DNA of 64,000 nucleotides from Streptomyces silvae. Its GTDB lineage: Bacteria > Actinomycetota > Actinomycetes > Streptomycetales > Streptomycetaceae. The stretch is from the NCBI RefSeq assembly GCF_016745505.1, contig NZ_JAERUC010000197.1, forward strand, positions 1 to 64,000, read 5' to 3'. Both the position numbers and the translations under genes were made by a program. The notes under the pieces were generated by a model. It did not search any database. It had not been told where the DNA came from and was given only the letters and a program-made list of their open reading frames with translations. Shown here in pieces: positions 1-64,000 of this stretch. Each line of letters opens with the position of its first letter. Within the stretch, counting starts at the first letter, position 1.

Positions 1-662
1 GCAGGATGTACGACCTGCTGGGCTGCATGCCCACCATCCCGGGCGCCATCGGGGCGTTCCGCCGGCAGGCGGTGCTGGAGGCCGGCGGGATGAGCGAGGA
101 CACGCTGGCCGAGGACACCGACATCACCATCGCGCTCCACCGGGCGGGCTGGCGTGTCGTCTACGCCGAGCACGCCCGGGCCTGGACCGAGGCACCCGCC
201 TCGCTGGGGCAGTTGTGGCGTCAGCGCTACCGCTGGAGCTACGGCACCATGCAGGCGCTGTGGAAGCACCGCCGCTCCGTCACCGACCGGGGGCCCTCCG
301 GGCGCTTCGGCCGGGTCGGCATGCCACTGGTCGTCCTCTTCCAGATCGTCACCCCGGTGTTCGCGCCGCTCATCGACGTCTTCACCCTCTACGCGATGAT
401 CTTCGTGGACTTCAAGGCGTCACTGCTCGCCTGGCTGGCGATCCTGGCCGTGCAGCTGCTCTGTGCGGCGTACGCCTTCCGGCTCGACCGGGAGAAGTAC
501 CGGTATCTGCTGATGATGCCTCTCCAGCAGCTCGCCTACCGGCAGTTGATGTACCTCGTGCTGATCCACTCCTGCGTCACGGCGGCGACCGGCGGCCGAC
601 TGCGCTGGCAGAAGCTGAAACGCACCGGTGAGGTGGGCACGCCCCACGTGGGTGCCTCGTAG
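1..662 (+). CDS. Family 2 glycosyltransferase, C-terminal part
   Basis: The gene is cut by the left edge: the frame is open from the first base, so the 218 residues after the first visible Met are only the end of the protein. The visible part has an EDTD acid motif and a QRYRW motif, the acceptor-site signatures of processive GT2 enzymes (cellulose, chitin and hyaluronan synthase type). Several hydrophobic membrane segments follow. In Streptomyces such C-termini often belong to bifunctional polysaccharide deacetylase/glycosyltransferases, but the N-terminus is not visible. The stop codon overlaps the start of the next gene by one base (TAGTG), so the two are probably translated together in synthesis and acylation of a surface polysaccharide. 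The substrate is unknown. Confidence 0.85.
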   Translation, partial: RMYDLLGCMPTIPGAIGAFRRQAVLEAGGMSEDTLAEDTDITIALHRAGWRVVYAEHARAWTEAPASLGQLWRQRYRWSYGTMQALWKHRRSVTDRGPSGRFGRVGMPLVVLFQIVTPVFAPLIDVFTLYAMIFVDFKASLLAWLAILAVQLLCAAYAFRLDREKYRYLLMMPLQQLAYRQLMYLVLIHSCVTAATGGRLRWQKLKRTGEVGTPHVGAS

Positions 663-1735
663 TGGCGGGGACGCACCGCAGGACGGCGGCCGCGCCGTCC
701 CGCGCGGCTGCGGCAGGGACCGGCCGGGACCGTTCCTTCGATGTGCTGCGGGCCGTGGCGCTGGTCCGGGTGGTGACGTACCACACCTTCGAGTGGCCGT
801 GGCTGGGGTACGTCTTCCCTTCCATGGGCGTGATGTTCGCGCTCGCCGGGTCGCTCATGGCCCGCTCGCTGAAGCGGCCCGCGGCGGGGGTGCTCCGCGG
901 CAGGCTGCGGCGGCTGCTGATCCCGGTGTGGCTGTTCGGCCTGGTGCTCGGGGTGGCGATGCTGCTGCACGGCTGGGTGCCGGGGCCGGACGTGCTGCTC
1001 TGGGTGCTGCCGGTCGGTGATCCGCCCGGCAACGCGTGGGGCGAGCAGGCCTGGGCGGTGCTCTGGTATCTGCGCGCGTATCTGTGGTTCGTGCTGGTCT
1101 CGCCGCTGCTGCTGCGTCTCTTCCGGCTCGCCCCGCTGCCCGTGCTCGTCCTCTCGCTGGTGCCCGTCGTGGTGCTGGAGACGGTGAACGGGGTGCCGGA
1201 CGGCCGGGTGGGGAGCGCGCTGAGCGACGCCTCGGTGTTCCTGTTCTGCTGGCTGCTGGGGTTCGCGCACCGCGACGGTGTGCTCGACCGGCTGCGCGCC
1301 CCGGGCACGGTGGGGTTCGCGGTGCCGCTGATGGCCGCCGGCGCCTGGTGGGCCGCGGGGCACCCGGCGGAGGGGTCGTACGACCTGGACGACATCCCGC
1401 TCGCCCAGGCGCTGTGGTCGGCGGGGTTCGTGCTGCTCCTGCTGCGCTTCCGGCCCCGCTTCGACGGACTCGTACGTCACCGGATGGCCGACCGGGCCGT
1501 CACGGTGTTCAACGCCCGTGCGGTGACGGTCTACCTCTGGCACGAGATGGCGCTGATGGCCGCGGTGCCTCTGATCGACCTCATGTGGGAGGTTCCGGCG
1601 CTGGAGCGGCATCTGCCGCTGGACAGTCTCTGGTGGCAGTTCGGTGTCGCCTGGGTGCTGATCGCCGTGGCCGTGGTGTGCTTCGGCTGGGTCGAGGACG
1701 TCGCGGCGAGACGGAAGCCCCGGCTGCTGCCGTGA
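662..1735 (+). CDS. Acyltransferase family 3 membrane protein
   Basis: 357 residues with about ten hydrophobic segments. The protein begins with a basic N-terminus followed by FDVLRAVAL and YHTF; the Arg and His spaced like this are typical of acyltransferase-3 (OafA/NolL type) proteins, which acylate sugars or lipids at the membrane. The GTG start overlaps the stop of the glycosyltransferase, so the two form an operon and this enzyme likely decorates the glycan made by its neighbour. The acyl donor and acceptor cannot be read from the sequence. A strong hairpin follows the stop codon. Confidence 0.85.
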   Translation: MAGTHRRTAAAPSRAAAAGTGRDRSFDVLRAVALVRVVTYHTFEWPWLGYVFPSMGVMFALAGSLMARSLKRPAAGVLRGRLRRLLIPVWLFGLVLGVAMLLHGWVPGPDVLLWVLPVGDPPGNAWGEQAWAVLWYLRAYLWFVLVSPLLLRLFRLAPLPVLVLSLVPVVVLETVNGVPDGRVGSALSDASVFLFCWLLGFAHRDGVLDRLRAPGTVGFAVPLMAAGAWWAAGHPAEGSYDLDDIPLAQALWSAGFVLLLLRFRPRFDGLVRHRMADRAVTVFNARAVTVYLWHEMALMAAVPLIDLMWEVPALERHLPLDSLWWQFGVAWVLIAVAVVCFGWVEDVAARRKPRLLP

Positions 1736-1740
1736 AGGCC

Positions 1741-1776
1741 CGGGGGTGTGCGGCGTCGACGTCCGTACACCCCCGC
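1741..1776. terminator. Bidirectional hairpin between convergent genes
   Basis: CGGGGGTGT at 1741-1749 pairs with ACACCCCCG at 1768-1776, a 9-bp perfect stem. It lies between the acyltransferase stop (1735) and the convergent exporter stop (1792). There is no T-run, as is usual in Streptomyces. Confidence 0.7.
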
Positions 1777-1780
1777 CGAA

Positions 1781-1795
1781 CTGACGTTTCGTCAG
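1781..1795. terminator. Small second hairpin at the exporter stop codon
   Basis: CTGACG-TTT-CGTCAG is a 6-bp perfect stem with a 3-base loop, and it overlaps the stop codon of the minus-strand exporter gene. It may help terminate transcription or stabilise the 3' end. Confidence 0.4.
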
Positions 1796-4260
1796 TCCTC
1801 GTGGCCCAGCTGGAGGTCGCGTTCGGTGCGACCGCCTCCGGGGAGCTGGAGCACGGTGGCGACCGGCGGATAGCCGGCGGCGATCACGGTGTACTCGCCG
1901 GTCGACAGGTCCACGAACCGGAAGGCCCCGTCGGAGCCGGTGGTGAGGGTGTCGACCACGTTGCCCGCCGCGTCCAGCAGCGTGACCCTGGCGTCCTCGA
2001 CGGCCCGCCCGCCGGGGGCGCGTACGACGCCGCGCAGCACGGCACCGCCCGCCAGCTCGATGTCCTGCCGGGTCTCCCGGGCGGCCTGCACGCTGACCGG
2101 GAGGGCGGCGGGGCGGAAGGCGGGGGCGCTGGCCGCGAGGGTGTATTCACCGGCGACCAGTTCGCTGATGACGTAGGCGCCTTCGCGTCCCGTGCGGGTG
2201 GTCGCGACGACCTCGCCCCGTACGTCGGTGAGCGTGACCGCCGCGTCGCGGACGGGGGCGCCGTCGGGTGTGAGGACCGCTCCGGCGAGCCGCCCCGCCC
2301 CGCCGAGGACCACGTCCAGGTCCACCGGCCGGTCGCTGACGGTGACGCTGACGGCCTGCGGCTGGTGTCCGCCCGCCGCGGCGATCAGCACATAGGCACC
2401 GGCCGCGGGGGCGCTCAGCGCGTACTGTCCGTCGTCGCCGCTCGCGCCCCGTCCGACCTGCCGTCCCTGGCCGTCGATGAGGGTGAGCGCGGCCCGCCCC
2501 ACGGTCGTGCCGTCGGGGTGCTGGACACGTCCGCACACCGGGAGCCCGGGGAGCGGGCCGGGCTGCGGGGGGCCGGGGTCGGTGCGGGCGGCGGGGATCG
2601 TGGAGTGCGCCGCGGCCGGGTCGGGGGCCGTCTGCGGGGTGTGATGGGACACCAGCGGTTTCTCCTTGAGGAAGAAGGCGAGGAAGAGGCCGAGCAGAAG
2701 CACCGGCACCAGGTAGAGGAAGATCCGCGGCATCGCGTCGGCGTACGCCTGGATGTAGGCGTCGCGCAGCGCGGGCTCCATCGTGTGGACCAGCTGCGGG
2801 GTGATCGACTCGGCGTCGGGCAGGTCGGCGCCGGAGGGCAGCCGCACCCCGAGCGCGTCCGCGAGCCGTCCCGCGAAGAGGGTGCCGAAGATCGCGGCGC
2901 CGACGCTGCCGCCGATCTGCCGGAAGTAGTTGTGGGCGCTGGTGGCGGTGCCGAGGTCGGAGGGGCGTACGGAGTTCTGCACGGCCAGCACCAGGACGGA
3001 CATGACGAGGCCGATGCCGATGCCGAGGACGGCCTGCCAGATGCCGTACTCCAGCGGCGAGGTGTCCGTGTCGAGGAGGGAGAGCAGCCACATGCCGACG
3101 GTCGACACGGCTCCGCCGATCAGCGGGTAGACGCGGTAGCGGCCGGTGCGGGAGACCAGCTGCCCGGAGATGACGGAGGCGATGACGATGCCGCCCATCA
3201 TCGGGAGCATCAGGAGCCCCGACTCGGTGGCGGACACGCCCTCGACCATCTGGAGGTAGGTCGGCAGATAGCTGGCGGCCCCGAAGAGCGCGACGCCGAC
3301 GACCGCGCCGACCAGGGAGGTGACGTTGAAGACCGAGTCGCGGAACAGCCGCAGCGGGATGACGGGTTCGGCGGCGCGGTGCTCGACGACGAGGAAGAGC
3401 AGGGTCGTTCCGGCGGCCCCGGCGGCGAGCCCCAGGATGGTCCGCGAGCCCCAGGCGTACTCGGTGCCGCCCCAGCTGGTGAGCAGCACCAGGCAGGTCG
3501 AGGCGGCGGCCAGCAGCAGGGCACCCAGCACGTCGAGTCGGGGGCGGACGGTCGGCTTGGGCAGCTTCAGTACGAGCGCGATGACGGCGAGGGTGACGAG
3601 GCCGAACGGCACGTTGATGTAGAAGCACCAGCGCCAGGAGGCGTGGTCGGTGAAGAAGCCGCCGAGGAGGGGGCCGGCCACGGAGGCGAGGCCGAAGACC
3701 GCCCCGATGAGGCCCATGTAGCGGCCCCGCTCCCTGGACGGGACGATGTCGGCGATGATCGCCTGGACGCCGATCATGAGTCCGCCGCCGCCGATGCCCT
3801 GGACGGCGCGGAAGGCGATGAGTTCGTCCATGGTGCGCGACCAGCCCGCCAGGGCGGAGCCGATCACGAAGACGACGATCGCGAACTGGAAGACGCCCTT
3901 ACGGCCGAAGAGGTCGCCGAGCTTCCCGTAGATCGGCAGGCCGATCGTGGAGGCGAGGAGATAGGCGGTGACCGCCCAGGACATCTTGTCCAGGCCGTGC
4001 AGCTCGCCGACGATCTTCGGCAGTGCGGTGGCGACGATCATCTGGTCGAGCGCCGCGAGCAGCAGGGTGAGCATCAGCCCGAGGAAGACCAGCCGGATCC
4101 GGCGGGGGCTGATCTCGTCCGGAGGGGCGGGCGGCCCGGCGGCGGACGGTGGAGGGGGCGGCTCGGACTTCACCGCGACACCGGGCTCCACCCAGGTCCC
4201 GGGCACCCCGTACTCCGTGCCTCCCGGCTCGTCCTCCACCAGAGTGATCCCACCCACCAC
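1792..4260 (-). CDS. DHA2-family MFS exporter with three C-terminal Ig-like domains
   Basis: 822 residues from a GTG start with GGGGAG six bases upstream. Residues 1-50 are an acidic, proline-rich tail. Residues about 50-550 are a 14-helix drug:H+ antiporter-2 (DHA2/EmrB-QacA) module with the motifs [11 protein letters not shown] and [11 protein letters not shown]. After the last helix ([17 protein letters not shown]) and a proline-rich linker come three tandem repeats of about 80 residues. Each has the pattern G-x-V-x-x-P-D/G-G-x-x-V, a central D-G-x-Y/F and a Tyr/Val-rich end, as in carboxypeptidase-regulatory (CarboxypepD_reg) domains. Those domains are normally extracytoplasmic, whereas the C-terminus of a 14-helix MFS protein is expected inside, which is odd. 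The substrate is unknown. Confidence 0.88.
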
Positions 4261-4460
4261 GTGACGCTCCCCTCGTCGCAGCTGCGCCGCCCATTTCTCG
4301 CATCAGGCGGCAAGGCGGGGCAAACGCGACCGGGCGCACGAAGGGCGCACTCAGAGGGCTTATGCGCCGGTGGGAGGCGTTACGGCGCACAACCGGCCAC
4401 CCCGGAAAACCACTCGTTCCGGTGAGGCCGGCCGTGACGCCAACAGCTGGTGGAGCGGGG

Positions 4461-4904
4461 TTACTTCTCGACCTCGGTGGCGAGGTTCTGCAGCAGTTCG
4501 TCGTAGATCCGGCCGAGCCCCTTGGGCGCGAACGTCCTCTCGAAGAATCCGCCGATGCCGCCGGCGCCGTCCCACACGGTGGTGACGACGGCCTTGGACC
4601 TGCCCTCACCGGCCGGGGTGACGGTCCAGGTGGTGACCATCGAGGAGTTCCGGTCCTTCTCGATCAGCTGGCCGTCGGTGGGCTCGGTGACCTCCAGCAG
4701 GCAGTCGCGGACCCGCTTGCTCGTCGCCTGGAGCTTCCAGTGGACGAGGGTGCCTTCGCCGTCTCCGCCCTCGCGTACCTCGTACTCGCTGAAGTGCCCG
4801 GTCAGCACCTTGCCCCGGACCTCCTTGTAGTCGGCCAGCGCATCGAACACCGTCTCTGCGTCCGCCGCGATGATCCGCTCTGTCGTGGCCTCGACCTGCG
4901 CCAT
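4461..4904 (-). CDS. SRPBCC (START/Bet v1-like) small-molecule binding protein
   Basis: 147 residues from the ATG at 4904, chosen because GGAGGAG lies about five bases upstream; an in-frame start at 4952 would only add an unconserved tail. The sequence MAQVEATTERIIAADAETVFDALADYKEVRG is typical of the polyketide cyclase/dehydrase (SRPBCC) fold, which binds hydrophobic ligands in a deep cavity. The gene is divergent from the radical-SAM gene. The ligand is unknown; it may be a lipid carrier or stress protein. Confidence 0.85.
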   Translation of the reverse strand: MAQVEATTERIIAADAETVFDALADYKEVRGKVLTGHFSEYEVREGGDGEGTLVHWKLQATSKRVRDCLLEVTEPTDGQLIEKDRNSSMVTTWTVTPAGEGRSKAVVTTVWDGAGGIGGFFERTFAPKGLGRIYDELLQNLATEVEK

Positions 4905-5006
4905 GCCTGCTCCTCCACCACTCGGTTGTACGGGGTGCTGTGAGCCAACCACCTCGGGTACGGCCCTTCAAAATCGGGGCCCGCGGTCCGCCGCGCACGA
5001 TCAAGG

Positions 5007-5024
5007 GAACACATGTTCTATTCT
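5007..5024 (+). promoter_or_regulatory. LexA (SOS) box abutting a -10 element
   Basis: GAACACATGTTC at 5007-5018 is a perfect GAAC-N4-GTTC palindrome, the LexA operator form of Gram-positive bacteria. It is followed at once by TATTCT (5019-5024), a good -10 hexamer. The ribosome site AAGGAGG (5039-5045) and the ATG at 5052 follow. LexA bound here would block the promoter, so the radical-SAM gene is likely induced by DNA damage. Confidence 0.75.
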
Positions 5025-5051
5025 CTGCGGAGTGCTACCAAGGAGGCGTTC

Positions 5052-6095
5052 ATGCGCTGGGACAATCTGGCAGAGAACACCACAAAGGCGGGTAACGGTG
5101 CGCTCTTCGCCGCGGACGCGGTGACGACGCGCACCTTCGACACCCCGGAATTCCGGGGCATCACCTTCCATGAGATCCGGGCCCGCTCGATCGTGAACCG
5201 GGTGCCCGGGGCCTCCCGCATGCCGTTCGAATGGACCGTGAACCCGTACCGCGGCTGCACCCACGCCTGTGTGTACTGCTTCGCCCGCAAGACCCACAGC
5301 TATCTGGACCTGGACACCGGCCTCGGTTTCGACTCCCAGATCGTCGTGAAGGTCAACGCCGCCGAGCTGCTGGGCCGCCATCTGGCCTCGCGCCAGTGGC
5401 ACGGCCAGCACATCGCGATGGGCACGAACGTCGACTGCTACCAGCGGGCGGAAGGCCGCTACCGTCTGATGCCCGGCATCATCGCGGCCCTGCGCGACCA
5501 CGCGAACCCGTTCTCCATCCTCACGAAGGGCACGCTGATCCTGCGCGATCTCGACCTGCTGCGGCAGGCCGCCGAGGTCACCGAGGTCGGTGTCTCCGTC
5601 TCGGTCGGCTTCACCGACCCCGAGCTGTGGCGCACGGTCGAGCCGGGCACCCCCTCTCCCGAGCGCCGCCTCGACGTGGTCCGCGCCATGACGGACAACG
5701 GGATCGGCTGCGGTGTGCTGATGGCCCCGGTCATCCCCTTCCTCGGCGACCACCCCGACCAGCTGCGCGCCACGGTCCGCGCCATCGCCGCCGCCGGGGC
5801 GACCTCGGTGACCCCGCTCGTCCTGCACCTGAGGCCCGGCGCCCGCGAGTGGTTCATGCAGTGGGTCGCGCAGCACCATCCGCACCTGGTGCGCCGGTAC
5901 GAGCGGATGTACGCGGACGGGGCGTACGCACCGACCTGGTACCAGCGCTCCATCACCCGCCGGGTCCACGAGCTGGCGGCCGAGTTCGGCATCGGCCCGG
6001 CCGACCGGGGCGGCGCCCGCCGCATCGACCGCGGGACCGAGCCGGCCCCGGCGGACGGCCACGCGCCCGGCCCCACCCAGCTGACCCTGCTCTGA
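5052..6095 (+). CDS. Rv2578c-family radical SAM protein
   Basis: 347 residues. The ATG at 5052 is preferred over an in-frame ATG at 5013 because it has AAGGAGG at ideal spacing and because 5013 lies inside the LexA-type operator. The cluster motif C-T-H-A-C-V-Y-C (Cys69, Cys73, Cys76; CX3CX2C) should bind a [4Fe-4S] cluster that cleaves SAM. The protein resembles the Rv2578c/SplB-like group, related to spore-photoproduct-lyase-type enzymes. Its reaction is not established. The SOS box upstream points to a role in DNA damage, for example repair of a lesion, but that is inference. Confidence 0.88.
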   Translation: MRWDNLAENTTKAGNGALFAADAVTTRTFDTPEFRGITFHEIRARSIVNRVPGASRMPFEWTVNPYRGCTHACVYCFARKTHSYLDLDTGLGFDSQIVVKVNAAELLGRHLASRQWHGQHIAMGTNVDCYQRAEGRYRLMPGIIAALRDHANPFSILTKGTLILRDLDLLRQAAEVTEVGVSVSVGFTDPELWRTVEPGTPSPERRLDVVRAMTDNGIGCGVLMAPVIPFLGDHPDQLRATVRAIAAAGATSVTPLVLHLRPGAREWFMQWVAQHHPHLVRRYERMYADGAYAPTWYQRSITRRVHELAAEFGIGPADRGGARRIDRGTEPAPADGHAPGPTQLTLL

Positions 6096-6220
6096 CCGCA
6101 CCGGTCTCCCTGCCCGAACGGGTCAACTCTCGGCGCCGGGTGTCCTGCCCTGCCCCGATCCGGGAAGCATGCGGCGGGGCTGTGCCACCCACAGCCGCGT
6201 TCCCCGACCCGGGAGGCCCT

Positions 6221-7822
6221 ATGACGAAACGTGCAGGAATTCTGGTCGCCGTCGGCGCCACGGTCGCCGGACTGGTGACCGCCGCGCCGTCCACCGCGTC
6301 CACCCCGTCCGCCCCGTCCGCCGGGGCGGGTCCGGCCGCCCAGGCCGCCGCAGCGCCGCTCAAGTGGACCGGCTGCGGGACGAAGTCGTATCCGGCCCTG
6401 CAGTGCTCGACCGTCCGCGCGCCGCTCGACCATGACAACCCGTCGGGTCAGCAGGTCACCCTCGCCCTGTCCCGGATCCCGCACACGGCGAAGACCTCGC
6501 AGGGCCCCCTGCTGGTCAACCCCGGCGGCCCCGGCGGCAGCGGGCTCTCCATGGCGGGCTTCGTGGCCGCCTCGCTGCCCGCGAAACTCGCCGCGCAGTA
6601 CGACGTGATCGGCTTCGACCCGCGCGGGGTCGGGAAGAGCACCCCTGCCCTGGACTGCGTACCGAAGTACTTCGAGCCCGTACGCCCCGACACCGTGCCG
6701 GACTCCTACGAGGCGGATAGGACCGCGCGGAACCGGGCCGCCTCCTTCGCCACCGCCTGCGGCGAGAAGCACGGTGACCTGCTGCCGTACATGGACACCG
6801 TCAGCGCCGCGAAGGACCTCGACGTCATCCGCCGGGCCCTCGCCGCCCCGCAGATCAACTACTTCGGTTACTCCTACGGCACCTACCTGGGCGCGGTCTA
6901 CGCCAAGCTGTTCCCCGAGCGCGTGCGCCGCCTGGTGCTGGACTCGGTCGTCGACCCGGACGGCGTCTGGTACGAGGACAACCTCGGCCAGGACCACGCG
7001 TTCGACGCCCGCCACAAGGCCTTCGCCGCGTGGGTCGCGAAGAACGACGCCACGTACAAGCTGGGCAAGGACCCGGCCGGCGTCGAGGCCGCGTGGTACC
7101 GGATGCGCGACGCGGTGAAGGAGCACCCCGCGGCGGGCAAGGTCGGTCCGGCCGAGCTGGAGGACACCTTCCTGCCGGGCGGTTACTACGACGGCTACTG
7201 GCCGCGTCTGGCCGAGACGTTCGCGGCGTACGTGAACGACGGCGACCAGGAGGCCCTCGCGACCGCGTACGAGGACTTCGCCGCCGTCGACAGCAGCGGC
7301 GACAACGGGTATTCCGTCTACGCCGCCGTGCAGTGCCGCGACGCGGGCTGGCCGCGGACCTGGAGCACCTGGCGCAACGACACCTGGCAGGCGCACCGCA
7401 AGTCGCCCTTCATGGCGTGGAACAACACCTGGTACAACGCCCCGTGCGCCACCTGGCCGGTGGAGCCGCTGGAGCCCGTGCGGGTCGACAACGACGCCAT
7501 CCCGCCCGCGCTGATCTTCCAGGCCACCGACGACGCGGCCACGCCCTACGAGGGCGGTGTGACCATGAGCCGCGGGCTCAAGGGCTCGGGCCTCGTGGTC
7601 GAGCAGGGCGGCGGCAACCACGGCATCACCCTGAGCGGCAACGACTGCCTGGACGCCCACCTGGTGGACTACCTCACCGACGGCACCCTCCCGAAGCGCG
7701 GCGGCAGCGGCGCGGACGCGGTCTGCGACGCCCTGCCGGAACCGAAACCCGCACCCGCCACGAAGGCGGGCGCGAACATGAAGGGCAGGACACTGCACGG
7801 CCTGCTCGGCTTCCGCGGCTGA
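6221..7822 (+). CDS. Secreted alpha/beta hydrolase, tripeptidyl-aminopeptidase (TAP) type
   Basis: 533 residues from the ATG at 6221, with GGGAGG just upstream. An N-terminal signal peptide (MTKRAGILVAVGATVAGLVTAAP) precedes an Ala/Pro/Ser-rich stretch. NPGGPGGSG forms the oxyanion hole and GYSYGTYLG carries the nucleophile Ser218. The C-terminal TAP-like lid domain contains LIFQATDDAATP (likely catalytic Asp) and NHGI (catalytic His). The family removes N-terminal tripeptides from proteins outside the cell, and the closest relatives are the Tap/SlpD/SlpE mycelium-associated peptidases. The substrate specificity is inferred from the family only. Confidence 0.9.
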   Translation: MTKRAGILVAVGATVAGLVTAAPSTASTPSAPSAGAGPAAQAAAAPLKWTGCGTKSYPALQCSTVRAPLDHDNPSGQQVTLALSRIPHTAKTSQGPLLVNPGGPGGSGLSMAGFVAASLPAKLAAQYDVIGFDPRGVGKSTPALDCVPKYFEPVRPDTVPDSYEADRTARNRAASFATACGEKHGDLLPYMDTVSAAKDLDVIRRALAAPQINYFGYSYGTYLGAVYAKLFPERVRRLVLDSVVDPDGVWYEDNLGQDHAFDARHKAFAAWVAKNDATYKLGKDPAGVEAAWYRMRDAVKEHPAAGKVGPAELEDTFLPGGYYDGYWPRLAETFAAYVNDGDQEALATAYEDFAAVDSSGDNGYSVYAAVQCRDAGWPRTWSTWRNDTWQAHRKSPFMAWNNTWYNAPCATWPVEPLEPVRVDNDAIPPALIFQATDDAATPYEGGVTMSRGLKGSGLVVEQGGGNHGITLSGNDCLDAHLVDYLTDGTLPKRGGSGADAVCDALPEPKPAPATKAGANMKGRTLHGLLGFRG

Positions 7823-7857
7823 TCTCCGGCCCATCTCCGGCTGAGAAATGCCGGGCC

Positions 7858-7931
7858 CGCACGCCGGGGGCGTACGCCAGGATGGACCGCGTGACCCCAC
7901 GCCCCACCCCCGCGTACGCCCCCGGCGTGCG
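7858..7931. repeat. 20-bp perfect inverted repeat flanking a start codon
   Basis: The arm at 7858-7877 is the exact reverse complement of the arm at 7912-7931; each contains GGGGGCGTACGC or its complement, and the spacer is 34 bp. The two candidate starts of the downstream GNAT gene (ATG 7882, GTG 7891) sit in the spacer and the second arm encodes its first residues. It could be a terminator for the upstream peptidase gene, an operator, or an RNA hairpin hiding the start codon. Confidence 0.8.
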
Positions 7932-8469
7932 CATACGCGCGATGACCCTCGACGACTGCGCCGCCGTCGGGGAGATCCGGGTGCGCGGCTGGCAGCGCGC
8001 GTACGCCGGGATGATCCCACAGGCGTATCTGGACGCGATGGACACCGGCCGTGACGCCGAGCGCCGGCGCGCGTACCTCACGGCGGAGGGCGGCCCGGTG
8101 AACCTGGTGGCCGAGACCCCGGACACCACGCTGACCGGCTGGGCCTGTTACGGCCCCTGCCGCGACGGAAGCGCCCGGCCGGGGAGCGCGGAGCTGTACG
8201 CGCTCTACGCGCACCCCGACCACCTCGGCACGGGCACCGGACGCGCACTGCTGACCGAGGTGACCGCGCGGGCGCGGGCTGACGGATTCGCCGGGATGGC
8301 GCTCTGGGTGCTGAAGGAGAACACGCGGGCCCGGCGCTTCTACGAGCGGGCCGGCTTCCGGCCGGACGGGCCGGAGGAGACCTTCGAGGCCGGCGGCGCC
8401 ATGATCCCCGAACTCCGGTACGTACGCCCGCTCACCCCGCCGGCGATGTCGCCTGACATCCAGCCGTGA
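7882..8469 (+). CDS. GNAT-family N-acetyltransferase
   Basis: 195 residues from ATG 7882, or 192 from GTG 7891; neither has a strong ribosome site. The acetyl-CoA binding motif A is recognisable around LYALYAHPDHLGTGTGRALL (residues about 110-130, with the Q/R-x-x-G-x-G/A-like turn). It is followed by ALWVLKENTRARRFYERAGF, the motif-B helix typical of GNAT enzymes. Such enzymes acetylate small molecules or protein amino groups. The substrate is unknown. The start region lies inside the long inverted repeat at 7858-7931. Confidence 0.88.
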   Translation: MDRVTPRPTPAYAPGVRIRAMTLDDCAAVGEIRVRGWQRAYAGMIPQAYLDAMDTGRDAERRRAYLTAEGGPVNLVAETPDTTLTGWACYGPCRDGSARPGSAELYALYAHPDHLGTGTGRALLTEVTARARADGFAGMALWVLKENTRARRFYERAGFRPDGPEETFEAGGAMIPELRYVRPLTPPAMSPDIQP

Positions 8470-8476
8470 CGCACCG

Positions 8477-8505
8477 TTGACAGTCCGTCGCCCACAGCGA
8501 ACCAT
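8477..8505 (+). promoter_or_regulatory. Putative promoter of the ISP-like restriction gene
   Basis: TTGACA at 8477-8482 is a perfect -35 element. It is followed after 17 bp by AACCAT (8500-8505), a weak -10 with the conserved A and final T. The gene start at 8551 follows, with a GGGGGG ribosome site. Confidence 0.45.
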
Positions 8506-8550
8506 GCGTAGCGGGGGATCACCGCAGCTGACTCGACCCGTGGGGGGCAC

Positions 8551-11500
8551 ATGTCAGAGGGGCTGTACGGATGGCTTGTTACCGCTGTCGCCGAATTCGG
8601 CAGGGCGTCCAAGATCAAACTGTTCGGTGGGGGCGGCCCGGAAGCATCGATACGCGGCCCGCTCGAGGCCCTGCTCAAGGCTGTCGGTGAGCGGCATCAG
8701 CAGCACGAAGTCAGCTGGCACGACGAGTACTCGCTCCCGGACCTCGGCGTCCGGCCCGACTACGCCGTACGGGCGGGCGGTGAGCTGACGGGCTATATCG
8801 AGCTCAAGCGGGCCGGTCTGTCCGTGGATCCCAATACGTTCAACAAGGCGAACAAAGAGCAGTGGGAGAAGCTGCGGAACCTCCCCAACGTGCTCTACTC
8901 CAACGGCACCGAGTGGCGGCTGTTCCGCGACGGACAACAGCTCGGCGAGACGGTCTGGTTCAACGGTGCGCTGAAGAGTGCGGGCAAGGCACTCTCCCCA
9001 GCCGACCCGGCCGCCTTCGACGCACTGCTCAAGGTCTTCCTCAACTGGAAGCCTCCCGCAATCTCCAACGTATCGCGGCTCGTTCAGCACATCGCCCCTC
9101 TGTGCAGGCTGCTGCGGTCGGCCGTACTGGAACAGTTGGCAGCCGAGCGCAGGTCCTCCGCCGCCGACGACGACCTCCGCTCCAGGCCGTTCACCGGCCT
9201 CAAGAACGAGTGGCGCAGACGGTTGTTCCCCTCCGCCGACGACGCCACGTTTGCGGACGGCTACGCACAGGCCGTGACCTTCGCACTCCTGCTCGCGCGC
9301 TCCGAGGGCCTCCTGGTGGAGGATGCAGGTCTCCATGACATCGGTCGGCGCCTCGACGCCGATCACGCCCTGATGGGCAGGGCATTACAACTGCTCACGG
9401 ACAACGTCAACGACCGCTTCCGGGTGACGCTCGAACTGCTCCAGCGCACGATCACGGGCGTGGACTGGCCTGCCATCCGGGCCGGCAACCGGGATGCCTA
9501 CCTCCACCTGTACGAGCACTTCCTCACGGTCTACGACCCCGCCCTGCGCCAGAAGAGCGGCTCCTACTACACCCCCCACCAGGTCGTGGAGGAGATGGTC
9601 CGGCTCACCGAGGACGTACTGCGCACCCGCCTGGGTCGGCCGACCGGCTTCGGTGAGGACGACGTACGCATCGTGGACCCTGCCATGGGGACGGGCACGT
9701 ATCTCCACACGATCATCGAGCGGGTGGCGGAGCAGGCCGCCGACCGCTACGGCCCCGCGATGGCCCCCGACGCCATCGCCCGCCTCGCCACGCGTCTCTA
9801 CGGTTTCGAGCTGCAGATGGGCCCCTACGCCGTGGCCGAGCTCCGCGCTTCGGACCTGCTGAAGCGTCACCGCGCGCCGGTGCCGGAAGACGGGCTCAAC
9901 CTCTATGTCACCGACACCCTCGACAACCCTTTCGTCGATGAGGAATACCTGTACTCACACGACGCGTTGTCCGCGTCCCGGCGGCGGGCCAATCGCATCA
10001 AGGCGAACACCCCGGTGACCGTCGTGATCGGAAATCCGCCGTACGACGACAAGGCAGAGAGCCGTGGCGGCTGGGTCGAGAAGCGAAGCGGCAGCCAGGA
10101 GCCGCCGCTTCTCGATGATTTCCGGCTGCCCGGGAACGGCCGGTATGAGCACGTACTCAAAAACATGTACGTCTATTTCTGGCGCTGGGCCGCCTGGAAG
10201 GTGTTCGACGCCCATGACGCCGACCGGCACGGAGTCGTCTGCTTCATCAGCCCGTCCGGCTGGACGACTGGCCCCGGCGGACGCGGGATGCGGGAATACC
10301 TGCGCCGGACGTGCGACGAGGGCTGGGTCATCAACCTCTCTCCGGAGGGACAGCGCGCGGATGTCGCCACACGAGTGTTTCCAGGTGTGGCGCAGCCGCT
10401 GGCCATCTGCATCTTCGTCCGCAAGGCGACGGTTGAAGGTGGCGAGCGCCGCACGGCACGCGTGCATTACCGCTCAGTGGCGGGCAGACGCGACGGGAAA
10501 TTCCGGCAGTTACGCACCATCGAGCTGGATGACAAGGGCTGGAGGGACACGCATGCCGATGGGGTGCGGCCCTTCACCCCCTCGACCCAGTCGGGATGGG
10601 AGGAGTTCCCGGCACTGGACAGCGTGTTTCAGTGGGGCAGCCCTGGCGTCAAATCGAACCGGTCCTGGGTCAGCAGCCCATCGCCGGAAACCCTGCGGCG
10701 GCGGTGGGTACGCCTCGTACGCGAGACGGACTCACAGAGCAAGGCAGAACTCTTCAAGTCCACCCGCGACCGCACGTTGAACGACAAGAAGGAGCCACTC
10801 CCAGGCCAGACGCACCAGTCACGCGCAATCGAGCACGAAACCAAGCTGCAACCGCAGTTGGTCCGCACGGCGCTGCGCAGCTTCGACAGACAGTGGCTCA
10901 TCTCGGACAACCGCGTTCTTGACTACCCGCGCCCCGACCTCTGGGCCGCGCTTCAACCCGACCAGCTCTTCCTCAACCAGCAGTCGTCGCACGAGATCGA
11001 TTCGGGCCCGGCCATCGTGGCCACCCATCTCCTGCCTGACACGCACCACTTCAACGGCCGTGGCGGCCGCGTTCTGCCTGTCCTCCACCCCGACGGCTCC
11101 CCCAACGTCACAGACGGCCTCCTCACCTACATGACCCACGCGATGGGTGGGAAGCCGGTGACAGTGATGGACCTCGCCGCGTACACCGTCGCTGTGACCG
11201 GCCACAGCGCATTCACCGAACGCTTCGCCGAAGACCTGCTCACCCCCGGAGTACGTCTACCGCTGACCCGTGATCCGGAATTGTGGCGCAGAGCCACGGC
11301 GGTCGGCAGAGAGCTTCTCTGGGCCTCGACCTACGGGGAGCGCTGTGCCGCCCCCGATGCGGGCCGGCCCTCCGGAGCGATCGAGTTCCCCTCCGGGGAT
11401 GAACGGCAGGTTCGCTACCTCACCCATATCGGCAGCAGCGTTCCGGAGCGCATGAGCTACGAGGCCGAGGCGCAGACCCTGCGCGTGGGCGACGGCACCT

Positions 11501-11859
11501 TCGCGCCTGTGCCTGAAGCGGTCTGGGCCTATCACGTCGGCGGCATGAGGGTCGTGAACAAGTGGTTCGGCTACCGCAAGGCGAAGCCCACCAGCAAGCG
11601 GACGAGTCCACTGGACGACATCCACGTCGAGAGCTGGCCGCCGGAGTGGACCAAGGAACTGATCGAACTGCTCTCCGTGCTCCGCCGCCTCACCGATCTC
11701 GGCCCCGCACAGTCCGAACTCCTGACGGACATCCTCGCCGGCCCCGTGGCCACTCACGCCGAGCTGACGGCGGCCGGAGTTCTGCTCGCCTCGGAGACCG
11801 GCCGAAAGCCGCGCTACCGTCCGGTGGACGGACTGTTCGCGGCAGACGTTCTCACATGA
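8551..11859 (+). CDS. ISP-like restriction endonuclease/N6-adenine methyltransferase without helicase
   Basis: 1102 residues, single-chain restriction-modification enzyme. The N-terminus has a PD-(D/E)XK nuclease signature: Asp70 in VRPDY, then Glu84-Leu-Lys86 in IELK. A gamma-class N6-adenine methyltransferase follows, with the YYTP entry motif, motif I DPAMGTG (from Asp375) and the catalytic NPPY at 495-498. The last 500 residues should hold the target-recognition domain. Full type ISP enzymes (about 1500 residues) have a helicase between nuclease and methylase; none is seen here, so this is the shorter Eco57I/type IIG-like form. Upstream and downstream genes do not overlap it, so it probably acts alone. 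Confidence 0.87.
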   Translation: MSEGLYGWLVTAVAEFGRASKIKLFGGGGPEASIRGPLEALLKAVGERHQQHEVSWHDEYSLPDLGVRPDYAVRAGGELTGYIELKRAGLSVDPNTFNKANKEQWEKLRNLPNVLYSNGTEWRLFRDGQQLGETVWFNGALKSAGKALSPADPAAFDALLKVFLNWKPPAISNVSRLVQHIAPLCRLLRSAVLEQLAAERRSSAADDDLRSRPFTGLKNEWRRRLFPSADDATFADGYAQAVTFALLLARSEGLLVEDAGLHDIGRRLDADHALMGRALQLLTDNVNDRFRVTLELLQRTITGVDWPAIRAGNRDAYLHLYEHFLTVYDPALRQKSGSYYTPHQVVEEMVRLTEDVLRTRLGRPTGFGEDDVRIVDPAMGTGTYLHTIIERVAEQAADRYGPAMAPDAIARLATRLYGFELQMGPYAVAELRASDLLKRHRAPVPEDGLNLYVTDTLDNPFVDEEYLYSHDALSASRRRANRIKANTPVTVVIGNPPYDDKAESRGGWVEKRSGSQEPPLLDDFRLPGNGRYEHVLKNMYVYFWRWAAWKVFDAHDADRHGVVCFISPSGWTTGPGGRGMREYLRRTCDEGWVINLSPEGQRADVATRVFPGVAQPLAICIFVRKATVEGGERRTARVHYRSVAGRRDGKFRQLRTIELDDKGWRDTHADGVRPFTPSTQSGWEEFPALDSVFQWGSPGVKSNRSWVSSPSPETLRRRWVRLVRETDSQSKAELFKSTRDRTLNDKKEPLPGQTHQSRAIEHETKLQPQLVRTALRSFDRQWLISDNRVLDYPRPDLWAALQPDQLFLNQQSSHEIDSGPAIVATHLLPDTHHFNGRGGRVLPVLHPDGSPNVTDGLLTYMTHAMGGKPVTVMDLAAYTVAVTGHSAFTERFAEDLLTPGVRLPLTRDPELWRRATAVGRELLWASTYGERCAAPDAGRPSGAIEFPSGDERQVRYLTHIGSSVPERMSYEAEAQTLRVGDGTFAPVPEAVWAYHVGGMRVVNKWFGYRKAKPTSKRTSPLDDIHVESWPPEWTKELIELLSVLRRLTDLGPAQSELLTDILAGPVATHAELTAAGVLLASETGRKPRYRPVDGLFAADVLT

Positions 11860-11869
11860 CGGCGAGGGG

Positions 11870-12280
11870 TCAGGCCGGGCGCTGTACGGCGCCGCTCAGG
11901 GCCTCGTCGAAGGTAACGGACCCCTGGGCGAGCAGTCGGACGGCCAGTGCGAGGTGCGGTGCCGTCGTCTCGTGTGCCTCGGCAAGCCGGACCACCTCGC
12001 TGAGTCGCCGTTCCGACGACTCGCACAGGCGCCGGTAGTGAACGGCAGCCCCGAGAGCGGTGGCGGCTAGCCGGCCGTCTCGTCGCTCGATCAACTTCAG
12101 CCAGTTCAGCAGCGGCTCATCACGCTGGACCTGCCCGGCATCGATCCCTCGCGCGACGGCAGCTTCCGCATCGGCCGTGCCGCTGCCCGGATCGCGTTGG
12201 GGAGTGGTGACCAGCTCCGCGAGCAGCCCCCACTGCGCATCGGTGAGGTCTACATGGGGTAGAGGGGCGGAAATTTGCAT
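11870..12280 (-). CDS. Small uncharacterised protein in the restriction island
   Basis: 136 residues from the ATG at 12280; a longer in-frame start at 12463 exists but its first 61 residues look non-coding. The protein is helical and polar, starts MQISAPLPHVDLTDAQWGLLAEL and has no recognised catalytic motif. It is convergent with the ISP-like gene (10 bp between stops) and divergent from the kinase gene, so it sits alone on the minus strand between two defence-type genes. The region upstream carries repeated GCATGTG words. It may be a regulator or accessory factor of the neighbouring systems; I do not recognise the family. Confidence 0.6.
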   Translation of the reverse strand: MQISAPLPHVDLTDAQWGLLAELVTTPQRDPGSGTADAEAAVARGIDAGQVQRDEPLLNWLKLIERRDGRLAATALGAAVHYRRLCESSERRLSEVVRLAEAHETTAPHLALAVRLLAQGSVTFDEALSGAVQRPA

Positions 12281-12453
12281 GCCCACATGCCTAGCACATG
12301 GTCTAGATGCCTCGCTCTGTGCCGGGTTTTCACAGAGGATTGTCCGCGGCACGGGCGTAAAGTGGCCCAGTTCACACATAGCGCCGTAGCCCGAGAATCC
12401 GGCTGTCGGACCAGCCCTGCGAATCAGGCCCACCCGTCCCCGCCGATCGATTA

Positions 12454-12475
12454 CCGTATCCATGCGGACATACGG
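12454..12475. promoter_or_regulatory. Candidate operator upstream of the kinase operon
   Basis: CCGTAT (12454-12459) and ATACGG (12470-12475) form an inverted repeat with a 10-bp spacer, 75 bp before the kinase start and between two divergent genes. Spacing and symmetry suit a dimeric regulator. No binding protein is identified. Confidence 0.35.
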
Positions 12476-12549
12476 ACAATCCGCCTGATCAGGCCGCTAC
12501 GGCGCTCCACGGATCGGCCGACTGCAAGGACCAAGGACCAGGGACCGAC

Positions 12550-13716
12550 GTGCACACGACTCCCCTCAGCCCCGAGGACCCCGCGGAGCTCGGCGGCTTC
12601 GAGCTGCTCGGTCGGATCGGTCACGGAGGTATGGGGCAGGTCTTCCTCGGCGAATCGCAGGGCGGCGAGCCGGCGGCCGTGAAAGTGATCAAGCCGACCG
12701 TGGTGGACTCCGAGTCGCGGCAGCGTTTCGCGCAGGAGATCGAGATCCTCAAGACGGTCTGGGGTCCGCGCATCGCAGCCTTCCTCGGCGCGGATCCCGA
12801 GGCGGAGCAGCCCTGGCTGGCGACCGAGTACGTGGACGGTCCGGATCTCGGCAAGCACGTCACGACGCACGGCCCCCTGCCGTCCCTCCTCGTCGCCTCA
12901 CTCGGTGCGACGCTCGCCGAGGCGCTGGCCTCCGTGCACACCCAGGGGCTGCTGCACCGCGACCTCAAGCCGGCGAACATCCTGCTCGGCCCCAACGGCC
13001 CCAAGGTCATCGACTTCGGACTCGCCGTCTTCGCCGAGTCGAACGTGTCGCTCACCGCGCCCAACCAGGTGGTCGGCACCCCTGTCTGCATGGCCCCGGA
13101 GCAGGCGGCCGGTGTCAAGCCGCTCACCGGCGCGGTCGACGTGTACGCACTCGGTGCCCTGCTCCTGTACGCGGCGACCGAGCACTACCCGTACCAGGGG
13201 GCGACCCCGTTCATGGTCTTCCACAAGACGACCGACCCGAACACCCTCCCCGACCTCACCGGTCTCCCCGCCGAGCTCACCCCGCTGCTCACGGCGATGC
13301 TCGCCCAGGACCCCACGGAGCGACCGGCACTTGCCGAGGTGGTCAGCCGCTGCCGGGCGGTCATCGAGGCGCAGGGCATGAAGGTCGCGCAGGCCCGCCG
13401 CAAGTTGACCGCGTACACGGCGAGCACCGCACCCCAGAACATCGTCCCCGAGCCCCTGCCCACGCCCACCGTGCCGCCGACGGTGCCTTTCGCGGACCTG
13501 CACACGATCACGGCTGCCGAGCCCGCACCGCAGCCGCCGGAGCCCACGGTGGAATCGCCCACTGCCACCGTGCAGGAACCCCAGCCACAGCCGGTGGCCC
13601 CGGCCCCGAGCACACGCCGCCGCGCGCCCGCTCCCCGCACTCTGCGCCACTCCGCTCAGGCCCGCCGGACCGCCGAGCAGCTTCGCAAGGCCTATGCCGC
13701 GAAGACCCCGTTCTGA
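12550..13716 (+). CDS. Cytoplasmic Ser/Thr protein kinase with proline-rich tail
   Basis: 388 residues from a GTG start. Residues 15-280 form a Hanks-type kinase: glycine loop GHGGMGQV, catalytic Lys45 in AVKVI, HRDLKPAN with Asp138, DFG with Asp155, and an APE-like MAPEQ. All catalytic residues are intact, so it should be active. Residues 295-370 are a Pro/Thr/Glu-rich linker and the end is basic (RRRAPAPRTLRHSAQARR). There is no membrane segment or PASTA domain, unlike the housekeeping PknB-type kinases. It heads a co-directional operon (70 bp to the SNF2 gene) and probably senses or transmits a signal to the helicase/methylase proteins, as PglW does in the Pgl/BREX-2 system. That role is inferred. 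Confidence 0.9.
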   Translation: MHTTPLSPEDPAELGGFELLGRIGHGGMGQVFLGESQGGEPAAVKVIKPTVVDSESRQRFAQEIEILKTVWGPRIAAFLGADPEAEQPWLATEYVDGPDLGKHVTTHGPLPSLLVASLGATLAEALASVHTQGLLHRDLKPANILLGPNGPKVIDFGLAVFAESNVSLTAPNQVVGTPVCMAPEQAAGVKPLTGAVDVYALGALLLYAATEHYPYQGATPFMVFHKTTDPNTLPDLTGLPAELTPLLTAMLAQDPTERPALAEVVSRCRAVIEAQGMKVAQARRKLTAYTASTAPQNIVPEPLPTPTVPPTVPFADLHTITAAEPAPQPPEPTVESPTATVQEPQPQPVAPAPSTRRRAPAPRTLRHSAQARRTAEQLRKAYAAKTPF

Positions 13717-13786
13717 CCGACGGACGCGGGGAGCACCGCACCCTGGCACCACAGCCACACCACCATCACCATCCAGGAGGCCGCGG

Positions 13787-16681
13787 GTGACCGCCGACCA
13801 GAGCACCACCACCACGTCGAGCGACAAGGACGCCCAGTACCCGCCGGGCGCCCAGATCCTCGTACGCGACGAGGTGTGGCTCGTGCGGACCACCACTCGC
13901 ACCGAGCATGACGGCGCCCGGATCGAGGCCGTGGGCGCCTCGGAGTTCGTACGCGACCGGGAGGCGGTCTTCTTCACCGAGCTGGACCGTGTCGAGCTGA
14001 TCGACCCGCGTGAGACCGAGCTCGTCCGCGACGACTCTCCGAACTTCCGCCGCTCGCGCCTCTTCCTGGAAGCGGTACTCCGCAAGACGGCGCTGCCCCA
14101 GTCGGAGCGCGGTCTGGCGTTGGCTGACCAGTTCCTGATGGACGCGCTCCCCTATCAGCAGCGCCCGGCCGAGCTTGCCCTCTCCGGCCGCAACCTGCGT
14201 CCCCGCCTCCTGATCGCGGATGTCGTCGGTCTCGGAAAGACGCTGGAAATCGGGCTGACCCTCGCGGAGTTGATCCGCCGGGGCCGCGGTGAGCGCATTC
14301 TCGTCGTAACCCCGCAGCACGTCCTCGAACAGTTCCAGCACGAGCTGTGGACCCGGTTCGCGATTCCGCTGATCCGCCTTGACTCGGTGGGCATCGAGCG
14401 CATCCAGCGTGAGATCCCGGCCGGCCGGAACCCGTTCACGTATTTCAAGCGCGTGATCGTCTCCGTCGACACCCTGAAGAACACCGACCAGTACAAGCAC
14501 CACCTGGAGCGGATCAACTGGGACGCGGTCGTCATCGACGAATCGCACAACCTCATCAACAAGGGCTCCCTGCGCAACCAGCTCGCCCAGATCCTCGCCC
14601 CGCGCACCGACGCCCTGATCCTGGCCTCCGCGACCCCGCACAACGGCAACGCCCGCTCGTTCGCGGAGCTGATCTCCCTCCTCGACCCGGCAGCGATCCG
14701 GGACCCGGAGAACTACCGCGCCGACGACATCAAGCACCTGTTCATCCGGCGTACGAAGGTCAGCCCCGAGGTCCGCGACCAGATGAAGGGCCAGTGGGCG
14801 GACCGCGGCCCTTCACAGTCCGTCCGCTGCTCCGCCACCCCGGCGGAGGAGAAGATCTTCGAGGAGCTGGCCGAGGCCTGGCTCCCGGCGGACGGCCGCC
14901 CGTCGGTGAGCGATGTTCCCCTCTTCCCCTACACGCTCCTCAAGTCGTTTCTCTCCTCGCACGCGGCGTTGAAGGCGACCGTCGCCGCGCGCATCAAGAC
15001 GTTGGAGAAGAAGAACGCCCCCCAAGGCACGGCGGCCGAGATGGCGGCGCTGTATCGACTCCAAGAACTCGCGGCCGGGATGACGGAGGCCGACTCGGCG
15101 AAGTTCGCCGCACTCGTCGATCAGTTGAAGGCTGTCGGGGTCGGCCCGAAGTCGGACGCGCGCGTCGTCGTCTTCTCCGAGCGTGTGCAGACCCTGGAGT
15201 GGCTGCGCACCGTCGTACCGGCAGCGCTCGGCTTCCGTACCGGCAAGACCGCCGAAGCAGCCGCCCGCGTCATGCACGGCGGGCTCTCCGACGAGCAGCA
15301 GATGCAGTGCGTGGAGGACTTCGGTCTCGCCGACACCCCCGTACGCATGCTGTTCACCGGTGACGTGGCCTCCGAGGGTGTCAACCTGCACCGCCAGTGC
15401 CACCAGCTCATCCACTACGACGTGCCGTGGTCGCTGATCCGTATCGAGCAGCGCAACGGCCGTATCGACCGCTACGGGCAGGCACACCAGCCACAGTTCC
15501 GCGCACTGATCCTCACCAGTGAGGTGGAGGGCGCGAAGGACGACACCCTCGTCGCCGAGCGCCTGCTGGACCGTGAGGACGAGGCCCATCGGGCCCTGGG
15601 CACGGCCGAGGCGGTGTCCGGGCTCTACCGGGCGGAGGCCGAGGAGAAGTCCCTCATCCAGGACCTGCTGCGCGGCCGCACGGTCGACGAGTCGCTGGCC
15701 GCCCACAACGCCTCCTCGGCCGACGACGACGCGGGCATGGACGACTTCCTGGCGGACTTCTTCGGTTCGGTGGGGGACGCGGCTCACGCGGAGTCGGACG
15801 GTTCGGATCCCGCGCAGGCCGGGCACGGCGGCGGAAGCGTGCCGCAGGCGCGCGTCCCCCGGCTGTTCACCTCCACCCGCGAGTTCTTCGACGAGGCGCT
15901 GCGCGAGGTGTTCCCCGACGCACAGGACCGACTGGATCTGTCCATGGACCAGGAGTCGGGCCTGATCTCGTTCCGGCCGCCCGCCGACCTCGTCCACCGC
16001 ATGAAGGCGCTCCCGCTGGACTACGTGCGCGAGCAGCGTCTGCGCGAACGCCTCCTGGTGACGCTCAACCGCCGCCTGGCCGAGCACTCCCTCCAGCGGG
16101 CCCGGGAGTCCTCGACGTCGAGCTGGCCGGAGATCTCGCTGCTCACGGAGCTGCACCCGGTGGTGGAGTGGCTGACCGACAAGGTCCTGGTACGCCTCAA
16201 CCGCCAGGAGGCGCCGGTCGTCACGGCGGCGGTCGACCGGGCGACGTACCTCGTCCAGGGCATCTACTCCAACGCGCTCGGCCGACCGACCGTCGTCAAG
16301 TGGATGGCGGTCACCGGTGACGGCGCGGTCGACGACGACATGGTGGCCGTCCTGCAGCGCGCCGGAGTGGGCCCGTCGATGGCCAACCCGATGCAGGCGC
16401 ACGACACCGCACGTTTGCGCGAGGCGGTCCCGGACGTCCTGCACGCCGCGGAGGCGTTCCTGGAGGAGCACCGCGAAGCCTGGGACGAGCCGCTGCGCAA
16501 GCCCATCGAGGAGTACAAACTGCGGCTGGGTGAGTGGAAGCAGCCGACCCTCGCGGAGGGCGGCGCGTCACTCGCGGGCGACCACGCGAAGGAGCGACTC
16601 GCCTCGCTGGCCGACTCGCTCCTCACCACCGGCCGCCCGATGCTGCGAGTCCTGGCCGTCCTGGCACCGACGGCGTCATGA
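13787..16681 (+). CDS. SNF2-family helicase, DrmD-like
   Basis: 964 residues from GTG 13787, which has CAGGAGG six bases upstream. The SNF2/SF2 motor has motif I VVGLGKT (Lys151), motif II DESH (251-254), motif III SATPHN, a helicase-C half with FTGDVASEGVNL and motif VI RIEQRNGRIDRYGQ (about residue 555). The C-terminal 350 residues are helical and carry no catalytic motif that I can name. In size and in its place directly before a giant adenine methylase it resembles DrmD of class 1 DISARM, where it translocates on DNA to help discriminate phage DNA. The DISARM assignment is by architecture only. Confidence 0.85.
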   Translation: MTADQSTTTTSSDKDAQYPPGAQILVRDEVWLVRTTTRTEHDGARIEAVGASEFVRDREAVFFTELDRVELIDPRETELVRDDSPNFRRSRLFLEAVLRKTALPQSERGLALADQFLMDALPYQQRPAELALSGRNLRPRLLIADVVGLGKTLEIGLTLAELIRRGRGERILVVTPQHVLEQFQHELWTRFAIPLIRLDSVGIERIQREIPAGRNPFTYFKRVIVSVDTLKNTDQYKHHLERINWDAVVIDESHNLINKGSLRNQLAQILAPRTDALILASATPHNGNARSFAELISLLDPAAIRDPENYRADDIKHLFIRRTKVSPEVRDQMKGQWADRGPSQSVRCSATPAEEKIFEELAEAWLPADGRPSVSDVPLFPYTLLKSFLSSHAALKATVAARIKTLEKKNAPQGTAAEMAALYRLQELAAGMTEADSAKFAALVDQLKAVGVGPKSDARVVVFSERVQTLEWLRTVVPAALGFRTGKTAEAAARVMHGGLSDEQQMQCVEDFGLADTPVRMLFTGDVASEGVNLHRQCHQLIHYDVPWSLIRIEQRNGRIDRYGQAHQPQFRALILTSEVEGAKDDTLVAERLLDREDEAHRALGTAEAVSGLYRAEAEEKSLIQDLLRGRTVDESLAAHNASSADDDAGMDDFLADFFGSVGDAAHAESDGSDPAQAGHGGGSVPQARVPRLFTSTREFFDEALREVFPDAQDRLDLSMDQESGLISFRPPADLVHRMKALPLDYVREQRLRERLLVTLNRRLAEHSLQRARESSTSSWPEISLLTELHPVVEWLTDKVLVRLNRQEAPVVTAAVDRATYLVQGIYSNALGRPTVVKWMAVTGDGAVDDDMVAVLQRAGVGPSMANPMQAHDTARLREAVPDVLHAAEAFLEEHREAWDEPLRKPIEEYKLRLGEWKQPTLAEGGASLAGDHAKERLASLADSLLTTGRPMLRVLAVLAPTAS

Positions 16682-16763
16682 ACCCCGCCGCCGCACCGGC
16701 CTCCGCACGCCGGTCATCGCCCCTTCTTCCCTCCGCCTCCCGTTCCCGCGAAGGTTCTGACTC

Positions 16764-19700
16764 ATGACGTACGACTCCTTGATGAACCGCGGTGAGTACT
16801 TCTCCGCGCACTATCTGGCCGAAGTACTGCCCAAGGACCTCAAGTCCGGGCTGCTCGCGGAGTGGAAGCAGCGCGAGGACGAGGCGGCGGACGCGCTGAA
16901 GGCCGCCGCAGAGGAGTCCGGCGCCGAGGCGGAGCCGGCCCCCGATGCGCTGCCGGTCACTCCCCGAGCGGGGTTGCGCGCCCTGCGCCGCCCGTACTTC
17001 CGGGCCCGTTCGTACTTCGCCCTCGGCGGGGAGCACGCGACCACGGAGTCTTCGGCGGTCCCCTCGGTGAGTGACGACGACACCGTCACGTACGCGTCCC
17101 CGGAGTGGCGGGAGCGCGTACGCGCGCTGAACGCGGACGTCCTGCGCGCGCTCGGTTTCGACGCCAAGCCGCGCACGATCACCGTGGAGCGGGCGGAGCA
17201 GTCGTACGAGGTGCGGGTCGCCCACTACGAGAAGGACCTCGTCGCCCTGGACTGCGGCTGGGCCGCAGAACCGGACGCCGCCCTCGACCCGAACGGTCCC
17301 GGCCGTCTGCTGGAACAGCTGGCCCTGGACGGCCAGCACCGGGTGACGACCGGCTCCAAGCTCGCCTCGTTCCTCTTCGCCTGCGAGGACGCCCCTCGCT
17401 ATGTCCTGCTGCTGGTCGGCGGTGTCGTCGTCCTCGCGGACCGTGCCGCTTGGGGCGAGGGCCGGTACCTGGCGCTGTCCCTGGACGCCGCCCTGGAGCG
17501 CAACGACACCAAGGCCGGTGGCGAGCTCGACACCGTGGCGGCCCTGTTCGGCGCCGACTCGCTCCGTACGCCGGAGGAGGGCGGCGAGAACCCGCTCGCC
17601 GGACTCGTCGACAAGTCGACGAAACATGCGGTCGGCGTGTCCAGCGAACTCCGCGACGGCCTGCGGATCAGCGTCGAGCTCATCGCCAACGAGGTCCTGG
17701 AGCGCCTGCGCGAGCAGGGCGTCCGCCCGGAGGACGTCAAGGAACTCCCGGAGCTGGGCCGCCAGCTGACCCGCGAGTCGTTGCGCTTCCTCTACCGCAT
17801 CCTGTTCCTGCTGTACGCGGAGGCCCGCCCCGAGCTCGGCATCCTGCCCTCCGACTACCCCGAGTACCAGCAGGGCTACGGCCTGGCCCGCCTCGGCGAC
17901 CTGGTAGCGGAACAGGACCTGGTGGACGAGAAGTCCCGCCGCGGCTTCTATCTGTACGAGTCCCTTGACCTGCTCTTCCGCAAGGTCCAGGAGGGCTACC
18001 GCCCGCGCCGCACCCACGGGGCACCTTCGTCCCCTGCGGCGAAGGCGTCCGAGGACCTCGGTCTGCGCTTCGAGCCCCTGCACTCCAAGCTGTTCGAGCA
18101 GGAGTCCATCAAGCTGATCGGCGCACGCGCCGTCCCCGACCCCCGCCACGACGCGGACGAGCCCGGCTCGGAACGCTTCCTGGACACCCGCCTGCGCAAC
18201 GCCACCCTGTACCGCGTGCTGCGCCTGCTGATGCTCACGCGCGGAAAGCGCAAGGAACGCGGCGGCTTCATCTCGTACGCCCAGCTCGGCATCAACCAAC
18301 TCGGCGCGGTCTACGAGGGCCTGATGTCGTACAGCGGCTTCGTCGCCGGCGAGGAACTGTACGAGGTCGCGAAGAACGGCGACCCGAAGGACGGCTCCTG
18401 GCTGGTCCCGTCCTCGCGGGCCGACGAGTACGCCGACTCGGTGTACGTACGGGAGCGCGACGAGTACACCGGCGAGGAGCGGCGGATCCGCCACGCCCCG
18501 GGCTCGTTCGTCTACCGCCTCTCCGGCCGCGACCGCCAGACCTCGGCCTCGTACTACACCCCGGAGTCCCTGACCAAGGTCACCGTCCAGCTGGCGCTCC
18601 AGCACCGCCTGGACCAGGACGACACGGTGACTGAAGCCCGGGAGATGCTGGACTGGAAGATCTGTGAGCCGGCGCTGGGCTCGGGGGCGTTCCTCAACGA
18701 GGCGATCAACCAGGTGGCGGCGGAGTATCTGCGGCGCCGTCAGGACGAGTTGGGCGTCGCGATCGATACGGAGAAGTACGCCCAGGAGCTCCAGAAGGCG
18801 AAGGCGTACATCGCCCTGCACAACTCCTACGGCGTCGACCTCAACGAGACGGCCGTGGAGCTGGCCGAGGTGTCGCTGTGGCTGAACACGATGCACCCCG
18901 GCATGGAGGCCCCGTGGTTCGGCCTGCACCTGCGGCGCGGCAACTCGCTGATCGGCGGACGGCGTGAGGTGTACGGCCCGGAACGCCTGAAGAAGGGCGG
19001 CTGGCTGGGCACCACCCCGGAACGCTTCCCACTGGCGGACGCGGTGACCGGTGCGGAGCTCCCGGAGGGGGCGGTGCACCACTTCCTGCTCCCGGCGAAG
19101 GAGTGGGGCGCGGTCGCGGCCGAGAAGGAGGCCAAAGCGCTGGCGCCCGAGGCGGCGAAGACGCTGGGCGCGTGGCGGAAGGCGATCACGAAGTCCCCGA
19201 GCGCGAAGCAGACGGCACGGTTGCAGGGGCTGGCGCGGCGGGCGGAGTACCTGTGGGGCCTGGTGGTGCGCCGCCTGGAGATCTCGGAGCGGGACATCTC
19301 GCGCCGGATCGACGTGTGGGGTGCGGAGGAGGGCTGGCTGCGGTCGCCCGAGGTCGCGGTGCAGAGAGAAAAGGTGCTGGCGGACCTGGAGGCGGTCGAC
19401 ACCCCGTACTGGCGGCTGAAGACGCTGATGGACACGTGGTGCGCGCTGTGGTTCTGGCCGGTGCAGGAGGCTGCGCTGCTGGACGGCTCGGCCGAGCAGT
19501 ACGCACGGCCGGCCGAGGTCGCGGGCGTGACGGCGGACCACGAGTCCGGTGTGCTCATGTCCTGGGAGACGGACGACCTGTTCGGCGAAACGACGGACTC
19601 GCGTGAGCTGACGCGAGAGTCGGTGGAGCGCCGACGAGGTACGGGCCGCCGGAAGGAGCAGATCCGGGAGCAGCGGCGACCGGTGATCCCCCTGGCGGCG

Positions 19701-21887
19701 CTGGAGGACTGGCTGGACTTCGCGGAGTCGCTGCTGGGCACGCAGGAGGTTCCGTCGGACTCGCTGGTGGCATCGTTCGCGACGCTGGACGAGCTGGAAC
19801 CGTACGAGGACGCACTGCCCGAGCTGATGGGAATGGATCGGGCGCACTGGCTGGAGAACCGATTCCTGTGGGTGGCGGTTGCGGCGGATGTTGCGGCGCG
19901 GCAGGGGTTCTTCCACTGGGAGCTGGAGTACGCGCAGGTGTTTGCGCGGGGTGGGTACGACTTGCAGGTGGGGAATCCGCCTTGGGTTAGGCCGCGGTGG
20001 CAGGAGGATCTGGTTCTGGCGGAGCTGGAACCGTGGTTCGCGCTGACCGAAAAGCCTAGCGTGACGGATTGGAGATCACGAAAGGGAGATACGCTCAAGG
20101 AAACAACGAGGGCACGCCACTATTTCCTGGAAGAGCTGTCTTCCAACATTGGAACCCTATCGGTTCTGAGCAATTCCACGATGTATCCCTTGCTCACTGG
20201 AACCCAACCAGACCTGTACCGAGCCTTCATGTGTCAAGCGTGGTCGAACCTACACTCCACAGGGATGGCTGGACTCATTCACCCGGACTCACATTTCGCA
20301 GGGATCAAGGAGAAAACTCTCCGAGGGGCGACCTACAGACACCTACGCCTTCATGCACATTTCATCAATGCAAAACTGCTATTCGATATTCACGATCGCA
20401 TTGAATATGGAATCCACGTGTACGGCGCAGGGCGAGCACCAAACTTCATACACGCAAGCTGGCTCTTCACAGCCGAGACTCTCAGCGGGTCCCTCTCACA
20501 CAATAGCTCCGGCCCGACCCCTGGCATGAAATATAACCAGAATTGGGACATTCGCTCGCACGGGGCGCGGCTGATCCATGTAGACGAACAGCAGTTGGCG
20601 CAGTGGAATAAGCTTTCAGGCGAAGACGGCGTCCCCGACTTGGAGGCCGCGCTCCTGTACCCCGTTACTACCGACGAGCAAGGAGCCATTGCGGCACTGT
20701 CTGCCGTGGCGGAACGTGTCATACGCCATAAACCGGCCATCAGTCCCGGCTATCACGAAAAGAAGGCCAAGGAAGATGGCCTGATCAGATGGGACACAAA
20801 CCAGCCGACCACCCTGGATCAGGTAATTCTACAGGGCCCTCATTTCGCAGTCGCAACTCCATTCAACAAGCAACCCAATATCCCATGCCGCCACAACCAG
20901 GACTATTCACCCTGGGACCATCGGACCATCGCTGCCGACGTCGTACCCCACACGAATTACGTACGCGCAAGCGACCTCGTTCGATACCAGGACGCGCAAG
21001 ACATGTGGAATGGCCGTCGACACACAGAGTATTATCGATTGGCTTGGCGAATCATGATTCCGCTCGCCAACGAACGAAGCTTGTTCGCTGCACTTATCCC
21101 TCCGGGGCCATCACATATTCACGGCGTGCACTCAATGGTGCTCCCGAGTAATCTCCTCACGGTCCTAAATTCTGGGTTTTGGGCGGCCCTCCCGCTGGAT
21201 TACCTACTTCGCATCACGGGCCGCGCCAATCTGATGACTGGCGAGGCGCTCAAGATGCCTGCGCCTACCTCCAACCACCCGCTCGCCGCCCCCCTGCTCC
21301 TCCGCACTCTCCGCCTCAACTGCCTCACCGATGCATACACCCCCCTCTGGGAAGAGCTGTACCACCCCACCTGGCCCGGCTACGAAGACTGGGCCAACCC
21401 GGTGTGGCCCAACCTCGCCCCCCTGGCGACTCCCCTCACGTCTACCTGGCAGTACGACACCCCCCTCCGCACCGAATACGAACGCCGCGCCGCCCTCGTA
21501 GAGCTCGACGCGCTCGTCTCCGTCTGGCTCGGCATCACCGCCGATCAGCTAGTCGCGATCTATAAGTCCCGCTACCCCGTCCTCTCCGACTACGAGTCCG
21601 AGATGTACTTCGACGCCCGCGGCCGCAAAATCGCCCGCAACCACAACACCCACGGTCACGGCCAGACCAAGCAGGACTACCTCGACCTCCTCGACCACCT
21701 GGCCTCCCCCGCCACCACCCCACCCCCCGCCGGCTACACCGCCCCCTTCTACAAGGCCGACCGTGAAACCGAAATGCGCGCCGCTCACGCGCACTTCCAG
21801 GCCCGCCTGGATGCCGAGATCGCCGCAGGCCGCTGGTCCCCGCCCGAGCCGGCCCTCACCCCGGAAAGCGCGCCCGTGCCGGAATGA
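16764..21887 (+). CDS. Giant N6-adenine DNA methyltransferase, DrmMI-like
   Basis: 1707 residues. Residues 1-600 are a large N-terminal region with a YVLLLVGGVVVLADR beta-rich core, as seen before the methylase domain of Eco57I-like enzymes. The methylase has YYTPESL, motif I EPALGSGAF (635-643) and the catalytic NPPW at 1071-1074, separated by an unusually long insertion. Residues about 1096-1495 (20050-21250) should be the target-recognition domain; this stretch is far AT-richer than the rest. I see no PD-(D/E)XK nuclease. The gene overlaps the next by ATGA. The pairing with an SNF2 helicase matches DrmD/DrmMI of class 1 DISARM, so it probably marks self DNA. Confidence 0.87.
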   Translation: MTYDSLMNRGEYFSAHYLAEVLPKDLKSGLLAEWKQREDEAADALKAAAEESGAEAEPAPDALPVTPRAGLRALRRPYFRARSYFALGGEHATTESSAVPSVSDDDTVTYASPEWRERVRALNADVLRALGFDAKPRTITVERAEQSYEVRVAHYEKDLVALDCGWAAEPDAALDPNGPGRLLEQLALDGQHRVTTGSKLASFLFACEDAPRYVLLLVGGVVVLADRAAWGEGRYLALSLDAALERNDTKAGGELDTVAALFGADSLRTPEEGGENPLAGLVDKSTKHAVGVSSELRDGLRISVELIANEVLERLREQGVRPEDVKELPELGRQLTRESLRFLYRILFLLYAEARPELGILPSDYPEYQQGYGLARLGDLVAEQDLVDEKSRRGFYLYESLDLLFRKVQEGYRPRRTHGAPSSPAAKASEDLGLRFEPLHSKLFEQESIKLIGARAVPDPRHDADEPGSERFLDTRLRNATLYRVLRLLMLTRGKRKERGGFISYAQLGINQLGAVYEGLMSYSGFVAGEELYEVAKNGDPKDGSWLVPSSRADEYADSVYVRERDEYTGEERRIRHAPGSFVYRLSGRDRQTSASYYTPESLTKVTVQLALQHRLDQDDTVTEAREMLDWKICEPALGSGAFLNEAINQVAAEYLRRRQDELGVAIDTEKYAQELQKAKAYIALHNSYGVDLNETAVELAEVSLWLNTMHPGMEAPWFGLHLRRGNSLIGGRREVYGPERLKKGGWLGTTPERFPLADAVTGAELPEGAVHHFLLPAKEWGAVAAEKEAKALAPEAAKTLGAWRKAITKSPSAKQTARLQGLARRAEYLWGLVVRRLEISERDISRRIDVWGAEEGWLRSPEVAVQREKVLADLEAVDTPYWRLKTLMDTWCALWFWPVQEAALLDGSAEQYARPAEVAGVTADHESGVLMSWETDDLFGETTDSRELTRESVERRRGTGRRKEQIREQRRPVIPLAALEDWLDFAESLLGTQEVPSDSLVASFATLDELEPYEDALPELMGMDRAHWLENRFLWVAVAADVAARQGFFHWELEYAQVFARGGYDLQVGNPPWVRPRWQEDLVLAELEPWFALTEKPSVTDWRSRKGDTLKETTRARHYFLEELSSNIGTLSVLSNSTMYPLLTGTQPDLYRAFMCQAWSNLHSTGMAGLIHPDSHFAGIKEKTLRGATYRHLRLHAHFINAKLLFDIHDRIEYGIHVYGAGRAPNFIHASWLFTAETLSGSLSHNSSGPTPGMKYNQNWDIRSHGARLIHVDEQQLAQWNKLSGEDGVPDLEAALLYPVTTDEQGAIAALSAVAERVIRHKPAISPGYHEKKAKEDGLIRWDTNQPTTLDQVILQGPHFAVATPFNKQPNIPCRHNQDYSPWDHRTIAADVVPHTNYVRASDLVRYQDAQDMWNGRRHTEYYRLAWRIMIPLANERSLFAALIPPGPSHIHGVHSMVLPSNLLTVLNSGFWAALPLDYLLRITGRANLMTGEALKMPAPTSNHPLAAPLLLRTLRLNCLTDAYTPLWEELYHPTWPGYEDWANPVWPNLAPLATPLTSTWQYDTPLRTEYERRAALVELDALVSVWLGITADQLVAIYKSRYPVLSDYESEMYFDARGRKIARNHNTHGHGQTKQDYLDLLDHLASPATTPPPAGYTAPFYKADRETEMRAAHAHFQARLDAEIAAGRWSPPEPALTPESAPVPE
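20050..21260 (+). other. AT-rich segment inside the methyltransferase gene
   Basis: By hand count, the 60-base lines starting at 20101, 20341 and 20401 contain 48, 42 and 52 percent G+C, whereas lines around 19141 and 21661 are about 65-75 percent. The reading frame stays open throughout. The low-GC part lies just after NPPW and covers the expected target-recognition domain, so it looks like a segment acquired by recombination. Confidence 0.8.
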
Positions 21888-23149
21888 CAGGACCGCTGCC
21901 CCACTCACCCGATAGGTTCGCGACCATGCCCGGCCGTCTGCTCGAACTCCACGTGGAGAACTTCCGCAGTCTCCGTGACGTGACCGTCCCCCTCGGCCCC
22001 CTCACCGTCCTGGTGGGGCCGAACGGGGTCGGCAAGTCCAACCTGCTGAAGGTCTTCGACCTGCTCTCGGACATCATCCGCACCGACCTCCAGCCCGCCC
22101 TGGACGCACGCGGCGGCTTCGACGAGGTCGCGTTCTGGGGTGGTCCCAAGCCACCCACGTCCATGACAATTCGGCTCAAGGCAACCTGGACGACGCACGC
22201 GAGCGTCAACGCACCCGACGAGTACGAGCTCACCGTCCGCCGCCGCAAGCTCCGCAGCAGCGAAGACGCCTACAGCCTGTCCCGCATCGAGAGCTTCCAG
22301 TTCAAGCGCACCCAGGGTCGCGGCCGACGCATCACCGTCTCCGGCGAGGAGGCCAAGGTCGTCGACAAGCGGGCCGGGAAGGAGTCCGACAGCGGGAGCT
22401 TCGGCATCCAGCGGCTGAGCAGTGGGCTGTCCACCCTGCCGCGCCTGGCCAGTTCGGACGGCGGCGAAGAGGTCTCCAAGGTCGCCCAGCAGCTCTCCAC
22501 GTTCCGGGTGTTCGACGTCGACGTACCGGCCGCGCGGCTCCCTGCCCGCCTCCGCCGCAGCCGCTTCTTTGATCTCTCACCCGACGCCGACAACCTCGCG
22601 GAGTTCCTCTACTACCTCAGCTCCACCGAGGAGACCTGGCAGGACCTGGTAGCCGACGCCCGGACCGTGCTGCCCCAGCTCGACGACATCGAGTTCGCCA
22701 GGCTCGGCGGCTCGGCCGACCAGGTGACCGTCATCCTCCGCGAACGGGGCTTGCGCCGGCCCACCCCGCTCGCCGACGCCTCGTACGGAACCGTCCGCCT
22801 GCTCGGGCTCCTCGCCATGCTCTACGACCCGGACCCGCCGGCCCTCACCTGCGTCGAGGAGATCGACCACGGCCTGCACCCCCAGGCCCTGGAACTGATC
22901 GTGGAACGACTCCGCGAGGCCTCCACCCGCAGCCAGTTCCTCGTCGCCACCCACTCTCCCGCCCTGGTGGACCGGCTGGAGCCAGAGGAGTTCATCGTCT
23001 GTGACCGCGACGAGGACGGGGCCTCGATCATCCCGGCCCTCACCACGGACGAGGTGCACGACATCGTCGAGGAGTCCGGTGACCAACCACTCGGCGAGCT
23101 GTGGTTCTCCGGGGTGCTCGGAGGCGACCTCACCGGCGGTGAACTGTGA
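21884..23149 (+). CDS. AAA ATPase of the AAA_21/OLD-like group
   Basis: 421 residues if started at the ATG overlapping the methylase stop (ATGA); an in-frame ATG at 21926 is the alternative. It starts ELHVENFRSLRDVTVPLGPLTVLVGPNGVGKSN, the N-terminal signature of RecF/OLD-type ABC-ATPases, with Lys51 in Walker A. Walker B is CVEEIDHG (Glu325-Glu326, Asp328) and the switch His357 is in ATHSP. There is no fused TOPRIM; instead a separate TOPRIM/DUF4276-like protein follows with a 4-bp overlap. Such ATPase/TOPRIM-like pairs act as two-component antiviral effectors in several systems (OLD, Gabija and PARIS are analogues). Confidence 0.88.
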   Translation: MTGPLPHSPDRFATMPGRLLELHVENFRSLRDVTVPLGPLTVLVGPNGVGKSNLLKVFDLLSDIIRTDLQPALDARGGFDEVAFWGGPKPPTSMTIRLKATWTTHASVNAPDEYELTVRRRKLRSSEDAYSLSRIESFQFKRTQGRGRRITVSGEEAKVVDKRAGKESDSGSFGIQRLSSGLSTLPRLASSDGGEEVSKVAQQLSTFRVFDVDVPAARLPARLRRSRFFDLSPDADNLAEFLYYLSSTEETWQDLVADARTVLPQLDDIEFARLGGSADQVTVILRERGLRRPTPLADASYGTVRLLGLLAMLYDPDPPALTCVEEIDHGLHPQALELIVERLREASTRSQFLVATHSPALVDRLEPEEFIVCDRDEDGASIIPALTTDEVHDIVEESGDQPLGELWFSGVLGGDLTGGEL

Positions 23150-23796
23150 GCCGTGGAGCACCGTTCATCCCCCGCCAGGGCCGAGGCGTCATCGTGCTCG
23201 CGGGCGAGGATGCCAACGACTGCGACATCCTGGCGTCGATCATCCGCCAGCACCACCCGAACCTGGGCACGGCGAAGCTCGTGCGCATCAACGACCAGGT
23301 GCGCCTGAAGAAGAAGACCGGGCGCGAACTCGCCACCGCAGTGAGCACACTGGTCGGGAAAGCCAAGGGCAAGGCGCTCCAGCAGCGCGGCCCGCTGGTC
23401 GGTCTGGCCGTCCACGAAGACTTGGACGGCTACACGGACAACCGCTACCGCACCGTACGCAAGACACTGTCCGAGGAGCTCTCGCGCCAGAGCCCTTGCG
23501 ATGCGGCACTCGCCTTGGCGGCCTGGGAGTCGGAGGCGTGGTTACTCCTCTTCCCTGGAGCGTTTCCGCACGTCCGCCCGCGCTGGAAGGTGCCGGCCCA
23601 GCTATGTGGAAACGACACGGGGATGCTCAAGGACCCGAAGGAGGCCTTGAAGACCAAGCTCGGCGCGCCCACCTTCCGCGAGAGCGACGGGGCGTTGATC
23701 GCAAAGGCCGCTTATGAGCGGGGGTTGCTCGCCAGGCCTCAGGGCAAGAACCGCTCGTACGACGACTTCGTGGCCGAACTGACCGCGTGGGGCTGA
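23146..23796 (+). CDS. TOPRIM/DUF4276-like partner of the AAA ATPase
   Basis: 216 residues; the GTG start overlaps the ATPase stop (GTGA). After a hydrophobic strand (VIVLAGED) an acidic pair Glu21-Asp22 is followed by strand VGLAVHEDLDG with Glu91-Asp92-x-Asp94. The E...DxD arrangement is that of TOPRIM-type metal-binding nuclease folds and of DUF4276 proteins. It also contains AWESEAWLLLFP, a motif often seen in DUF4276 proteins. Translational coupling implies a fixed stoichiometry with the ATPase. The nuclease function is inferred, and the target could be phage DNA or a cell component. This is the last gene of the operon; a strong hairpin follows. Confidence 0.75.
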   Translation: MSRGAPFIPRQGRGVIVLAGEDANDCDILASIIRQHHPNLGTAKLVRINDQVRLKKKTGRELATAVSTLVGKAKGKALQQRGPLVGLAVHEDLDGYTDNRYRTVRKTLSEELSRQSPCDAALALAAWESEAWLLLFPGAFPHVRPRWKVPAQLCGNDTGMLKDPKEALKTKLGAPTFRESDGALIAKAAYERGLLARPQGKNRSYDDFVAELTAWG

Positions 23797-23798
23797 GG

Positions 23799-23827
23799 GG
23801 CCGGGCGGGCCGAGGCGCCGCCCGGCC
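23799..23827. terminator. Terminator at the end of the kinase-to-DUF4276 operon
   Basis: GGCCGGGCGG (23799-23808) pairs perfectly with CCGCCCGGCC (23818-23827) across a 9-base loop. It lies three bases after the operon's last stop codon and faces the convergent DUF397 gene, so it can serve both directions. Confidence 0.8.
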
Positions 23828-23830
23828 GTC

Positions 23831-24079
23831 TCACACCTCGCGGGCGAACTTGATGAACGCGGTCCAGGCCTTCGGAGCGAGGGCAAGGCCGGGGCGCGCG
23901 ACGTTCTTCGAGTCGCGGACATGCACAGCGTTCGGGCAGTCTGCTACCTCAACGCACTCGCCGCCCTCCTCGCTGCTGTAGCTCGACTTGTGCCAGGCCA
24001 TGGCGACCTCGATGCATTCGCCACCCCCACCGCTGCTGTAACTGCTCTTGAACCAGACCAGTTCAGAGTTGAGGCTCAT
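23831..24079 (-). CDS. Double DUF397 protein
   Basis: 82 residues containing two copies of the DUF397 core: FKSSYSSGGGGECIEVA and WHKSSYSSEEGGECVEVA, then the usual VRDSKNV and AWTAFI end. DUF397 proteins are small actinobacterial partners of XRE/DUF5753 regulators (WhiJ/BldB-type clusters), probably modulating DNA binding. The start ATG overlaps the stop of the upstream XRE gene by ATGA, so the two are translationally coupled. The second repeat looks complete and the first truncated. Confidence 0.9.
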   Translation of the reverse strand: MSLNSELVWFKSSYSSGGGGECIEVAMAWHKSSYSSEEGGECVEVADCPNAVHVRDSKNVARPGLALAPKAWTAFIKFAREV

Positions 24080-24897
24080 GTCTCTCCCAGCAACTTCTCG
24101 ACGAAGGACAGCGACTCACGGGGAGTGAGCGCCTGAGACCGAAGGATCGCGTAACGCGCTTCAAGCTCTCGAACCTTCGGGTTCCCCGTGTACAAGCGAC
24201 TGTCGTCCTGCACCTCGGTATAGGCAATCCTCCGCTCTTCAGCTGTGTCGATCAAGTTGAACGGCCCGCCCATTGCACCGTGATCCTCACGATCCACTGG
24301 CATCACTTGAACCTCCACGTTGCGCTTCCTACCAACAAGCAGGATCTGCTCCAACTGACCTCGCAGCACTGACTGGCCGCCAGACGGCCTGCGGAGTACA
24401 GGCTCCTCGATGATGAAGCTGAGTAGTGGAACTGGACGCCGGGAGAAGATCTCGTGGCGTGCCAAACGCGCACCGACGCGCTGCTCAATCACCTCATCGT
24501 CGAGCAACGGACGCTGCATCCGGAAGATCGCCCGCGCGTACTCCTCAGTCTGCAACAGCCCTGGTACTACCTGGTTCGCGTACACGTGCAGCTCCACAGC
24601 CCCTGCCTCCAGCCGCGCCGCATCGCGAAAGAACGACGGATACCGCGCCCGAGCCACCTCCGCCTTCATCGCAACCAGCAGCCCGCCCGCCCCCAGCACC
24701 TCGTCCGCCCGGTCGATCATCTCCGGCTTCGGGATGCGCCGCCCCAGCTCCACCGAGGCGATCTGGGCCTCGCCGTACCCCAGCAGCGACCCCAACTCGG
24801 CCCGTGTGAGGCCCTTCCGCTCTCGCAGCAGCCTCAGCTGCGCCCCGAAGCACCGCAGGAATCCCACGGCTCCGTCGTCCCGTTCCGTCTCCGCCAT
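24076..24897 (-). CDS. XRE-family regulator with DUF5753 domain (WhiJ type)
   Basis: 273 residues. An N-terminal helix-turn-helix (residues about 18-75, LRLLRERKGLTRAELGSLLGYGEAQIASVELGRRIPKPEMI) is followed by the DUF5753 ligand or partner-binding domain (VPGLLQTEEYARAIF, YTEVQDDSRLYTGNP). With the DUF397 gene downstream and an HATPase gene divergent upstream it forms the classic Streptomyces whiJ-like trio. These act as regulators of development or, often, as local regulators near mobile and defence loci. The base composition is a little lower in GC than the neighbours. Confidence 0.9.
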   Translation of the reverse strand: MAETERDDGAVGFLRCFGAQLRLLRERKGLTRAELGSLLGYGEAQIASVELGRRIPKPEMIDRADEVLGAGGLLVAMKAEVARARYPSFFRDAARLEAGAVELHVYANQVVPGLLQTEEYARAIFRMQRPLLDDEVIEQRVGARLARHEIFSRRPVPLLSFIIEEPVLRRPSGGQSVLRGQLEQILLVGRKRNVEVQVMPVDREDHGAMGGPFNLIDTAEERRIAYTEVQDDSRLYTGNPKVRELEARYAILRSQALTPRESLSFVEKLLGET

Positions 24898-25060
24898 CGC
24901 TCACCCCGCCACGTACACCGCGCACATTCTGTCGACCCCAAAACTACGCACAGCAACCACAACCCGTACCCGAATCCGTCCCGCTCCCCCGAACGAGCGC
25001 TCTGCATCACCCACCCACCCGGCGACCGACCTGTCAGCCGTGTACGCAAGCCCCAGCGGC

Positions 25061-25083
25061 CCGTACAACCGGCCCCCGTACAA
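25061..25083. repeat. Direct repeats in the regulator intergenic region
   Basis: CCGTACAA occurs at 25061-25068 and again at 25076-25083, a period of 15 bp, in the divergent promoter region between the XRE and HATPase genes. A related GTACGCAA lies just upstream (about 25042). The XRE regulator may bind here; this is position-based inference. Confidence 0.35.
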
Positions 25084-25130
25084 GCGTTGCTGCTGGTGAA
25101 CGGGGTGTCGCTCGCGCCAACCTCACTCCC

Positions 25131-25580
25131 ATGACTTCCTCCCCCACCGCCTCGCACAAGACCGCGCCACCGCACACCGGCCACGCATTCGTCATGCGCT
25201 TCACGTCCACCCCGCGCGGTGCCCGCCTCGCGCGGCTCCTCGTAGGTGAACGGCTGGACGTGTGGGGCATCCCCTACCGTTCCCCCGCCCACGAGGCGCT
25301 CTCGCTCATCACCGGTGAGCTCTGCGCCAACGCCGTGCAGCACGGCCACGTCCCCGGACGCGACTTCCGCGTACGCCTCACCCTGACAGCGGAGGTAATC
25401 CGCATCGAGGTGACCGACACCCGCACCGAACGCCAACCCGCCGACACCCGTCGGCCCACCACCCCACCCCCGGACTCCGAGACCGGCCGCGGACTCCTCC
25501 TCGTCGAGCATCTGGCCGCCCGATGGGGTGTCACGCCACGCTTCGGCGCACCCGGCAAGACCATCTGGGCCGAGCTGTGA
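25131..25580 (+). CDS. HATPase_c domain protein (anti-sigma/WhiJ-cluster kinase-like)
   Basis: 149 residues with the GHKL ATP-binding fold: N box ELCANAVQHG, G1-like VTDTRTERQP and G2 GRGLLLVEHLAARWG. It resembles the RsbW/SpoIIAB-like single-domain ATPases that Streptomyces has in many copies beside WhiJ-type regulators. These bind sigma factors or antagonists, or may only bind ATP. It is divergent from the XRE/DUF397 pair. No clear ribosome site precedes the ATG. Confidence 0.88.
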   Translation: MTSSPTASHKTAPPHTGHAFVMRFTSTPRGARLARLLVGERLDVWGIPYRSPAHEALSLITGELCANAVQHGHVPGRDFRVRLTLTAEVIRIEVTDTRTERQPADTRRPTTPPPDSETGRGLLLVEHLAARWGVTPRFGAPGKTIWAEL

Positions 25581-25862
25581 AGGAGCCACCTGGAGCTCGA
25601 TCGGGCGTTCGTGCGACCGCTGGCTCGCCCTGCCCATATCTCCGTACCAGGTTCCGAGTCCGCCCGCTTTGTACGCAGGGCGTTCGCACGTGCGCGGATC
25701 ACGTAGGTTAACTGCGTTCAGGGGGAGTTGGGTCGGTGGGCCTCGGGGCAGGCAAGAGGCCAGTGATCATCAGCGTGTCCGTGCCGGTTGATCACATGAG
25801 GGTTCTTGCCGTTCCTGTCGGGCGTCAGCCGTCTGCGGCTGTGGACGTACAAGGGGGAGACG

Positions 25863-27182
25863 ATGATTGACTACCGCAAGGCACCAGCCGTTCCGGTGTG
25901 GACACTCGCGACGGGTGACGTCCGGGTGCCCGCAGTGGCTGGAGACGGGCCGATGACGGCTGAGCGCCTGGGCGAACTGCGGAGTGTGCTGGCCGCCCTG
26001 GCCGACGAGCCGATCGCCACGCTTGAGGTGCATCCGCTGCCCGCCGACCTCGACCGCAGCCGAGGCATCCCGCTCGATGCCGTGAGTCCCCTGGCACAGC
26101 ACCTGTCGCAACTCGTCACGCAGACAGCGCGGAACTCCTCCGCTGCGGCCACGGCCACCGCCGCCGGCGAGAACCTGTACACCATGGTGGTTCCGGCGAA
26201 GGTCGCCGCCCAGCTCGGTCAGGGCACACTTCGCCCGATGATGTCGAAGGCGGTGGCCGGTGGCATCCGCGGCCCGCTCGTGGACCCCATGGGCCGCATC
26301 GCCTCCGGCGTGACGTTCGTGCCGGTCGGCAAGGCGGCAGCGGCGGGCGCGGCCGGTGGGGCCGGCGCGACGGCCGGTGTCGCGGCCGCCGGCAGCGCGG
26401 CGCTCACCGTGGCCGCGCCGCTCGTGCTCATGGCCGTGGCGGTGGGGGTGAGCGCGCATGCCGACCGGCAGCGCAAGCAGGCCATCGAGCACATCACAGA
26501 GCTGCTGGAGCAACTGCACGAAGAGAAGCTCGATGACGAGCACAGCGAACTCGACGGCTGCCGCGATGCCATCGACAAAGCAACCGCCATCCTGCTCGAC
26601 CAGGGCAAGCTCGGCGTCTCGCTGGGACTGGACTCGGCGGTGCATGCCATCAACACGGCGCTGGGCAGGGCTGATCGCCGCCTTGCCCGGTGGCGGAGCA
26701 CACTCGACAAGCTGCCCGACGGTGAGGCCGTCGAGATAGCCGCGCTGACCAAGTCGTTCCCCGGCATCGATGACCAGGGAGGCACCTTCCGCGCCCACCT
26801 CGAACTCGCCGCTCTCGCCCTCGCGCTGAAGCGGCGGGTCATCGTCCTGCAAGCCGTCGAGCATGCCCAGAACGACCCCGCCAACCTGTTCGAGAGCTTC
26901 ACCCGCGCACTCAGGCGCGACCAGCAGCGCCTCGACGAGCTTGAGTCCGGCATCGCCGGTGTCCTGGTGAGTCTGTCGGCGCTGGAGCTGGCCCGCCCGA
27001 ATGGTCTGCGGCCCGTCTTCACGCCTGGTGAAGTCGATCGACTGATGCGCGCGACACACCGGATTCACCAGCTCGGCGATGGCATCACGGTCAACAGCCG
27101 CGCGACAGACGTGGCGATCGAGATCGCCCGCGACAAGGACGGCTCGGTGGTCGTGTTCCCCGCGCTGCCCGTGGGTGCCTAG
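25863..27182 (+). CDS. Uncharacterised protein with central Ala/Gly membrane segment
   Basis: 439 residues from ATG 25863, chosen for AAGGGGGAG eight bases upstream. Residues about 1-165 are soluble. Residues about 165-200 are a long Ala/Gly-rich hydrophobic stretch (GKAAAAGAAGGAGATAGVAAAGSAALTVAAPLVLMAVAVGV), probably one or two membrane helices or a glycine-zipper-type pore segment. The rest is strongly helical and charged (HADRQRKQAIEHITELLEQL onwards). I do not recognise the family. The shape (helical domains around a glycine-zipper) resembles membrane effectors, but that is only a resemblance. The island context suggests an accessory function. Confidence 0.75.
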   Translation: MIDYRKAPAVPVWTLATGDVRVPAVAGDGPMTAERLGELRSVLAALADEPIATLEVHPLPADLDRSRGIPLDAVSPLAQHLSQLVTQTARNSSAAATATAAGENLYTMVVPAKVAAQLGQGTLRPMMSKAVAGGIRGPLVDPMGRIASGVTFVPVGKAAAAGAAGGAGATAGVAAAGSAALTVAAPLVLMAVAVGVSAHADRQRKQAIEHITELLEQLHEEKLDDEHSELDGCRDAIDKATAILLDQGKLGVSLGLDSAVHAINTALGRADRRLARWRSTLDKLPDGEAVEIAALTKSFPGIDDQGGTFRAHLELAALALALKRRVIVLQAVEHAQNDPANLFESFTRALRRDQQRLDELESGIAGVLVSLSALELARPNGLRPVFTPGEVDRLMRATHRIHQLGDGITVNSRATDVAIEIARDKDGSVVVFPALPVGA

Positions 27183-27248
27183 CGTGCCTTCGGCATCAGG
27201 GCTCCGGGGTCGGGGGTGTCAAGGTCGTGCCGGTGGAGGGGACAGGCC

Positions 27249-27737
27249 GTGCTGATCGCGTCTGTCAGGTACCCGGCACAGTGTTCGGGTTGCGGCTCGG
27301 AGCTGGAGTGCGTCGGTGTTCAGGCGTTGGTCGGGCAGAGCCTTGAATGGGACATCAGCCACCACTGCTCCGGCTGCGGTGACGCTTTGTACGAGTGCGG
27401 GCCAGGAGAAAGCTCCGTGCCGGACGACCTGCGCCGGCGGCTTCTGGCCGAGCACGGCGAGGCACGACTCATGCTCAGTGATCCTCTCGCCAGTTCGGTC
27501 GCTGTGATGAAGGTTCTTCGCGCCGAACTCGGCGAAGATCTGGCACGGACGAAGAGGACGCTCCAGCAGATCCGGGCCGGCATGTTCGCAGGGACGATGC
27601 CCGAGATGGCTCTCTTCGCCCACCGGCTGCGTGCCGCTGGTGTCGAGGCTGAGGTCGAGTGTCCGCAGCAGCCTGACGATGCCCCAGCCGGTGATCCTGC
27701 GGCTGGGCTCGAGGTCCGAACGGCCCGTCGCCCTTGA
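27249..27737 (+). CDS. Small CxxC-containing protein, uncharacterised
   Basis: 162 residues from GTG 27249, preferred over GTG 27216 because GGAGGG lies seven bases upstream. Two CxxC pairs, CSGCGSEL and CSGCGDAL, are about 25 residues apart and should bind one zinc ion. The middle has a helical segment with MKVLRAELGEDLARTKRTLQQIRAG. It follows the 439-residue gene by 66 bp on the same strand and may be in the same transcript. Function unknown; a zinc-ribbon regulator or adaptor is possible. Confidence 0.65.
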   Translation: MLIASVRYPAQCSGCGSELECVGVQALVGQSLEWDISHHCSGCGDALYECGPGESSVPDDLRRRLLAEHGEARLMLSDPLASSVAVMKVLRAELGEDLARTKRTLQQIRAGMFAGTMPEMALFAHRLRAAGVEAEVECPQQPDDAPAGDPAAGLEVRTARRP

Positions 27738-27836
27738 CGGCTCGGGCTGGTGGCTGACGTACGCGCAGGCGGTCTTCGTCTGAGCATGTGTTCAGGCATG
27801 TCACCACGCCGCTGCGACGACGGCTGACGTCCGACG

Positions 27837-27849
27837 TAGGGTCGCCCGC
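27837..27849 (+). promoter_or_regulatory. Promoter of a probably leaderless HEAT-repeat gene
   Basis: TAGGGT at 27837-27842 ends seven bases before the ATG at 27850, and no good ribosome site is present. This places transcription start at or next to the A of ATG. Confidence 0.5.
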
Positions 27850-29829
27850 ATGTGGGCGGAAGTGGATCTGATCGACTGGGCAGCACTGAGGCACAACTAT
27901 GGGTCCGCAGAGGACGTGCCCGGGCTGTTGCGCCGGTGCGCGGGGCCGAATCCGGAAGATGCGGAGCGCGCTGCGGACGACCTCCTCAATCACCTCCTCC
28001 ACCAGGGTGGCTGGATATGCTCCGCAGCCCCGGCCGCGCTGCCGTTTCTGCTGCGCCTGGCCGCGACGCCGGACGTGCCGAGCCGTCGCGCGCTGCTTGA
28101 GCTTGTGTCAAGGCTGGCGTTCGAGGCCGCGCGGGTCGCCGAGAAGTGGGTGGATCCCGGCTGGCCATCGGCATGGGAGCGCGCCTTGCCTGAGGTTCTC
28201 GTCCTGCTCGACGCCCCCGATCCGGAGATACGGCGAGCCGCAGCCGATGTGATCGGCTCCGGCCGGAGTCCCGGTGAGCTCACTCTGCCTGCGTTGCTAC
28301 GGCGCTGGCGGGCGGAGGACGATCCGGCGACGCACCTTGACCTGGTCCTCGCACTCGGCCATGCGGTGCTCCAGGAGCCGACCGGCGAGCATGGCCCCGG
28401 GGTCCGTACCTTGCTCCGCGGGCTGCTCGATGCCCCGGAGGCGCAGATACGCCTGGCAGCGGTGCACGCCATCGCCCCGGCCGACCCGGCCCTTCCGGTG
28501 CAACAACTGGGCCTGTTGCTCGAAGCGGTACGGGATCCGAGCGTCGAATTGTGGCAGCACACCAGCGCGGTGGAGACCGGTGTGCAGGGTGTCCACCACT
28601 GGACGGCTGCGCTGCTCACCGGTCCGTCTCCCTCGTTCGTACTCGGCCTGCTGGATGACCACCCCGATGTCGAGCAGCGGATCGGCGCCCTGGCGCGTGC
28701 GGGCGGGCTGCTGGCCCAGTGGCGCTCACCTGCCACCGCGGTCCTTCCACGCCTCGTAGCACGGCTGGACGACCCCGCAGCCGAGGTCCGTTTCCGGGCA
28801 GCCGAGTTGCTGGCCTGCCTGGGTCCGGCGGCCTCGGCTCACGCAGATGAGGTTGCCGCGCTGATCGGCGACACCGAAGCCCGAACCACCCGTAAACGGG
28901 AGACCGTCGCCGAGGCGGCCCTGTGGGCGCTCGCCCGGATGAACGACGCCCGCTGCTTGCCGGGCCTGATCGATGCGGCGGCTCACACGCGATCCGGTTT
29001 CGCTTCGAATTCTGCTCACTACCCGTCCGCCGACTGGCATCACGCAGTCCTCCCCGCGCTCCATGAGGTCGTCGGCCACCTTCCCGACCATGCCGGACTG
29101 CTCCTTCCTATGATCTGCGACCGGCTCGTTCCGGCTACGGACGACCACGTACTCAGCTCGTACTGCCAGGTGCTCGCTGACTGGGGCCCCGCTGCAGAGG
29201 GAGCGGTTCCGCACCTGCTCGGCCTGCTGGAGAACGACAAGGACCAGATCTGGACATCGGCAGCGAAAGCGCTGGCCGGGATCGGCAGTGCCGGCAACGA
29301 GGCGCTTGAACCTCTCTTGGCCCGGTCGGCCGCCGGCGGGGCACACGCGGAACTCGCGGCCTGGGCCTACTGGAAGGTCGGTGGCGAGCCCGGCCCTGCC
29401 CTGGACGCACTCGGACGGCCCGTCGCTGAGAGCGGCTTCCCACGCCCTTCCCTGCAGATGCTCGCCGCCCTGGGCACACACGCCGCCCACCACGAGGACC
29501 GGCTCCGGACCATGACCTCCGATCCCGAACCCTGGACCCGTGTCGAAGCAGCACACGCGCTGTGGGCGGTGACCGGTGACACCGAAAGCTCCGTACCGGC
29601 TCTGATGACTGCCATACGAGGGTTGGCCGAGGGCACATGGCTACCGGTCATGCTCCCCGCAGTGCGCTACCTGGCCCGAATCGGCCGCGCCGCCCGGCCC
29701 GCCGCCGAGCTCCTGCGTGGTGTGCCGACCCTTGATCAGCGGCTGCGCAGCAGCGGCGGGTGGCGGGGCTTCGTCCAGGACGAATCCATGAGGAGCGCCC
29801 TCCGCGAGCTGCTCGCCGCGTGCGACTGA
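27850..29829 (+). CDS. HEAT-repeat protein
   Basis: 659 residues built of about fourteen helical repeats of 35-45 residues with the HEAT/PBS-lyase pattern (for example LLDAPDPEIRRAAADVIG, LLDAPEAQIRLAAVHAIA, RLDDPAAEVRFRAAELLA, LLENDKDQIWTSAAKALAGIG). There is no catalytic domain, so it should be a protein-binding scaffold. Its start appears leaderless. Large HEAT proteins of this type occur in Streptomyces accessory regions; the partner is unknown. A second, smaller HEAT protein lies at the other end of the island (41371-41943). Confidence 0.85.
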   Translation: MWAEVDLIDWAALRHNYGSAEDVPGLLRRCAGPNPEDAERAADDLLNHLLHQGGWICSAAPAALPFLLRLAATPDVPSRRALLELVSRLAFEAARVAEKWVDPGWPSAWERALPEVLVLLDAPDPEIRRAAADVIGSGRSPGELTLPALLRRWRAEDDPATHLDLVLALGHAVLQEPTGEHGPGVRTLLRGLLDAPEAQIRLAAVHAIAPADPALPVQQLGLLLEAVRDPSVELWQHTSAVETGVQGVHHWTAALLTGPSPSFVLGLLDDHPDVEQRIGALARAGGLLAQWRSPATAVLPRLVARLDDPAAEVRFRAAELLACLGPAASAHADEVAALIGDTEARTTRKRETVAEAALWALARMNDARCLPGLIDAAAHTRSGFASNSAHYPSADWHHAVLPALHEVVGHLPDHAGLLLPMICDRLVPATDDHVLSSYCQVLADWGPAAEGAVPHLLGLLENDKDQIWTSAAKALAGIGSAGNEALEPLLARSAAGGAHAELAAWAYWKVGGEPGPALDALGRPVAESGFPRPSLQMLAALGTHAAHHEDRLRTMTSDPEPWTRVEAAHALWAVTGDTESSVPALMTAIRGLAEGTWLPVMLPAVRYLARIGRAARPAAELLRGVPTLDQRLRSSGGWRGFVQDESMRSALRELLAACD

Positions 29830-30065
29830 CACGCCAGAGATCGGGTTCAGGACGCGACTGACGCCACGACAGAACGTGACCTTCGCGGACGGGCTCTACC
29901 CATGAGGGTGAGTAAGGAATGCGTCGGGGGCATCTCAGTGTGCAACGCGAAGAGCATGAACGGCTGTTACGCGCACCATGTCTGACCCGCTGCGCACCCT
30001 CCCGATCAAGCCCGCCGGTGCTGGCGTGCGCTGCCTGCCCTGCATGAGGTGGGCCTCGCACCGCA

Positions 30066-30377
30066 TCAGCAGCGATAGCCGTTCGGAACGTGGAGAAGGG
30101 CCACGAAGATCCAGACCATGACCGCAGCCCCGGCCGTGCCACCAAGGAGGGCAACCGCGAGGTTCCAACGGCCTACGCAGCCGATGAGCGCACCCCACCA
30201 TGCCGCCGCAACGATCGCGAGCAGAGCCCCGTAGAAGATCAACGCAAGGCCGTTGGCCGCGCCGTTCACTCCGACGTCGCATGCCCGCCAGGCAGCCGAG
30301 AGAAGCACAGCCCCGATCACGCCCGTGGCCAGGCCGCCTACGGGGGCGGCCACACAGCCCCACTGCCCGCACGTCAC
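30066..30377 (-). CDS. Small membrane protein, candidate immunity protein
   Basis: 103 residues from a GTG overlapping the toxin stop (GTGA). Three hydrophobic helices (residues about 9-30, 43-66, 72-95) and few charged residues. A small membrane protein coupled directly to the 3' end of a polymorphic toxin gene is the usual place for an immunity gene, although type-44 toxins with a membrane immunity protein are not something I can confirm. The 236 bp between this stop and the HEAT gene contain no recognisable gene or hairpin. Confidence 0.65.
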   Translation of the reverse strand: MTCGQWGCVAAPVGGLATGVIGAVLLSAAWRACDVGVNGAANGLALIFYGALLAIVAAAWWGALIGCVGRWNLAVALLGGTAGAAVMVWIFVALLHVPNGYRC

Positions 30378-31537
30378 TTCCGGGTCCTGACCTGCGGAAC
30401 GTTTTCGCCGTTGCGCTGCGCTTGCTCCATCTGATCCATCGCGTCGTTGATTCCTTGCCGGAGCTGTTCCTCAGTCAGGTCGTCACCGTACTTCTCGTAG
30501 AGGTCGATCCCCACCCGCATCGTGATCTGATCGCCTTGGTCGTCGTCTCCCGTGAGCACCGTTTCTCCGAGGGAGGCGCCCTGGATCAGGGTGTCCGTGT
30601 CGAAGCCGGCGGCCCGGCCGACGTACCCGTAGTGAATGTTGGAGTAGATGTCGTAGAAGACTTCGCGGTTCGTTCCAGGCTGCTTGAAGTAGTAGTCGTC
30701 GATCGTCTGGAGGTCGTACCGCTGCTGGAGCTGGGGTTTGTGGTCCCAGTCCTGGCCCGGGGCCACCTTCGCACCCCACATCACCATCGCCGCATTGATG
30801 TCGGATCCGTAATTCCGCCCGAACTCATACCATTCCGGCTCATCAAGCAGGGTTTTTATGTTGCCGACGGTGTCCGACTTCGCGTTTCGCTTCATCTCCT
30901 CGAAGATCCACTTCTCCACGTCGGTGAACTTCTGCTCGCTGCGCTCCTGCCCTGTCGCGGGAATGACGGGCGTGGCGTTGGCGTTGAAGCCCCCGACCGT
31001 GCCATCAAGCAGGTTCCCGTCCACAACCACGGCTTCGAGCGCTTGTTTGACGGCCTTGTCGAATTCGTCCACGGCGCGTACCGCTGCAACGATGTGTGAG
31101 GTCCAGGACTCCTCCACTCCCTTCAGGTCCGGGTCGTGACGCAGGGCATGTTCCTGCGTCGGATCCTGAAGGCGTGTGAAGTCGAAGGCGGCGCGTCCTG
31201 CTGCCGAGACCGCCATGCCGGCGGCCACCGCGTCGTCCCGGGCCGATACGACCTTCTTTTTCAGGTCCACGAAACCGGAGTGCGCGTCTCTGAGGATCTT
31301 GGCGACCGACTTTGCCTCGGTTTGCGCCGACTTGTACTCGCGTCGGGTCGTCGCGAACTTCGTGTGCGCCGCTTCCACGCTGAGCCCATGCCAGTTCTGT
31401 CCCAGCGTGATCTTCTGGACAGTCTCTCCATAACGCTTCTCGACCTTCGCAAGGTCGGCTGCCATGGTTTCCCATTTCTCGGCTGCCGTCGTCAGAACAG
31501 TGAGATCGGCCGTCATGACTTCCTGATACGTCAGCAC
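30374..31537 (-). CDS. Type VII-secreted polymorphic toxin, type-44 toxin domain
   Basis: 387 residues from GTG 31537, chosen for AGGGGG nine bases upstream and for lying 13 bp after the WXG100-like gene. The N-terminal half (residues 1-130) is a long helical hairpin typical of WXG100/LXG-type secretion domains (KWETMAADLAKVEKRYGETVQKITLGQNWHG). The C-terminal about 170 residues match the bacterial polymorphic toxin type 44 pattern, with FYDIYSNIHYGYVGRAAGF (about 299-317) and nearby conserved Trp, Asp and His. The type-44 domain is a predicted toxin, probably an enzyme, of unproven activity. The cassette order WXG100-like, toxin, membrane protein suggests export through the ESX-like system and self-protection. 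Confidence 0.8.
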   Translation of the reverse strand: MLTYQEVMTADLTVLTTAAEKWETMAADLAKVEKRYGETVQKITLGQNWHGLSVEAAHTKFATTRREYKSAQTEAKSVAKILRDAHSGFVDLKKKVVSARDDAVAAGMAVSAAGRAAFDFTRLQDPTQEHALRHDPDLKGVEESWTSHIVAAVRAVDEFDKAVKQALEAVVVDGNLLDGTVGGFNANATPVIPATGQERSEQKFTDVEKWIFEEMKRNAKSDTVGNIKTLLDEPEWYEFGRNYGSDINAAMVMWGAKVAPGQDWDHKPQLQQRYDLQTIDDYYFKQPGTNREVFYDIYSNIHYGYVGRAAGFDTDTLIQGASLGETVLTGDDDQGDQITMRVGIDLYEKYGDDLTEEQLRQGINDAMDQMEQAQRNGENVPQVRTRK

Positions 31538-31550
31538 GGACTGATCCCCC

Positions 31551-31931
31551 CTACAGCTCGTCAAGACTGGATCTGACACCCCGGAGTTCGCTGCCCGTGC
31601 CGAGATCGTTCTGGAAGAACAGGCCCGAGGTGTTGCGTAGAGAAGCCTTTTCCGCGGAGAGTCGCCCCATCAGCACTCTGACCTGCTGGTCCCAGGTCCC
31701 CACGACCTTCTTCAGGCCGGAGGCAGTCTCCCAGCCGTCAAGTGTCCTGGCCGCGGTGTTGGTGCTCTCCTTCGCGCCATCTGAGACTTTCTTGGTGTCC
31801 GGCTCCAACTCGGTCTCGATGTCGTTCGCCGCCGCATTCTTCTCCGCGGGTGACGAGCCGAACAGACCCCCACCACTCGGAGCCAACGGGCCGGCCGGCG
31901 TACCGCCCTCGCCGCTCTCATCCCACGCCAC
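31551..31931 (-). CDS. WXG100-like small secretion partner
   Basis: 126 residues, starting MAWDESGEGG with a Gly/Pro-rich N-terminus and then a helical hairpin (EKNAAANDIETELEPDTKKVSDGAKESTNTAARTLDGWETASGLKKVVGTWDQQVRVLMGRL). Trp67 in DGWET and Trp79 in GTWDQQ sit where an ESAT-6-like protein has its turn. It is the first gene of the toxin cassette and probably forms a heterodimer with the toxin's helical domain for type VII export. Confidence 0.7.
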   Translation of the reverse strand: MAWDESGEGGTPAGPLAPSGGGLFGSSPAEKNAAANDIETELEPDTKKVSDGAKESTNTAARTLDGWETASGLKKVVGTWDQQVRVLMGRLSAEKASLRNTSGLFFQNDLGTGSELRGVRSSLDEL

Positions 31932-32194
31932 GATCAGCCCCCTCCCTGAACCCCGCTCGGATCATATGCAGAACGACCGATGCCCCGCGGTCCACTTGGC
32001 TGAACTCTCCGGCCCGGCATTTGGGTCCCTGTCGATCATGATCGGCCGAGCCGTGGCGGGTGGACAGGTGGCGGCTTCGACGGATTCCAGCGCTGCGCAG
32101 CCAACTGTCGGCAGCCGGGGATACGGTTGTCAGTGATCGTCGGCTGTCGCCGACCGCCCGTCCCTCGCCGGGCATGTACACGAAAGGCGCCGTC

Positions 32195-35100
32195 GTGAAA
32201 CCCACCCTGGCCGCCGCACAGTTGCGCGGCAGTCTGACCCAGTACCTCACGACGACGTACGCGCTGGCCGACGAGGACACCAGGCTGGCGCTGGAGCGGT
32301 TTCTCGGCGACCCGGAGTCCGGGATCTTCCGCGGGCCCTACCTGCGTATCCGTACGCCGTTCCACACAGCGGACGACGGGTGGCAGTCGGCGCTCGAGTG
32401 GGACCCGGGGTTTCCGCCGTACCGGCATCAGGCCAAGGCCTGGGGGCGGCTGAGCACACTGCGCGGGGCGGCCGAGCCCACCCTCGTGACGACGGGGACG
32501 GGGTCGGGCAAGACCGAGTCGTTCCTGGTGCCCGTGCTGGATCACTGCCGGCGGCAGAAAGCGTCGGGGCGCCAGGGTGTGAAGGCGGTCCTGCTGTATC
32601 CGATGAACGCCCTGGCGACCGACCAGGCGGGGCGTATCGGTGAGTATCTGGCGCAGCCGGAGCTGGCCCAAGTAACGGCCGGGCTGTACATCGGGGACAG
32701 GCCGGACACCGATTTCCGGCGGGTGATGACACGGCGCGAGGAGATGCGCAGGACGCCGCCGGATGTGCTGGTCACCAACTACAAGATGCTGGATCTGCTG
32801 CTGCAGCGGGCCGAGGACAGGGCGCTATGGGAGGGCGCGGACCTGACGTACGTGGTCCTGGACGAGTTCCATACGTACGACGGGGCGCAGGGCACGGACG
32901 TGGCGATGCTGCTGCGCCGGCTCGGGGCGACGGTCGGGGCCTCGCGGGCGGGTCGTCCGCTGGGCGACATCTGTCCGGTGGCGACGTCGGCGACGCTCGG
33001 TGAGGGCACCGGTGGGCTCGGCGGGATTCTCGAGGTGGCCGAGCAGGTCTTCGGCGTGCCCTTCGGGACGGATTCGATCATTGGTGAGGAGCGTCTGACA
33101 GCCGACCAGTTCGTCGGTGACGTGAATTACGAACTGCCGGATCCGCCGACGCCGAAGGAGGTGATCGAGGCGTCCGGCGGCCCGGGGATCGAGTCCCGGC
33201 CGGACCGTCTCGATCTCGACGAGTTGGCGTATCTGCTGCTGAACAGGCGCGCACTCGATCCCTTCAAGCTCGGGCGCATGCTCAAGCAGCACGATTTCAC
33301 GCATGCGGTGCTCGCCCTGTTGAACGGGGAGCCGCTGGACGAGTGGGGCCTGCGCGACCGTATGGCTCGCTTCGGTTACTCCTGGGCGCGTACGGCCCGG
33401 GAGAATCCCCGCCTGGCCCTGGAGGCGTTGTCCCGGTTCGTGGCGCTGCTGTCCGCGGCGCGGGACCCCGCGTCGGACGAACGGCGGCCCCGCCCGTTGC
33501 TGCACATCGAGGCGCACCTGTGGGTGCGGCCGGTGAGCCGGGTGCTGCGCGGGGTCGGTGCCGCGCCCGAGTTCCGGTGGTACGAGGACGAGCGGACGGC
33601 TGCCAGAAAGGCGGCGCTGGGCGCCGCGCCGCAGGAGGAGGCGGAAGGCCGGGACAGCGCGGAGTGGCCCGCCGGCGACTCCCGCCGGGCCACTCCGCTG
33701 CCCGGCTCTGACACAGTGCGCCGCCCGGCACAGACCCAGCTCCCCGCCGTCTACTGCCGGCACTGCGGGCGGTCGGGGTGGGCGGCCATCTCTCCGGAGT
33801 CCGACCCGCAGCAGCTCGTCACCGCCGCGGACAAGATCTGGCGGGCCGGTGTCGGCCGGGACAAACGGCGTATCCGGTACTTCATCGCGGCCACAGCGGC
33901 CGAGGCGACGGAGGCGCTCGACGCCCTGGCGGGGTCGGCCCCCGCGTCGGGTGGCACGGATCCTCTGTCCGTCGTCGTGCTCGACGGCGCCGGAGGCACG
34001 TACCGGATGCCGGTCCCGGGCGATGCGGAGGAGTTGCAGGACGCCTGGTTCACCCTCGCCGTCCTGGACAAGAAGACGGCGGACGGTGCGGCGAAGGACG
34101 ACCGCTGTCCGGCCTGTGCGATGGACAACGGCATCCGCTTCCTGGGTACGGCGCTGGCAGCGCTCGCCTCTGCGACGGTGACGCAGTTGTTCACAGGTGG
34201 TGACATCGCCCTGCTGCCGGAGGAGCGCAAGACGCTGCTCTTCAACGACTCGACGCAGGACGCCGCACACCGTGCGGGGTACGTGGCCAATGCCTCGTAC
34301 AAGTTCTCTCTGCGCTCGCTGCTCGCGCACAATCTGGACGAGTCCGGGGCGCCGCTCGCACTGAACGACCTGATCGGCAATGTGCTGGACTCGGTCGACG
34401 ATCCCGGGGCCCTGGCCGCTGTCGTGCCGCCGGACCTGCACGACGAGGCCGGTGTGGACCGCCTGCTGTCCGGCCGGGGCACCGGCGACGCGCGGACGTG
34501 GAAGCTGATCGGGGAGCGTCTGGCGTTCGCGACCGTGATGGAGTTCGGACTGCGGTCCCGGATGGGCCGGACGATGGAGCTGACGCGGACAGCGGCCGCC
34601 GAGGTCACGATGCCCGACCCCGCCCGGGTGGCGGCGCTGGCCCGCGATCTGCATCTGACTCTGCCCGGCCAGCTGGTGATGAGTCAGGGGTTGCCTACGA
34701 CGGACAGGTATCTCGCCTTTGTCCGAGGCCTGTTGGAGCGGATCCGGACGCGCGGCGGGATTCGGCACCGCTGGCTCGACACGTGGATCAGGGAAGCCGG
34801 CGTCAATCAGTATCTGATCTCCGGGCAGCGTGCGGAGGGCATGCCCGCGTTCCCCGAGGGGTATGTGGCCCCGCCGCGTTTCCTGCTGGACAGCACGAAG
34901 GAACGCAGCAAGTTCGACACCGTTACCGGCCGGGGCGCCTGGTACCAGGACTGGACACGGCGCTGTCTGTCGCTGGACGCGGCCGGGGCGAGCGAGTACC
35001 TGCGTCGGCTGCTCCCGCTCCTGGCGGAGGAGGGGCTGCTGTCGGTGAAGGTGGCGGCCGACCGTGTCACCCGGGTGTACGGGCTGCAGCCGGGGCACAT

Positions 35101-38100
35101 CGAAGTGCGGCTGCTCGACGACTCCGTGGTCAACAAGGCGTTCGTCGGCTGCGACGCGTGCGGCTGGCAGCAGGTCGTACCGCCCGAGCGGCGCACCCGC
35201 TGGTACGGGCACCCGTGCCCGCGCTACCGGTGCAAGGGCTTTCTGACTCCCCCGCAGTACGGCATGTCGTCCACAGGCTCCGGCTCCGGCGGTTTCGGCG
35301 GAAAGCTGGAACGCGACTACCAGGGTGACTACTACCGGCGCCTGTATCTCACCGGCGGCACCTACCGGGTCGTGACCGCCGAACACACCGGCATGCTGAC
35401 CCGCCCCGAACGTGAGCGGGTCGAGCGGACGTTCCGCGAGGGTACGCATTACACCGATCCGAATGTGCTGTCCTGCACGCCGACGCTGGAGCTCGGCATC
35501 GACATCGGCGACCTCTCCGCCGTGCTGCTCGGCTCGCTGCCGGGCGGCCCGGCGAACTACGTACAGCGAGCCGGACGGGCCGGGCGCAGGACCGGCAACG
35601 CCCTGGTGGTTGCCTTCGGCGGACGTCGGGCCCGTGACCTGTACTACCTCGACGATCCGCGCGAGATGATCGCGGGAGACATCGTGCCTCCCGGGTGCTA
35701 TCTGTCGGCCGTCGAGATCCTGCGCCGCCAGTACACGGCGCACCTCCTGGACCTCGCGGCCCGTGGCGCCCTGGTGACGGCGGACGGCGAGCAGCTGCAG
35801 CCGGTGCCCCGGCTCGCCTCGGCCCTGTTCGGGGCGACGGGGTGGTGTCAGGACCTTCAGGACGCGGCCCTCACCGAGGGGCCGCGCCGGGTGGAGGAGT
35901 TCCTGGACCTCTTCCCGACGGGCGAGAACGAGGACAGCGGGGTGTCGGAACACGCGGCCGGGGAGCTGCGTGCCTACGCGACCGGCGGCATCGTCCGTGC
36001 GCTGCAGGAAGCCGAGGCGGACTGGACCGGCAGGCGCGAGGAACTGCGGCGGCGTATCGCGGCGATCGACGTGGCCGTGGACGGGCTCCTCGCCGACGAC
36101 CGCGAGCAGGGTCCTGAGCGGAGGGAGTTGCTCGCAGAGCGCCGGTCGACCGGCGATCTGCTGCGCAACCTCAGCCGGACGAGCGCGCACGGTGTGCTGG
36201 TGGAGCTGGGGCTACTGCCCAACTACAGCCTGGCCGACACGGTGACGACCCTGGAAGGCACGCTCTACTGGAAGGAGACCGCCGATCCCGTGGAGGGGGG
36301 TGCCGATGCCGCTCCGATCAGCACCTATCGCAGTGAGGTCCGTGACTACGAGCGCTCGCGCAAGCTCGCCCTGACCGAGCTCGCCCCGGGCAACAGCTTC
36401 TACGTCAACGGCTACAAGCACGTGGTGCGTGCCCTGGACATCGGCAGCCCGGAGCGGCGCGCCTGGGTGGTATGGCGGTTGTGCCCCGCCTGTGGCTACA
36501 CACGGACCAAGGACGCCCAGACGGACACGTCCGCCTGTCCACGCTGCGCTTCGCGCGAGATCGCGGACGCGGGGTGCGTGAGCTACGTACTGGAGCCGAA
36601 GCGGGTCATGGCACGCGACAAGCGTGACGACGCCCGGGTACGCGACGACCGGGACGAGCGGGAGCGCAGGCGGTACTCGGTGCTGAAGACCGTCGACATC
36701 GACCCGGCCCACCTCGCCCCCGGATCCTGGCGCCATGACACCGCTGTGTTCGGCGCGGACTTCACGCGGCGTGCGGTGGTCCGGACGCTGAATCTGGGCC
36801 TGGACCGTCAGGACGGCAGCTCGACGGTGTCGATGGCAGGGGAGGACGTGCGGCTCAACCCGTTCTACGTGTGCACGAGTTGTGGTGGTGCCACGTCCGA
36901 GGGCCAGCCGGTCGTCGACCAGGCTCAGCACGCGCTGAGCGAGTCTCTGAGCCGGTCCACCCGGGCCAGTGCCCATCACCAGCTCTGGTGCCCGCGCCGT
37001 CGACAGCGTGGTGCCGCCGAGGAGCAGGGCACGGGCGAGGATGTACCGCTGCTGCTCGCCCATGAGCTGATCACGGAGGCCGTACGCATTCTGCTGCCGG
37101 TCTCCGTGGCGCGCGCGAAGGAGCGGCTCGCGTCGTTCACTGCAGCACTGTTCGCGGGCATCGCAGCCCGTTACGGGGGCGATCCCGACCACATCGACAT
37201 CGCTGCGGCCTCGATGCCGGACAGCGGGGACGGGCTGGGCGCCGAGTACCCGAGGCGCTTCCTCGTCATCCACGACCGCTTGCCCGGGGGCACGGGCTAC
37301 CTGCACCGTCTTGCGTCCGCGGACGGGTTCCGGGAGGTGCTGCTCAAGGCGCGCGAGGTGATCGAGAACTGCGGCTGCCGCGAGAAGGGCCTCGACGGCT
37401 GCCACCGCTGCCTGCTGCGGCGCGTTCCGCCGGGCGACTACGACAAGGTGAGCCGCCAGGAAGTACGGCAGATGCTCGACGAGTTGCTGGGAGCCGACGG
37501 CGAGGGTTGGAGCACTTCGCCCGTCGTGACGACACAGCACATTCCGATGGAGCAGCAGGCCGAGAGCGACCTGGAGGTCGTCTTCATAGACACGCTGCGC
37601 ACGTGGGCGTCGCTGCCCTGCAGCCGTGCGAGTGGTGACGCGTACACCACTCCAGCGGGTACGCACGCCCTCGACCTTCGGCTGACAGGGGCCGATGGCA
37701 AGACGTTCAGCTGGCGGGTCTCCCAGCAGCGGGTGCTGGACGGCACCCGCCCGGACGTCCTGTTCGAGCGGCTCGACGCGCCGGGCCCCCGGGTCGCGCT
37801 CTACCTCGACGGTTACGCGTTCCATGCCGGCCGGAAGTACAACCGGATGGCGGACGACGCCGCGAAGCGGACCCGGCTGCGAGCGGACGGCATACGGGTC
37901 TTCCAGCTGACGTACGCGGACGTGAAGGAGTGGCAGCGCCGGGTCCTGGACACCGGATATGCGGGAGCCGGTCCCGCTTCCCCGGTCTGGCGTCCGTACG
38001 GTGACTCGGGGCAGGCGAAGGCCCGTGGCTACTACGCGAGTGTGCGCAAGGGGCTGCCCGGCGAGCTCTCCGAGACCGTATGGGTGAATCCTTCGGACAT

Positions 38101-39055
38101 GCTCCTCGCGTACCTGCGCGACCCTTCGGCCGATCGGTGGTCGTGGCGGGCGGAGGCGGCGGTCGCTGGGCTGCTGGGAGCCGGGGCACGGGGCGGGCCG
38201 GTGGACTCGGTCGGAGACGAGATCGTCCGGACGTTGAAGGGTGCGGATCCGGTGACCGGGCCCGGTGGGCGGGTCCAGGTGTACGCGGCCGTGGACGCCT
38301 CGCAGTGCAGGCTGGTGTTCGCAGTGGACAGTCGCAACCGCCCACCCTCGTGGACGGCCCTGACCGTCATCGATGACGCGGACGGCGTCTTCGCCGACGA
38401 GGAGTCACACAAACGGCGTTGGCGTGGCTGGCTGTACTGGAGCAATCTGCTGCAGTTCCTGGAGCACGGAGGAGGCGACAGCCTTCAGCTGACGGCCGGG
38501 CAGTTGGGCGACTTCGCGCCCGAGGCACTGGCGGTCACGGGCGGGGCAGGGCTCCTCTCGACGATGCTCTCCTTGGAGGCGATGGTCGTTCCGGCTCCGC
38601 CGACCGCGCCGGCCGAGACCGTCATCGTTCCTGCCATGCCTGCCGCCCCTGCTGCACCCGGCCGGGACCCGGGCTGGCATCAGGTCATCGAGCATCTCGA
38701 CCCGGACGAGGCGGGGCTCCAGGACCTCGTCCTACGCCTCGCTGCGGTATCCGGCATCCCCGTGCCGGCCGACGGACACGAGCTGGACGACCGTGGCTGG
38801 ATGGCCGAGTTGGCCTGGGTGGATGCGCGCATCGGTGTCGTCCTCTCTCCGCATCCCGCCGCCGGAGACGATCGCGACCCCGAGAGCGAGGACCGGGACC
38901 GGGCCTTCACCGACGCCGGCTGGGAGGTGCGTCCGGCGACTGCCTGGACGGCCGACGAGATCGCACAGCGGCTCGGCGTACAACCATCAGACGGTGACAC
39001 ATGTCGTGACCAGCAGAACGACCGCTTCATGAAGGACGGGGAAGACCAGTCGTGA
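32195..39055 (+). CDS. Giant DEAD/DEAH helicase with DUF1998 and C-terminal nuclease-like domain
   Basis: 2286 residues from GTG 32195, with GAAAGG seven bases before it; upstream in-frame starts (ATG 32174) lack a ribosome site. Residues 85-330 are the helicase N-lobe (GTGSGKTES Lys106; DEFH Asp223). The C-lobe ends in QRAGRAGR at about 1124. Cysteine pairs occur at CRHCG (about 520), CPAC (about 640), CDACG (about 985), CPACG/CPRC (1430-1455), CTSCG (about 1560) and the DUF1998 cluster CGC...GCHRC (about 1724-1745). Residues 1850-1920 have PDVLF then ALYLDGYAFH, resembling a Vsr/DUF559-type PD-(D/E)XK fold. The architecture is that of DruE of Druantia. It is coupled to the next gene by GTGA. 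Confidence 0.85.
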   Translation: MKPTLAAAQLRGSLTQYLTTTYALADEDTRLALERFLGDPESGIFRGPYLRIRTPFHTADDGWQSALEWDPGFPPYRHQAKAWGRLSTLRGAAEPTLVTTGTGSGKTESFLVPVLDHCRRQKASGRQGVKAVLLYPMNALATDQAGRIGEYLAQPELAQVTAGLYIGDRPDTDFRRVMTRREEMRRTPPDVLVTNYKMLDLLLQRAEDRALWEGADLTYVVLDEFHTYDGAQGTDVAMLLRRLGATVGASRAGRPLGDICPVATSATLGEGTGGLGGILEVAEQVFGVPFGTDSIIGEERLTADQFVGDVNYELPDPPTPKEVIEASGGPGIESRPDRLDLDELAYLLLNRRALDPFKLGRMLKQHDFTHAVLALLNGEPLDEWGLRDRMARFGYSWARTARENPRLALEALSRFVALLSAARDPASDERRPRPLLHIEAHLWVRPVSRVLRGVGAAPEFRWYEDERTAARKAALGAAPQEEAEGRDSAEWPAGDSRRATPLPGSDTVRRPAQTQLPAVYCRHCGRSGWAAISPESDPQQLVTAADKIWRAGVGRDKRRIRYFIAATAAEATEALDALAGSAPASGGTDPLSVVVLDGAGGTYRMPVPGDAEELQDAWFTLAVLDKKTADGAAKDDRCPACAMDNGIRFLGTALAALASATVTQLFTGGDIALLPEERKTLLFNDSTQDAAHRAGYVANASYKFSLRSLLAHNLDESGAPLALNDLIGNVLDSVDDPGALAAVVPPDLHDEAGVDRLLSGRGTGDARTWKLIGERLAFATVMEFGLRSRMGRTMELTRTAAAEVTMPDPARVAALARDLHLTLPGQLVMSQGLPTTDRYLAFVRGLLERIRTRGGIRHRWLDTWIREAGVNQYLISGQRAEGMPAFPEGYVAPPRFLLDSTKERSKFDTVTGRGAWYQDWTRRCLSLDAAGASEYLRRLLPLLAEEGLLSVKVAADRVTRVYGLQPGHIEVRLLDDSVVNKAFVGCDACGWQQVVPPERRTRWYGHPCPRYRCKGFLTPPQYGMSSTGSGSGGFGGKLERDYQGDYYRRLYLTGGTYRVVTAEHTGMLTRPERERVERTFREGTHYTDPNVLSCTPTLELGIDIGDLSAVLLGSLPGGPANYVQRAGRAGRRTGNALVVAFGGRRARDLYYLDDPREMIAGDIVPPGCYLSAVEILRRQYTAHLLDLAARGALVTADGEQLQPVPRLASALFGATGWCQDLQDAALTEGPRRVEEFLDLFPTGENEDSGVSEHAAGELRAYATGGIVRALQEAEADWTGRREELRRRIAAIDVAVDGLLADDREQGPERRELLAERRSTGDLLRNLSRTSAHGVLVELGLLPNYSLADTVTTLEGTLYWKETADPVEGGADAAPISTYRSEVRDYERSRKLALTELAPGNSFYVNGYKHVVRALDIGSPERRAWVVWRLCPACGYTRTKDAQTDTSACPRCASREIADAGCVSYVLEPKRVMARDKRDDARVRDDRDERERRRYSVLKTVDIDPAHLAPGSWRHDTAVFGADFTRRAVVRTLNLGLDRQDGSSTVSMAGEDVRLNPFYVCTSCGGATSEGQPVVDQAQHALSESLSRSTRASAHHQLWCPRRRQRGAAEEQGTGEDVPLLLAHELITEAVRILLPVSVARAKERLASFTAALFAGIAARYGGDPDHIDIAAASMPDSGDGLGAEYPRRFLVIHDRLPGGTGYLHRLASADGFREVLLKAREVIENCGCREKGLDGCHRCLLRRVPPGDYDKVSRQEVRQMLDELLGADGEGWSTSPVVTTQHIPMEQQAESDLEVVFIDTLRTWASLPCSRASGDAYTTPAGTHALDLRLTGADGKTFSWRVSQQRVLDGTRPDVLFERLDAPGPRVALYLDGYAFHAGRKYNRMADDAAKRTRLRADGIRVFQLTYADVKEWQRRVLDTGYAGAGPASPVWRPYGDSGQAKARGYYASVRKGLPGELSETVWVNPSDMLLAYLRDPSADRWSWRAEAAVAGLLGAGARGGPVDSVGDEIVRTLKGADPVTGPGGRVQVYAAVDASQCRLVFAVDSRNRPPSWTALTVIDDADGVFADEESHKRRWRGWLYWSNLLQFLEHGGGDSLQLTAGQLGDFAPEALAVTGGAGLLSTMLSLEAMVVPAPPTAPAETVIVPAMPAAPAAPGRDPGWHQVIEHLDPDEAGLQDLVLRLAAVSGIPVPADGHELDDRGWMAELAWVDARIGVVLSPHPAAGDDRDPESEDRDRAFTDAGWEVRPATAWTADEIAQRLGVQPSDGDTCRDQQNDRFMKDGEDQS

Positions 39056-41331
39056 CCAATCAGAGTGTGACCCTGCGCCTGCTCGACAAGGCGGACAGGG
39101 AGATCCTCAAGCTTCCCCGCTCGGTCAAGGGCGCGATCTACGACTTCCAGCACAAGTTCAAGAACAACCCGGGCTCCACCGGCCTGCAGCTCAAGCAGCT
39201 CAAGGGTCACGAGAAGCTGTGGTCGGCGCGCGTCAACGACGAGTACAGGGCGTTGCTGCTGCGCCTGGCCGATGAGGACTGGCTGATCGTCTCGGTCAAG
39301 CACCGTAGGGACGTCTACGAGCACCTCGACCGGCTCGCGTACTCGGTCAACCGCATCACCGGTGGTATCGAATACGTCGACCTTCAGGTCGTGGAGGAGA
39401 GCCTGCTGGCGGCGCAGGCCGCGAGCACTCCCCAGGCAGCAGCCACCACCCCCGAGCCGGCCCCCCGTGCGGAACCCTCACCCGGGCAAGCGGCCTCCCC
39501 GGCGCACGTGCCGTTGTTCGTTGCCTGGACCGAGCAGCAGCTCTCGGACCTCGGTGTAGCCGGGCCTCTGATCCCGGTCATTCAGGCGCTCACCACCGAG
39601 GACCAGCTGCTGGGGCTCGTCGACTACGCGCCGCAGCTGACCGGTGAGGTCCTGCTCGCGCTCTACGACAAGAAATCGTTCGACGAAGTCCTCGAACAGG
39701 TCACCGCGCCTGTCGCCACGCCCGAGGCGGTCGACACCGATGACTTCCAGGCCGCCGTCGAGCGCCCCGCGACCATCGTCACGACAACCGACGAGGCGCT
39801 CCGCGAGGCTCTGGAGGGCGAGGACTTCGGTCGTTGGAAGGTCTTCCTCCACCCCACCCAGGCCAAGCTCGTGAACCGCGACTACAACGGTCCCGCACGC
39901 GTCGGAGGCGGCCCCGGCACCGGCAAGACCATCGTGGCTCTGCACCGGGTGAAGCACCTGGTCGAACAACTCCCGCCGGGCCGGGACAAGCCCATTCTGC
40001 TCACGACGTTCAACAAGAATCTGGCTGCCGACCTCCGGTCCCGTCTTCTGGCGCTCGGCGGGGAAGCGCTCCTCGGCCGCGTCGAGATCAGCCATGTCGA
40101 CCAGCTGGCCCTGCGGATCGTGCGCGAGGCCGAGCCCGGCAGCCGCAAGCAGACCATCGACGACAACCAGGCCGTACGCGAATGGCGTTCGCTGCTCGAA
40201 GAACTGGACGAGTCCGGCTGGGACGCGGAGTTCCTGCAGGACGAGTGGTCACAGGTCATCCTCGGGCAGGCCGTCGCCTCCCGTACGGAATACTTCCGTG
40301 CCCGCAGGGCCGGGCGTGGCCGCACGCTCACCCGGGCCGAGCGTGCTGACGTCTGGCAACTCGCCGAGCGCTTCACACAGCGCCTCGACCGCCTGGGCCG
40401 GCAGACCTGGGACCAGGTGTCCGAGCGCGCGGCACGGCTGGAGATGCAACGCGAGCAGCGCATTCTGGCGATCGACCAGCAGCGGGAGGAGGCCGGCGGA
40501 CTCGACAACATTCACCTGCAGGCAGGCTCCGGCGGATGGCTCCGCTACCGCTACCGGCACATCGTGGTCGACGAGGCTCAGGACCTGCGGCCCGCGCACT
40601 GGAAGATGCTGCGTGCGATGACCGCACACAGCCGCAACGACCTCTTCCTGGTCGGCGACACCCATCAGCGCATCTACAAGAACCAGGTGACGCTCGGCAG
40701 TCTGGGCATCAACATCCGTGGACGTGCCTCGAAGCTGAGCCTGAGCTACCGCACGACCCGGCAGATCCTGCGCTCGGCGCTCGACGTGCTCAGCCAGGAG
40801 AAGTACGACGACCTCGACGGCAACGAGGAGACCCTGGCCGGATACAGGTCGGTCCTCAGTGGCGGGGAGCCGGACCTGCACGGCTGCACCGACTGGGAGG
40901 CCGAGCGGGAGGCCATCGCCATGCTGATCGACGGCTGGGACGACATCCCACACGAGCAGATCGCGATCTGCGTGCCCACGAACCAGATGGCGAGCGAAAC
41001 CGCGACCACTCTGGCGGAGCATGGAATCCGAGCCCTGGAGATCGGTCCCGACGGTCCACGCGGCGACGACGGCGTGCATATCGGCACGATGTTCCGCTTC
41101 AAGGGTCTCGAGTACCAGCGCATGATCGTGGCCGGCGTCAGTGACGGGCTGATCCCAAGGGACGACGTGAACCGGAGGCGTACCACCGATCCGGTGCGCC
41201 ACCGGCGCGAGGTCCAGCAGGCACGCTCGCTGCTGTTCGTCGCCACCACGCGGGCCCGCGACAGCCTGGACATCTTCTGGCACGGCACACCGAGCCCCTT
41301 CCTCGCGCCGCTGGTGACGGCCGGACGGTGA
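39052..41331 (+). CDS. RelE-like toxin domain fused to UvrD-family helicase
   Basis: 759 residues; the GTG start overlaps the upstream stop (GTGA). Residues 1-95 (VTLRLLDKADREILKLPRSVKGAIYDF, GSTGLQLKQLKG, WSARVNDEYRALL, VKHRRDVYEHL) match the RelE/ParE fold. Residues 270-759 are a UvrD/RecB-type SF1 motor: GGGPGTGKT with Lys292, VVDEAQD with Asp507, Q-motif-like elements, FRFKGLEY and a terminal TTRARD. The fusion suggests a toxin-like RNA or ribosome-acting part controlled by a DNA motor, or a degenerate RelE fold used for recognition. It is co-translated with the giant helicase. Confidence 0.86.
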   Translation: MTNQSVTLRLLDKADREILKLPRSVKGAIYDFQHKFKNNPGSTGLQLKQLKGHEKLWSARVNDEYRALLLRLADEDWLIVSVKHRRDVYEHLDRLAYSVNRITGGIEYVDLQVVEESLLAAQAASTPQAAATTPEPAPRAEPSPGQAASPAHVPLFVAWTEQQLSDLGVAGPLIPVIQALTTEDQLLGLVDYAPQLTGEVLLALYDKKSFDEVLEQVTAPVATPEAVDTDDFQAAVERPATIVTTTDEALREALEGEDFGRWKVFLHPTQAKLVNRDYNGPARVGGGPGTGKTIVALHRVKHLVEQLPPGRDKPILLTTFNKNLAADLRSRLLALGGEALLGRVEISHVDQLALRIVREAEPGSRKQTIDDNQAVREWRSLLEELDESGWDAEFLQDEWSQVILGQAVASRTEYFRARRAGRGRTLTRAERADVWQLAERFTQRLDRLGRQTWDQVSERAARLEMQREQRILAIDQQREEAGGLDNIHLQAGSGGWLRYRYRHIVVDEAQDLRPAHWKMLRAMTAHSRNDLFLVGDTHQRIYKNQVTLGSLGINIRGRASKLSLSYRTTRQILRSALDVLSQEKYDDLDGNEETLAGYRSVLSGGEPDLHGCTDWEAEREAIAMLIDGWDDIPHEQIAICVPTNQMASETATTLAEHGIRALEIGPDGPRGDDGVHIGTMFRFKGLEYQRMIVAGVSDGLIPRDDVNRRRTTDPVRHRREVQQARSLLFVATTRARDSLDIFWHGTPSPFLAPLVTAGR

Positions 41332-41370
41332 TCCGGTTGCCGGTCGGCTGCGCTCTCCTCGGACGCCGCG

Positions 41371-41943
41371 TCACCCCGCCCCCAGCCGGCTGAGCGCCTC
41401 CGCCGCCGCGCCGCCGAGCCGGGGGTGCGGCAGGGCGGCCTCCAGGACCGGGCGGGCGGTGGTGTCGCCCAGGGTCCCCAGGCCCTCGACGCAGGCGAGG
41501 GCGACGCGCCAGTGCGGCTCCTCGGGGGTCAGCAGCCGGTGCAGGGTGCTGACCAGGGCCGGTACCGATTCGGGGGCCCGCAGTGCGGTCAGCAGGCGGA
41601 CCGGGTGCAGGGCGTAGGCCGTGCGCAGGGTGTTGGTGGCCAGCGCTGCGGCGGCCCGGGGGGTCCGGGGGTCGCCGAGGAGCAGCAGGGCGTGCGCGGC
41701 GGAGACGCAGCGCTCGGGGTCACGGTGGTTCAGGAGCAGCACCAGCGCCTCGAAGGCGCGGCGGTCTCCGCGGCAGCCGAGCCGGAACGCCGCGATCTCC
41801 CGGGCCCAGAGCGGGCGTTCGCGTTCGACGAGGACGACGGCCAGCTCCTCGTCGTCCTCGGTGGCGAGCAGCCGTTGGAAGACGTCCGGGTCAGCGGCCT
41901 CGTGCGCGAGCCGGTCGGTCAGCGAGCGGAACTCCTCATCCAT
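41371..41943 (-). CDS. Small HEAT-repeat protein
   Basis: 190 residues from the ATG at 41943 (MDEEFRSLTDRLAHEA); an extra 19 residues would follow from an upstream in-frame start at 42000. It is a chain of short helical HEAT/PBS repeats (VLLLNHRDPERCVSAAHALLLLG, LHRLLTPEEPHWRVALACVEGLG, LEAALPHPRLGGAAAEALSRLG). It is convergent with the UvrD fusion gene (40 bp apart). A TATACG hexamer 26 bases upstream may be its -10. Probably a protein-binding scaffold; the partner is unknown. Confidence 0.8.
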   Translation of the reverse strand: MDEEFRSLTDRLAHEAADPDVFQRLLATEDDEELAVVLVERERPLWAREIAAFRLGCRGDRRAFEALVLLLNHRDPERCVSAAHALLLLGDPRTPRAAAALATNTLRTAYALHPVRLLTALRAPESVPALVSTLHRLLTPEEPHWRVALACVEGLGTLGDTTARPVLEAALPHPRLGGAAAEALSRLGAG

Positions 41944-42293
41944 GACGGTGAGTTTATCGATGCACACGTATAGTGTTCGGCGAACTGTGTGCCAGCGCAC
42001 AAGCTTCCAGGGCTGGCGCGCTCGTTACTCGCCGGTTAAGCTCAGGTGAGCGGGACACACTCCCCGCCGGCTCCGGTGGCCTGGTGACGCAGCCACCCGG
42101 AGTGCTTGTCGGTTCGGCAGTTCGTGAGACGTGGCTCCGGGACAGAGCCCCGTCACCTTTCCCCCCGGTGTGCCCCGAGCGGCCGGGACCGTGCACCACG
42201 ACACGCGTTTGCTCCGCACGCCGAGCGCCGGCCGATTCCGGCCCCCCGCGCCGCCGTGCTCCTCACAGTCGTCACTCACCCTGGAGTCCCGTG
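41944..42293. other. 350-bp intergenic region between divergent genes
   Basis: No gene is recognised here. Upstream of the HEAT gene (minus strand) is TATACG, a likely -10. A short palindrome GCTC-AGGT-GAGC lies near 42040-42052. The region should hold the promoters of the divergent HEAT and dehydrogenase genes, but a convincing -35/-10 pair for the plus strand was not found. Confidence 0.4.
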
Positions 42294-44075
42294 ATGGACA
42301 CCCCGCTCACCACCATTGCCGTCGTCGGCCTCGGCACCATGGGCACCGGCATCGCCGAGGTCCTGGCCCGTGCGGGCCGTGAGGTCGTCGGTATCGACAT
42401 CAGTGAGGCCGCCGCCCGGCAGGCCGTCGCCTCCCTGGAGGCCTCCACCGCCCGCTCCGTGGCCCGTGAGCGCATCACGGAGCAGGAGCGGCGTGACATC
42501 CTCGCCCGGTTCCGTACGTTCTCCGACCTCCAGGCCGCCGCGGACGCCGAGCTGGTGATCGAGGTCGTGCCGGAGACGTACGAGATCAAGCAGCAGGTCT
42601 TCCGCGAGCTGGACGCGGTGGTCTCCCCCACCGCGATCCTCGCGACGGGCACGAACGCCCTGTCCGTGACCCGGCTGGCCGCCGAGTCGCAGCGGCCCGA
42701 GCGCGTCCTGGGCCTGCACTTCTTCAACCCGGCGCCCGCCATGAAGCTCGTCGAGGTGGTCTCCTCCGTGCTGACCGCCCCGCCCGCCGTGGAGAGTGTC
42801 ACCCGGCTCGCCCGTGAGCTGGGCAAGGAGCCGGTCGCGGTCGGCGACCGTCCCGGCTTCGTCGCGGACGGCCTGCTCTTCGGCTATCTCAACCAGGCCG
42901 CGGCGATGTACGAGGCGAACTACGCCTCCCGCGAGGACATCGACGCCGCCATGAAGCTGGGCTGCGGCCTGCCGATGGGCCCCCTGGCGCTGCTCGACCT
43001 GATCGGCATCGACACGGCCCGCACGGTCCTGGAGGCCATGTACACGGCGTCCCACGACCGGCTGCACGCACCGGCGCCGGTGCTCGGCCAGCTCAGCGAG
43101 GCCGGTCTGACCGGCCGCAAGGCGGGCCGCGGCTTCTACACGTACGACGCCCCCGGCGGCCAGACGGTGGTCCCGGACGCCCTGACACCGGCGGAGAGCG
43201 CGGGCGCGGTGACCGGGCGCACGGTCTCGTCGGTGGGCGTGGCCGGGTCGGGGACCATGGCCTCGGGCATCGCGGAGGTCTTCGCGAAGGCCGGGTACGC
43301 CGTGGTGCTCGCCGCGCGCAGCCAGGAGAAGGCGGACACGGCCAAGGCGCGGATCGCCAAGTCCTTGGGCCGTTCGGTCGCCAAGAGGCGGCTCACCGAG
43401 GAGGCGCGGGACGAGACCCTCGCCCGTATCACCCCGGCGGGCTCGCTGGACTCCTTCGCCGACGTGGATCTCGCCGTGGAGGCGGTCGCCGAGGACCTGG
43501 AGGTCAAGCGGCAGCTCTTCCAGACGCTGGACAAGGTCTGCAAGCCGGGCGCGGTGCTCGCCACCACGACCTCGTCGCTGCCGGTCGTGGCGGTCGCCCG
43601 GGTGACCTCGCGCCCCGAGGACGTCATCGGGATGCACTTCTTCAACCCGGCGCCCGCGATGAAGCTCGTCGAGGTGGTCCGCACGGTGCTGACGGCCGAC
43701 GACGTCCACGCCACGGTCCGCGAGGTCTGCGTGAAGGTGCGCAAGCACCCGGTCGACTGCGGTGACCGGGCCGGGTTCATCGTGAACGCGCTGCTGTTCC
43801 CCTACCTCAACAACGCGATCAAGATGGTCGAGGAGCACTACGCGACGCTCGACGACATCGACGCGGCGATGAAGCTGGGCGGCGGCTACCCCATGGGGCC
43901 CTTCGAGCTCCTGGACGTCGTCGGCCTGGACGTCTCGCTCGCCATCGAGAAGGTTCTGCACAGCGAGTTCCGCGACCCGGGCCTGGCCCCGGCGCCGCTG
44001 CTGGAGCATCTGGTGGCCGCGGGCTGCCTCGGCCGCAAGACGGGTCGTGGCTTCCGCGAATATGCCCGCCGCTGA
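42294..44075 (+). CDS. Double-domain 3-hydroxyacyl-CoA (3-hydroxybutyryl-CoA) dehydrogenase
   Basis: 593 residues from ATG 42294 (GGAG seven bases upstream). It is a tandem fusion of two complete dehydrogenase units. Unit 1 (residues about 4-290) has VVGLGTMGTGIAEV, then VVGID whose Asp favours NAD, and HFFNPAPAMKLVEVV. Unit 2 (about 305-590) has GVAGSGTMASGIAEV, then VVLAARSQEK with no acid and an Arg, and the same HFFNPAPAMKLVEVV and AMKLGGGYPMGPFELLD. The enzyme oxidises or reduces 3-hydroxybutyryl-CoA/acetoacetyl-CoA, the step that precedes crotonyl-CoA for the ethylmalonyl-CoA pathway encoded downstream. Confidence 0.9.
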   Translation: MDTPLTTIAVVGLGTMGTGIAEVLARAGREVVGIDISEAAARQAVASLEASTARSVARERITEQERRDILARFRTFSDLQAAADAELVIEVVPETYEIKQQVFRELDAVVSPTAILATGTNALSVTRLAAESQRPERVLGLHFFNPAPAMKLVEVVSSVLTAPPAVESVTRLARELGKEPVAVGDRPGFVADGLLFGYLNQAAAMYEANYASREDIDAAMKLGCGLPMGPLALLDLIGIDTARTVLEAMYTASHDRLHAPAPVLGQLSEAGLTGRKAGRGFYTYDAPGGQTVVPDALTPAESAGAVTGRTVSSVGVAGSGTMASGIAEVFAKAGYAVVLAARSQEKADTAKARIAKSLGRSVAKRRLTEEARDETLARITPAGSLDSFADVDLAVEAVAEDLEVKRQLFQTLDKVCKPGAVLATTTSSLPVVAVARVTSRPEDVIGMHFFNPAPAMKLVEVVRTVLTADDVHATVREVCVKVRKHPVDCGDRAGFIVNALLFPYLNNAIKMVEEHYATLDDIDAAMKLGGGYPMGPFELLDVVGLDVSLAIEKVLHSEFRDPGLAPAPLLEHLVAAGCLGRKTGRGFREYARR

Positions 44076-44096
44076 GCCGGGAGCCGGGTGGGGCAG

Positions 44097-44137
44097 GTGG
44101 GGCGGGCTGCTGGGACCCTCCGGCGACCCGCCCCCAC
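44097..44137 (+). terminator. Imperfect hairpin after the dehydrogenase gene
   Basis: GTGGGGCGGG (44097-44106) pairs with CCCGCCCCCAC (44127-44137) with one bulged base. It follows the dehydrogenase stop (44075) and precedes the TetR promoter, so it probably separates the two transcripts. Confidence 0.5.
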
Positions 44138-44163
44138 AGGCGCACCCGTCCGCGCCGATGGGT

Positions 44164-44175
44164 TACGTTCACCTC
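44164..44175 (+). promoter_or_regulatory. Promoter of a leaderless TetR gene
   Basis: TACGTT at 44164-44169 matches the TANNNT -10 consensus and ends six bases before the ATG at 44176. There is no ribosome site, so the transcript probably starts at the A of ATG. Confidence 0.6.
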
Positions 44176-44991
44176 ATGTCCCAACCCGCCAAGTCCCCTC
44201 GTTCCTCCGCCTCGACGGACGCCCCGGAGAGTGCCGCCGGCACCCGCGCCGCCGCCCAACGGCTCAAGATGCGCCGCGAACTGGCCGCCGCGGCCATGGA
44301 ACTGTTCGCCACGAAGGGGTACGAGGCGACGACGGTCGACGAGATCGCGGGGGCTGCCGGGGTCGCCCGGCGCACCTTCTTCCGCCACTTCCGCTCCAAG
44401 GAAGAGGCCATCTTCCCGGACCACGACGACACCCTCGTCAGGGCCGAGGCCGTCCTCAATGCCGCACCGGCGCACGAGCACCCGCTCGACACCGTGTGCC
44501 GTGGCATCAAGGAGGTCATGAAGATGTACGCGGCGAAGCCGGCGGTCTCCGTGGCGCGCTACCAGCTGACCCGTGAGGTGCCCACCCTGCGCGAGGCCGA
44601 GATCGCCTCGGTGGCCCGCTACGAGCGGCTTTTCACGCGCTATCTGCTGGGCCACTTCGACGAGCGCGACCACCAGGTGGGCAATGACGACCCGCTGCTC
44701 GCCGAGGTCGCGGCGTCCGCCGTGGTGACCGCGCACAACCATGTGCTGCGGCGCTGGCTGCGCGCGGACGGGCAGGGCGACGTGGAGTCGCAGCTCGACC
44801 ACGCGTTCGCGATCGTGCGGGAGACCTTCGGCACCGGGATCGGTGCGGGACGGACCGCCGGGGGCGAGGCCGGGAAGGCCCCCGCGGCCTCGGTCTCCAG
44901 GGAGGGCGAGGTGCTGGTCACCGTGGCCCGCACCGACGCGCCGCTCGACGAGATCATGCGGACGATCCAGCAGGCGCTGAAGGAGCACTGA
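44176..44991 (+). CDS. TetR-family regulator
   Basis: 271 residues from ATG 44176. Residues about 30-85 hold the TetR DNA-binding domain (AAMELFATKGYEATTVDEIAGAAGVARRTFFRHFRSKEEAIF). The C-terminal part is a helical ligand-binding region that ends in a longer polar tail than usual. It lies between the dehydrogenase and the ethylmalonyl-CoA operon, whose promoter carries an inverted repeat that could be its operator (46780-46816). Its ligand may be a CoA ester; this is inference. A hairpin follows directly after the stop. Confidence 0.88.
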   Translation: MSQPAKSPRSSASTDAPESAAGTRAAAQRLKMRRELAAAAMELFATKGYEATTVDEIAGAAGVARRTFFRHFRSKEEAIFPDHDDTLVRAEAVLNAAPAHEHPLDTVCRGIKEVMKMYAAKPAVSVARYQLTREVPTLREAEIASVARYERLFTRYLLGHFDERDHQVGNDDPLLAEVAASAVVTAHNHVLRRWLRADGQGDVESQLDHAFAIVRETFGTGIGAGRTAGGEAGKAPAASVSREGEVLVTVARTDAPLDEIMRTIQQALKEH

Positions 44992-45000
44992 GCCCGGCCC

Positions 45001-45023
45001 CTGAGCCCCGGCGGGGCTCTCAG
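45001..45023. terminator. Bidirectional hairpin
   Basis: GAGCCCC (45003-45009) and GGGGCTC (45013-45019) form a 7-bp stem with a 3-base loop between the convergent TetR and Mrr-like genes; the outer bases can extend the pairing. It overlaps the stop codon of the Mrr-like gene. Confidence 0.6.
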
Positions 45024-45775
45024 CCCTCGGCGGGCTGCACGGGGGCTCCCGCGTACCAGGGCGGGGCCGCGGCGCCCTCGCTCCACGCGGTGAGCTCGTC
45101 CGGGCCGACACACACGATGCCGCACTGCTCGGCGTACTCGAGAGCCGGTTCGGTGAATTCGCCGGTGCTGACGACGAGGGCCACCTCGGCCTCGTGCACC
45201 GCGTAGCAGGTGCCGCCGAAGCGCTGGAGATCCTGCGAGCCGACCTTGTTGTCGCACGTGTACCGCTTGCACTGCACAACCAGCCGGCGGCCGTCCGGGG
45301 TGGTGGCCAGCACGTCCGCGCCCAGGTCACCGGCGCCTCCGACGACTTCGGCGTCGAGGCAGCCGTCCCGCCGGCAGAGGGCGGCCACGGCCTCCTCGAA
45401 GGCGTACGGGTCCATCGCCGCGTAGTCGACGGGCGGCGATAGAGGAGCGGGGAGCGGGGCGGTTTCGGCCTCCGGGAGCTCCTCCAGGGCGGCGTCCACC
45501 ACCTCGTACGCGGTCTCGACGGCCGCAGCGGCCGCCCTGGCCGCCGCCCTGCGGCTGCGGCGCATGCGCAGGAGTGCCCAGACCCCGGCCACCAGCAGGA
45601 CGACCGAGGCCACGGCGGCCACCGGGTGCTGTTCCGCGCTCTTCAGCGCCGTACGCAGCGCGAGTCCGCCGCCTCCGATCAGGAGCGCGAGGAACGCGAA
45701 GCCGAACGCCGTCCGCCGCAGGTCGAATCCGGGCCTGCGGCCCTTCCTGACACCTCTGCGCGTCTGTATCCCCAT
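45020..45775 (-). CDS. Membrane-anchored Mrr-like restriction endonuclease
   Basis: 251 residues from ATG 45775; a GTG at 45787 would add four. Two N-terminal hydrophobic helices (FGFAFLALLIGGGGLAL and PVAAVASVVLLVAGVWALL) are followed by a basic helix. The C-terminal half has the Mrr_cat nuclease core: F-E-E-A-V, GDLGADVLATTPDG with the catalytic Asp and VVQCKRY with Gln-Cys-Lys (D...QxK). Mrr-like enzymes cut modified DNA. The membrane anchor suggests action at the cell surface or on incoming DNA. As I recall, this gene is absent between tetR and ccr in S. coelicolor. Confidence 0.85.
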   Translation of the reverse strand: MGIQTRRGVRKGRRPGFDLRRTAFGFAFLALLIGGGGLALRTALKSAEQHPVAAVASVVLLVAGVWALLRMRRSRRAAARAAAAAVETAYEVVDAALEELPEAETAPLPAPLSPPVDYAAMDPYAFEEAVAALCRRDGCLDAEVVGGAGDLGADVLATTPDGRRLVVQCKRYTCDNKVGSQDLQRFGGTCYAVHEAEVALVVSTGEFTEPALEYAEQCGIVCVGPDELTAWSEGAAAPPWYAGAPVQPAEG

Positions 45776-45903
45776 CGCGTGCCCCACCCCTTGTCCACTG
45801 CCGCCACATCAAGATCACTTCCATCTGCCCCGCGCCCGCCGGTTGACGCACGGGCCGGAAAAACCCGGTGGTCAGGCCGGGCGGAAGGTGCTCGTATGCG
45901 CGG

Positions 45904-46695
45904 ATGGAACCTGACGAGATGCTGGCCCTCTTCGATCACGAGATGCGTGAACACGCCCGCCCCGACGGCCCCGGGGTACGGGTCGAGCGCGAGCCCGACG
46001 TCGTCCGCCAGGTCGGCTCGGCGGACGACTGGAACGGTGTCGTCTGGACGGCCCCGGACCTCGACGCCGTACGGGCGGAGGCGGCGATCGCGGCGCAGGT
46101 GGAGCACTACACCGGCCTCGGGCACGCCGAGTTCGAGTGGAAGGTGTACTCCCACGACCGGCCCGCCGACCTGGGCGGAAGGCTCCTGGCTGCGGGCTTC
46201 GCGGCGGAACCGCCGGAGACACTGTTCGTCGCCCCGGCCGCCGGCCTGACGGCCGGGGCGGAGCTCCCCGAGGGCGTACGGCTGCGGAACGTGACCGACG
46301 CGGCGGGGGTGGAGCTGATGGTCAGGGCCCATGAGCTGGCCTTCGGCGCCGACGGCTCACGACTGCGCCACCAGGCCCTGGCGCGCCTCGCGGACGCCCC
46401 GGAGACGTTCGTCGCGGTGGTCGCTCTGGCGGACGGCGAGCCGGTCAGCGGGGCCCGGATGGAGCTCCACCCCGGCACCGGCTTCGCGGGCCTCTGGGGC
46501 GGCGGCACGGCGGCCGGATGGCGCGGCAGGGGTGTCTACCGCGCCCTGATCGCCCACCGGGCCCGTATCGCCGCCGAGCGGGGCTACCGCTTCCTCCAGG
46601 TCGACGCGACGGATCAGTCGGCCCCGATCCTGCGGCGGCTCGGCTTCACGGCCCTGGGCACGACGACGCCGTACGTGTACCGCACCGCGCCGTAG
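45904..46695 (+). CDS. GNAT-family acetyltransferase
   Basis: 263 residues from ATG 45904; an earlier in-frame start at 45868 lacks a ribosome site. The N-terminal half (residues about 1-110) is a GNAT-like subdomain that keeps the fold but not the acetyl-CoA motif. The C-terminal half contains TAAGWRGRGVYRALIAHRARIAAERG (R-G-x-G-x-x-x-A turn for CoA) and ILRRLGFTALGTTTPYV. Two-domain GNAT proteins of this kind acetylate unknown small molecules. It is the last gene before the ethylmalonyl-CoA operon promoter, on the same strand. Confidence 0.85.
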   Translation: MEPDEMLALFDHEMREHARPDGPGVRVEREPDVVRQVGSADDWNGVVWTAPDLDAVRAEAAIAAQVEHYTGLGHAEFEWKVYSHDRPADLGGRLLAAGFAAEPPETLFVAPAAGLTAGAELPEGVRLRNVTDAAGVELMVRAHELAFGADGSRLRHQALARLADAPETFVAVVALADGEPVSGARMELHPGTGFAGLWGGGTAAGWRGRGVYRALIAHRARIAAERGYRFLQVDATDQSAPILRRLGFTALGTTTPYVYRTAP

Positions 46696-47061
46696 CACGC
46701 ACAAAAGAGGGAGCAACGGGTCATACCACCCATGATGTTGCTCATGCGTGCCTACGAGATGACAACTGAGAGAAATTGTTGGCACTGGGTGCCTTGCCAG
46801 CTGTCACGCAGTGCCATACGTTGAAGGCGTCCGGGCGGCCGGCGTGCAGAGATCACTCGTACGCCGGCTGTCCCCGCAGACCACGTGTCCGCGCGCCCGG
46901 GCGCCTGCGTCACAGGCAACCCCTTCTGCTCCACCGAGCAGGCCAAGAGCACCACCCGCCGAACCGACGGCACACCTCCACACCGCACCGCTCCCCTGAC
47001 CACAGGGGTCCTCCGAGCGTTTCCCTCGACGCCGGAGACCCGATCTGCCGGAGGCATCACC
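46696..47061 (+). promoter_or_regulatory. Promoter, operator-like repeat and long leader of the ethylmalonyl-CoA operon
   Basis: TTGCCA (46794-46799) is followed after exactly 17 bp by TACGTT (46817-46822), a good housekeeping promoter. The 8-base inverted repeat TGGCACTG (46780-46787) / CAGTGCCA (46809-46816) spans the -35 and abuts the -10, so a bound repressor would block it. Transcription should start near 46829, leaving a leader of about 230 bases before the ccr GTG at 47062. No riboswitch was recognised in the leader. Confidence 0.6.
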
Positions 47062-48399
47062 GTGAAGGAAATCCTGGACGCGATCCAATCGCAGGACAGC
47101 ACGGCCGCGGACTTCGCTGCCCTGTCCATCCCCGAGTCGTACCGCGCGGTGACCGTGCACAAGGACGAGGCCGAGATGTTCGCCGGTCTCGACACGCGCG
47201 ACAAGGACCCCCGCAAGTCACTGCACCTGGACGAGGTGCCCGTTCCCGAACTCGGGCCCGGCGAGGCGCTCGTGGCCGTCATGGCCAGCTCGGTGAACTA
47301 CAACTCCGTCTGGACCTCCATCTTCGAGCCGGTGTCGACCTTCGGCTTCCTGGAGCGCTACGGCCGGCTCAGCGAGCTCACCAAGCGCCACGACCTGCCG
47401 TACCACGTCATCGGATCCGACCTGGCGGGCGTCGTGCTGCGCACCGGTCCCGGCGTGAACGCCTGGAACCCGGGCGACGAGGTCGTCGCGCACTGCCTCT
47501 CGGTCGAGCTGGAGTCCTCCGACGGCCACAACGACACGATGCTCGACCCCGAGCAGCGCATCTGGGGCTTCGAGACCAACTTCGGCGGCCTGGCGGAGAT
47601 CGCACTCGTCAAGTCCAACCAGCTGATGCCGAAGCCCAAGCACCTCAGCTGGGAGGAGGCGGCGGCCCCGGGCCTGGTCAACTCCACCGCGTACCGCCAG
47701 CTCGTCTCGCGCAACGGCGCCGGCATGAAGCAGGGCGACAACGTGCTGATCTGGGGCGCGAGCGGCGGACTCGGCTCCTACGCCACCCAGTTCGCGCTGG
47801 CCGGCGGCGCCAACCCGATCTGTGTCGTCTCCAGCCCGGAGAAGGCCGAGATCTGCCGGTCCATGGGCGCGAACGCGGTCATCGACCGTAACGCCGAGGG
47901 CTACAAGTTCTGGAAGGACGAGCGCACCCAGGACCCCAAGGAGTGGAAGCGCTTCGGCAAGCGGATCCGCGAGTTCACCGGCGGCGAGGACATCGACATC
48001 GTCTTCGAGCACCCCGGCCGCGAGACCTTCGGCGCCTCGGTCTACGTCACCCGCAAGGGCGGCACGATCACCACCTGCGCCTCCACCTCGGGCTACATGC
48101 ACGAGTACGACAACCGCTACCTGTGGATGTCGCTCAAGCGGATCATCGGCTCCCACTTCGCCAACTACCGCGAGGCGTGGGAGGCCAACCGCCTGATCGC
48201 CAAGGGCAAGATCCACCCGACGCTCTCCAAGGTCTACTCCCTGGAGGACACCGGCCAGGCCGCGCACGACGTGCACCGCAACCTGCACCAGGGCAAGGTC
48301 GGCATCCTCGCGCTGGCACCCCGCGAGGGCCTGGGCGTGCGCGACACCGAGCTCCGCGAGCAGCACATCGACGCCATCAACCGCTTCCGCAACGTCTGA
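47062..48399 (+). CDS. ccr: Crotonyl-CoA carboxylase/reductase
   Basis: 445 residues from GTG 47062 with GGAGG seven bases upstream; the upstream in-frame region is non-coding leader. Converts crotonyl-CoA, CO2 and NADPH to (2S)-ethylmalonyl-CoA, the carboxylating step of the ethylmalonyl-CoA pathway. The MDR fold has the NADPH motif WGASGGLGSYATQF. Counting from this start, all four residues of the CO2 pocket described in Kitasatospora setae Ccr are at the same numbers: Asn81, Phe170, Glu171 and His365. This supports both identity and start. It is the first gene of a tight operon with ecm, mcl, mch and mcd. Confidence 0.97.
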   Translation: MKEILDAIQSQDSTAADFAALSIPESYRAVTVHKDEAEMFAGLDTRDKDPRKSLHLDEVPVPELGPGEALVAVMASSVNYNSVWTSIFEPVSTFGFLERYGRLSELTKRHDLPYHVIGSDLAGVVLRTGPGVNAWNPGDEVVAHCLSVELESSDGHNDTMLDPEQRIWGFETNFGGLAEIALVKSNQLMPKPKHLSWEEAAAPGLVNSTAYRQLVSRNGAGMKQGDNVLIWGASGGLGSYATQFALAGGANPICVVSSPEKAEICRSMGANAVIDRNAEGYKFWKDERTQDPKEWKRFGKRIREFTGGEDIDIVFEHPGRETFGASVYVTRKGGTITTCASTSGYMHEYDNRYLWMSLKRIIGSHFANYREAWEANRLIAKGKIHPTLSKVYSLEDTGQAAHDVHRNLHQGKVGILALAPREGLGVRDTELREQHIDAINRFRNV

Positions 48400-48407
48400 G
48401 GTCCACC

Positions 48408-50420
48408 ATGACCGAACGTCAGAAGGACCGGCCGTGGCTCATGCGGACGTACGCCGGTCACTCGACCGCCGAGGCGTCCAACGAGCTGTACCGGCGCAAC
48501 CTCGCCAAGGGCCAGACGGGCCTCTCGGTCGCCTTCGATCTGCCGACGCAGACCGGCTACGACCCGGACCACGTCCTGGCCCGCGGCGAGGTGGGCAGGG
48601 TCGGCGTGCCCGTCTCGCACCTCGGTGACATGCGGCGGCTGTTCCAGGACATCCCCCTGGAGCAGATGAACACCTCCATGACGATCAACGCGACCGCCAT
48701 GTGGCTGCTGGCGCTCTACCAGGTGGTCGCGGAGGAGCAGGGCGCGGACCCCGACAAGCTCCAGGGCACGACGCAGAACGACATCGTCAAGGAGTACCTG
48801 TCACGGGGGACGCACGTCTTCCCGCCGGTCCCGTCGCTGCGGCTGACGACGGACATGATCACGTACACGGTCAACCGGATCCCGAAGTGGAACCCGATCA
48901 ACATCTGCAGCTACCACCTGCAGGAGGCGGGGGCCACTCCGGTCCAGGAGATCGCGTACGCCATGTCGACGGCCATCGCGGTGCTCGACGCCGTGCGCGA
49001 CTCGGGCCAGGTGCCCGAGGAGAAGTTCGGCGATGTCGTCGCCCGCATCTCGTTCTTCGTGAACGCGGGGGTCCGCTTCATCGAGGAGATGTGCAAGATG
49101 CGCGCCTTCGGCCGCATCTGGGACCGGGTGACGCGCGAGCGGTACGGCATCGAGAACCCCAAGCAGCGCCGCTTCCGCTACGGCGTGCAGGTCAACTCGC
49201 TGGGGCTCACCGAGGCGCAGCCGGAGAACAACGTCCAGCGCATCGTGCTGGAGATGCTGGCGGTCACCCTCTCCAAGGACGCCCGCGCCCGCGCCGTGCA
49301 GCTGCCGGCCTGGAACGAGGCCCTGGGGCTGCCCCGCCCGTGGGACCAGCAGTGGTCGCTGCGCATCCAGCAGGTGCTCGCGCACGAGAGCGACCTGCTG
49401 GAGTACGAGGACATCTTCGCCGGTTCGCATGTCATCGAGGCCAAGGTCGACGAACTGGTCACGGAGTCGCTGGCCGAGATCGACCGGATCCAGCAGATGG
49501 GCGGCGCGATGGCCGCCGTGGAGTCCGGCTACCTCAAGTCGGAGCTCGTCTCCTCGCACGCCGCACGGCGGGCGCGGATCGAGGGCGGTGAGGAGAAGAT
49601 CGTCGGCGTCAACATCTACGAGACGACCGAGCCCAACCCGCTGACCGCCGACCTCGACGCCGCGATCATGACGGTGGACCCCGAGAACGAGGCGCGGGTC
49701 GTCGCCGCGCTGCACGAGTGGCGCGACAACCGCGACGAGGCCCGCGCCACCGAGTCCCTGACGGCCCTGAAGAAGGCCGCGGCGGGCACCGCGAACATGA
49801 TGGAGGCGACCGTCGAGTGCGCACGGGCGGGCGTCACCACCGGTGAGTGGGCGTGGGCCCTGCGCGATGTGTTCGGCGAGTTCCGGGCGCCGACGGGCGT
49901 CTCGTCCGCACCGGTGGCCGTCGCCGCCGAGGCGGGGACCCCGCTCGCGCTGGTCCGCGAGAAGGTCTCCCGCACCGCCGCGGACCTGGGCATCGGACGG
50001 CTGCGCCTGCTGGTCGGCAAGCCCGGTCTCGACGGGCATTCCAACGGGGCCGAGCAGATCGCCGTACGGGCCAGGGACGCCGGCTTCGAGGTGGTCTACC
50101 AGGGCATCAGGCTGACGCCCGAGCAGATCACCGACGCGGCGCTGGCCGAGGACGTGCACTGCGTCGGTCTGTCCATCCTGTCCGGCTCGCACGCCGAGCT
50201 GGTGCCGGACGTGCTGCACCGGCTGCGGGAGGCCGGTGCGCCGGACATCCCCGTGATCGCCGGCGGCATCATCCCCCCGGCCGACGCGCACGCCCTCATC
50301 GAGGCCGGCGTCGCCGCCGTCTTCACCCCGAAGGACTTCGGCATCACCGAGATCATCGGCCGTATCGTCGACGAGATCCGGAAAGCGAACAAGCTCGACC
50401 CTCTGGAGGTCCCCGCATGA
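48408..50420 (+). CDS. ecm: Ethylmalonyl-CoA mutase (MeaA-type)
   Basis: 670 residues; the ATG lies eight bases after the ccr stop. The adenosylcobalamin-dependent enzyme rearranges (2R)-ethylmalonyl-CoA to (2S)-methylsuccinyl-CoA. Residues about 1-500 are the methylmalonyl-CoA-mutase-like TIM barrel (GQTGLSVAFDLPTQTGYDPDH, GTTQNDIVKEYLSRG), and residues about 530-660 are the B12-binding domain with GLDGHSNGAEQIA, the D-x-H-x-x-G base-off motif. Its place directly after ccr distinguishes it from methylmalonyl-CoA mutase. The older name meaA is used for the same gene in Streptomyces. Confidence 0.95.
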   Translation: MTERQKDRPWLMRTYAGHSTAEASNELYRRNLAKGQTGLSVAFDLPTQTGYDPDHVLARGEVGRVGVPVSHLGDMRRLFQDIPLEQMNTSMTINATAMWLLALYQVVAEEQGADPDKLQGTTQNDIVKEYLSRGTHVFPPVPSLRLTTDMITYTVNRIPKWNPINICSYHLQEAGATPVQEIAYAMSTAIAVLDAVRDSGQVPEEKFGDVVARISFFVNAGVRFIEEMCKMRAFGRIWDRVTRERYGIENPKQRRFRYGVQVNSLGLTEAQPENNVQRIVLEMLAVTLSKDARARAVQLPAWNEALGLPRPWDQQWSLRIQQVLAHESDLLEYEDIFAGSHVIEAKVDELVTESLAEIDRIQQMGGAMAAVESGYLKSELVSSHAARRARIEGGEEKIVGVNIYETTEPNPLTADLDAAIMTVDPENEARVVAALHEWRDNRDEARATESLTALKKAAAGTANMMEATVECARAGVTTGEWAWALRDVFGEFRAPTGVSSAPVAVAAEAGTPLALVREKVSRTAADLGIGRLRLLVGKPGLDGHSNGAEQIAVRARDAGFEVVYQGIRLTPEQITDAALAEDVHCVGLSILSGSHAELVPDVLHRLREAGAPDIPVIAGGIIPPADAHALIEAGVAAVFTPKDFGITEIIGRIVDEIRKANKLDPLEVPA

Positions 50421-51391
50421 CCACGCCCTCGTCCCCTGTGAACCGGCTGCGCCCGCGACGCTCCTGTCTGGCAGTGCCCGGCTCGAACCCGCGGTTCCTG
50501 GAGAAGGCCCAGGGCCTCCCGGCCGACCAGGTCTTCCTGGACCTGGAGGACGCCTGCGCGCCGCTCGCCAAGGAAGGCGCCCGGCACCACATCGTCGACG
50601 CGCTCAACAACGGCGACTGGACGGGCAAGACCCGGGTGGTGCGGGTCAACGACTGGACGACCCACTGGACGTACCGCGACGTCATCACGGTCGTCGAGGG
50701 CGCGGGCCCGAACCTCGACTGCATCATGCTGCCGAAGGTCCAGGACGCCCAGCAGGTCGTCGCGCTGGACCTGCTGCTGACCCAGATCGAGAAGACGATG
50801 GGCTTCGAGGTCGGCCGGATCGGCATCGAGGCGCAGATCGAGAACGCCAAGGGTCTGGTGAACATCGACGACATCGCCGCCGCCTCGCCGCGCCTGGAGA
50901 CGCTGATCTTCGGCCCGGCCGACTTCATGGCCTCGATCAACATGAAGACGCTGGTCGTCGGCCAGCAGCCGCCCGGCTACCCGGCGGACGCGTACCACTA
51001 CATCCTCATGCGCATCCTGATGGCGGCCCGTACGCACGACCTCCAGGCCATCGACGGCCCGTTCCTCCAGATCCGTGACGTGGACGCGTACCGCGAGGTC
51101 GCGGGCCGTGCGGCGGCGCTGGGCTTCGACGGCAAGTGGGTGCTGCACCCCGGTCAGGTCGACGCGGCGAACGAGGTGTTCTCGCCCTCGCAGGAGGACT
51201 ACGACCACGCCGAGCTCATCCTCGACGCCTACGACTGGTGCACCTCCGAGGAGGGCGGCAAGAAGGGCTCGGCGATGCTCGGCGACGAGATGATCGACGA
51301 GGCCAGCCGCAAGATGGCTCTGGTCATCGCGGGCAAGGGCCGCGCCGCCGGCATGCAGCGCACCTCCAAGTTCGAAGCTCCGGAGGCCTGA
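50417..51391 (+). CDS. mcl: Beta-methylmalyl-CoA/malyl-CoA lyase
   Basis: 324 residues; the start overlaps the ecm stop by ATGA, with GGAGG upstream. CitE/HpcH-aldolase family: RPRRSCLAVPGSNPRFLEKA, FLDLEDACAP with the metal acids, and RVVRVNDW. It cleaves beta-methylmalyl-CoA to glyoxylate and propionyl-CoA, the last carbon-splitting step of the ethylmalonyl-CoA pathway. Other CitE-like functions are possible for the fold, but the operon fixes the role. Confidence 0.93.
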   Translation: MTTPSSPVNRLRPRRSCLAVPGSNPRFLEKAQGLPADQVFLDLEDACAPLAKEGARHHIVDALNNGDWTGKTRVVRVNDWTTHWTYRDVITVVEGAGPNLDCIMLPKVQDAQQVVALDLLLTQIEKTMGFEVGRIGIEAQIENAKGLVNIDDIAAASPRLETLIFGPADFMASINMKTLVVGQQPPGYPADAYHYILMRILMAARTHDLQAIDGPFLQIRDVDAYREVAGRAAALGFDGKWVLHPGQVDAANEVFSPSQEDYDHAELILDAYDWCTSEEGGKKGSAMLGDEMIDEASRKMALVIAGKGRAAGMQRTSKFEAPEA

Positions 51392-51392
51392 T

Positions 51393-51920
51393 ATGCAGTT
51401 CGGACGCACCTATGAGGAGTTCGAGGTCGGTGCTGTCTACAAGCACTGGCCCGGGAAGACGGTCACGGAATACGACGACCACCTCTTCTGCCTGCTGACC
51501 ATGAATCATCACCCGCTGCACATGGACAGCAATTACGCCGAGAAGACGACCGATTTCGGGAAGAACGTCGTCGTCGGCAACTACATCTACTCGCTGCTGC
51601 TCGGCATGTCGGTGCCGGACGTCTCCGGAAAGGCCATCGCCAATCTGGAGGTGGAATCGCTGAAGCACGTGGCACCGACCTTCCACGGCGACACGGTCTA
51701 CGGCGAGACGACCGTGCTCGACAAGACGCCGTCGAGGTCCAAGAACGACCGCGGCATCGTGTACGTGGAGACGAAGGGCTACAAGCAGGACGGAACGCTG
51801 GTCTGCGTGTTCCGCCGCAAGGTGATGGTCCCCACCGCGACGTACATCAAGGAGCGCGGCGGGGAGCAGCCCGGCCGCCCGGAGATCGATCAGCCGACGA
51901 GCAAGAACGTGGAGAAGTAG
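51393..51920 (+). CDS. mch: MaoC-like dehydratase, probable mesaconyl-CoA hydratase
   Basis: 175 residues, a single hot-dog MaoC domain (FGRTYEEFEVGAVYKHWPGKTVTEYDDHLFCLLTMNHHPLHMD, with the Asp/His hydratase dyad region). The starting ATG is one base after the mcl stop, with CGGAGG upstream. In the pathway, mesaconyl-C1-CoA is hydrated to beta-methylmalyl-CoA. Characterised Rhodobacter Mch is a longer, double hot-dog protein (about 340 residues), so this short form is the actinobacterial variant; identity rests on position. Confidence 0.88.
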   Translation: MQFGRTYEEFEVGAVYKHWPGKTVTEYDDHLFCLLTMNHHPLHMDSNYAEKTTDFGKNVVVGNYIYSLLLGMSVPDVSGKAIANLEVESLKHVAPTFHGDTVYGETTVLDKTPSRSKNDRGIVYVETKGYKQDGTLVCVFRRKVMVPTATYIKERGGEQPGRPEIDQPTSKNVEK

Positions 51921-51922
51921 CC

Positions 51923-53128
51923 ATGAGCCGACTCGCACAGACCGCCGGTCTGACGGATGTCCAGCAGGAAATTCTCTCCACGGTGCGGGATTTCGTGGAC
52001 AAGGAGATCATTCCTGTCGCGACCCAGCTGGAGCACCGCGACGAATATCCGACGGACATCGTCGAAGGGCTCAAGGAACTCGGCCTGTTCGGGCTGATGA
52101 TCCCGGAGGAGTACGGCGGTCTGGGCGAGTCGCTCCTGACGTACGCGCTGTGCGTGGAGGAGATCGCCCGCGGCTGGATGAGTGTGTCGGGCATCATCAA
52201 CACGCACTTCATCGTGGCCTACATGCTCAAGCAGCACGGCACGCAGGAGCAGAAGGACACCTTCCTGCCGCGGATGGCGCTGGGTGAGGTCCGGGGCGCG
52301 TTCTCGATGTCCGAGCCGGCACTGGGCTCCGATGTCTCCGCCATCTCGTCCAAGGGCGTCAAGGACGGCGAGGAGTACGTCCTGGACGGCCAGAAGATGT
52401 GGCTGACGAACGGCGGGACCTCCACGCTGGTCGCCGTGCTGTGCCGGAGTGACGAAGGCCACCCCGAGGGGACCGCCCCGCACAAGTCGATGACCACGTT
52501 CCTGGTCGAGAAGGAGCCCGGCTTCGGCGAGGTCCGTCCCGGTCTCACCATCCCCGGGAAGATCGACAAGATGGGCTACAAGGGCGTCGACACGACCGAG
52601 CTCATCATGGACGGACTACGCATTCCGGCCAATCGTGTGCTCGGCGGCACGACAGGCCGAGGTTTTTACCAAATGATGGACGGCGTCGAGGTCGGCCGGG
52701 TCAATGTCGCCGCGCGTGGCTGTGGCGTCGCACAACGTGCGTTCGAACTGGGCGTTTCGTACGCCCAGCAGCGCGAGACCTTCGGAAAGCCGATCGCCCA
52801 GCACCAGGCGATCCAGTTCAAACTGGCCGAAATGGCCACCAAGGTCGAAGCCGCTCATGCGATGATGGTGAATGCGGCACGCAAAAAGGACTCCGGGGAG
52901 CGGAACGACCTGGAGGCAGGGATGGCGAAGTACCTCGCCTCCGAGTACTGCAAGGAAGTCGTCGAGGACGCCTTCCGTATCCACGGCGGTTACGGCTTCT
53001 CCAAGGAGTACGAGATCGAGCGCCTCTACCGTGAGGCCCCGATGCTGCTGATCGGTGAAGGTACCGCCGAGATCCAGAAAATGATCATCGGTCGCCGGCT
53101 GCTCGAGGAGTACCGGTTCCAGGGCTGA
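51923..53128 (+). CDS. mcd: Acyl-CoA dehydrogenase, probable (2S)-methylsuccinyl-CoA dehydrogenase
   Basis: 401 residues, a canonical acyl-CoA dehydrogenase fold: helical N-domain, FAD-binding FSMSEPALGSDVSA, substrate site WLTNGG, and the C-terminal GEGTAEIQKMIIGRRLL with the catalytic Glu. It would oxidise methylsuccinyl-CoA to mesaconyl-C1-CoA. Rhodobacter Mcd is about 550 residues with an N-terminal extension, so this one is a short actinobacterial form. The ATG is two bases after the mch stop, and it is the last pathway gene of the operon. Confidence 0.88.
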   Translation: MSRLAQTAGLTDVQQEILSTVRDFVDKEIIPVATQLEHRDEYPTDIVEGLKELGLFGLMIPEEYGGLGESLLTYALCVEEIARGWMSVSGIINTHFIVAYMLKQHGTQEQKDTFLPRMALGEVRGAFSMSEPALGSDVSAISSKGVKDGEEYVLDGQKMWLTNGGTSTLVAVLCRSDEGHPEGTAPHKSMTTFLVEKEPGFGEVRPGLTIPGKIDKMGYKGVDTTELIMDGLRIPANRVLGGTTGRGFYQMMDGVEVGRVNVAARGCGVAQRAFELGVSYAQQRETFGKPIAQHQAIQFKLAEMATKVEAAHAMMVNAARKKDSGERNDLEAGMAKYLASEYCKEVVEDAFRIHGGYGFSKEYEIERLYREAPMLLIGEGTAEIQKMIIGRRLLEEYRFQG

Positions 53129-53310
53129 TATGTCCCTTACGAGGTGATTTGGTGGCGAAGAACATCACACCCGGTCAACCCCGTCGGGAGCCTTTCAGCT
53201 GTCCGACTCGGCTGCTGGCTTGCCCAGTTGCCGCTCGCACCCGATAGCATCGCCGGAAAGCCGCCGTCCCCCCGTTGCCAGCGCGGCATCATCCGCTACG
53301 AAGGTCATCC

Positions 53311-53958
53311 ATGCCCGACAGCCAAATCTCTGCATCCCGCGGCGGGGTCCGCCTTGCGCGCGGAGCATCGCCGTGGCTCCTCCCGACCGTCGCCACCGCG
53401 GCCCTCAGCCTCGCCCGGTCCCGCAAGTCCGGGCGCTGGGCGGCCGTGGCCGTGCCCACCACCGCGCTCGCGGCGGGCATGCTGTGGTTCTTCCGCGACC
53501 CCGAGCGCGAGATCACCCAGGGCCGCGTCATCTCGCCGGCCGACGGCGTGGTGCAGAGCATCATGCCGTGGAAGGACGGGCGCACCCGCGTCGCGATCTT
53601 CATGAGCCCGCTGAACGTTCACGTCAACCGGGCTCCGCTGGCCGGCACCGTGACCTCCGTGGAGCACATCCCGGGTGGGTTCGTCCCGGCGTTCAACAAG
53701 GAGAGCGAGAACAACGAGCGCGTTGTCTGGCACTTCGACACCGAGCTCGGCGACATCGAGATGGTGCAGATCGCGGGAGCGGTCGCCCGTCGCATCGTCC
53801 CCTACATCCCGCAGGGCACGAAGGTGGAGCAGGGCGAACGCATCGGTCTGATCCGCTTCGGCTCGCGCGTGGACATCTACCTTCCGGAAGGTGTCGACGT
53901 CGCGGTCGAGGTCGGCCAGGCCACGACCGCGGGGGTGACTCGAATTGACCGTGATTGA
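53311..53958 (+). CDS. psd: Phosphatidylserine decarboxylase, archaeal-type
   Basis: 215 residues from ATG 53311 (AAGG upstream). Short PSD-A type: one N-terminal membrane helix, FFRDPERE, SPADGVV, MSPLNVHVNRAPLAG and the self-cleavage site at RFGSRVD, where the Ser of Gly-Ser becomes the pyruvoyl group. It makes phosphatidylethanolamine from the product of the next gene, whose start overlaps it. The 182 bp before it have no clear terminator after mcd; a TAGCAT (about 53244) may be part of its own promoter. Confidence 0.93.
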   Translation: MPDSQISASRGGVRLARGASPWLLPTVATAALSLARSRKSGRWAAVAVPTTALAAGMLWFFRDPEREITQGRVISPADGVVQSIMPWKDGRTRVAIFMSPLNVHVNRAPLAGTVTSVEHIPGGFVPAFNKESENNERVVWHFDTELGDIEMVQIAGAVARRIVPYIPQGTKVEQGERIGLIRFGSRVDIYLPEGVDVAVEVGQATTAGVTRIDRD

Positions 53959-54799
53959 TCCTGATACCCAGGCGAGCTGGGTGCCCGAGGCGGAGGAGCA
54001 GGACGACGCCGAGGACATGCCGCTCTCGATGCGGCTGTCGATAGCGGACACGCTCACGCTCGGTAACGCCACGTGCGGTTTCATGGCGGTGTACTTCACC
54101 ACCACGGGGATCCTCATCCCGCACCTCACGGGCAGCGACGAGTCGGGCATGGCCAGGCACTCCGCGGCGACCGCGGTGATCCTCATGCTCATGGCGGCCG
54201 TCTTCGACCTGTTCGACGGGCTCGTGGCGCGCAAGCTGCGCTCCTCCCCGATGGGCGCGGAGCTGGACAACCTCTCCGACCTGATCAGCTTCGGCCTCGC
54301 CCCGGCCTACTTCGTACTGGTGTACGGAATGGTCGCGGACGACGCACACCAGCGGGTGTCGGCGCTCGCGGCGATCGTGGTGCTGCTGGCGGTGGTGCTC
54401 AGGCTTGCGCGGTTCTCGTGCGTGACCTTGAAGGACGGCATGTTCCAGGGCATGCCGAGCCCCTTCGGAGCGCTCACGGTCGTCTCGATCGTGCTGCTGG
54501 AGCTGCCCTTCGTGCCGACGCTGCTCGCGATCATCGGAGTGGCGTGGCTGATGGTCAGCCGGGTCGAGTACCCGAAGCCGCGGGGTGTCCTCGCGGTGGC
54601 GATGCTCAGCTGGATCGTGGCCGCGATGGGTCTCCTCGCCGCCTGGGCGTTCGACGCCCCCGGCGGCCAGCTGCTCCTCCAGACCGGCTGCGCGCTCCAG
54701 GTCGTCCTGGGGGCGGTGATCCCGCTCTTCGCCACGGCACGGCGGGTGAACGCCTTCCGCGACAACCGGCGCGAGGCACGGGCGGCGCAGCTCCCGTAA
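53945..54799 (+). CDS. pssA: CDP-diacylglycerol-serine O-phosphatidyltransferase
   Basis: 284 residues from a TTG start with GGGGGTG seven bases upstream, overlapping the psd stop by 14 bases; GTG 53951 is the alternative. CDP-alcohol phosphatidyltransferase signature DLFDG...AR...G...D...D around residues 84-112, and about seven membrane helices. It makes phosphatidylserine from CDP-diacylglycerol and serine; psd then decarboxylates it. A strong hairpin ends the unit. Confidence 0.94.
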   Translation: MTVIDPDTQASWVPEAEEQDDAEDMPLSMRLSIADTLTLGNATCGFMAVYFTTTGILIPHLTGSDESGMARHSAATAVILMLMAAVFDLFDGLVARKLRSSPMGAELDNLSDLISFGLAPAYFVLVYGMVADDAHQRVSALAAIVVLLAVVLRLARFSCVTLKDGMFQGMPSPFGALTVVSIVLLELPFVPTLLAIIGVAWLMVSRVEYPKPRGVLAVAMLSWIVAAMGLLAAWAFDAPGGQLLLQTGCALQVVLGAVIPLFATARRVNAFRDNRREARAAQLP

Positions 54800-54820
54800 G
54801 CACGCGGAACACCGTACGAC

Positions 54821-54854
54821 GAGGGCTCGGATGCTCCCCGGCATCCGGGCCCTC
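54821..54854 (+). terminator. Terminator after psd-pssA
   Basis: The arm 54821-54834 (GAGGGCTCGGATGC) pairs with 54841-54854 (GCATCCGGGCCCTC) over 14 bp with one G-T wobble pair and a 6-base loop, 22 bases after the pssA stop. Confidence 0.8.
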
Positions 54855-54955
54855 TCGCATGCGGTGGCCGGGCCGCCCGCGGCGGGCGACGAGTCCGTGC
54901 GCTCCGGATCCGGCAGCGGGTGCGCGGCCGCGTCTCACAGGGGACGCTGGAGAGC

Positions 54956-57091
54956 ATGCAGGACCACGCAGCCTCTGTCGCCGCCACGGGTTCGGGCACG
55001 GAGCTGCTCGGCAGTGCCCTGACGCACGTCGTGCAGGAGACCGGCGCGTCGGTGGCAATGCTGTACCTGCTCCCCCGGGACGACACCACCCTGCACCTGG
55101 CGGTGCTCTCCGGGGTTCCCGGCCAGCTGGCCGCGCCGTGGACCCGGGTGCCGCTGTCCGCCCCGATCCCGGTGGCCGACGCCGTACGCCTGCGGTGCCT
55201 GATCTGGCTCGGCAGCCAGGAGGAGCTGGCCCGCCGGTACCCGCGCCCCGCGCTCGTCCTGCCGTACCAGTTCGCCCTGGGGGCCGCGCCCATCCGTACG
55301 GGGGCCACCGACCGGGGCGGGCTCGTGCTGCTGTGGCCGGGCTCCCACTCCCCTGAGCTGACGCCTGAGGAGCGGGAGGCCGTCGTCAGGGGCTGCCACG
55401 GCATCGGCATGCTCCTCCAGCAGGCCGAGAGCAGCGGCTACCCGATCCTGTCCGGCGCCCAGCCGCACGTGCTGCCCCCTCCGGAGCCGCCCACCCCGGG
55501 CCCCGCCGAGGCCAGGGTCATCGCGGAGTTCGTACGGCGGCTGCCCGGCGGGAGCTGCGCGCTGTCGATCGAGGGGAGGGTCGTCTTCCTCGACGACGCC
55601 GCCGCGGACCTCCTGGGGACACGGGCCGAGGACATCCGGGGCACCCTGCCCTGGGAGTCGCTGCCCTGGCTGGACAACCCGGCTGTCGAGGACCACTACC
55701 GGGCCGCCGTCATCGGCCGTCAGCGGACGTCCTTCACCGTGCTGCGGCCGCCGGACCGGTGGCTGTCCTTCCACCTGTTCCCGAGCTCCACCGGCATCAG
55801 TGTCCGGATCGTGCCCACCGCGCGGCCCGGCCCCCAGGACGTCCCTGCGCCCTCGCTGCCCAACGACTCCGTGGCACCCAGCCGGGCCACCGCGCTGTAC
55901 CACCTGATGCACCTGGCGGCGATGCTCACCGAGGCCGTCGGGACCCAGGACGTGATCGCCCTGGCGGGCGACCAGCTGATGCCGGCCTTCCGTATCCAGA
56001 CCCTCGTCCTGATGACCTCCGTGGAGGGACGGCTGCGCATCGACGGCCGCCGCGGGACCCATCCCGCGCTCATGGACCGCTTCGACGGCGCCCCCCTGAC
56101 CTCGCCCACACCCGCCGCGCACGTGCTGATGACGGGCATCCCCGACTTCTACTCCACCTTCTCCGAGCTGGAGCGCGCCTACCCCGCGGCGGGCCTGCGC
56201 AACGCGGTGGAAGCCTGCGCCTTCCTCCCGCTGATCGTGTCGGGGCGTCCGGTGGGCTCGCTGGTCCTCGCCTACGACCGGCCGCACCCCTTCGAGCCCG
56301 AGGAACGCGCCCTGCTGACCTCGATCGCGGGGCTGCTCGCCCAGGCCCTGGACCGCGCCCGCCTCTACGACAGCAAGGACCGGCTGGCGCACAGCCTGCA
56401 GGCCCACCTGCTGCCCCACAGCCTGCCCAGGATCCCCGGCCTGGACGTGGCGGCCCGCTACCTCCCCTCCACCCGGGGCATGGGCATCGGCGGGGACTTC
56501 TACGACCTGATCCGGCTCGACGACACGACGGCCGCCGCGGCCATCGGCGACGTACAGGGCCACAACGAGAACGCCGCCGCCCTGATGGGGCAGGTCCGCA
56601 CCGCCGTGCATGCCTCGGCGGGCGCGCCGCCCGACGAGGTCCTGGCGCGTACCAACCGCCTGCTCACCGATCTCGACCCGGGCCTCTTCACCAGCTGCCT
56701 CTACATCCATCTCGACCTCGCCCGGCACACCGCCTGCCTCGCCACCGCCGGGCATCCGGCACCGCTGATGCGGCAGCCGGACGGGCAGACCGACGTCCTC
56801 AAACTGCCGCCCGGCCTCCTCCTCGGCATCGACCCCGCGTCCCGCTACCCGACGGCCGAGGTGCCGCTGCCGCCGGGTGCGGCGCTCGCCCTGTACACCG
56901 ACGGGCTGGTGGAGGCCCCGGGCGTGGACTTCGACGACGCGGCCGCCGAGCTGGCCGCGCACTTCGCGCTCGCGCTGGACCAGGACATGGAGTCCGTCGC
57001 CGGTGCGCTGGTGCGGTACGCGAAGCGGGCCACGCCCGGCACCGACGACATCGCGCTGCTGCTGATCAACGCGCTGCTGACGGACGGCTGA
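54956..57091 (+). CDS. GAF/PAS sensor PP2C-type phosphatase (SpoIIE family)
   Basis: 711 residues from ATG 54956, with TGGAG upstream; an in-frame GTG at 54920 is less likely. Residues about 1-165 resemble a GAF domain, 195-305 a PAS-like domain, 320-475 a second GAF, and 490-705 a SpoIIE/PP2C phosphatase. Its metal acids are in GIGGDFYD, GDVQGH, LYTDGLVE and TDDIALLL. Such proteins dephosphorylate anti-sigma antagonists in response to a signal sensed by the GAF/PAS domains. Streptomyces has dozens; the partner and ligand are unknown. No membrane segment is seen. Confidence 0.9.
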   Translation: MQDHAASVAATGSGTELLGSALTHVVQETGASVAMLYLLPRDDTTLHLAVLSGVPGQLAAPWTRVPLSAPIPVADAVRLRCLIWLGSQEELARRYPRPALVLPYQFALGAAPIRTGATDRGGLVLLWPGSHSPELTPEEREAVVRGCHGIGMLLQQAESSGYPILSGAQPHVLPPPEPPTPGPAEARVIAEFVRRLPGGSCALSIEGRVVFLDDAAADLLGTRAEDIRGTLPWESLPWLDNPAVEDHYRAAVIGRQRTSFTVLRPPDRWLSFHLFPSSTGISVRIVPTARPGPQDVPAPSLPNDSVAPSRATALYHLMHLAAMLTEAVGTQDVIALAGDQLMPAFRIQTLVLMTSVEGRLRIDGRRGTHPALMDRFDGAPLTSPTPAAHVLMTGIPDFYSTFSELERAYPAAGLRNAVEACAFLPLIVSGRPVGSLVLAYDRPHPFEPEERALLTSIAGLLAQALDRARLYDSKDRLAHSLQAHLLPHSLPRIPGLDVAARYLPSTRGMGIGGDFYDLIRLDDTTAAAAIGDVQGHNENAAALMGQVRTAVHASAGAPPDEVLARTNRLLTDLDPGLFTSCLYIHLDLARHTACLATAGHPAPLMRQPDGQTDVLKLPPGLLLGIDPASRYPTAEVPLPPGAALALYTDGLVEAPGVDFDDAAAELAAHFALALDQDMESVAGALVRYAKRATPGTDDIALLLINALLTDG

Positions 57092-57117
57092 CGACGCGGG
57101 CCGGGGAGCGTGGAGAG

Positions 57118-57160
57118 CCCTGGGGTGCCGAGGCGGTGGGGTGTCATCGGCACCCCAGGG
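57118..57160. terminator. Bidirectional terminator
   Basis: The 14-base arms at 57118-57131 (CCCTGGGGTGCCGA) and 57147-57160 are perfectly complementary with a 15-base loop, between the convergent phosphatase and cellulase genes. Confidence 0.85.
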
Positions 57161-57207
57161 CGGTCAGGGGGCGGTCCTCGGACGGCCAGGGGTGGCCCGG
57201 GGCGGGT

Positions 57208-58566
57208 TCAGCCGCCGTAGAGGTCGTTCAGGCTGATGCCGGTGGTGCTGCCCGCGCCGCCGAGCCGGACCTCGTGGTCGAGACCGACGAACTTCCCGCC
57301 GGACTGCCAGAGAGCGGGCTTGAGCACGGCGTACTTGGCCTCGTCCCAGGTCGCCCAGTCGTAGCCCAGCAGGCCGCCGGTGTCACCGGAGTTGGGGTTC
57401 AGGCACCAGAAGGTGTGGTGGATGCCGTTCTCCACCATCAGATCGCGCAGGGCGGTCATCCACTTCTCGTTGGGGCCGCCGTCGAGGTGGCCGCCCCATT
57501 CCCCGACGAAGAGCGGCGCGGTGCCGTCCTTGTGCAGGTAGAGCCAGTTGGGGTCCCAGACGTCGCGCTCCAGCGTGGTGCGGTCCCACTCCCCCTCGAA
57601 CCAGGGCTGCTGGTACACCAGCGGTCCGTAGTCGTGCGGGGAGTAGACGAGCTGGTCCTGCTGCGCGCCGAGGTCGACCGGGTGGTCCTTCGCCCCGCGC
57701 AGGTTCCCGCCCCACCACATGCCGTGGTAGTCGGCCGCCGAGGTGGAGGACCAGTCCGTCCCGTCCTTGGGGTAGATCTCGACGCCCTCGCACATGACCA
57801 GGACGTGCGGGTTGACGGCGAGGATGCGCTTCCCCGCGGTCTCACAGGTGTACTTGAAGTTGTCCTGGTCGGTGGAGCCGTCCCACTTGGCCCGGGGGCT
57901 GTCGGACTGCTTGCCGTGGGGCTCGTTCTTGACGTCCATCGCCACCAGGGTGTCGTTCGCCCGGTAGCGGGCGGTCACCCACTCCCAGGCGGAGTAGAAC
58001 TGCTCGGTGGTGATCGTGCCCTTCCACCACACGGGGTGGATGTGGCCGGAGTTGTCGGCCTCCGCGCTGTGGACGTCGAGCATCACCTTGATGCCGTACT
58101 TCTCGGCCACCCCCAGGAAGGCGTCGAAGACCCCCAGGGTCGTCAGGCCCTCCAGCTCCGGGTTGGCCCAGGTGTTGACCGCGCTGGAGGGCGCCGCCTG
58201 GCCGTTCTTCCACTCCAGAAGCAGCTGGGTGGAGATCGGCACCCGGACGATGTTGATGCCGCGCTCCGCCATCTGCCGGGTGACCGTGTCCAGGTTGGCG
58301 GACCACAGGCCGTGGAAGACCCGCTCGGTCGCGTTGAAGCCGAACCAGTTGGCGCCGGTGAGCCAGACCCGCTCGCCCTGCTCGTCGACGATCCGGTTGC
58401 CCTCGGTGTGCAGCCAGTCCGTGCTGGCGCCGGCGGCGGGTGCCACCGCGTCCCGCGCTCCCACGGCCTGTGCGGAGCCCGTGCCGGACAGCGTCATCAG
58501 GAGGGCGGTCGCGGTGACGGCGGCGGCCGTCGCCCTGGCCAGCCGTTTTCTCATCCGTGGCTTCAT
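57208..58566 (-). CDS. Secreted GH5-family cellulase (endo-beta-1,4-glucanase)
   Basis: 452 residues from ATG 58566, with GAAAGG eight bases upstream. A signal peptide (residues about 1-34, RKRLARATAAAVTATALLMTL) leads into a GH5 (beta/alpha)8 barrel. Glu215 in VKNEPH is the acid/base and Glu356 in FVGEWGG the nucleophile; HSAEADNSG and YGPLVYQQPW are further GH5 landmarks. The protein ends soon after the catalytic domain without a cellulose-binding module. A perfect CebR-type box 41 bases upstream means that the gene is likely repressed until cello-oligosaccharides are present. Confidence 0.92.
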   Translation of the reverse strand: MKPRMRKRLARATAAAVTATALLMTLSGTGSAQAVGARDAVAPAAGASTDWLHTEGNRIVDEQGERVWLTGANWFGFNATERVFHGLWSANLDTVTRQMAERGINIVRVPISTQLLLEWKNGQAAPSSAVNTWANPELEGLTTLGVFDAFLGVAEKYGIKVMLDVHSAEADNSGHIHPVWWKGTITTEQFYSAWEWVTARYRANDTLVAMDVKNEPHGKQSDSPRAKWDGSTDQDNFKYTCETAGKRILAVNPHVLVMCEGVEIYPKDGTDWSSTSAADYHGMWWGGNLRGAKDHPVDLGAQQDQLVYSPHDYGPLVYQQPWFEGEWDRTTLERDVWDPNWLYLHKDGTAPLFVGEWGGHLDGGPNEKWMTALRDLMVENGIHHTFWCLNPNSGDTGGLLGYDWATWDEAKYAVLKPALWQSGGKFVGLDHEVRLGGAGSTTGISLNDLYGG

Positions 58567-58606
58567 CCGTTGTCGCCTTTCATGGGGGTGAGGCGGGCAG
58601 CGAAGG

Positions 58607-58620
58607 TGGGAGCGCTCCCA
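58607..58620. promoter_or_regulatory. CebR operator
   Basis: TGGGAGCGCTCCCA is a perfect 14-bp palindrome identical to the published CebR box of streptomycetes, as I know it. It lies in the region between the cellulase start (58566) and the divergent GH87-like gene (58850). CebR is a LacI-type repressor released by cellobiose or cellotriose. Confidence 0.9.
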
Positions 58621-58657
58621 TACCGTTGGTCACATGAAGCCAGCGCGGCGGATCGCC

Positions 58658-58674
58658 TGTCAATGGGCATGACA
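58658..58674. promoter_or_regulatory. Second inverted repeat in the glycosidase intergenic region
   Basis: TGTCA-N7-TGACA (58658-58674) lies between the CebR box and the GH87-like start. Read on the minus strand its TTGACA could also be a -35 element for the cellulase gene. Its role is unknown. Confidence 0.35.
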
Positions 58675-58849
58675 AGCTTCACTTCTTGAAGGCGTATGCC
58701 CCGTGGAGGCGCTCAGCATTCCCGCAGCTGAGTCATTAATTTGAGCGATGAAGACGAAATCTTGCGCAGCACCGTGGACTTCTTTACGGCAGTGCTCCTA
58801 GCCTGTGGGACGTCCGAAGAGCCCCTCGAGCCGCAAGGACGACCCACAC

Positions 58850-61225
58850 GTGACCCCACCACTCGCTGGACCACGTCTGCTCAGACGCTCCCTGTCCGCC
58901 TCCCTCTCCCTCGCACTCGTCGCCGCGGGCACCGCGGCGGCGGTGGTGCTGGCCGGTGCTCCGCCCGCGCAGGCCGCGGCGGTCCCCGCGCCGTCGCCGG
59001 TCGGGATATCCGGCCGGGGCGCCACCGTCCCGTTCAAGGAACAGGAAGCCGAGTACGCCGCCACCAACGGCACCCTGATCGGCCCCGACCGCCTGTACGG
59101 CGCGCTGCCCTCCGAGGCGTCGGGCCGGCAGGCGGTGACCCTCGACGCCGTCGGTGAGTACGTCGAGTTCACGCTCACCGCCCCGGCGAACGCCATGACC
59201 TTCCGCTACTCGCTGCCGGACAACGCGGCCGGGACGGGCCGGGACGCCTCTCTCGACCTGCGGGTCGGCGGCACCTCGCTCAAGAGCGTGCCGGTGACCT
59301 CGAAGTACGGCTGGTACTACGGGGGTTACCCCTTCAACAACAACCCGGGCGACACCGACCCGCACCACTTCTACGACGAGACCCGCACCCTGTTCGGGTC
59401 GACCCTGGCGGCCGGTACGAAGGTCAGGCTCCAGGTCACCTCCACCGCCGGCTCACCGTCGTTCACCATCGACCTGGCCGACTTCGAGCAGGTCGGCGCC
59501 CCGGTCGGCAAGCCGTCCGGCGCGCTGGACGTGGTGGGTGACTTCGGTGCCGACCCGACCGGCGCCGCCGACTCCACCGCGAAGATCCAGGCCGCGGTCG
59601 ACGCCGGCCGCACCCAGGGCAAGGAGGTGTACATCCCGCAGGGCACGTTCAAGGTGCAGGACCACATCGTCGTCGACAAGGTGACCCTGCGCGGCGCCGG
59701 GCCCTGGTACAGCGTGCTGACCGGGCGCCACCCCACGGACCGCAGCAAGGCGGTCGGCGTGTACGGGAAGTACGCGGCGCAGGGCGGCAGCAGCAACGTC
59801 ACGCTCAAGGACTTCGCCATCATCGGCGACATCCGTGAGCGGGTGGACAACGACCAGGTCAACGCCATCGGCGGGGCCATGTCCCACTCGGTCGTCGACA
59901 ACGTCTGGATGCAGCACACCAAGTGCGGTGCCTGGATGGACGGCCCGATGGACGACTTCACCATCAGGAACAGCCGCATCCTGGACCAGACGGCCGACGG
60001 GGTGAACTTCCACTACGGCGTCACCAACTCCACGGTGACCAACACCTTCGTCCGTAACACCGGCGACGACGGTCTGGCCATGTGGGCGGAGAACGTCCCG
60101 AACGTCAAGAACGCGTTCACCTTCAACACGGTGATCCTGCCGATCCTCGCCAACAACATCGTCACCTACGGCGGCAAGGACATCACGATCTCCGACAACG
60201 TCATGTCGGACACCGTCACCAACGGCGGCGGGCTGCACATCGCCAACCGCTATCCGGGCGTCAACTCCGGTCAGGGCACGGCTGTCTCCGGAACGCACAC
60301 CGCAGCCCGCAACACCCTGATCCGTACCGGGAACAACGACTTCAACTGGCGCTTCGGCGTCGGCGCGATCTGGTTCAGCGGGCTCAACGAACCGATCAGC
60401 GGCGCCACCATCAACATCACCGACAGCGAGATCCTGGACAGCTCCTACGCCGCGATCCATCTGATCGAGGGCGCGACCAACGGGCTGCACTTCGAGAACA
60501 TCAAGATCGACGGCGCCGGTACGTACGCGCTGCAGATCCAGGCCCCGGGCACGGCCTCGTTCGAGAAGGTCGTCGCCACCCACATCGCCCAGTCCAACCC
60601 GATCCACAACTGCGTGGGCAGCGGCTTCCAGATCACCCGGGGCGCGGGCAACTCCGGCTGGTACGCGGACCCGCCCGCCTGCACGGGGGTCTGGCCCGAC
60701 CCGGTGTGGACCAACGGCGGGGTCCCCGGAGGCGGCGGGCCCACCGGACCGACCGACCCGACCGATCCCACGGACCCGACGGACCCGACGGACCCGCCCG
60801 AGGAGACGGGCAACCTCGCCCGGGGCAGGACCGTCACCGAGACGAGCCACGCCGACGTGTACGGCGCCGGCAACGTGGTGGACGGCAACGCGAGCAGCTA
60901 CTGGGAGAGCCGTAACAACGCCTTCCCGCAGTCCGTCACCGTGGACCTGGGTGCCGCGAAGGCGGTGAAGCGGCTGGTGCTGAAGCTCCCTCCGGCCGCC
61001 GCCTGGGCGACCCGGACGCAGACGGTCGGCGTGACGGGCAGTACCGACAACTCCGCGTACAGCACGCTGAAGGCGCCGGCGGGCTACACCTTCAACCCGT
61101 CGAGCGGCAACACGGCGACGGTGACGCTGACGGGGACACCGGTCCGCTACCTGCGGCTGACGTTCACCGCGAACACCGGCTGGCCCGCGGGCCAGTTGTC
61201 CGAGCTGGAGGCCTACACCAGCTGA
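58850..61225 (+). CDS. Secreted GH87-like alpha-1,3-glucanase with discoidin-like module
   Basis: 791 residues from GTG 58850, with AAGGACG nine bases upstream. Signal peptide about residues 1-43, ending AQAAA. Residues about 50-215 are a carbohydrate-binding beta-sandwich (GISGRGATVPFKEQEAEYA). Residues about 220-610 are a parallel beta-helix with DNDQVNAIGG and NTGDDGLAMW, the Asp-rich signature of GH87 mutanases/mycodextranases. A (Pro-Thr-Asp)n linker (about 638-652) leads to a C-terminal F5/8-type discoidin domain (NLARGRTVTETSHAD, VTVDLGAAKAV). It is divergent from the cellulase; the substrate is probably fungal-wall alpha-1,3-glucan. Confidence 0.85.
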   Translation: MTPPLAGPRLLRRSLSASLSLALVAAGTAAAVVLAGAPPAQAAAVPAPSPVGISGRGATVPFKEQEAEYAATNGTLIGPDRLYGALPSEASGRQAVTLDAVGEYVEFTLTAPANAMTFRYSLPDNAAGTGRDASLDLRVGGTSLKSVPVTSKYGWYYGGYPFNNNPGDTDPHHFYDETRTLFGSTLAAGTKVRLQVTSTAGSPSFTIDLADFEQVGAPVGKPSGALDVVGDFGADPTGAADSTAKIQAAVDAGRTQGKEVYIPQGTFKVQDHIVVDKVTLRGAGPWYSVLTGRHPTDRSKAVGVYGKYAAQGGSSNVTLKDFAIIGDIRERVDNDQVNAIGGAMSHSVVDNVWMQHTKCGAWMDGPMDDFTIRNSRILDQTADGVNFHYGVTNSTVTNTFVRNTGDDGLAMWAENVPNVKNAFTFNTVILPILANNIVTYGGKDITISDNVMSDTVTNGGGLHIANRYPGVNSGQGTAVSGTHTAARNTLIRTGNNDFNWRFGVGAIWFSGLNEPISGATINITDSEILDSSYAAIHLIEGATNGLHFENIKIDGAGTYALQIQAPGTASFEKVVATHIAQSNPIHNCVGSGFQITRGAGNSGWYADPPACTGVWPDPVWTNGGVPGGGGPTGPTDPTDPTDPTDPTDPPEETGNLARGRTVTETSHADVYGAGNVVDGNASSYWESRNNAFPQSVTVDLGAAKAVKRLVLKLPPAAAWATRTQTVGVTGSTDNSAYSTLKAPAGYTFNPSSGNTATVTLTGTPVRYLRLTFTANTGWPAGQLSELEAYTS
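60758..60797 (+). repeat. Short tandem repeat encoding a Pro-Thr-Asp linker
   Basis: A run of 9-base units related to GACCCGACG gives a Thr-Asp-Pro linker between the beta-helix and the discoidin module. It is a protein linker repeat and could vary in length between strains. Confidence 0.8.
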
Positions 61226-61237
61226 CCGCGCGCATGA

Positions 61238-61270
61238 CGACGGGCCCGGCCCCCACGGCCGGGCCCGTCG
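61238..61270. terminator. Bidirectional terminator
   Basis: The 14-base arms 61238-61251 and 61257-61270 (CGACGGGCCCGGCC and its complement) pair perfectly with a 5-base loop, between the GH87-like gene and the convergent transporter operon. Confidence 0.85.
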
Positions 61271-61284
61271 CTGTGCGGGGAGGG

Positions 61285-62538
61285 TCAGGGCTTGAGCGTG
61301 AAGGACTCGGCGGCCGGGGCCACTTCGGCCGGGCGGACCACCTTGAGGCCGCCCGGGGTCTTGGCGTCCGGCTTCATGACGACGGTCTGCCGGGTGGACG
61401 GCGCGGCCGGGTCGGTGAAGTCGTGCGCGATCCCGAAGTCGGCGCCGAAGTCCTTGATGGTGAGCAGGGCCTTGTCGACACCCTCACGGGTGAGGTCCTT
61501 GGACGCGCAGGCCTTCTTCAGCGCCTCGCCGAACACGGACGCCGCGTTGTACCCGGCGATGACGCCGTTGTCGAGGCCGTCCTTGGGGTACTGCGCCGCG
61601 TACGCCTCGGCGAGCTTCGCCGGGCCTTCCGCCGCGTCACCGATAGGCAGGGTGGAGGCGCCGATGTAATAGTCCTTCTGCAGGGCCGCGCCCGCCTGGG
61701 TCGCCAGGAGCTGCGGGGCGTACGCCGAGTTGTTGCCGACGACCGGGACCTTGAAGCCGGTGGCCGCGGCGACGCCGACCAGGGAGGCCGCCTGGCGCGG
61801 TCCCGCGCTGATGACGACCGCCTTCACGCCGGCCTGCTTGAGCGCGGAGACCTGGGCGGTCATGTCGTTGTCGGTCGGCTTGATCTTCTGCTCGACGACG
61901 GTGAGGCCCGCCTCCTTCGCCGCGTGCTTGGAGCCGGCCAGGGCGTTCTCGCCGTAGTCGCCCTCGAAGTAGACGTGACCGATCTTGTCGCCCTTGGCGA
62001 TGCGCTTCCCGTCGAGCAGGAAGTCGATCAGGTTGATCGTCTCGACGTCGTACGTGGCCCCGATGACGCGTACGTACTTGGATCCGACCAGGTTCGCCGA
62101 CCATGCCTGGGGCAGGACGATGCCCTTGTCCTGGCCGTCGATGCGCGACTCGACGGCGGAGACGAACGGGGAGCCGATGAACTGGGTGAAGCCGAGCACG
62201 TCCGGTTCGAGCTCGGTGTAGGCGCCGATCGCCTTCTGCGGGTCGTATCCGTGGTCGCGGACGGCCAGTTCGATCTGCCGGTCGCAGATGCCGCCGGCCT
62301 TGTTGGTCTCCTTCACCCAGAGCTGCTGGGCCTGGGTGACGCTCTTGCCGAGCGAGGCGTACACCCCGGTCATGTCGGTCAGCGCGCCGAGGGTGATCTT
62401 CGAGTCGGTGACGCCCTCCCCGGTCTTCACGCCGTTCTTGTCCGCGGCGCCGTCGTCCGACGACTTCGCCTTCTCGCTGCATCCCGCGAGGGTGAGGGTG
62501 AGAGCCGCGACGACGGCTCCGACAACACGTAGCTTCAT
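61285..62538 (-). CDS. Branched-chain amino-acid ABC transporter, substrate-binding lipoprotein
   Basis: 417 residues. N-terminal lipoprotein signal (MKLRVVGAVVAALTLTLAGCSEK, lipobox LAGC with the Cys at 20) anchors it outside the membrane. The rest is a LivJ/Peripla_BP_6-type two-lobe binding protein (ITLGALTDMTGVYASLGKS, FEGDYGENALAG, VISAGPRQAASLVG). The start codon overlaps the LivM stop by ATGA. Substrates are probably branched-chain amino acids or amides; the family also includes urea and other ligands. It is the last gene of this operon. Confidence 0.9.
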   Translation of the reverse strand: MKLRVVGAVVAALTLTLAGCSEKAKSSDDGAADKNGVKTGEGVTDSKITLGALTDMTGVYASLGKSVTQAQQLWVKETNKAGGICDRQIELAVRDHGYDPQKAIGAYTELEPDVLGFTQFIGSPFVSAVESRIDGQDKGIVLPQAWSANLVGSKYVRVIGATYDVETINLIDFLLDGKRIAKGDKIGHVYFEGDYGENALAGSKHAAKEAGLTVVEQKIKPTDNDMTAQVSALKQAGVKAVVISAGPRQAASLVGVAAATGFKVPVVGNNSAYAPQLLATQAGAALQKDYYIGASTLPIGDAAEGPAKLAEAYAAQYPKDGLDNGVIAGYNAASVFGEALKKACASKDLTREGVDKALLTIKDFGADFGIAHDFTDPAAPSTRQTVVMKPDAKTPGGLKVVRPAEVAPAAESFTLKP

Positions 62539-63647
62539 TTCTTCTTCTCCCCTGGATTCTTCAGACGTGCAAGGCCGCCGGGCAGGAACAGGACGACCGC
62601 GACGACCGCGGCGCCGTACAGATAGCGGGACGCCTCGCCCGGTGCGATGCCGCCCGTGCCGGGGGCGGACACCAGGGGGAGGGAGTCGCTGTAGTGGGTG
62701 AGCACCTGCGGGAGCAGCGAGACGAACGCGGCGCCGATGACGGCTCCCGCGACGCTGCCGAGCCCGCCGATGACGATCATGGCGAGGTATTCGAGGGACA
62801 GGATCATGCCGAAGTACTCGGGCACGGTCCGCTGGAAGACCAGTGCGAGCAGGACGCCCGCGAGGCCCGCGTACATCGAGGACAGGACGAAGACACCGGC
62901 CCGGTACCTGGCGACCGGCACGCCCATCACACCGGCTGCGATCCGGTGGTCCCGGATGGCGTTGAGTGCCCGGCCGGGCCTGCCGCGCAGCACCCCGCGG
63001 GCGAAGAGCCCGCCGGCCAGCAGGGCCGCCAGCCCCAGGTACCAGAGCTTCTCGGACGACTGGAAGGGCACGGCGGCGACGACCACTTCGGCGTCGTCGA
63101 AGGTGAGGCCGAAGAGGGAGAGGGGCGGCACCGGGCGGCCGTTGAAGCCGCCGGTGAGCGAGTCCGCGTTGAACAGCACGTGCTGGCCGATGAAGATCAG
63201 CGCGAGCGTGGCGATGCCGAGGTAGGCGCCGCTCAGCCGCCCCGCGATGGGGCTGAAGAGTCCGCCGGCCGCGCCCGCCAGGAGGACGGCGAGGACGGCC
63301 GCGAGCCAGGTGGGCAGGCCGAGGCCGGTGAGGGCGTGGCCGTTCTCCGTACCGCTCTCCCCCGCCAGGATGCAGTAGCCGTACGCGCCGACCGCGAGGA
63401 AGAAGGCGTGGCCCATGGAGAGCTGGCCGGTGGAGCCGGTGAGGAGGTTGAGCCCGATGGCCCCGATCGCGGCGGCCATGGCGAAGAGTCCGGCCTGGAG
63501 CCAGAACCGGTCCAGGTAGAACGGGAAGAGGAGGAGCAGCACCGAGCCGGTGAGCCAGAGGTAGGGGGCGGGCCGGCGCAGCCGGTCGGTGAACGGCGTT
63601 GCGGTGGCGGGTGCGGCCGCCGGGGCGTCCTTGACGGCTTCAGACAC
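62535..63647 (-). CDS. livM: LivM-type ABC transporter permease
   Basis: 370 residues from a GTG start, overlapping the LivH-like stop by 8 bases. About ten membrane helices, including GLNLLTGSTGQLSMGHAFFLAVGAYG and the LivM-type EAA-like loop (RAVNAIRDHRIAAGVMGV, with GRPGRALNAIRD). It forms the pore with LivH for branched-chain amino-acid uptake. Confidence 0.92.
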   Translation of the reverse strand: MSEAVKDAPAAAPATATPFTDRLRRPAPYLWLTGSVLLLLFPFYLDRFWLQAGLFAMAAAIGAIGLNLLTGSTGQLSMGHAFFLAVGAYGYCILAGESGTENGHALTGLGLPTWLAAVLAVLLAGAAGGLFSPIAGRLSGAYLGIATLALIFIGQHVLFNADSLTGGFNGRPVPPLSLFGLTFDDAEVVVAAVPFQSSEKLWYLGLAALLAGGLFARGVLRGRPGRALNAIRDHRIAAGVMGVPVARYRAGVFVLSSMYAGLAGVLLALVFQRTVPEYFGMILSLEYLAMIVIGGLGSVAGAVIGAAFVSLLPQVLTHYSDSLPLVSAPGTGGIAPGEASRYLYGAAVVAVVLFLPGGLARLKNPGEKKK

Positions 63648-64000
63648 GGGACAGCTCCTTCGTACCGAAGAGGCCCGCCGGCCGGACGAGCAGGACGACC
63701 ACCATCACCAGGTACGGGGCGAGGTCGCCGATGCCGCGTCCGAGGAAGGAGAGGTCGCTCTGGTAGCCGGTGGCGAGTGACTCGGTGACTCCGACGACGA
63801 GTCCCCCGACGAGTGCCCCGGTCGTCGAGTCGAGGCCGCCGAGGATCGCGGCGGGGAACGCCTTGAGCGCGGCGAGCGAGGTGGCGCGTTCCAGGCCGGG
63901 GGTCGGGAACACGGTGAGGAAGAGCGCGGCGACGGCGGCGAGGGCTCCGGCGACCGCCCAGGCGGAGAGGGAGACCCGGCCGAGCCGGATGCCCATGAGC
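63640..64000 (-). CDS. livH: LivH-type ABC transporter permease, C-terminal part
   Basis: Cut by the right edge: only the last 118-119 residues are visible. They contain hydrophobic helices and FPAAILGGLDSTTGALVGGLVVGVTES, the conserved LivH permease loop. The full gene starts beyond the window. It precedes livM on the minus strand, and the ATPase genes are expected further on. Confidence 0.88.
   Translation of the reverse strand, partial: LMGIRLGRVSLSAWAVAGALAAVAALFLTVFPTPGLERATSLAALKAFPAAILGGLDSTTGALVGGLVVGVTESLATGYQSDLSFLGRGIGDLAPYLVMVVVLLVRPAGLFGTKELSRV

Follow-up and report, generated by a model that had tools for sequence, protein, structure and literature searches.

The window analysed here, a stretch of 64,000 nucleotides of Streptomyces silvae DNA, raises the question of whether the palindrome in front of its radical SAM gene is an operator for LexA, and what such an operator might say about the enzyme. 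The initial annotation had described a perfect LexA-type palindrome adjoining a TATTCT -10 element, and a motif scan of the window bore this out: GAACACATGTTC (5007-5018, GAAC-N4-GTTC core 8/8) is followed directly by TATTCT (Table 1). The downstream protein matched the family model NF038135 with 530.1 bits (curated cut-off, 430) and was the single match in the 7.96-Mb genome. A longer mechanical ORF from 5013 was rejected as the gene start, since it begins within the box and homologues share a (M/V)RW start that aligns with 5052. The stretch 4996-5055 runs CACGATCAAGGGAACACATGTTCTATTCT...AAGGAGG...ATG. As read from the sequence, the window promoter has no canonical -35 element; CACGAT, part of the CACGATCA stretch, lies 17 bp 5' of TATTCT and is unlike TTGACA. 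The outer bases of the box, GG...TA, match the consensus TC...GA at one of four positions and miss it at three. Visual inspection of the window showed no PafBC-type promoter motif with suitable spacing.

Table 1. Features of the radical SAM promoter and gene, with positions in the window
Feature	Position	Strand	Basis and remarks
Putative LexA operator (SOS box) GGGAACACATGTTCTA	5005-5020	+	Palindromic core 5007-5018; conserved upstream of orthologues
-10 element TATTCT	5019-5024	+	Overlaps right edge of operator; column conservation among Streptomyces
CACGATCA at -35 position	4996-5003	+	Column conservation 60-97%, conditioned on perfect-core sites; putative role
Shine-Dalgarno AAGGAGG	5040-5046	+	Sequence read; AGGAGG-type 5-mer kept in Streptomyces upstream regions
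Rv2578c-family radical SAM gene, 347 aa	5052-6095	+	NF038135 match; start by homology
CX3CX2C iron-sulphur motif, C69/C73/C76	5256-5279	+	Translation; cysteines invariant in 46 aligned sequences, own included
SRPBCC-type gene	4461-4952	-	Divergent neighbour of radical SAM gene

By itself, GAAC-N4-GTTC is weak evidence. It occurred twice in the window, compared with a mean of 0.52 in shuffles, 6 of 100 of which held at least two copies; the second site in the window, at 20028-20039, lies within a 1707-aa ORF. The extended pattern GAAC-N4-GTTC-NANNNT was found twice in the whole genome and not at all in a backward-read control. What raises the box above chance is its conservation upstream of orthologues. 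The protein was matched in 141 of 150 genomes of the genus, mostly near full length among the matches listed. We collected 132 loci besides the window's own (29 from the best-scoring genomes of the genus, 80 from a second listing, 3 more, and 20 more divergent ones), which gave 125 distinct 150-nt upstream regions; the 80 were all titled Streptomyces except one [Kitasatospora] papulosa and one Microtetraspora glauca. The core was perfect in 116 of the 125 regions and 7/8 in the other nine, with none lower. Among 14,285 random 150-nt stretches from the Streptomyces loci at least 3 kb long, which include coding DNA and are not promoters alone, 0.03% had a perfect core and about 2.6% had at least 7/8. 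The 20 more divergent orthologues had perfect (15) or 7/8 (5) cores.

The surroundings of the box were conserved as well. Most perfect sites (87/116) began at -46 to -48, GTTCTATT was present in 120 of the 125 upstream regions, and the six TATTCT columns were 87-100% conserved across the 119 distinct sequences from Streptomyces whose core was perfect. In the Streptomyces table, which is conditioned on a perfect core, the central bases of the box varied and GGGAAC...GTTCTATTCT was nearly constant. The CACGATCA stretch was kept in most Streptomyces promoters and absent from several divergent ones, some of which had a TTGACA-type element further upstream. As positive controls, lexA carried TCGAACGTGTGTTTGG upstream in 30/30 genomes of the genus, and recA a TCGAACA-type site in 29/30, the exception (L270) being a clipped and misplaced locus. 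Since the cores of these accepted SOS boxes were mostly 7/8, we regard 7/8 as a fair threshold. The window's own genome has lexA with its TCGAACGTGTGTTTGG box; its recA is split by contig ends, which places that promoter outside the comparison.

The same gene was then considered across the class. Of 296 sampled genomes, 119 had it above the family cut-off, 26 belonging to the genus of the window and 93 to others. We analysed 90 of these 93 genes in two sets of 79 and 11 (left out were L182, with an unreadable start, G261 and G336). The box was perfect in 71 (61/79 and 10/11) and the core was at least 7/8 in 87 (76/79 and 11/11), against a background, in 13,902 random stretches with coding DNA included, of 0.24% perfect, 4.9% with seven matches and 5.1% with at least 7/8. 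The three cores below 7/8 all came from a single genus (g67 of family f36). In 72/79 and 11/11 genes, a best site of at least 7/8 began 20-30 nt 5' of the start codon. The check proposed with the initial annotation, an alignment of orthologous upstream regions for the same box, thus found cores of at least 7/8 in 125/125 Streptomyces and 87/90 other upstream regions, most of them within a narrow range of positions. A chance origin of the palindrome, with the gene free of LexA control, is a reading favored by the two copies in the window and the 6 of 100 shuffles that reached this number; it is refuted by the orthologue comparison and has practically no probability left.

Two further groups of radical SAM genes were scanned. 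Lower-scoring paralogues of one family (L230-L239, f17) failed as box-free negative controls, because all ten had their own near-identical LexA-like box with a 7/8 core upstream. In a more remote set of radical SAM genes, L240-L243, the best sites matched 5-6 of 8 core positions in 174-705 nt searched. In 17 of 77 non-Streptomyces genes (L147, L148 and L152, for example), the 17 being spread over six families of the class, the match was lengthened beyond 1,150 bases, presumably by inteins; NCBIfam includes an intein-containing Rv2578c model.

A regulator other than LexA with a similar palindrome might be proposed for the Streptomyces box, whose flanks are mostly GG...TA rather than TC...GA and which is accompanied by the additional conserved CACGATCA upstream. 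However, the same gene elsewhere in the class often carries the full TCGAAC-N4-GTTCGA with all four outer bases, and this form was found in many non-Streptomyces orthologues. Moreover, eight of the nine imperfect Streptomyces cores had three of the four outer consensus bases, although the scan breaks ties toward more outer matches and so favors this result somewhat; with that caveat, the pattern fits a single protein reading the whole site. The S. venezuelae boxes of alkB and ruvC, which are marked as validated, depart further from TC...GA than the window box does (PMC9380542), suggesting that the outer bases are preferred and not obligatory. Together with LexA ChIP and mitomycin C induction reported for an orthologue in the same paper, these observations make another regulator very improbable.

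Conservation also bears on which gene the operator would serve. The intergenic region is common to the radical SAM gene and the divergent SRPBCC-type gene, and is often so in Streptomyces (PMC12924846, in the part available), so that the operator could belong to the SRPBCC-type gene instead. Yet outside Streptomyces no divergent neighbour was found to recur across many families and the box stays near -24, which leaves this assignment a highly improbable one. When ORFs filtered by codon GC were compared over approximately 3 kb per side, no neighbour gene was found to recur beyond 4 of 15 families, which indicates that the box follows the gene and not the neighbourhood. A conserved operon partner was likewise rejected, as the sole ORF cluster of many families (13) was antisense to the gene itself and the next comprised 4 families. 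In the window, the downstream gene codes for an alpha/beta hydrolase. Further along, there is a type ISP restriction-modification protein (8551-11859), and the 1707-aa ORF (16764-21887) resembles a large DNA methylase by eye; the two may form a defence island.

We therefore conclude with high confidence that 5005-5020 is a LexA operator lying between the -35 and -10 positions of the promoter of the single Rv2578c-family radical SAM gene. The link between operator and gene rests on sequence conservation and, for an orthologue, on published ChIP and induction (PMC9380542). The window box adjoins the conserved TATTCT and thus overlaps its target promoter. From established LexA biology, LexA bound at this site would block RNA polymerase, and DNA damage would activate RecA, leading to self-cleavage of LexA and expression of the radical SAM gene.

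The published evidence comes from S. venezuelae, in which vnz_31145, annotated as 'Radical SAM protein', had a LexA ChIP-seq peak and was induced 19.97-fold by mitomycin C in RNA-seq (PMC9380542, Stratton et al. 2022). The SOS box printed for it in Table 1 of that paper is TCGACCGTTCGCTC at -61. This 14-mer occurred exactly once in one of our genomes, G015, in opposite orientation to the gene and at -38 to -25 of the Rv2578c-family gene; it was absent from genomes G000 and G058 and occurred twice in G137. Because the sequence is unique in G015 and directly upstream of the family gene, it ties vnz_31145 to the Rv2578c family. Thus, vnz_31145 is very likely the orthologue of the window gene, and G015 appears to be S. 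venezuelae or a very close relative. The two genes very likely share a family, and vnz_31145 is LexA-bound and mitomycin C-induced (PMC9380542); they differ in that the box printed for vnz_31145 is not the conserved one and that the window gene, from another genome, is known here from its sequence.

The G015 promoter also contains the conserved box, GGGAACAGGTGTTCTA, starting at -58. If the printed assignment is taken at face value, LexA binds the downstream TCGACCGTTCGCTC and the upstream palindrome is secondary. However, the two boxes of this promoter differ in core matches, with 6/8 in the 14-mer and 8/8 in the upstream box. Among 122 other Streptomyces loci, only one had a perfect first box closely followed by another site of at least 7/8. 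The printed position of -61, which equals neither, is also nearer to the conserved box (-58) than to the 14-mer (-38 to -25). Binding at the printed sequence is accordingly very unlikely; TCGACCGTTCGCTC was probably misassigned and is probably not the operator, a correction that leaves the ChIP result itself untouched.

In M. tuberculosis, Rv2578c is presumably the gene for the RecA-dependent 'DNA repair photolyase', and it is reportedly included in the lists of Davis 2002 and Smollett 2012. The initial annotation had suggested that mycobacterial homologues may also be controlled by LexA, which is compatible with the RecA-dependent 'DNA repair photolyase' described in M. tuberculosis (PMC8151990) and with box-bearing relatives in many families. 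Other reports, as far as the text available goes, describe related associations. 'A radical SAM protein' is counted in an inferred core SOS regulon of Gram-positive bacteria, comprising Actinobacteria and Firmicutes (PMC7739468), which resembles our case in having a LexA-controlled radical SAM gene and differs in covering seven species without Streptomyces. SplB/COG1533 occurs in SOS-like networks of Bacteroidetes (PMC8565304), again a radical SAM protein under SOS-type control, but in another phylum and with the motif GGA-N5-TCC. SplB-like radical SAM genes have also been linked with SOS-associated neighbours (PMC3765255). The SOS membership of such radical SAM genes is therefore already in print, for a very likely orthologue, and the claim that the window gene is damage-induced under LexA gains support from both the class-wide conservation of the operator and the ChIP-seq and mitomycin C RNA-seq data for vnz_31145 (PMC9380542). 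What our analysis adds is the class-wide scale and a probable correction of the published operator.

A further addition is an apparent shift in promoter design. Outside Streptomyces, the box lies at about -24; in Streptomyces, it is further upstream, with TATTCT adjoining. The comparison covered the 74 non-Streptomyces loci with a best site that begins between -30 and -20. In 73 of them, the right end of the box forms a TCGAAT-like hexamer starting 11-13 nt 5' of the start codon, and in 43 a TTGACA-like sequence (at least 5/6) lies close to where a -35 element would be expected. Only 2 of the 74 had an AGGAGG-type 5-mer separating the box from the start codon, whereas 124 of the 125 distinct Streptomyces upstream regions had one within the last 20 nt 5' of the start. 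The geometry outside Streptomyces looks like that of a leaderless messenger, in which transcription would start with the start codon itself, and the Streptomyces promoter reads as one with a leader and a ribosome site. This suggests a change from leaderless to leadered design.

With regard to the enzyme, an AlphaFold2 model (mean pLDDT 84.8) was closest in fold to spore photoproduct lyase (SPL), with Z scores of 20.1-20.3 over 267-273 residues at 14-15% identity; the next families scored approximately 15. The best VIA-align match had Z 20.3 and rmsd 3.5 over 273 aligned residues, and Foldseek also placed SPL first. The SPL structures matched were PDB 4fhc, 4fhe-4fhg, 4k9r and 4rh0, and the CX3CX2C motif is common to SPL and the window protein. 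A sequence search against PDB gave no match at 0.01, SPL appearing only at E values of 0.018 and above. The relay tyrosine of SPL, Tyr98, directly follows the third cysteine; its counterpart here is Phe77, invariant in 46 aligned sequences, a pairing taken from a low-scoring alignment with the PDB chains of SPL that is anchored by the cysteines. The hydrogen-donor Cys140/141 of SPL would presumably fall on Thr125. We do not use spore photoproduct lyase as a name for this protein. A paper on the Samy vector also warns against the name and calls the link to repair speculative (PMC12924846); the terms SOS and LexA do not occur in its main text.

The protein presumably functions as a radical SAM enzyme and might have DNA as its substrate, and induction by damage would point to a role in repair. 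Of the possible functions, we consider it most likely, at roughly even confidence, that the enzyme acts on damaged DNA through an SPL-like fold yet is not a spore photoproduct lyase. A more far-reaching proposal, which we regard as rather doubtful, would have Rv2578c-family proteins serve throughout the class as SOS-induced radical SAM enzymes, reversing a lesion of DNA during growth through chemistry unlike that of SPL.

The gene is also a target of integration. The attB site of Samy lies within it (PMC12924846, in the part available), and in three Streptomyces genomes (G149, G108 and G068), and perhaps in G146, where the pieces are on two contigs, it is split near codons 66-79, at or beside the iron-sulphur motif. 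The insertions that split the gene in three Streptomyces genomes measure about 29, 13 and 8 kb, and one has a serine recombinase confirmed by Pfam. Perfect SOS boxes persist beside the 5' fragment at L250, L252 and L254, and none was found at L253. Capture of the SOS promoter by a prophage, such that it would read into the integrase of the insert, was rejected for the two loci in which a recombinase was seen: at L252, the recombinase (Pfam Resolvase/Recombinase) is located next to the 3' fragment and faces the other way from the gene, being encoded on the opposite strand, and at L250, a recombinase-like ORF, assigned by eye, converges on the promoter. For users of the Samy attB site in phage or vector integration, the gene receiving the insert is very likely an SOS gene.

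The SOS operator is kept in nearly all examined copies of the gene, in 16 non-Streptomyces families as well as in Streptomyces, and this marks out the enzyme as a strong candidate for a step of general use in the damage response. If the proposed reversal of a lesion is true, a near-universal, neighbour-independent SOS operator kept in many families would single out the Rv2578c family as carrying out a core step of repair in Actinomycetia.
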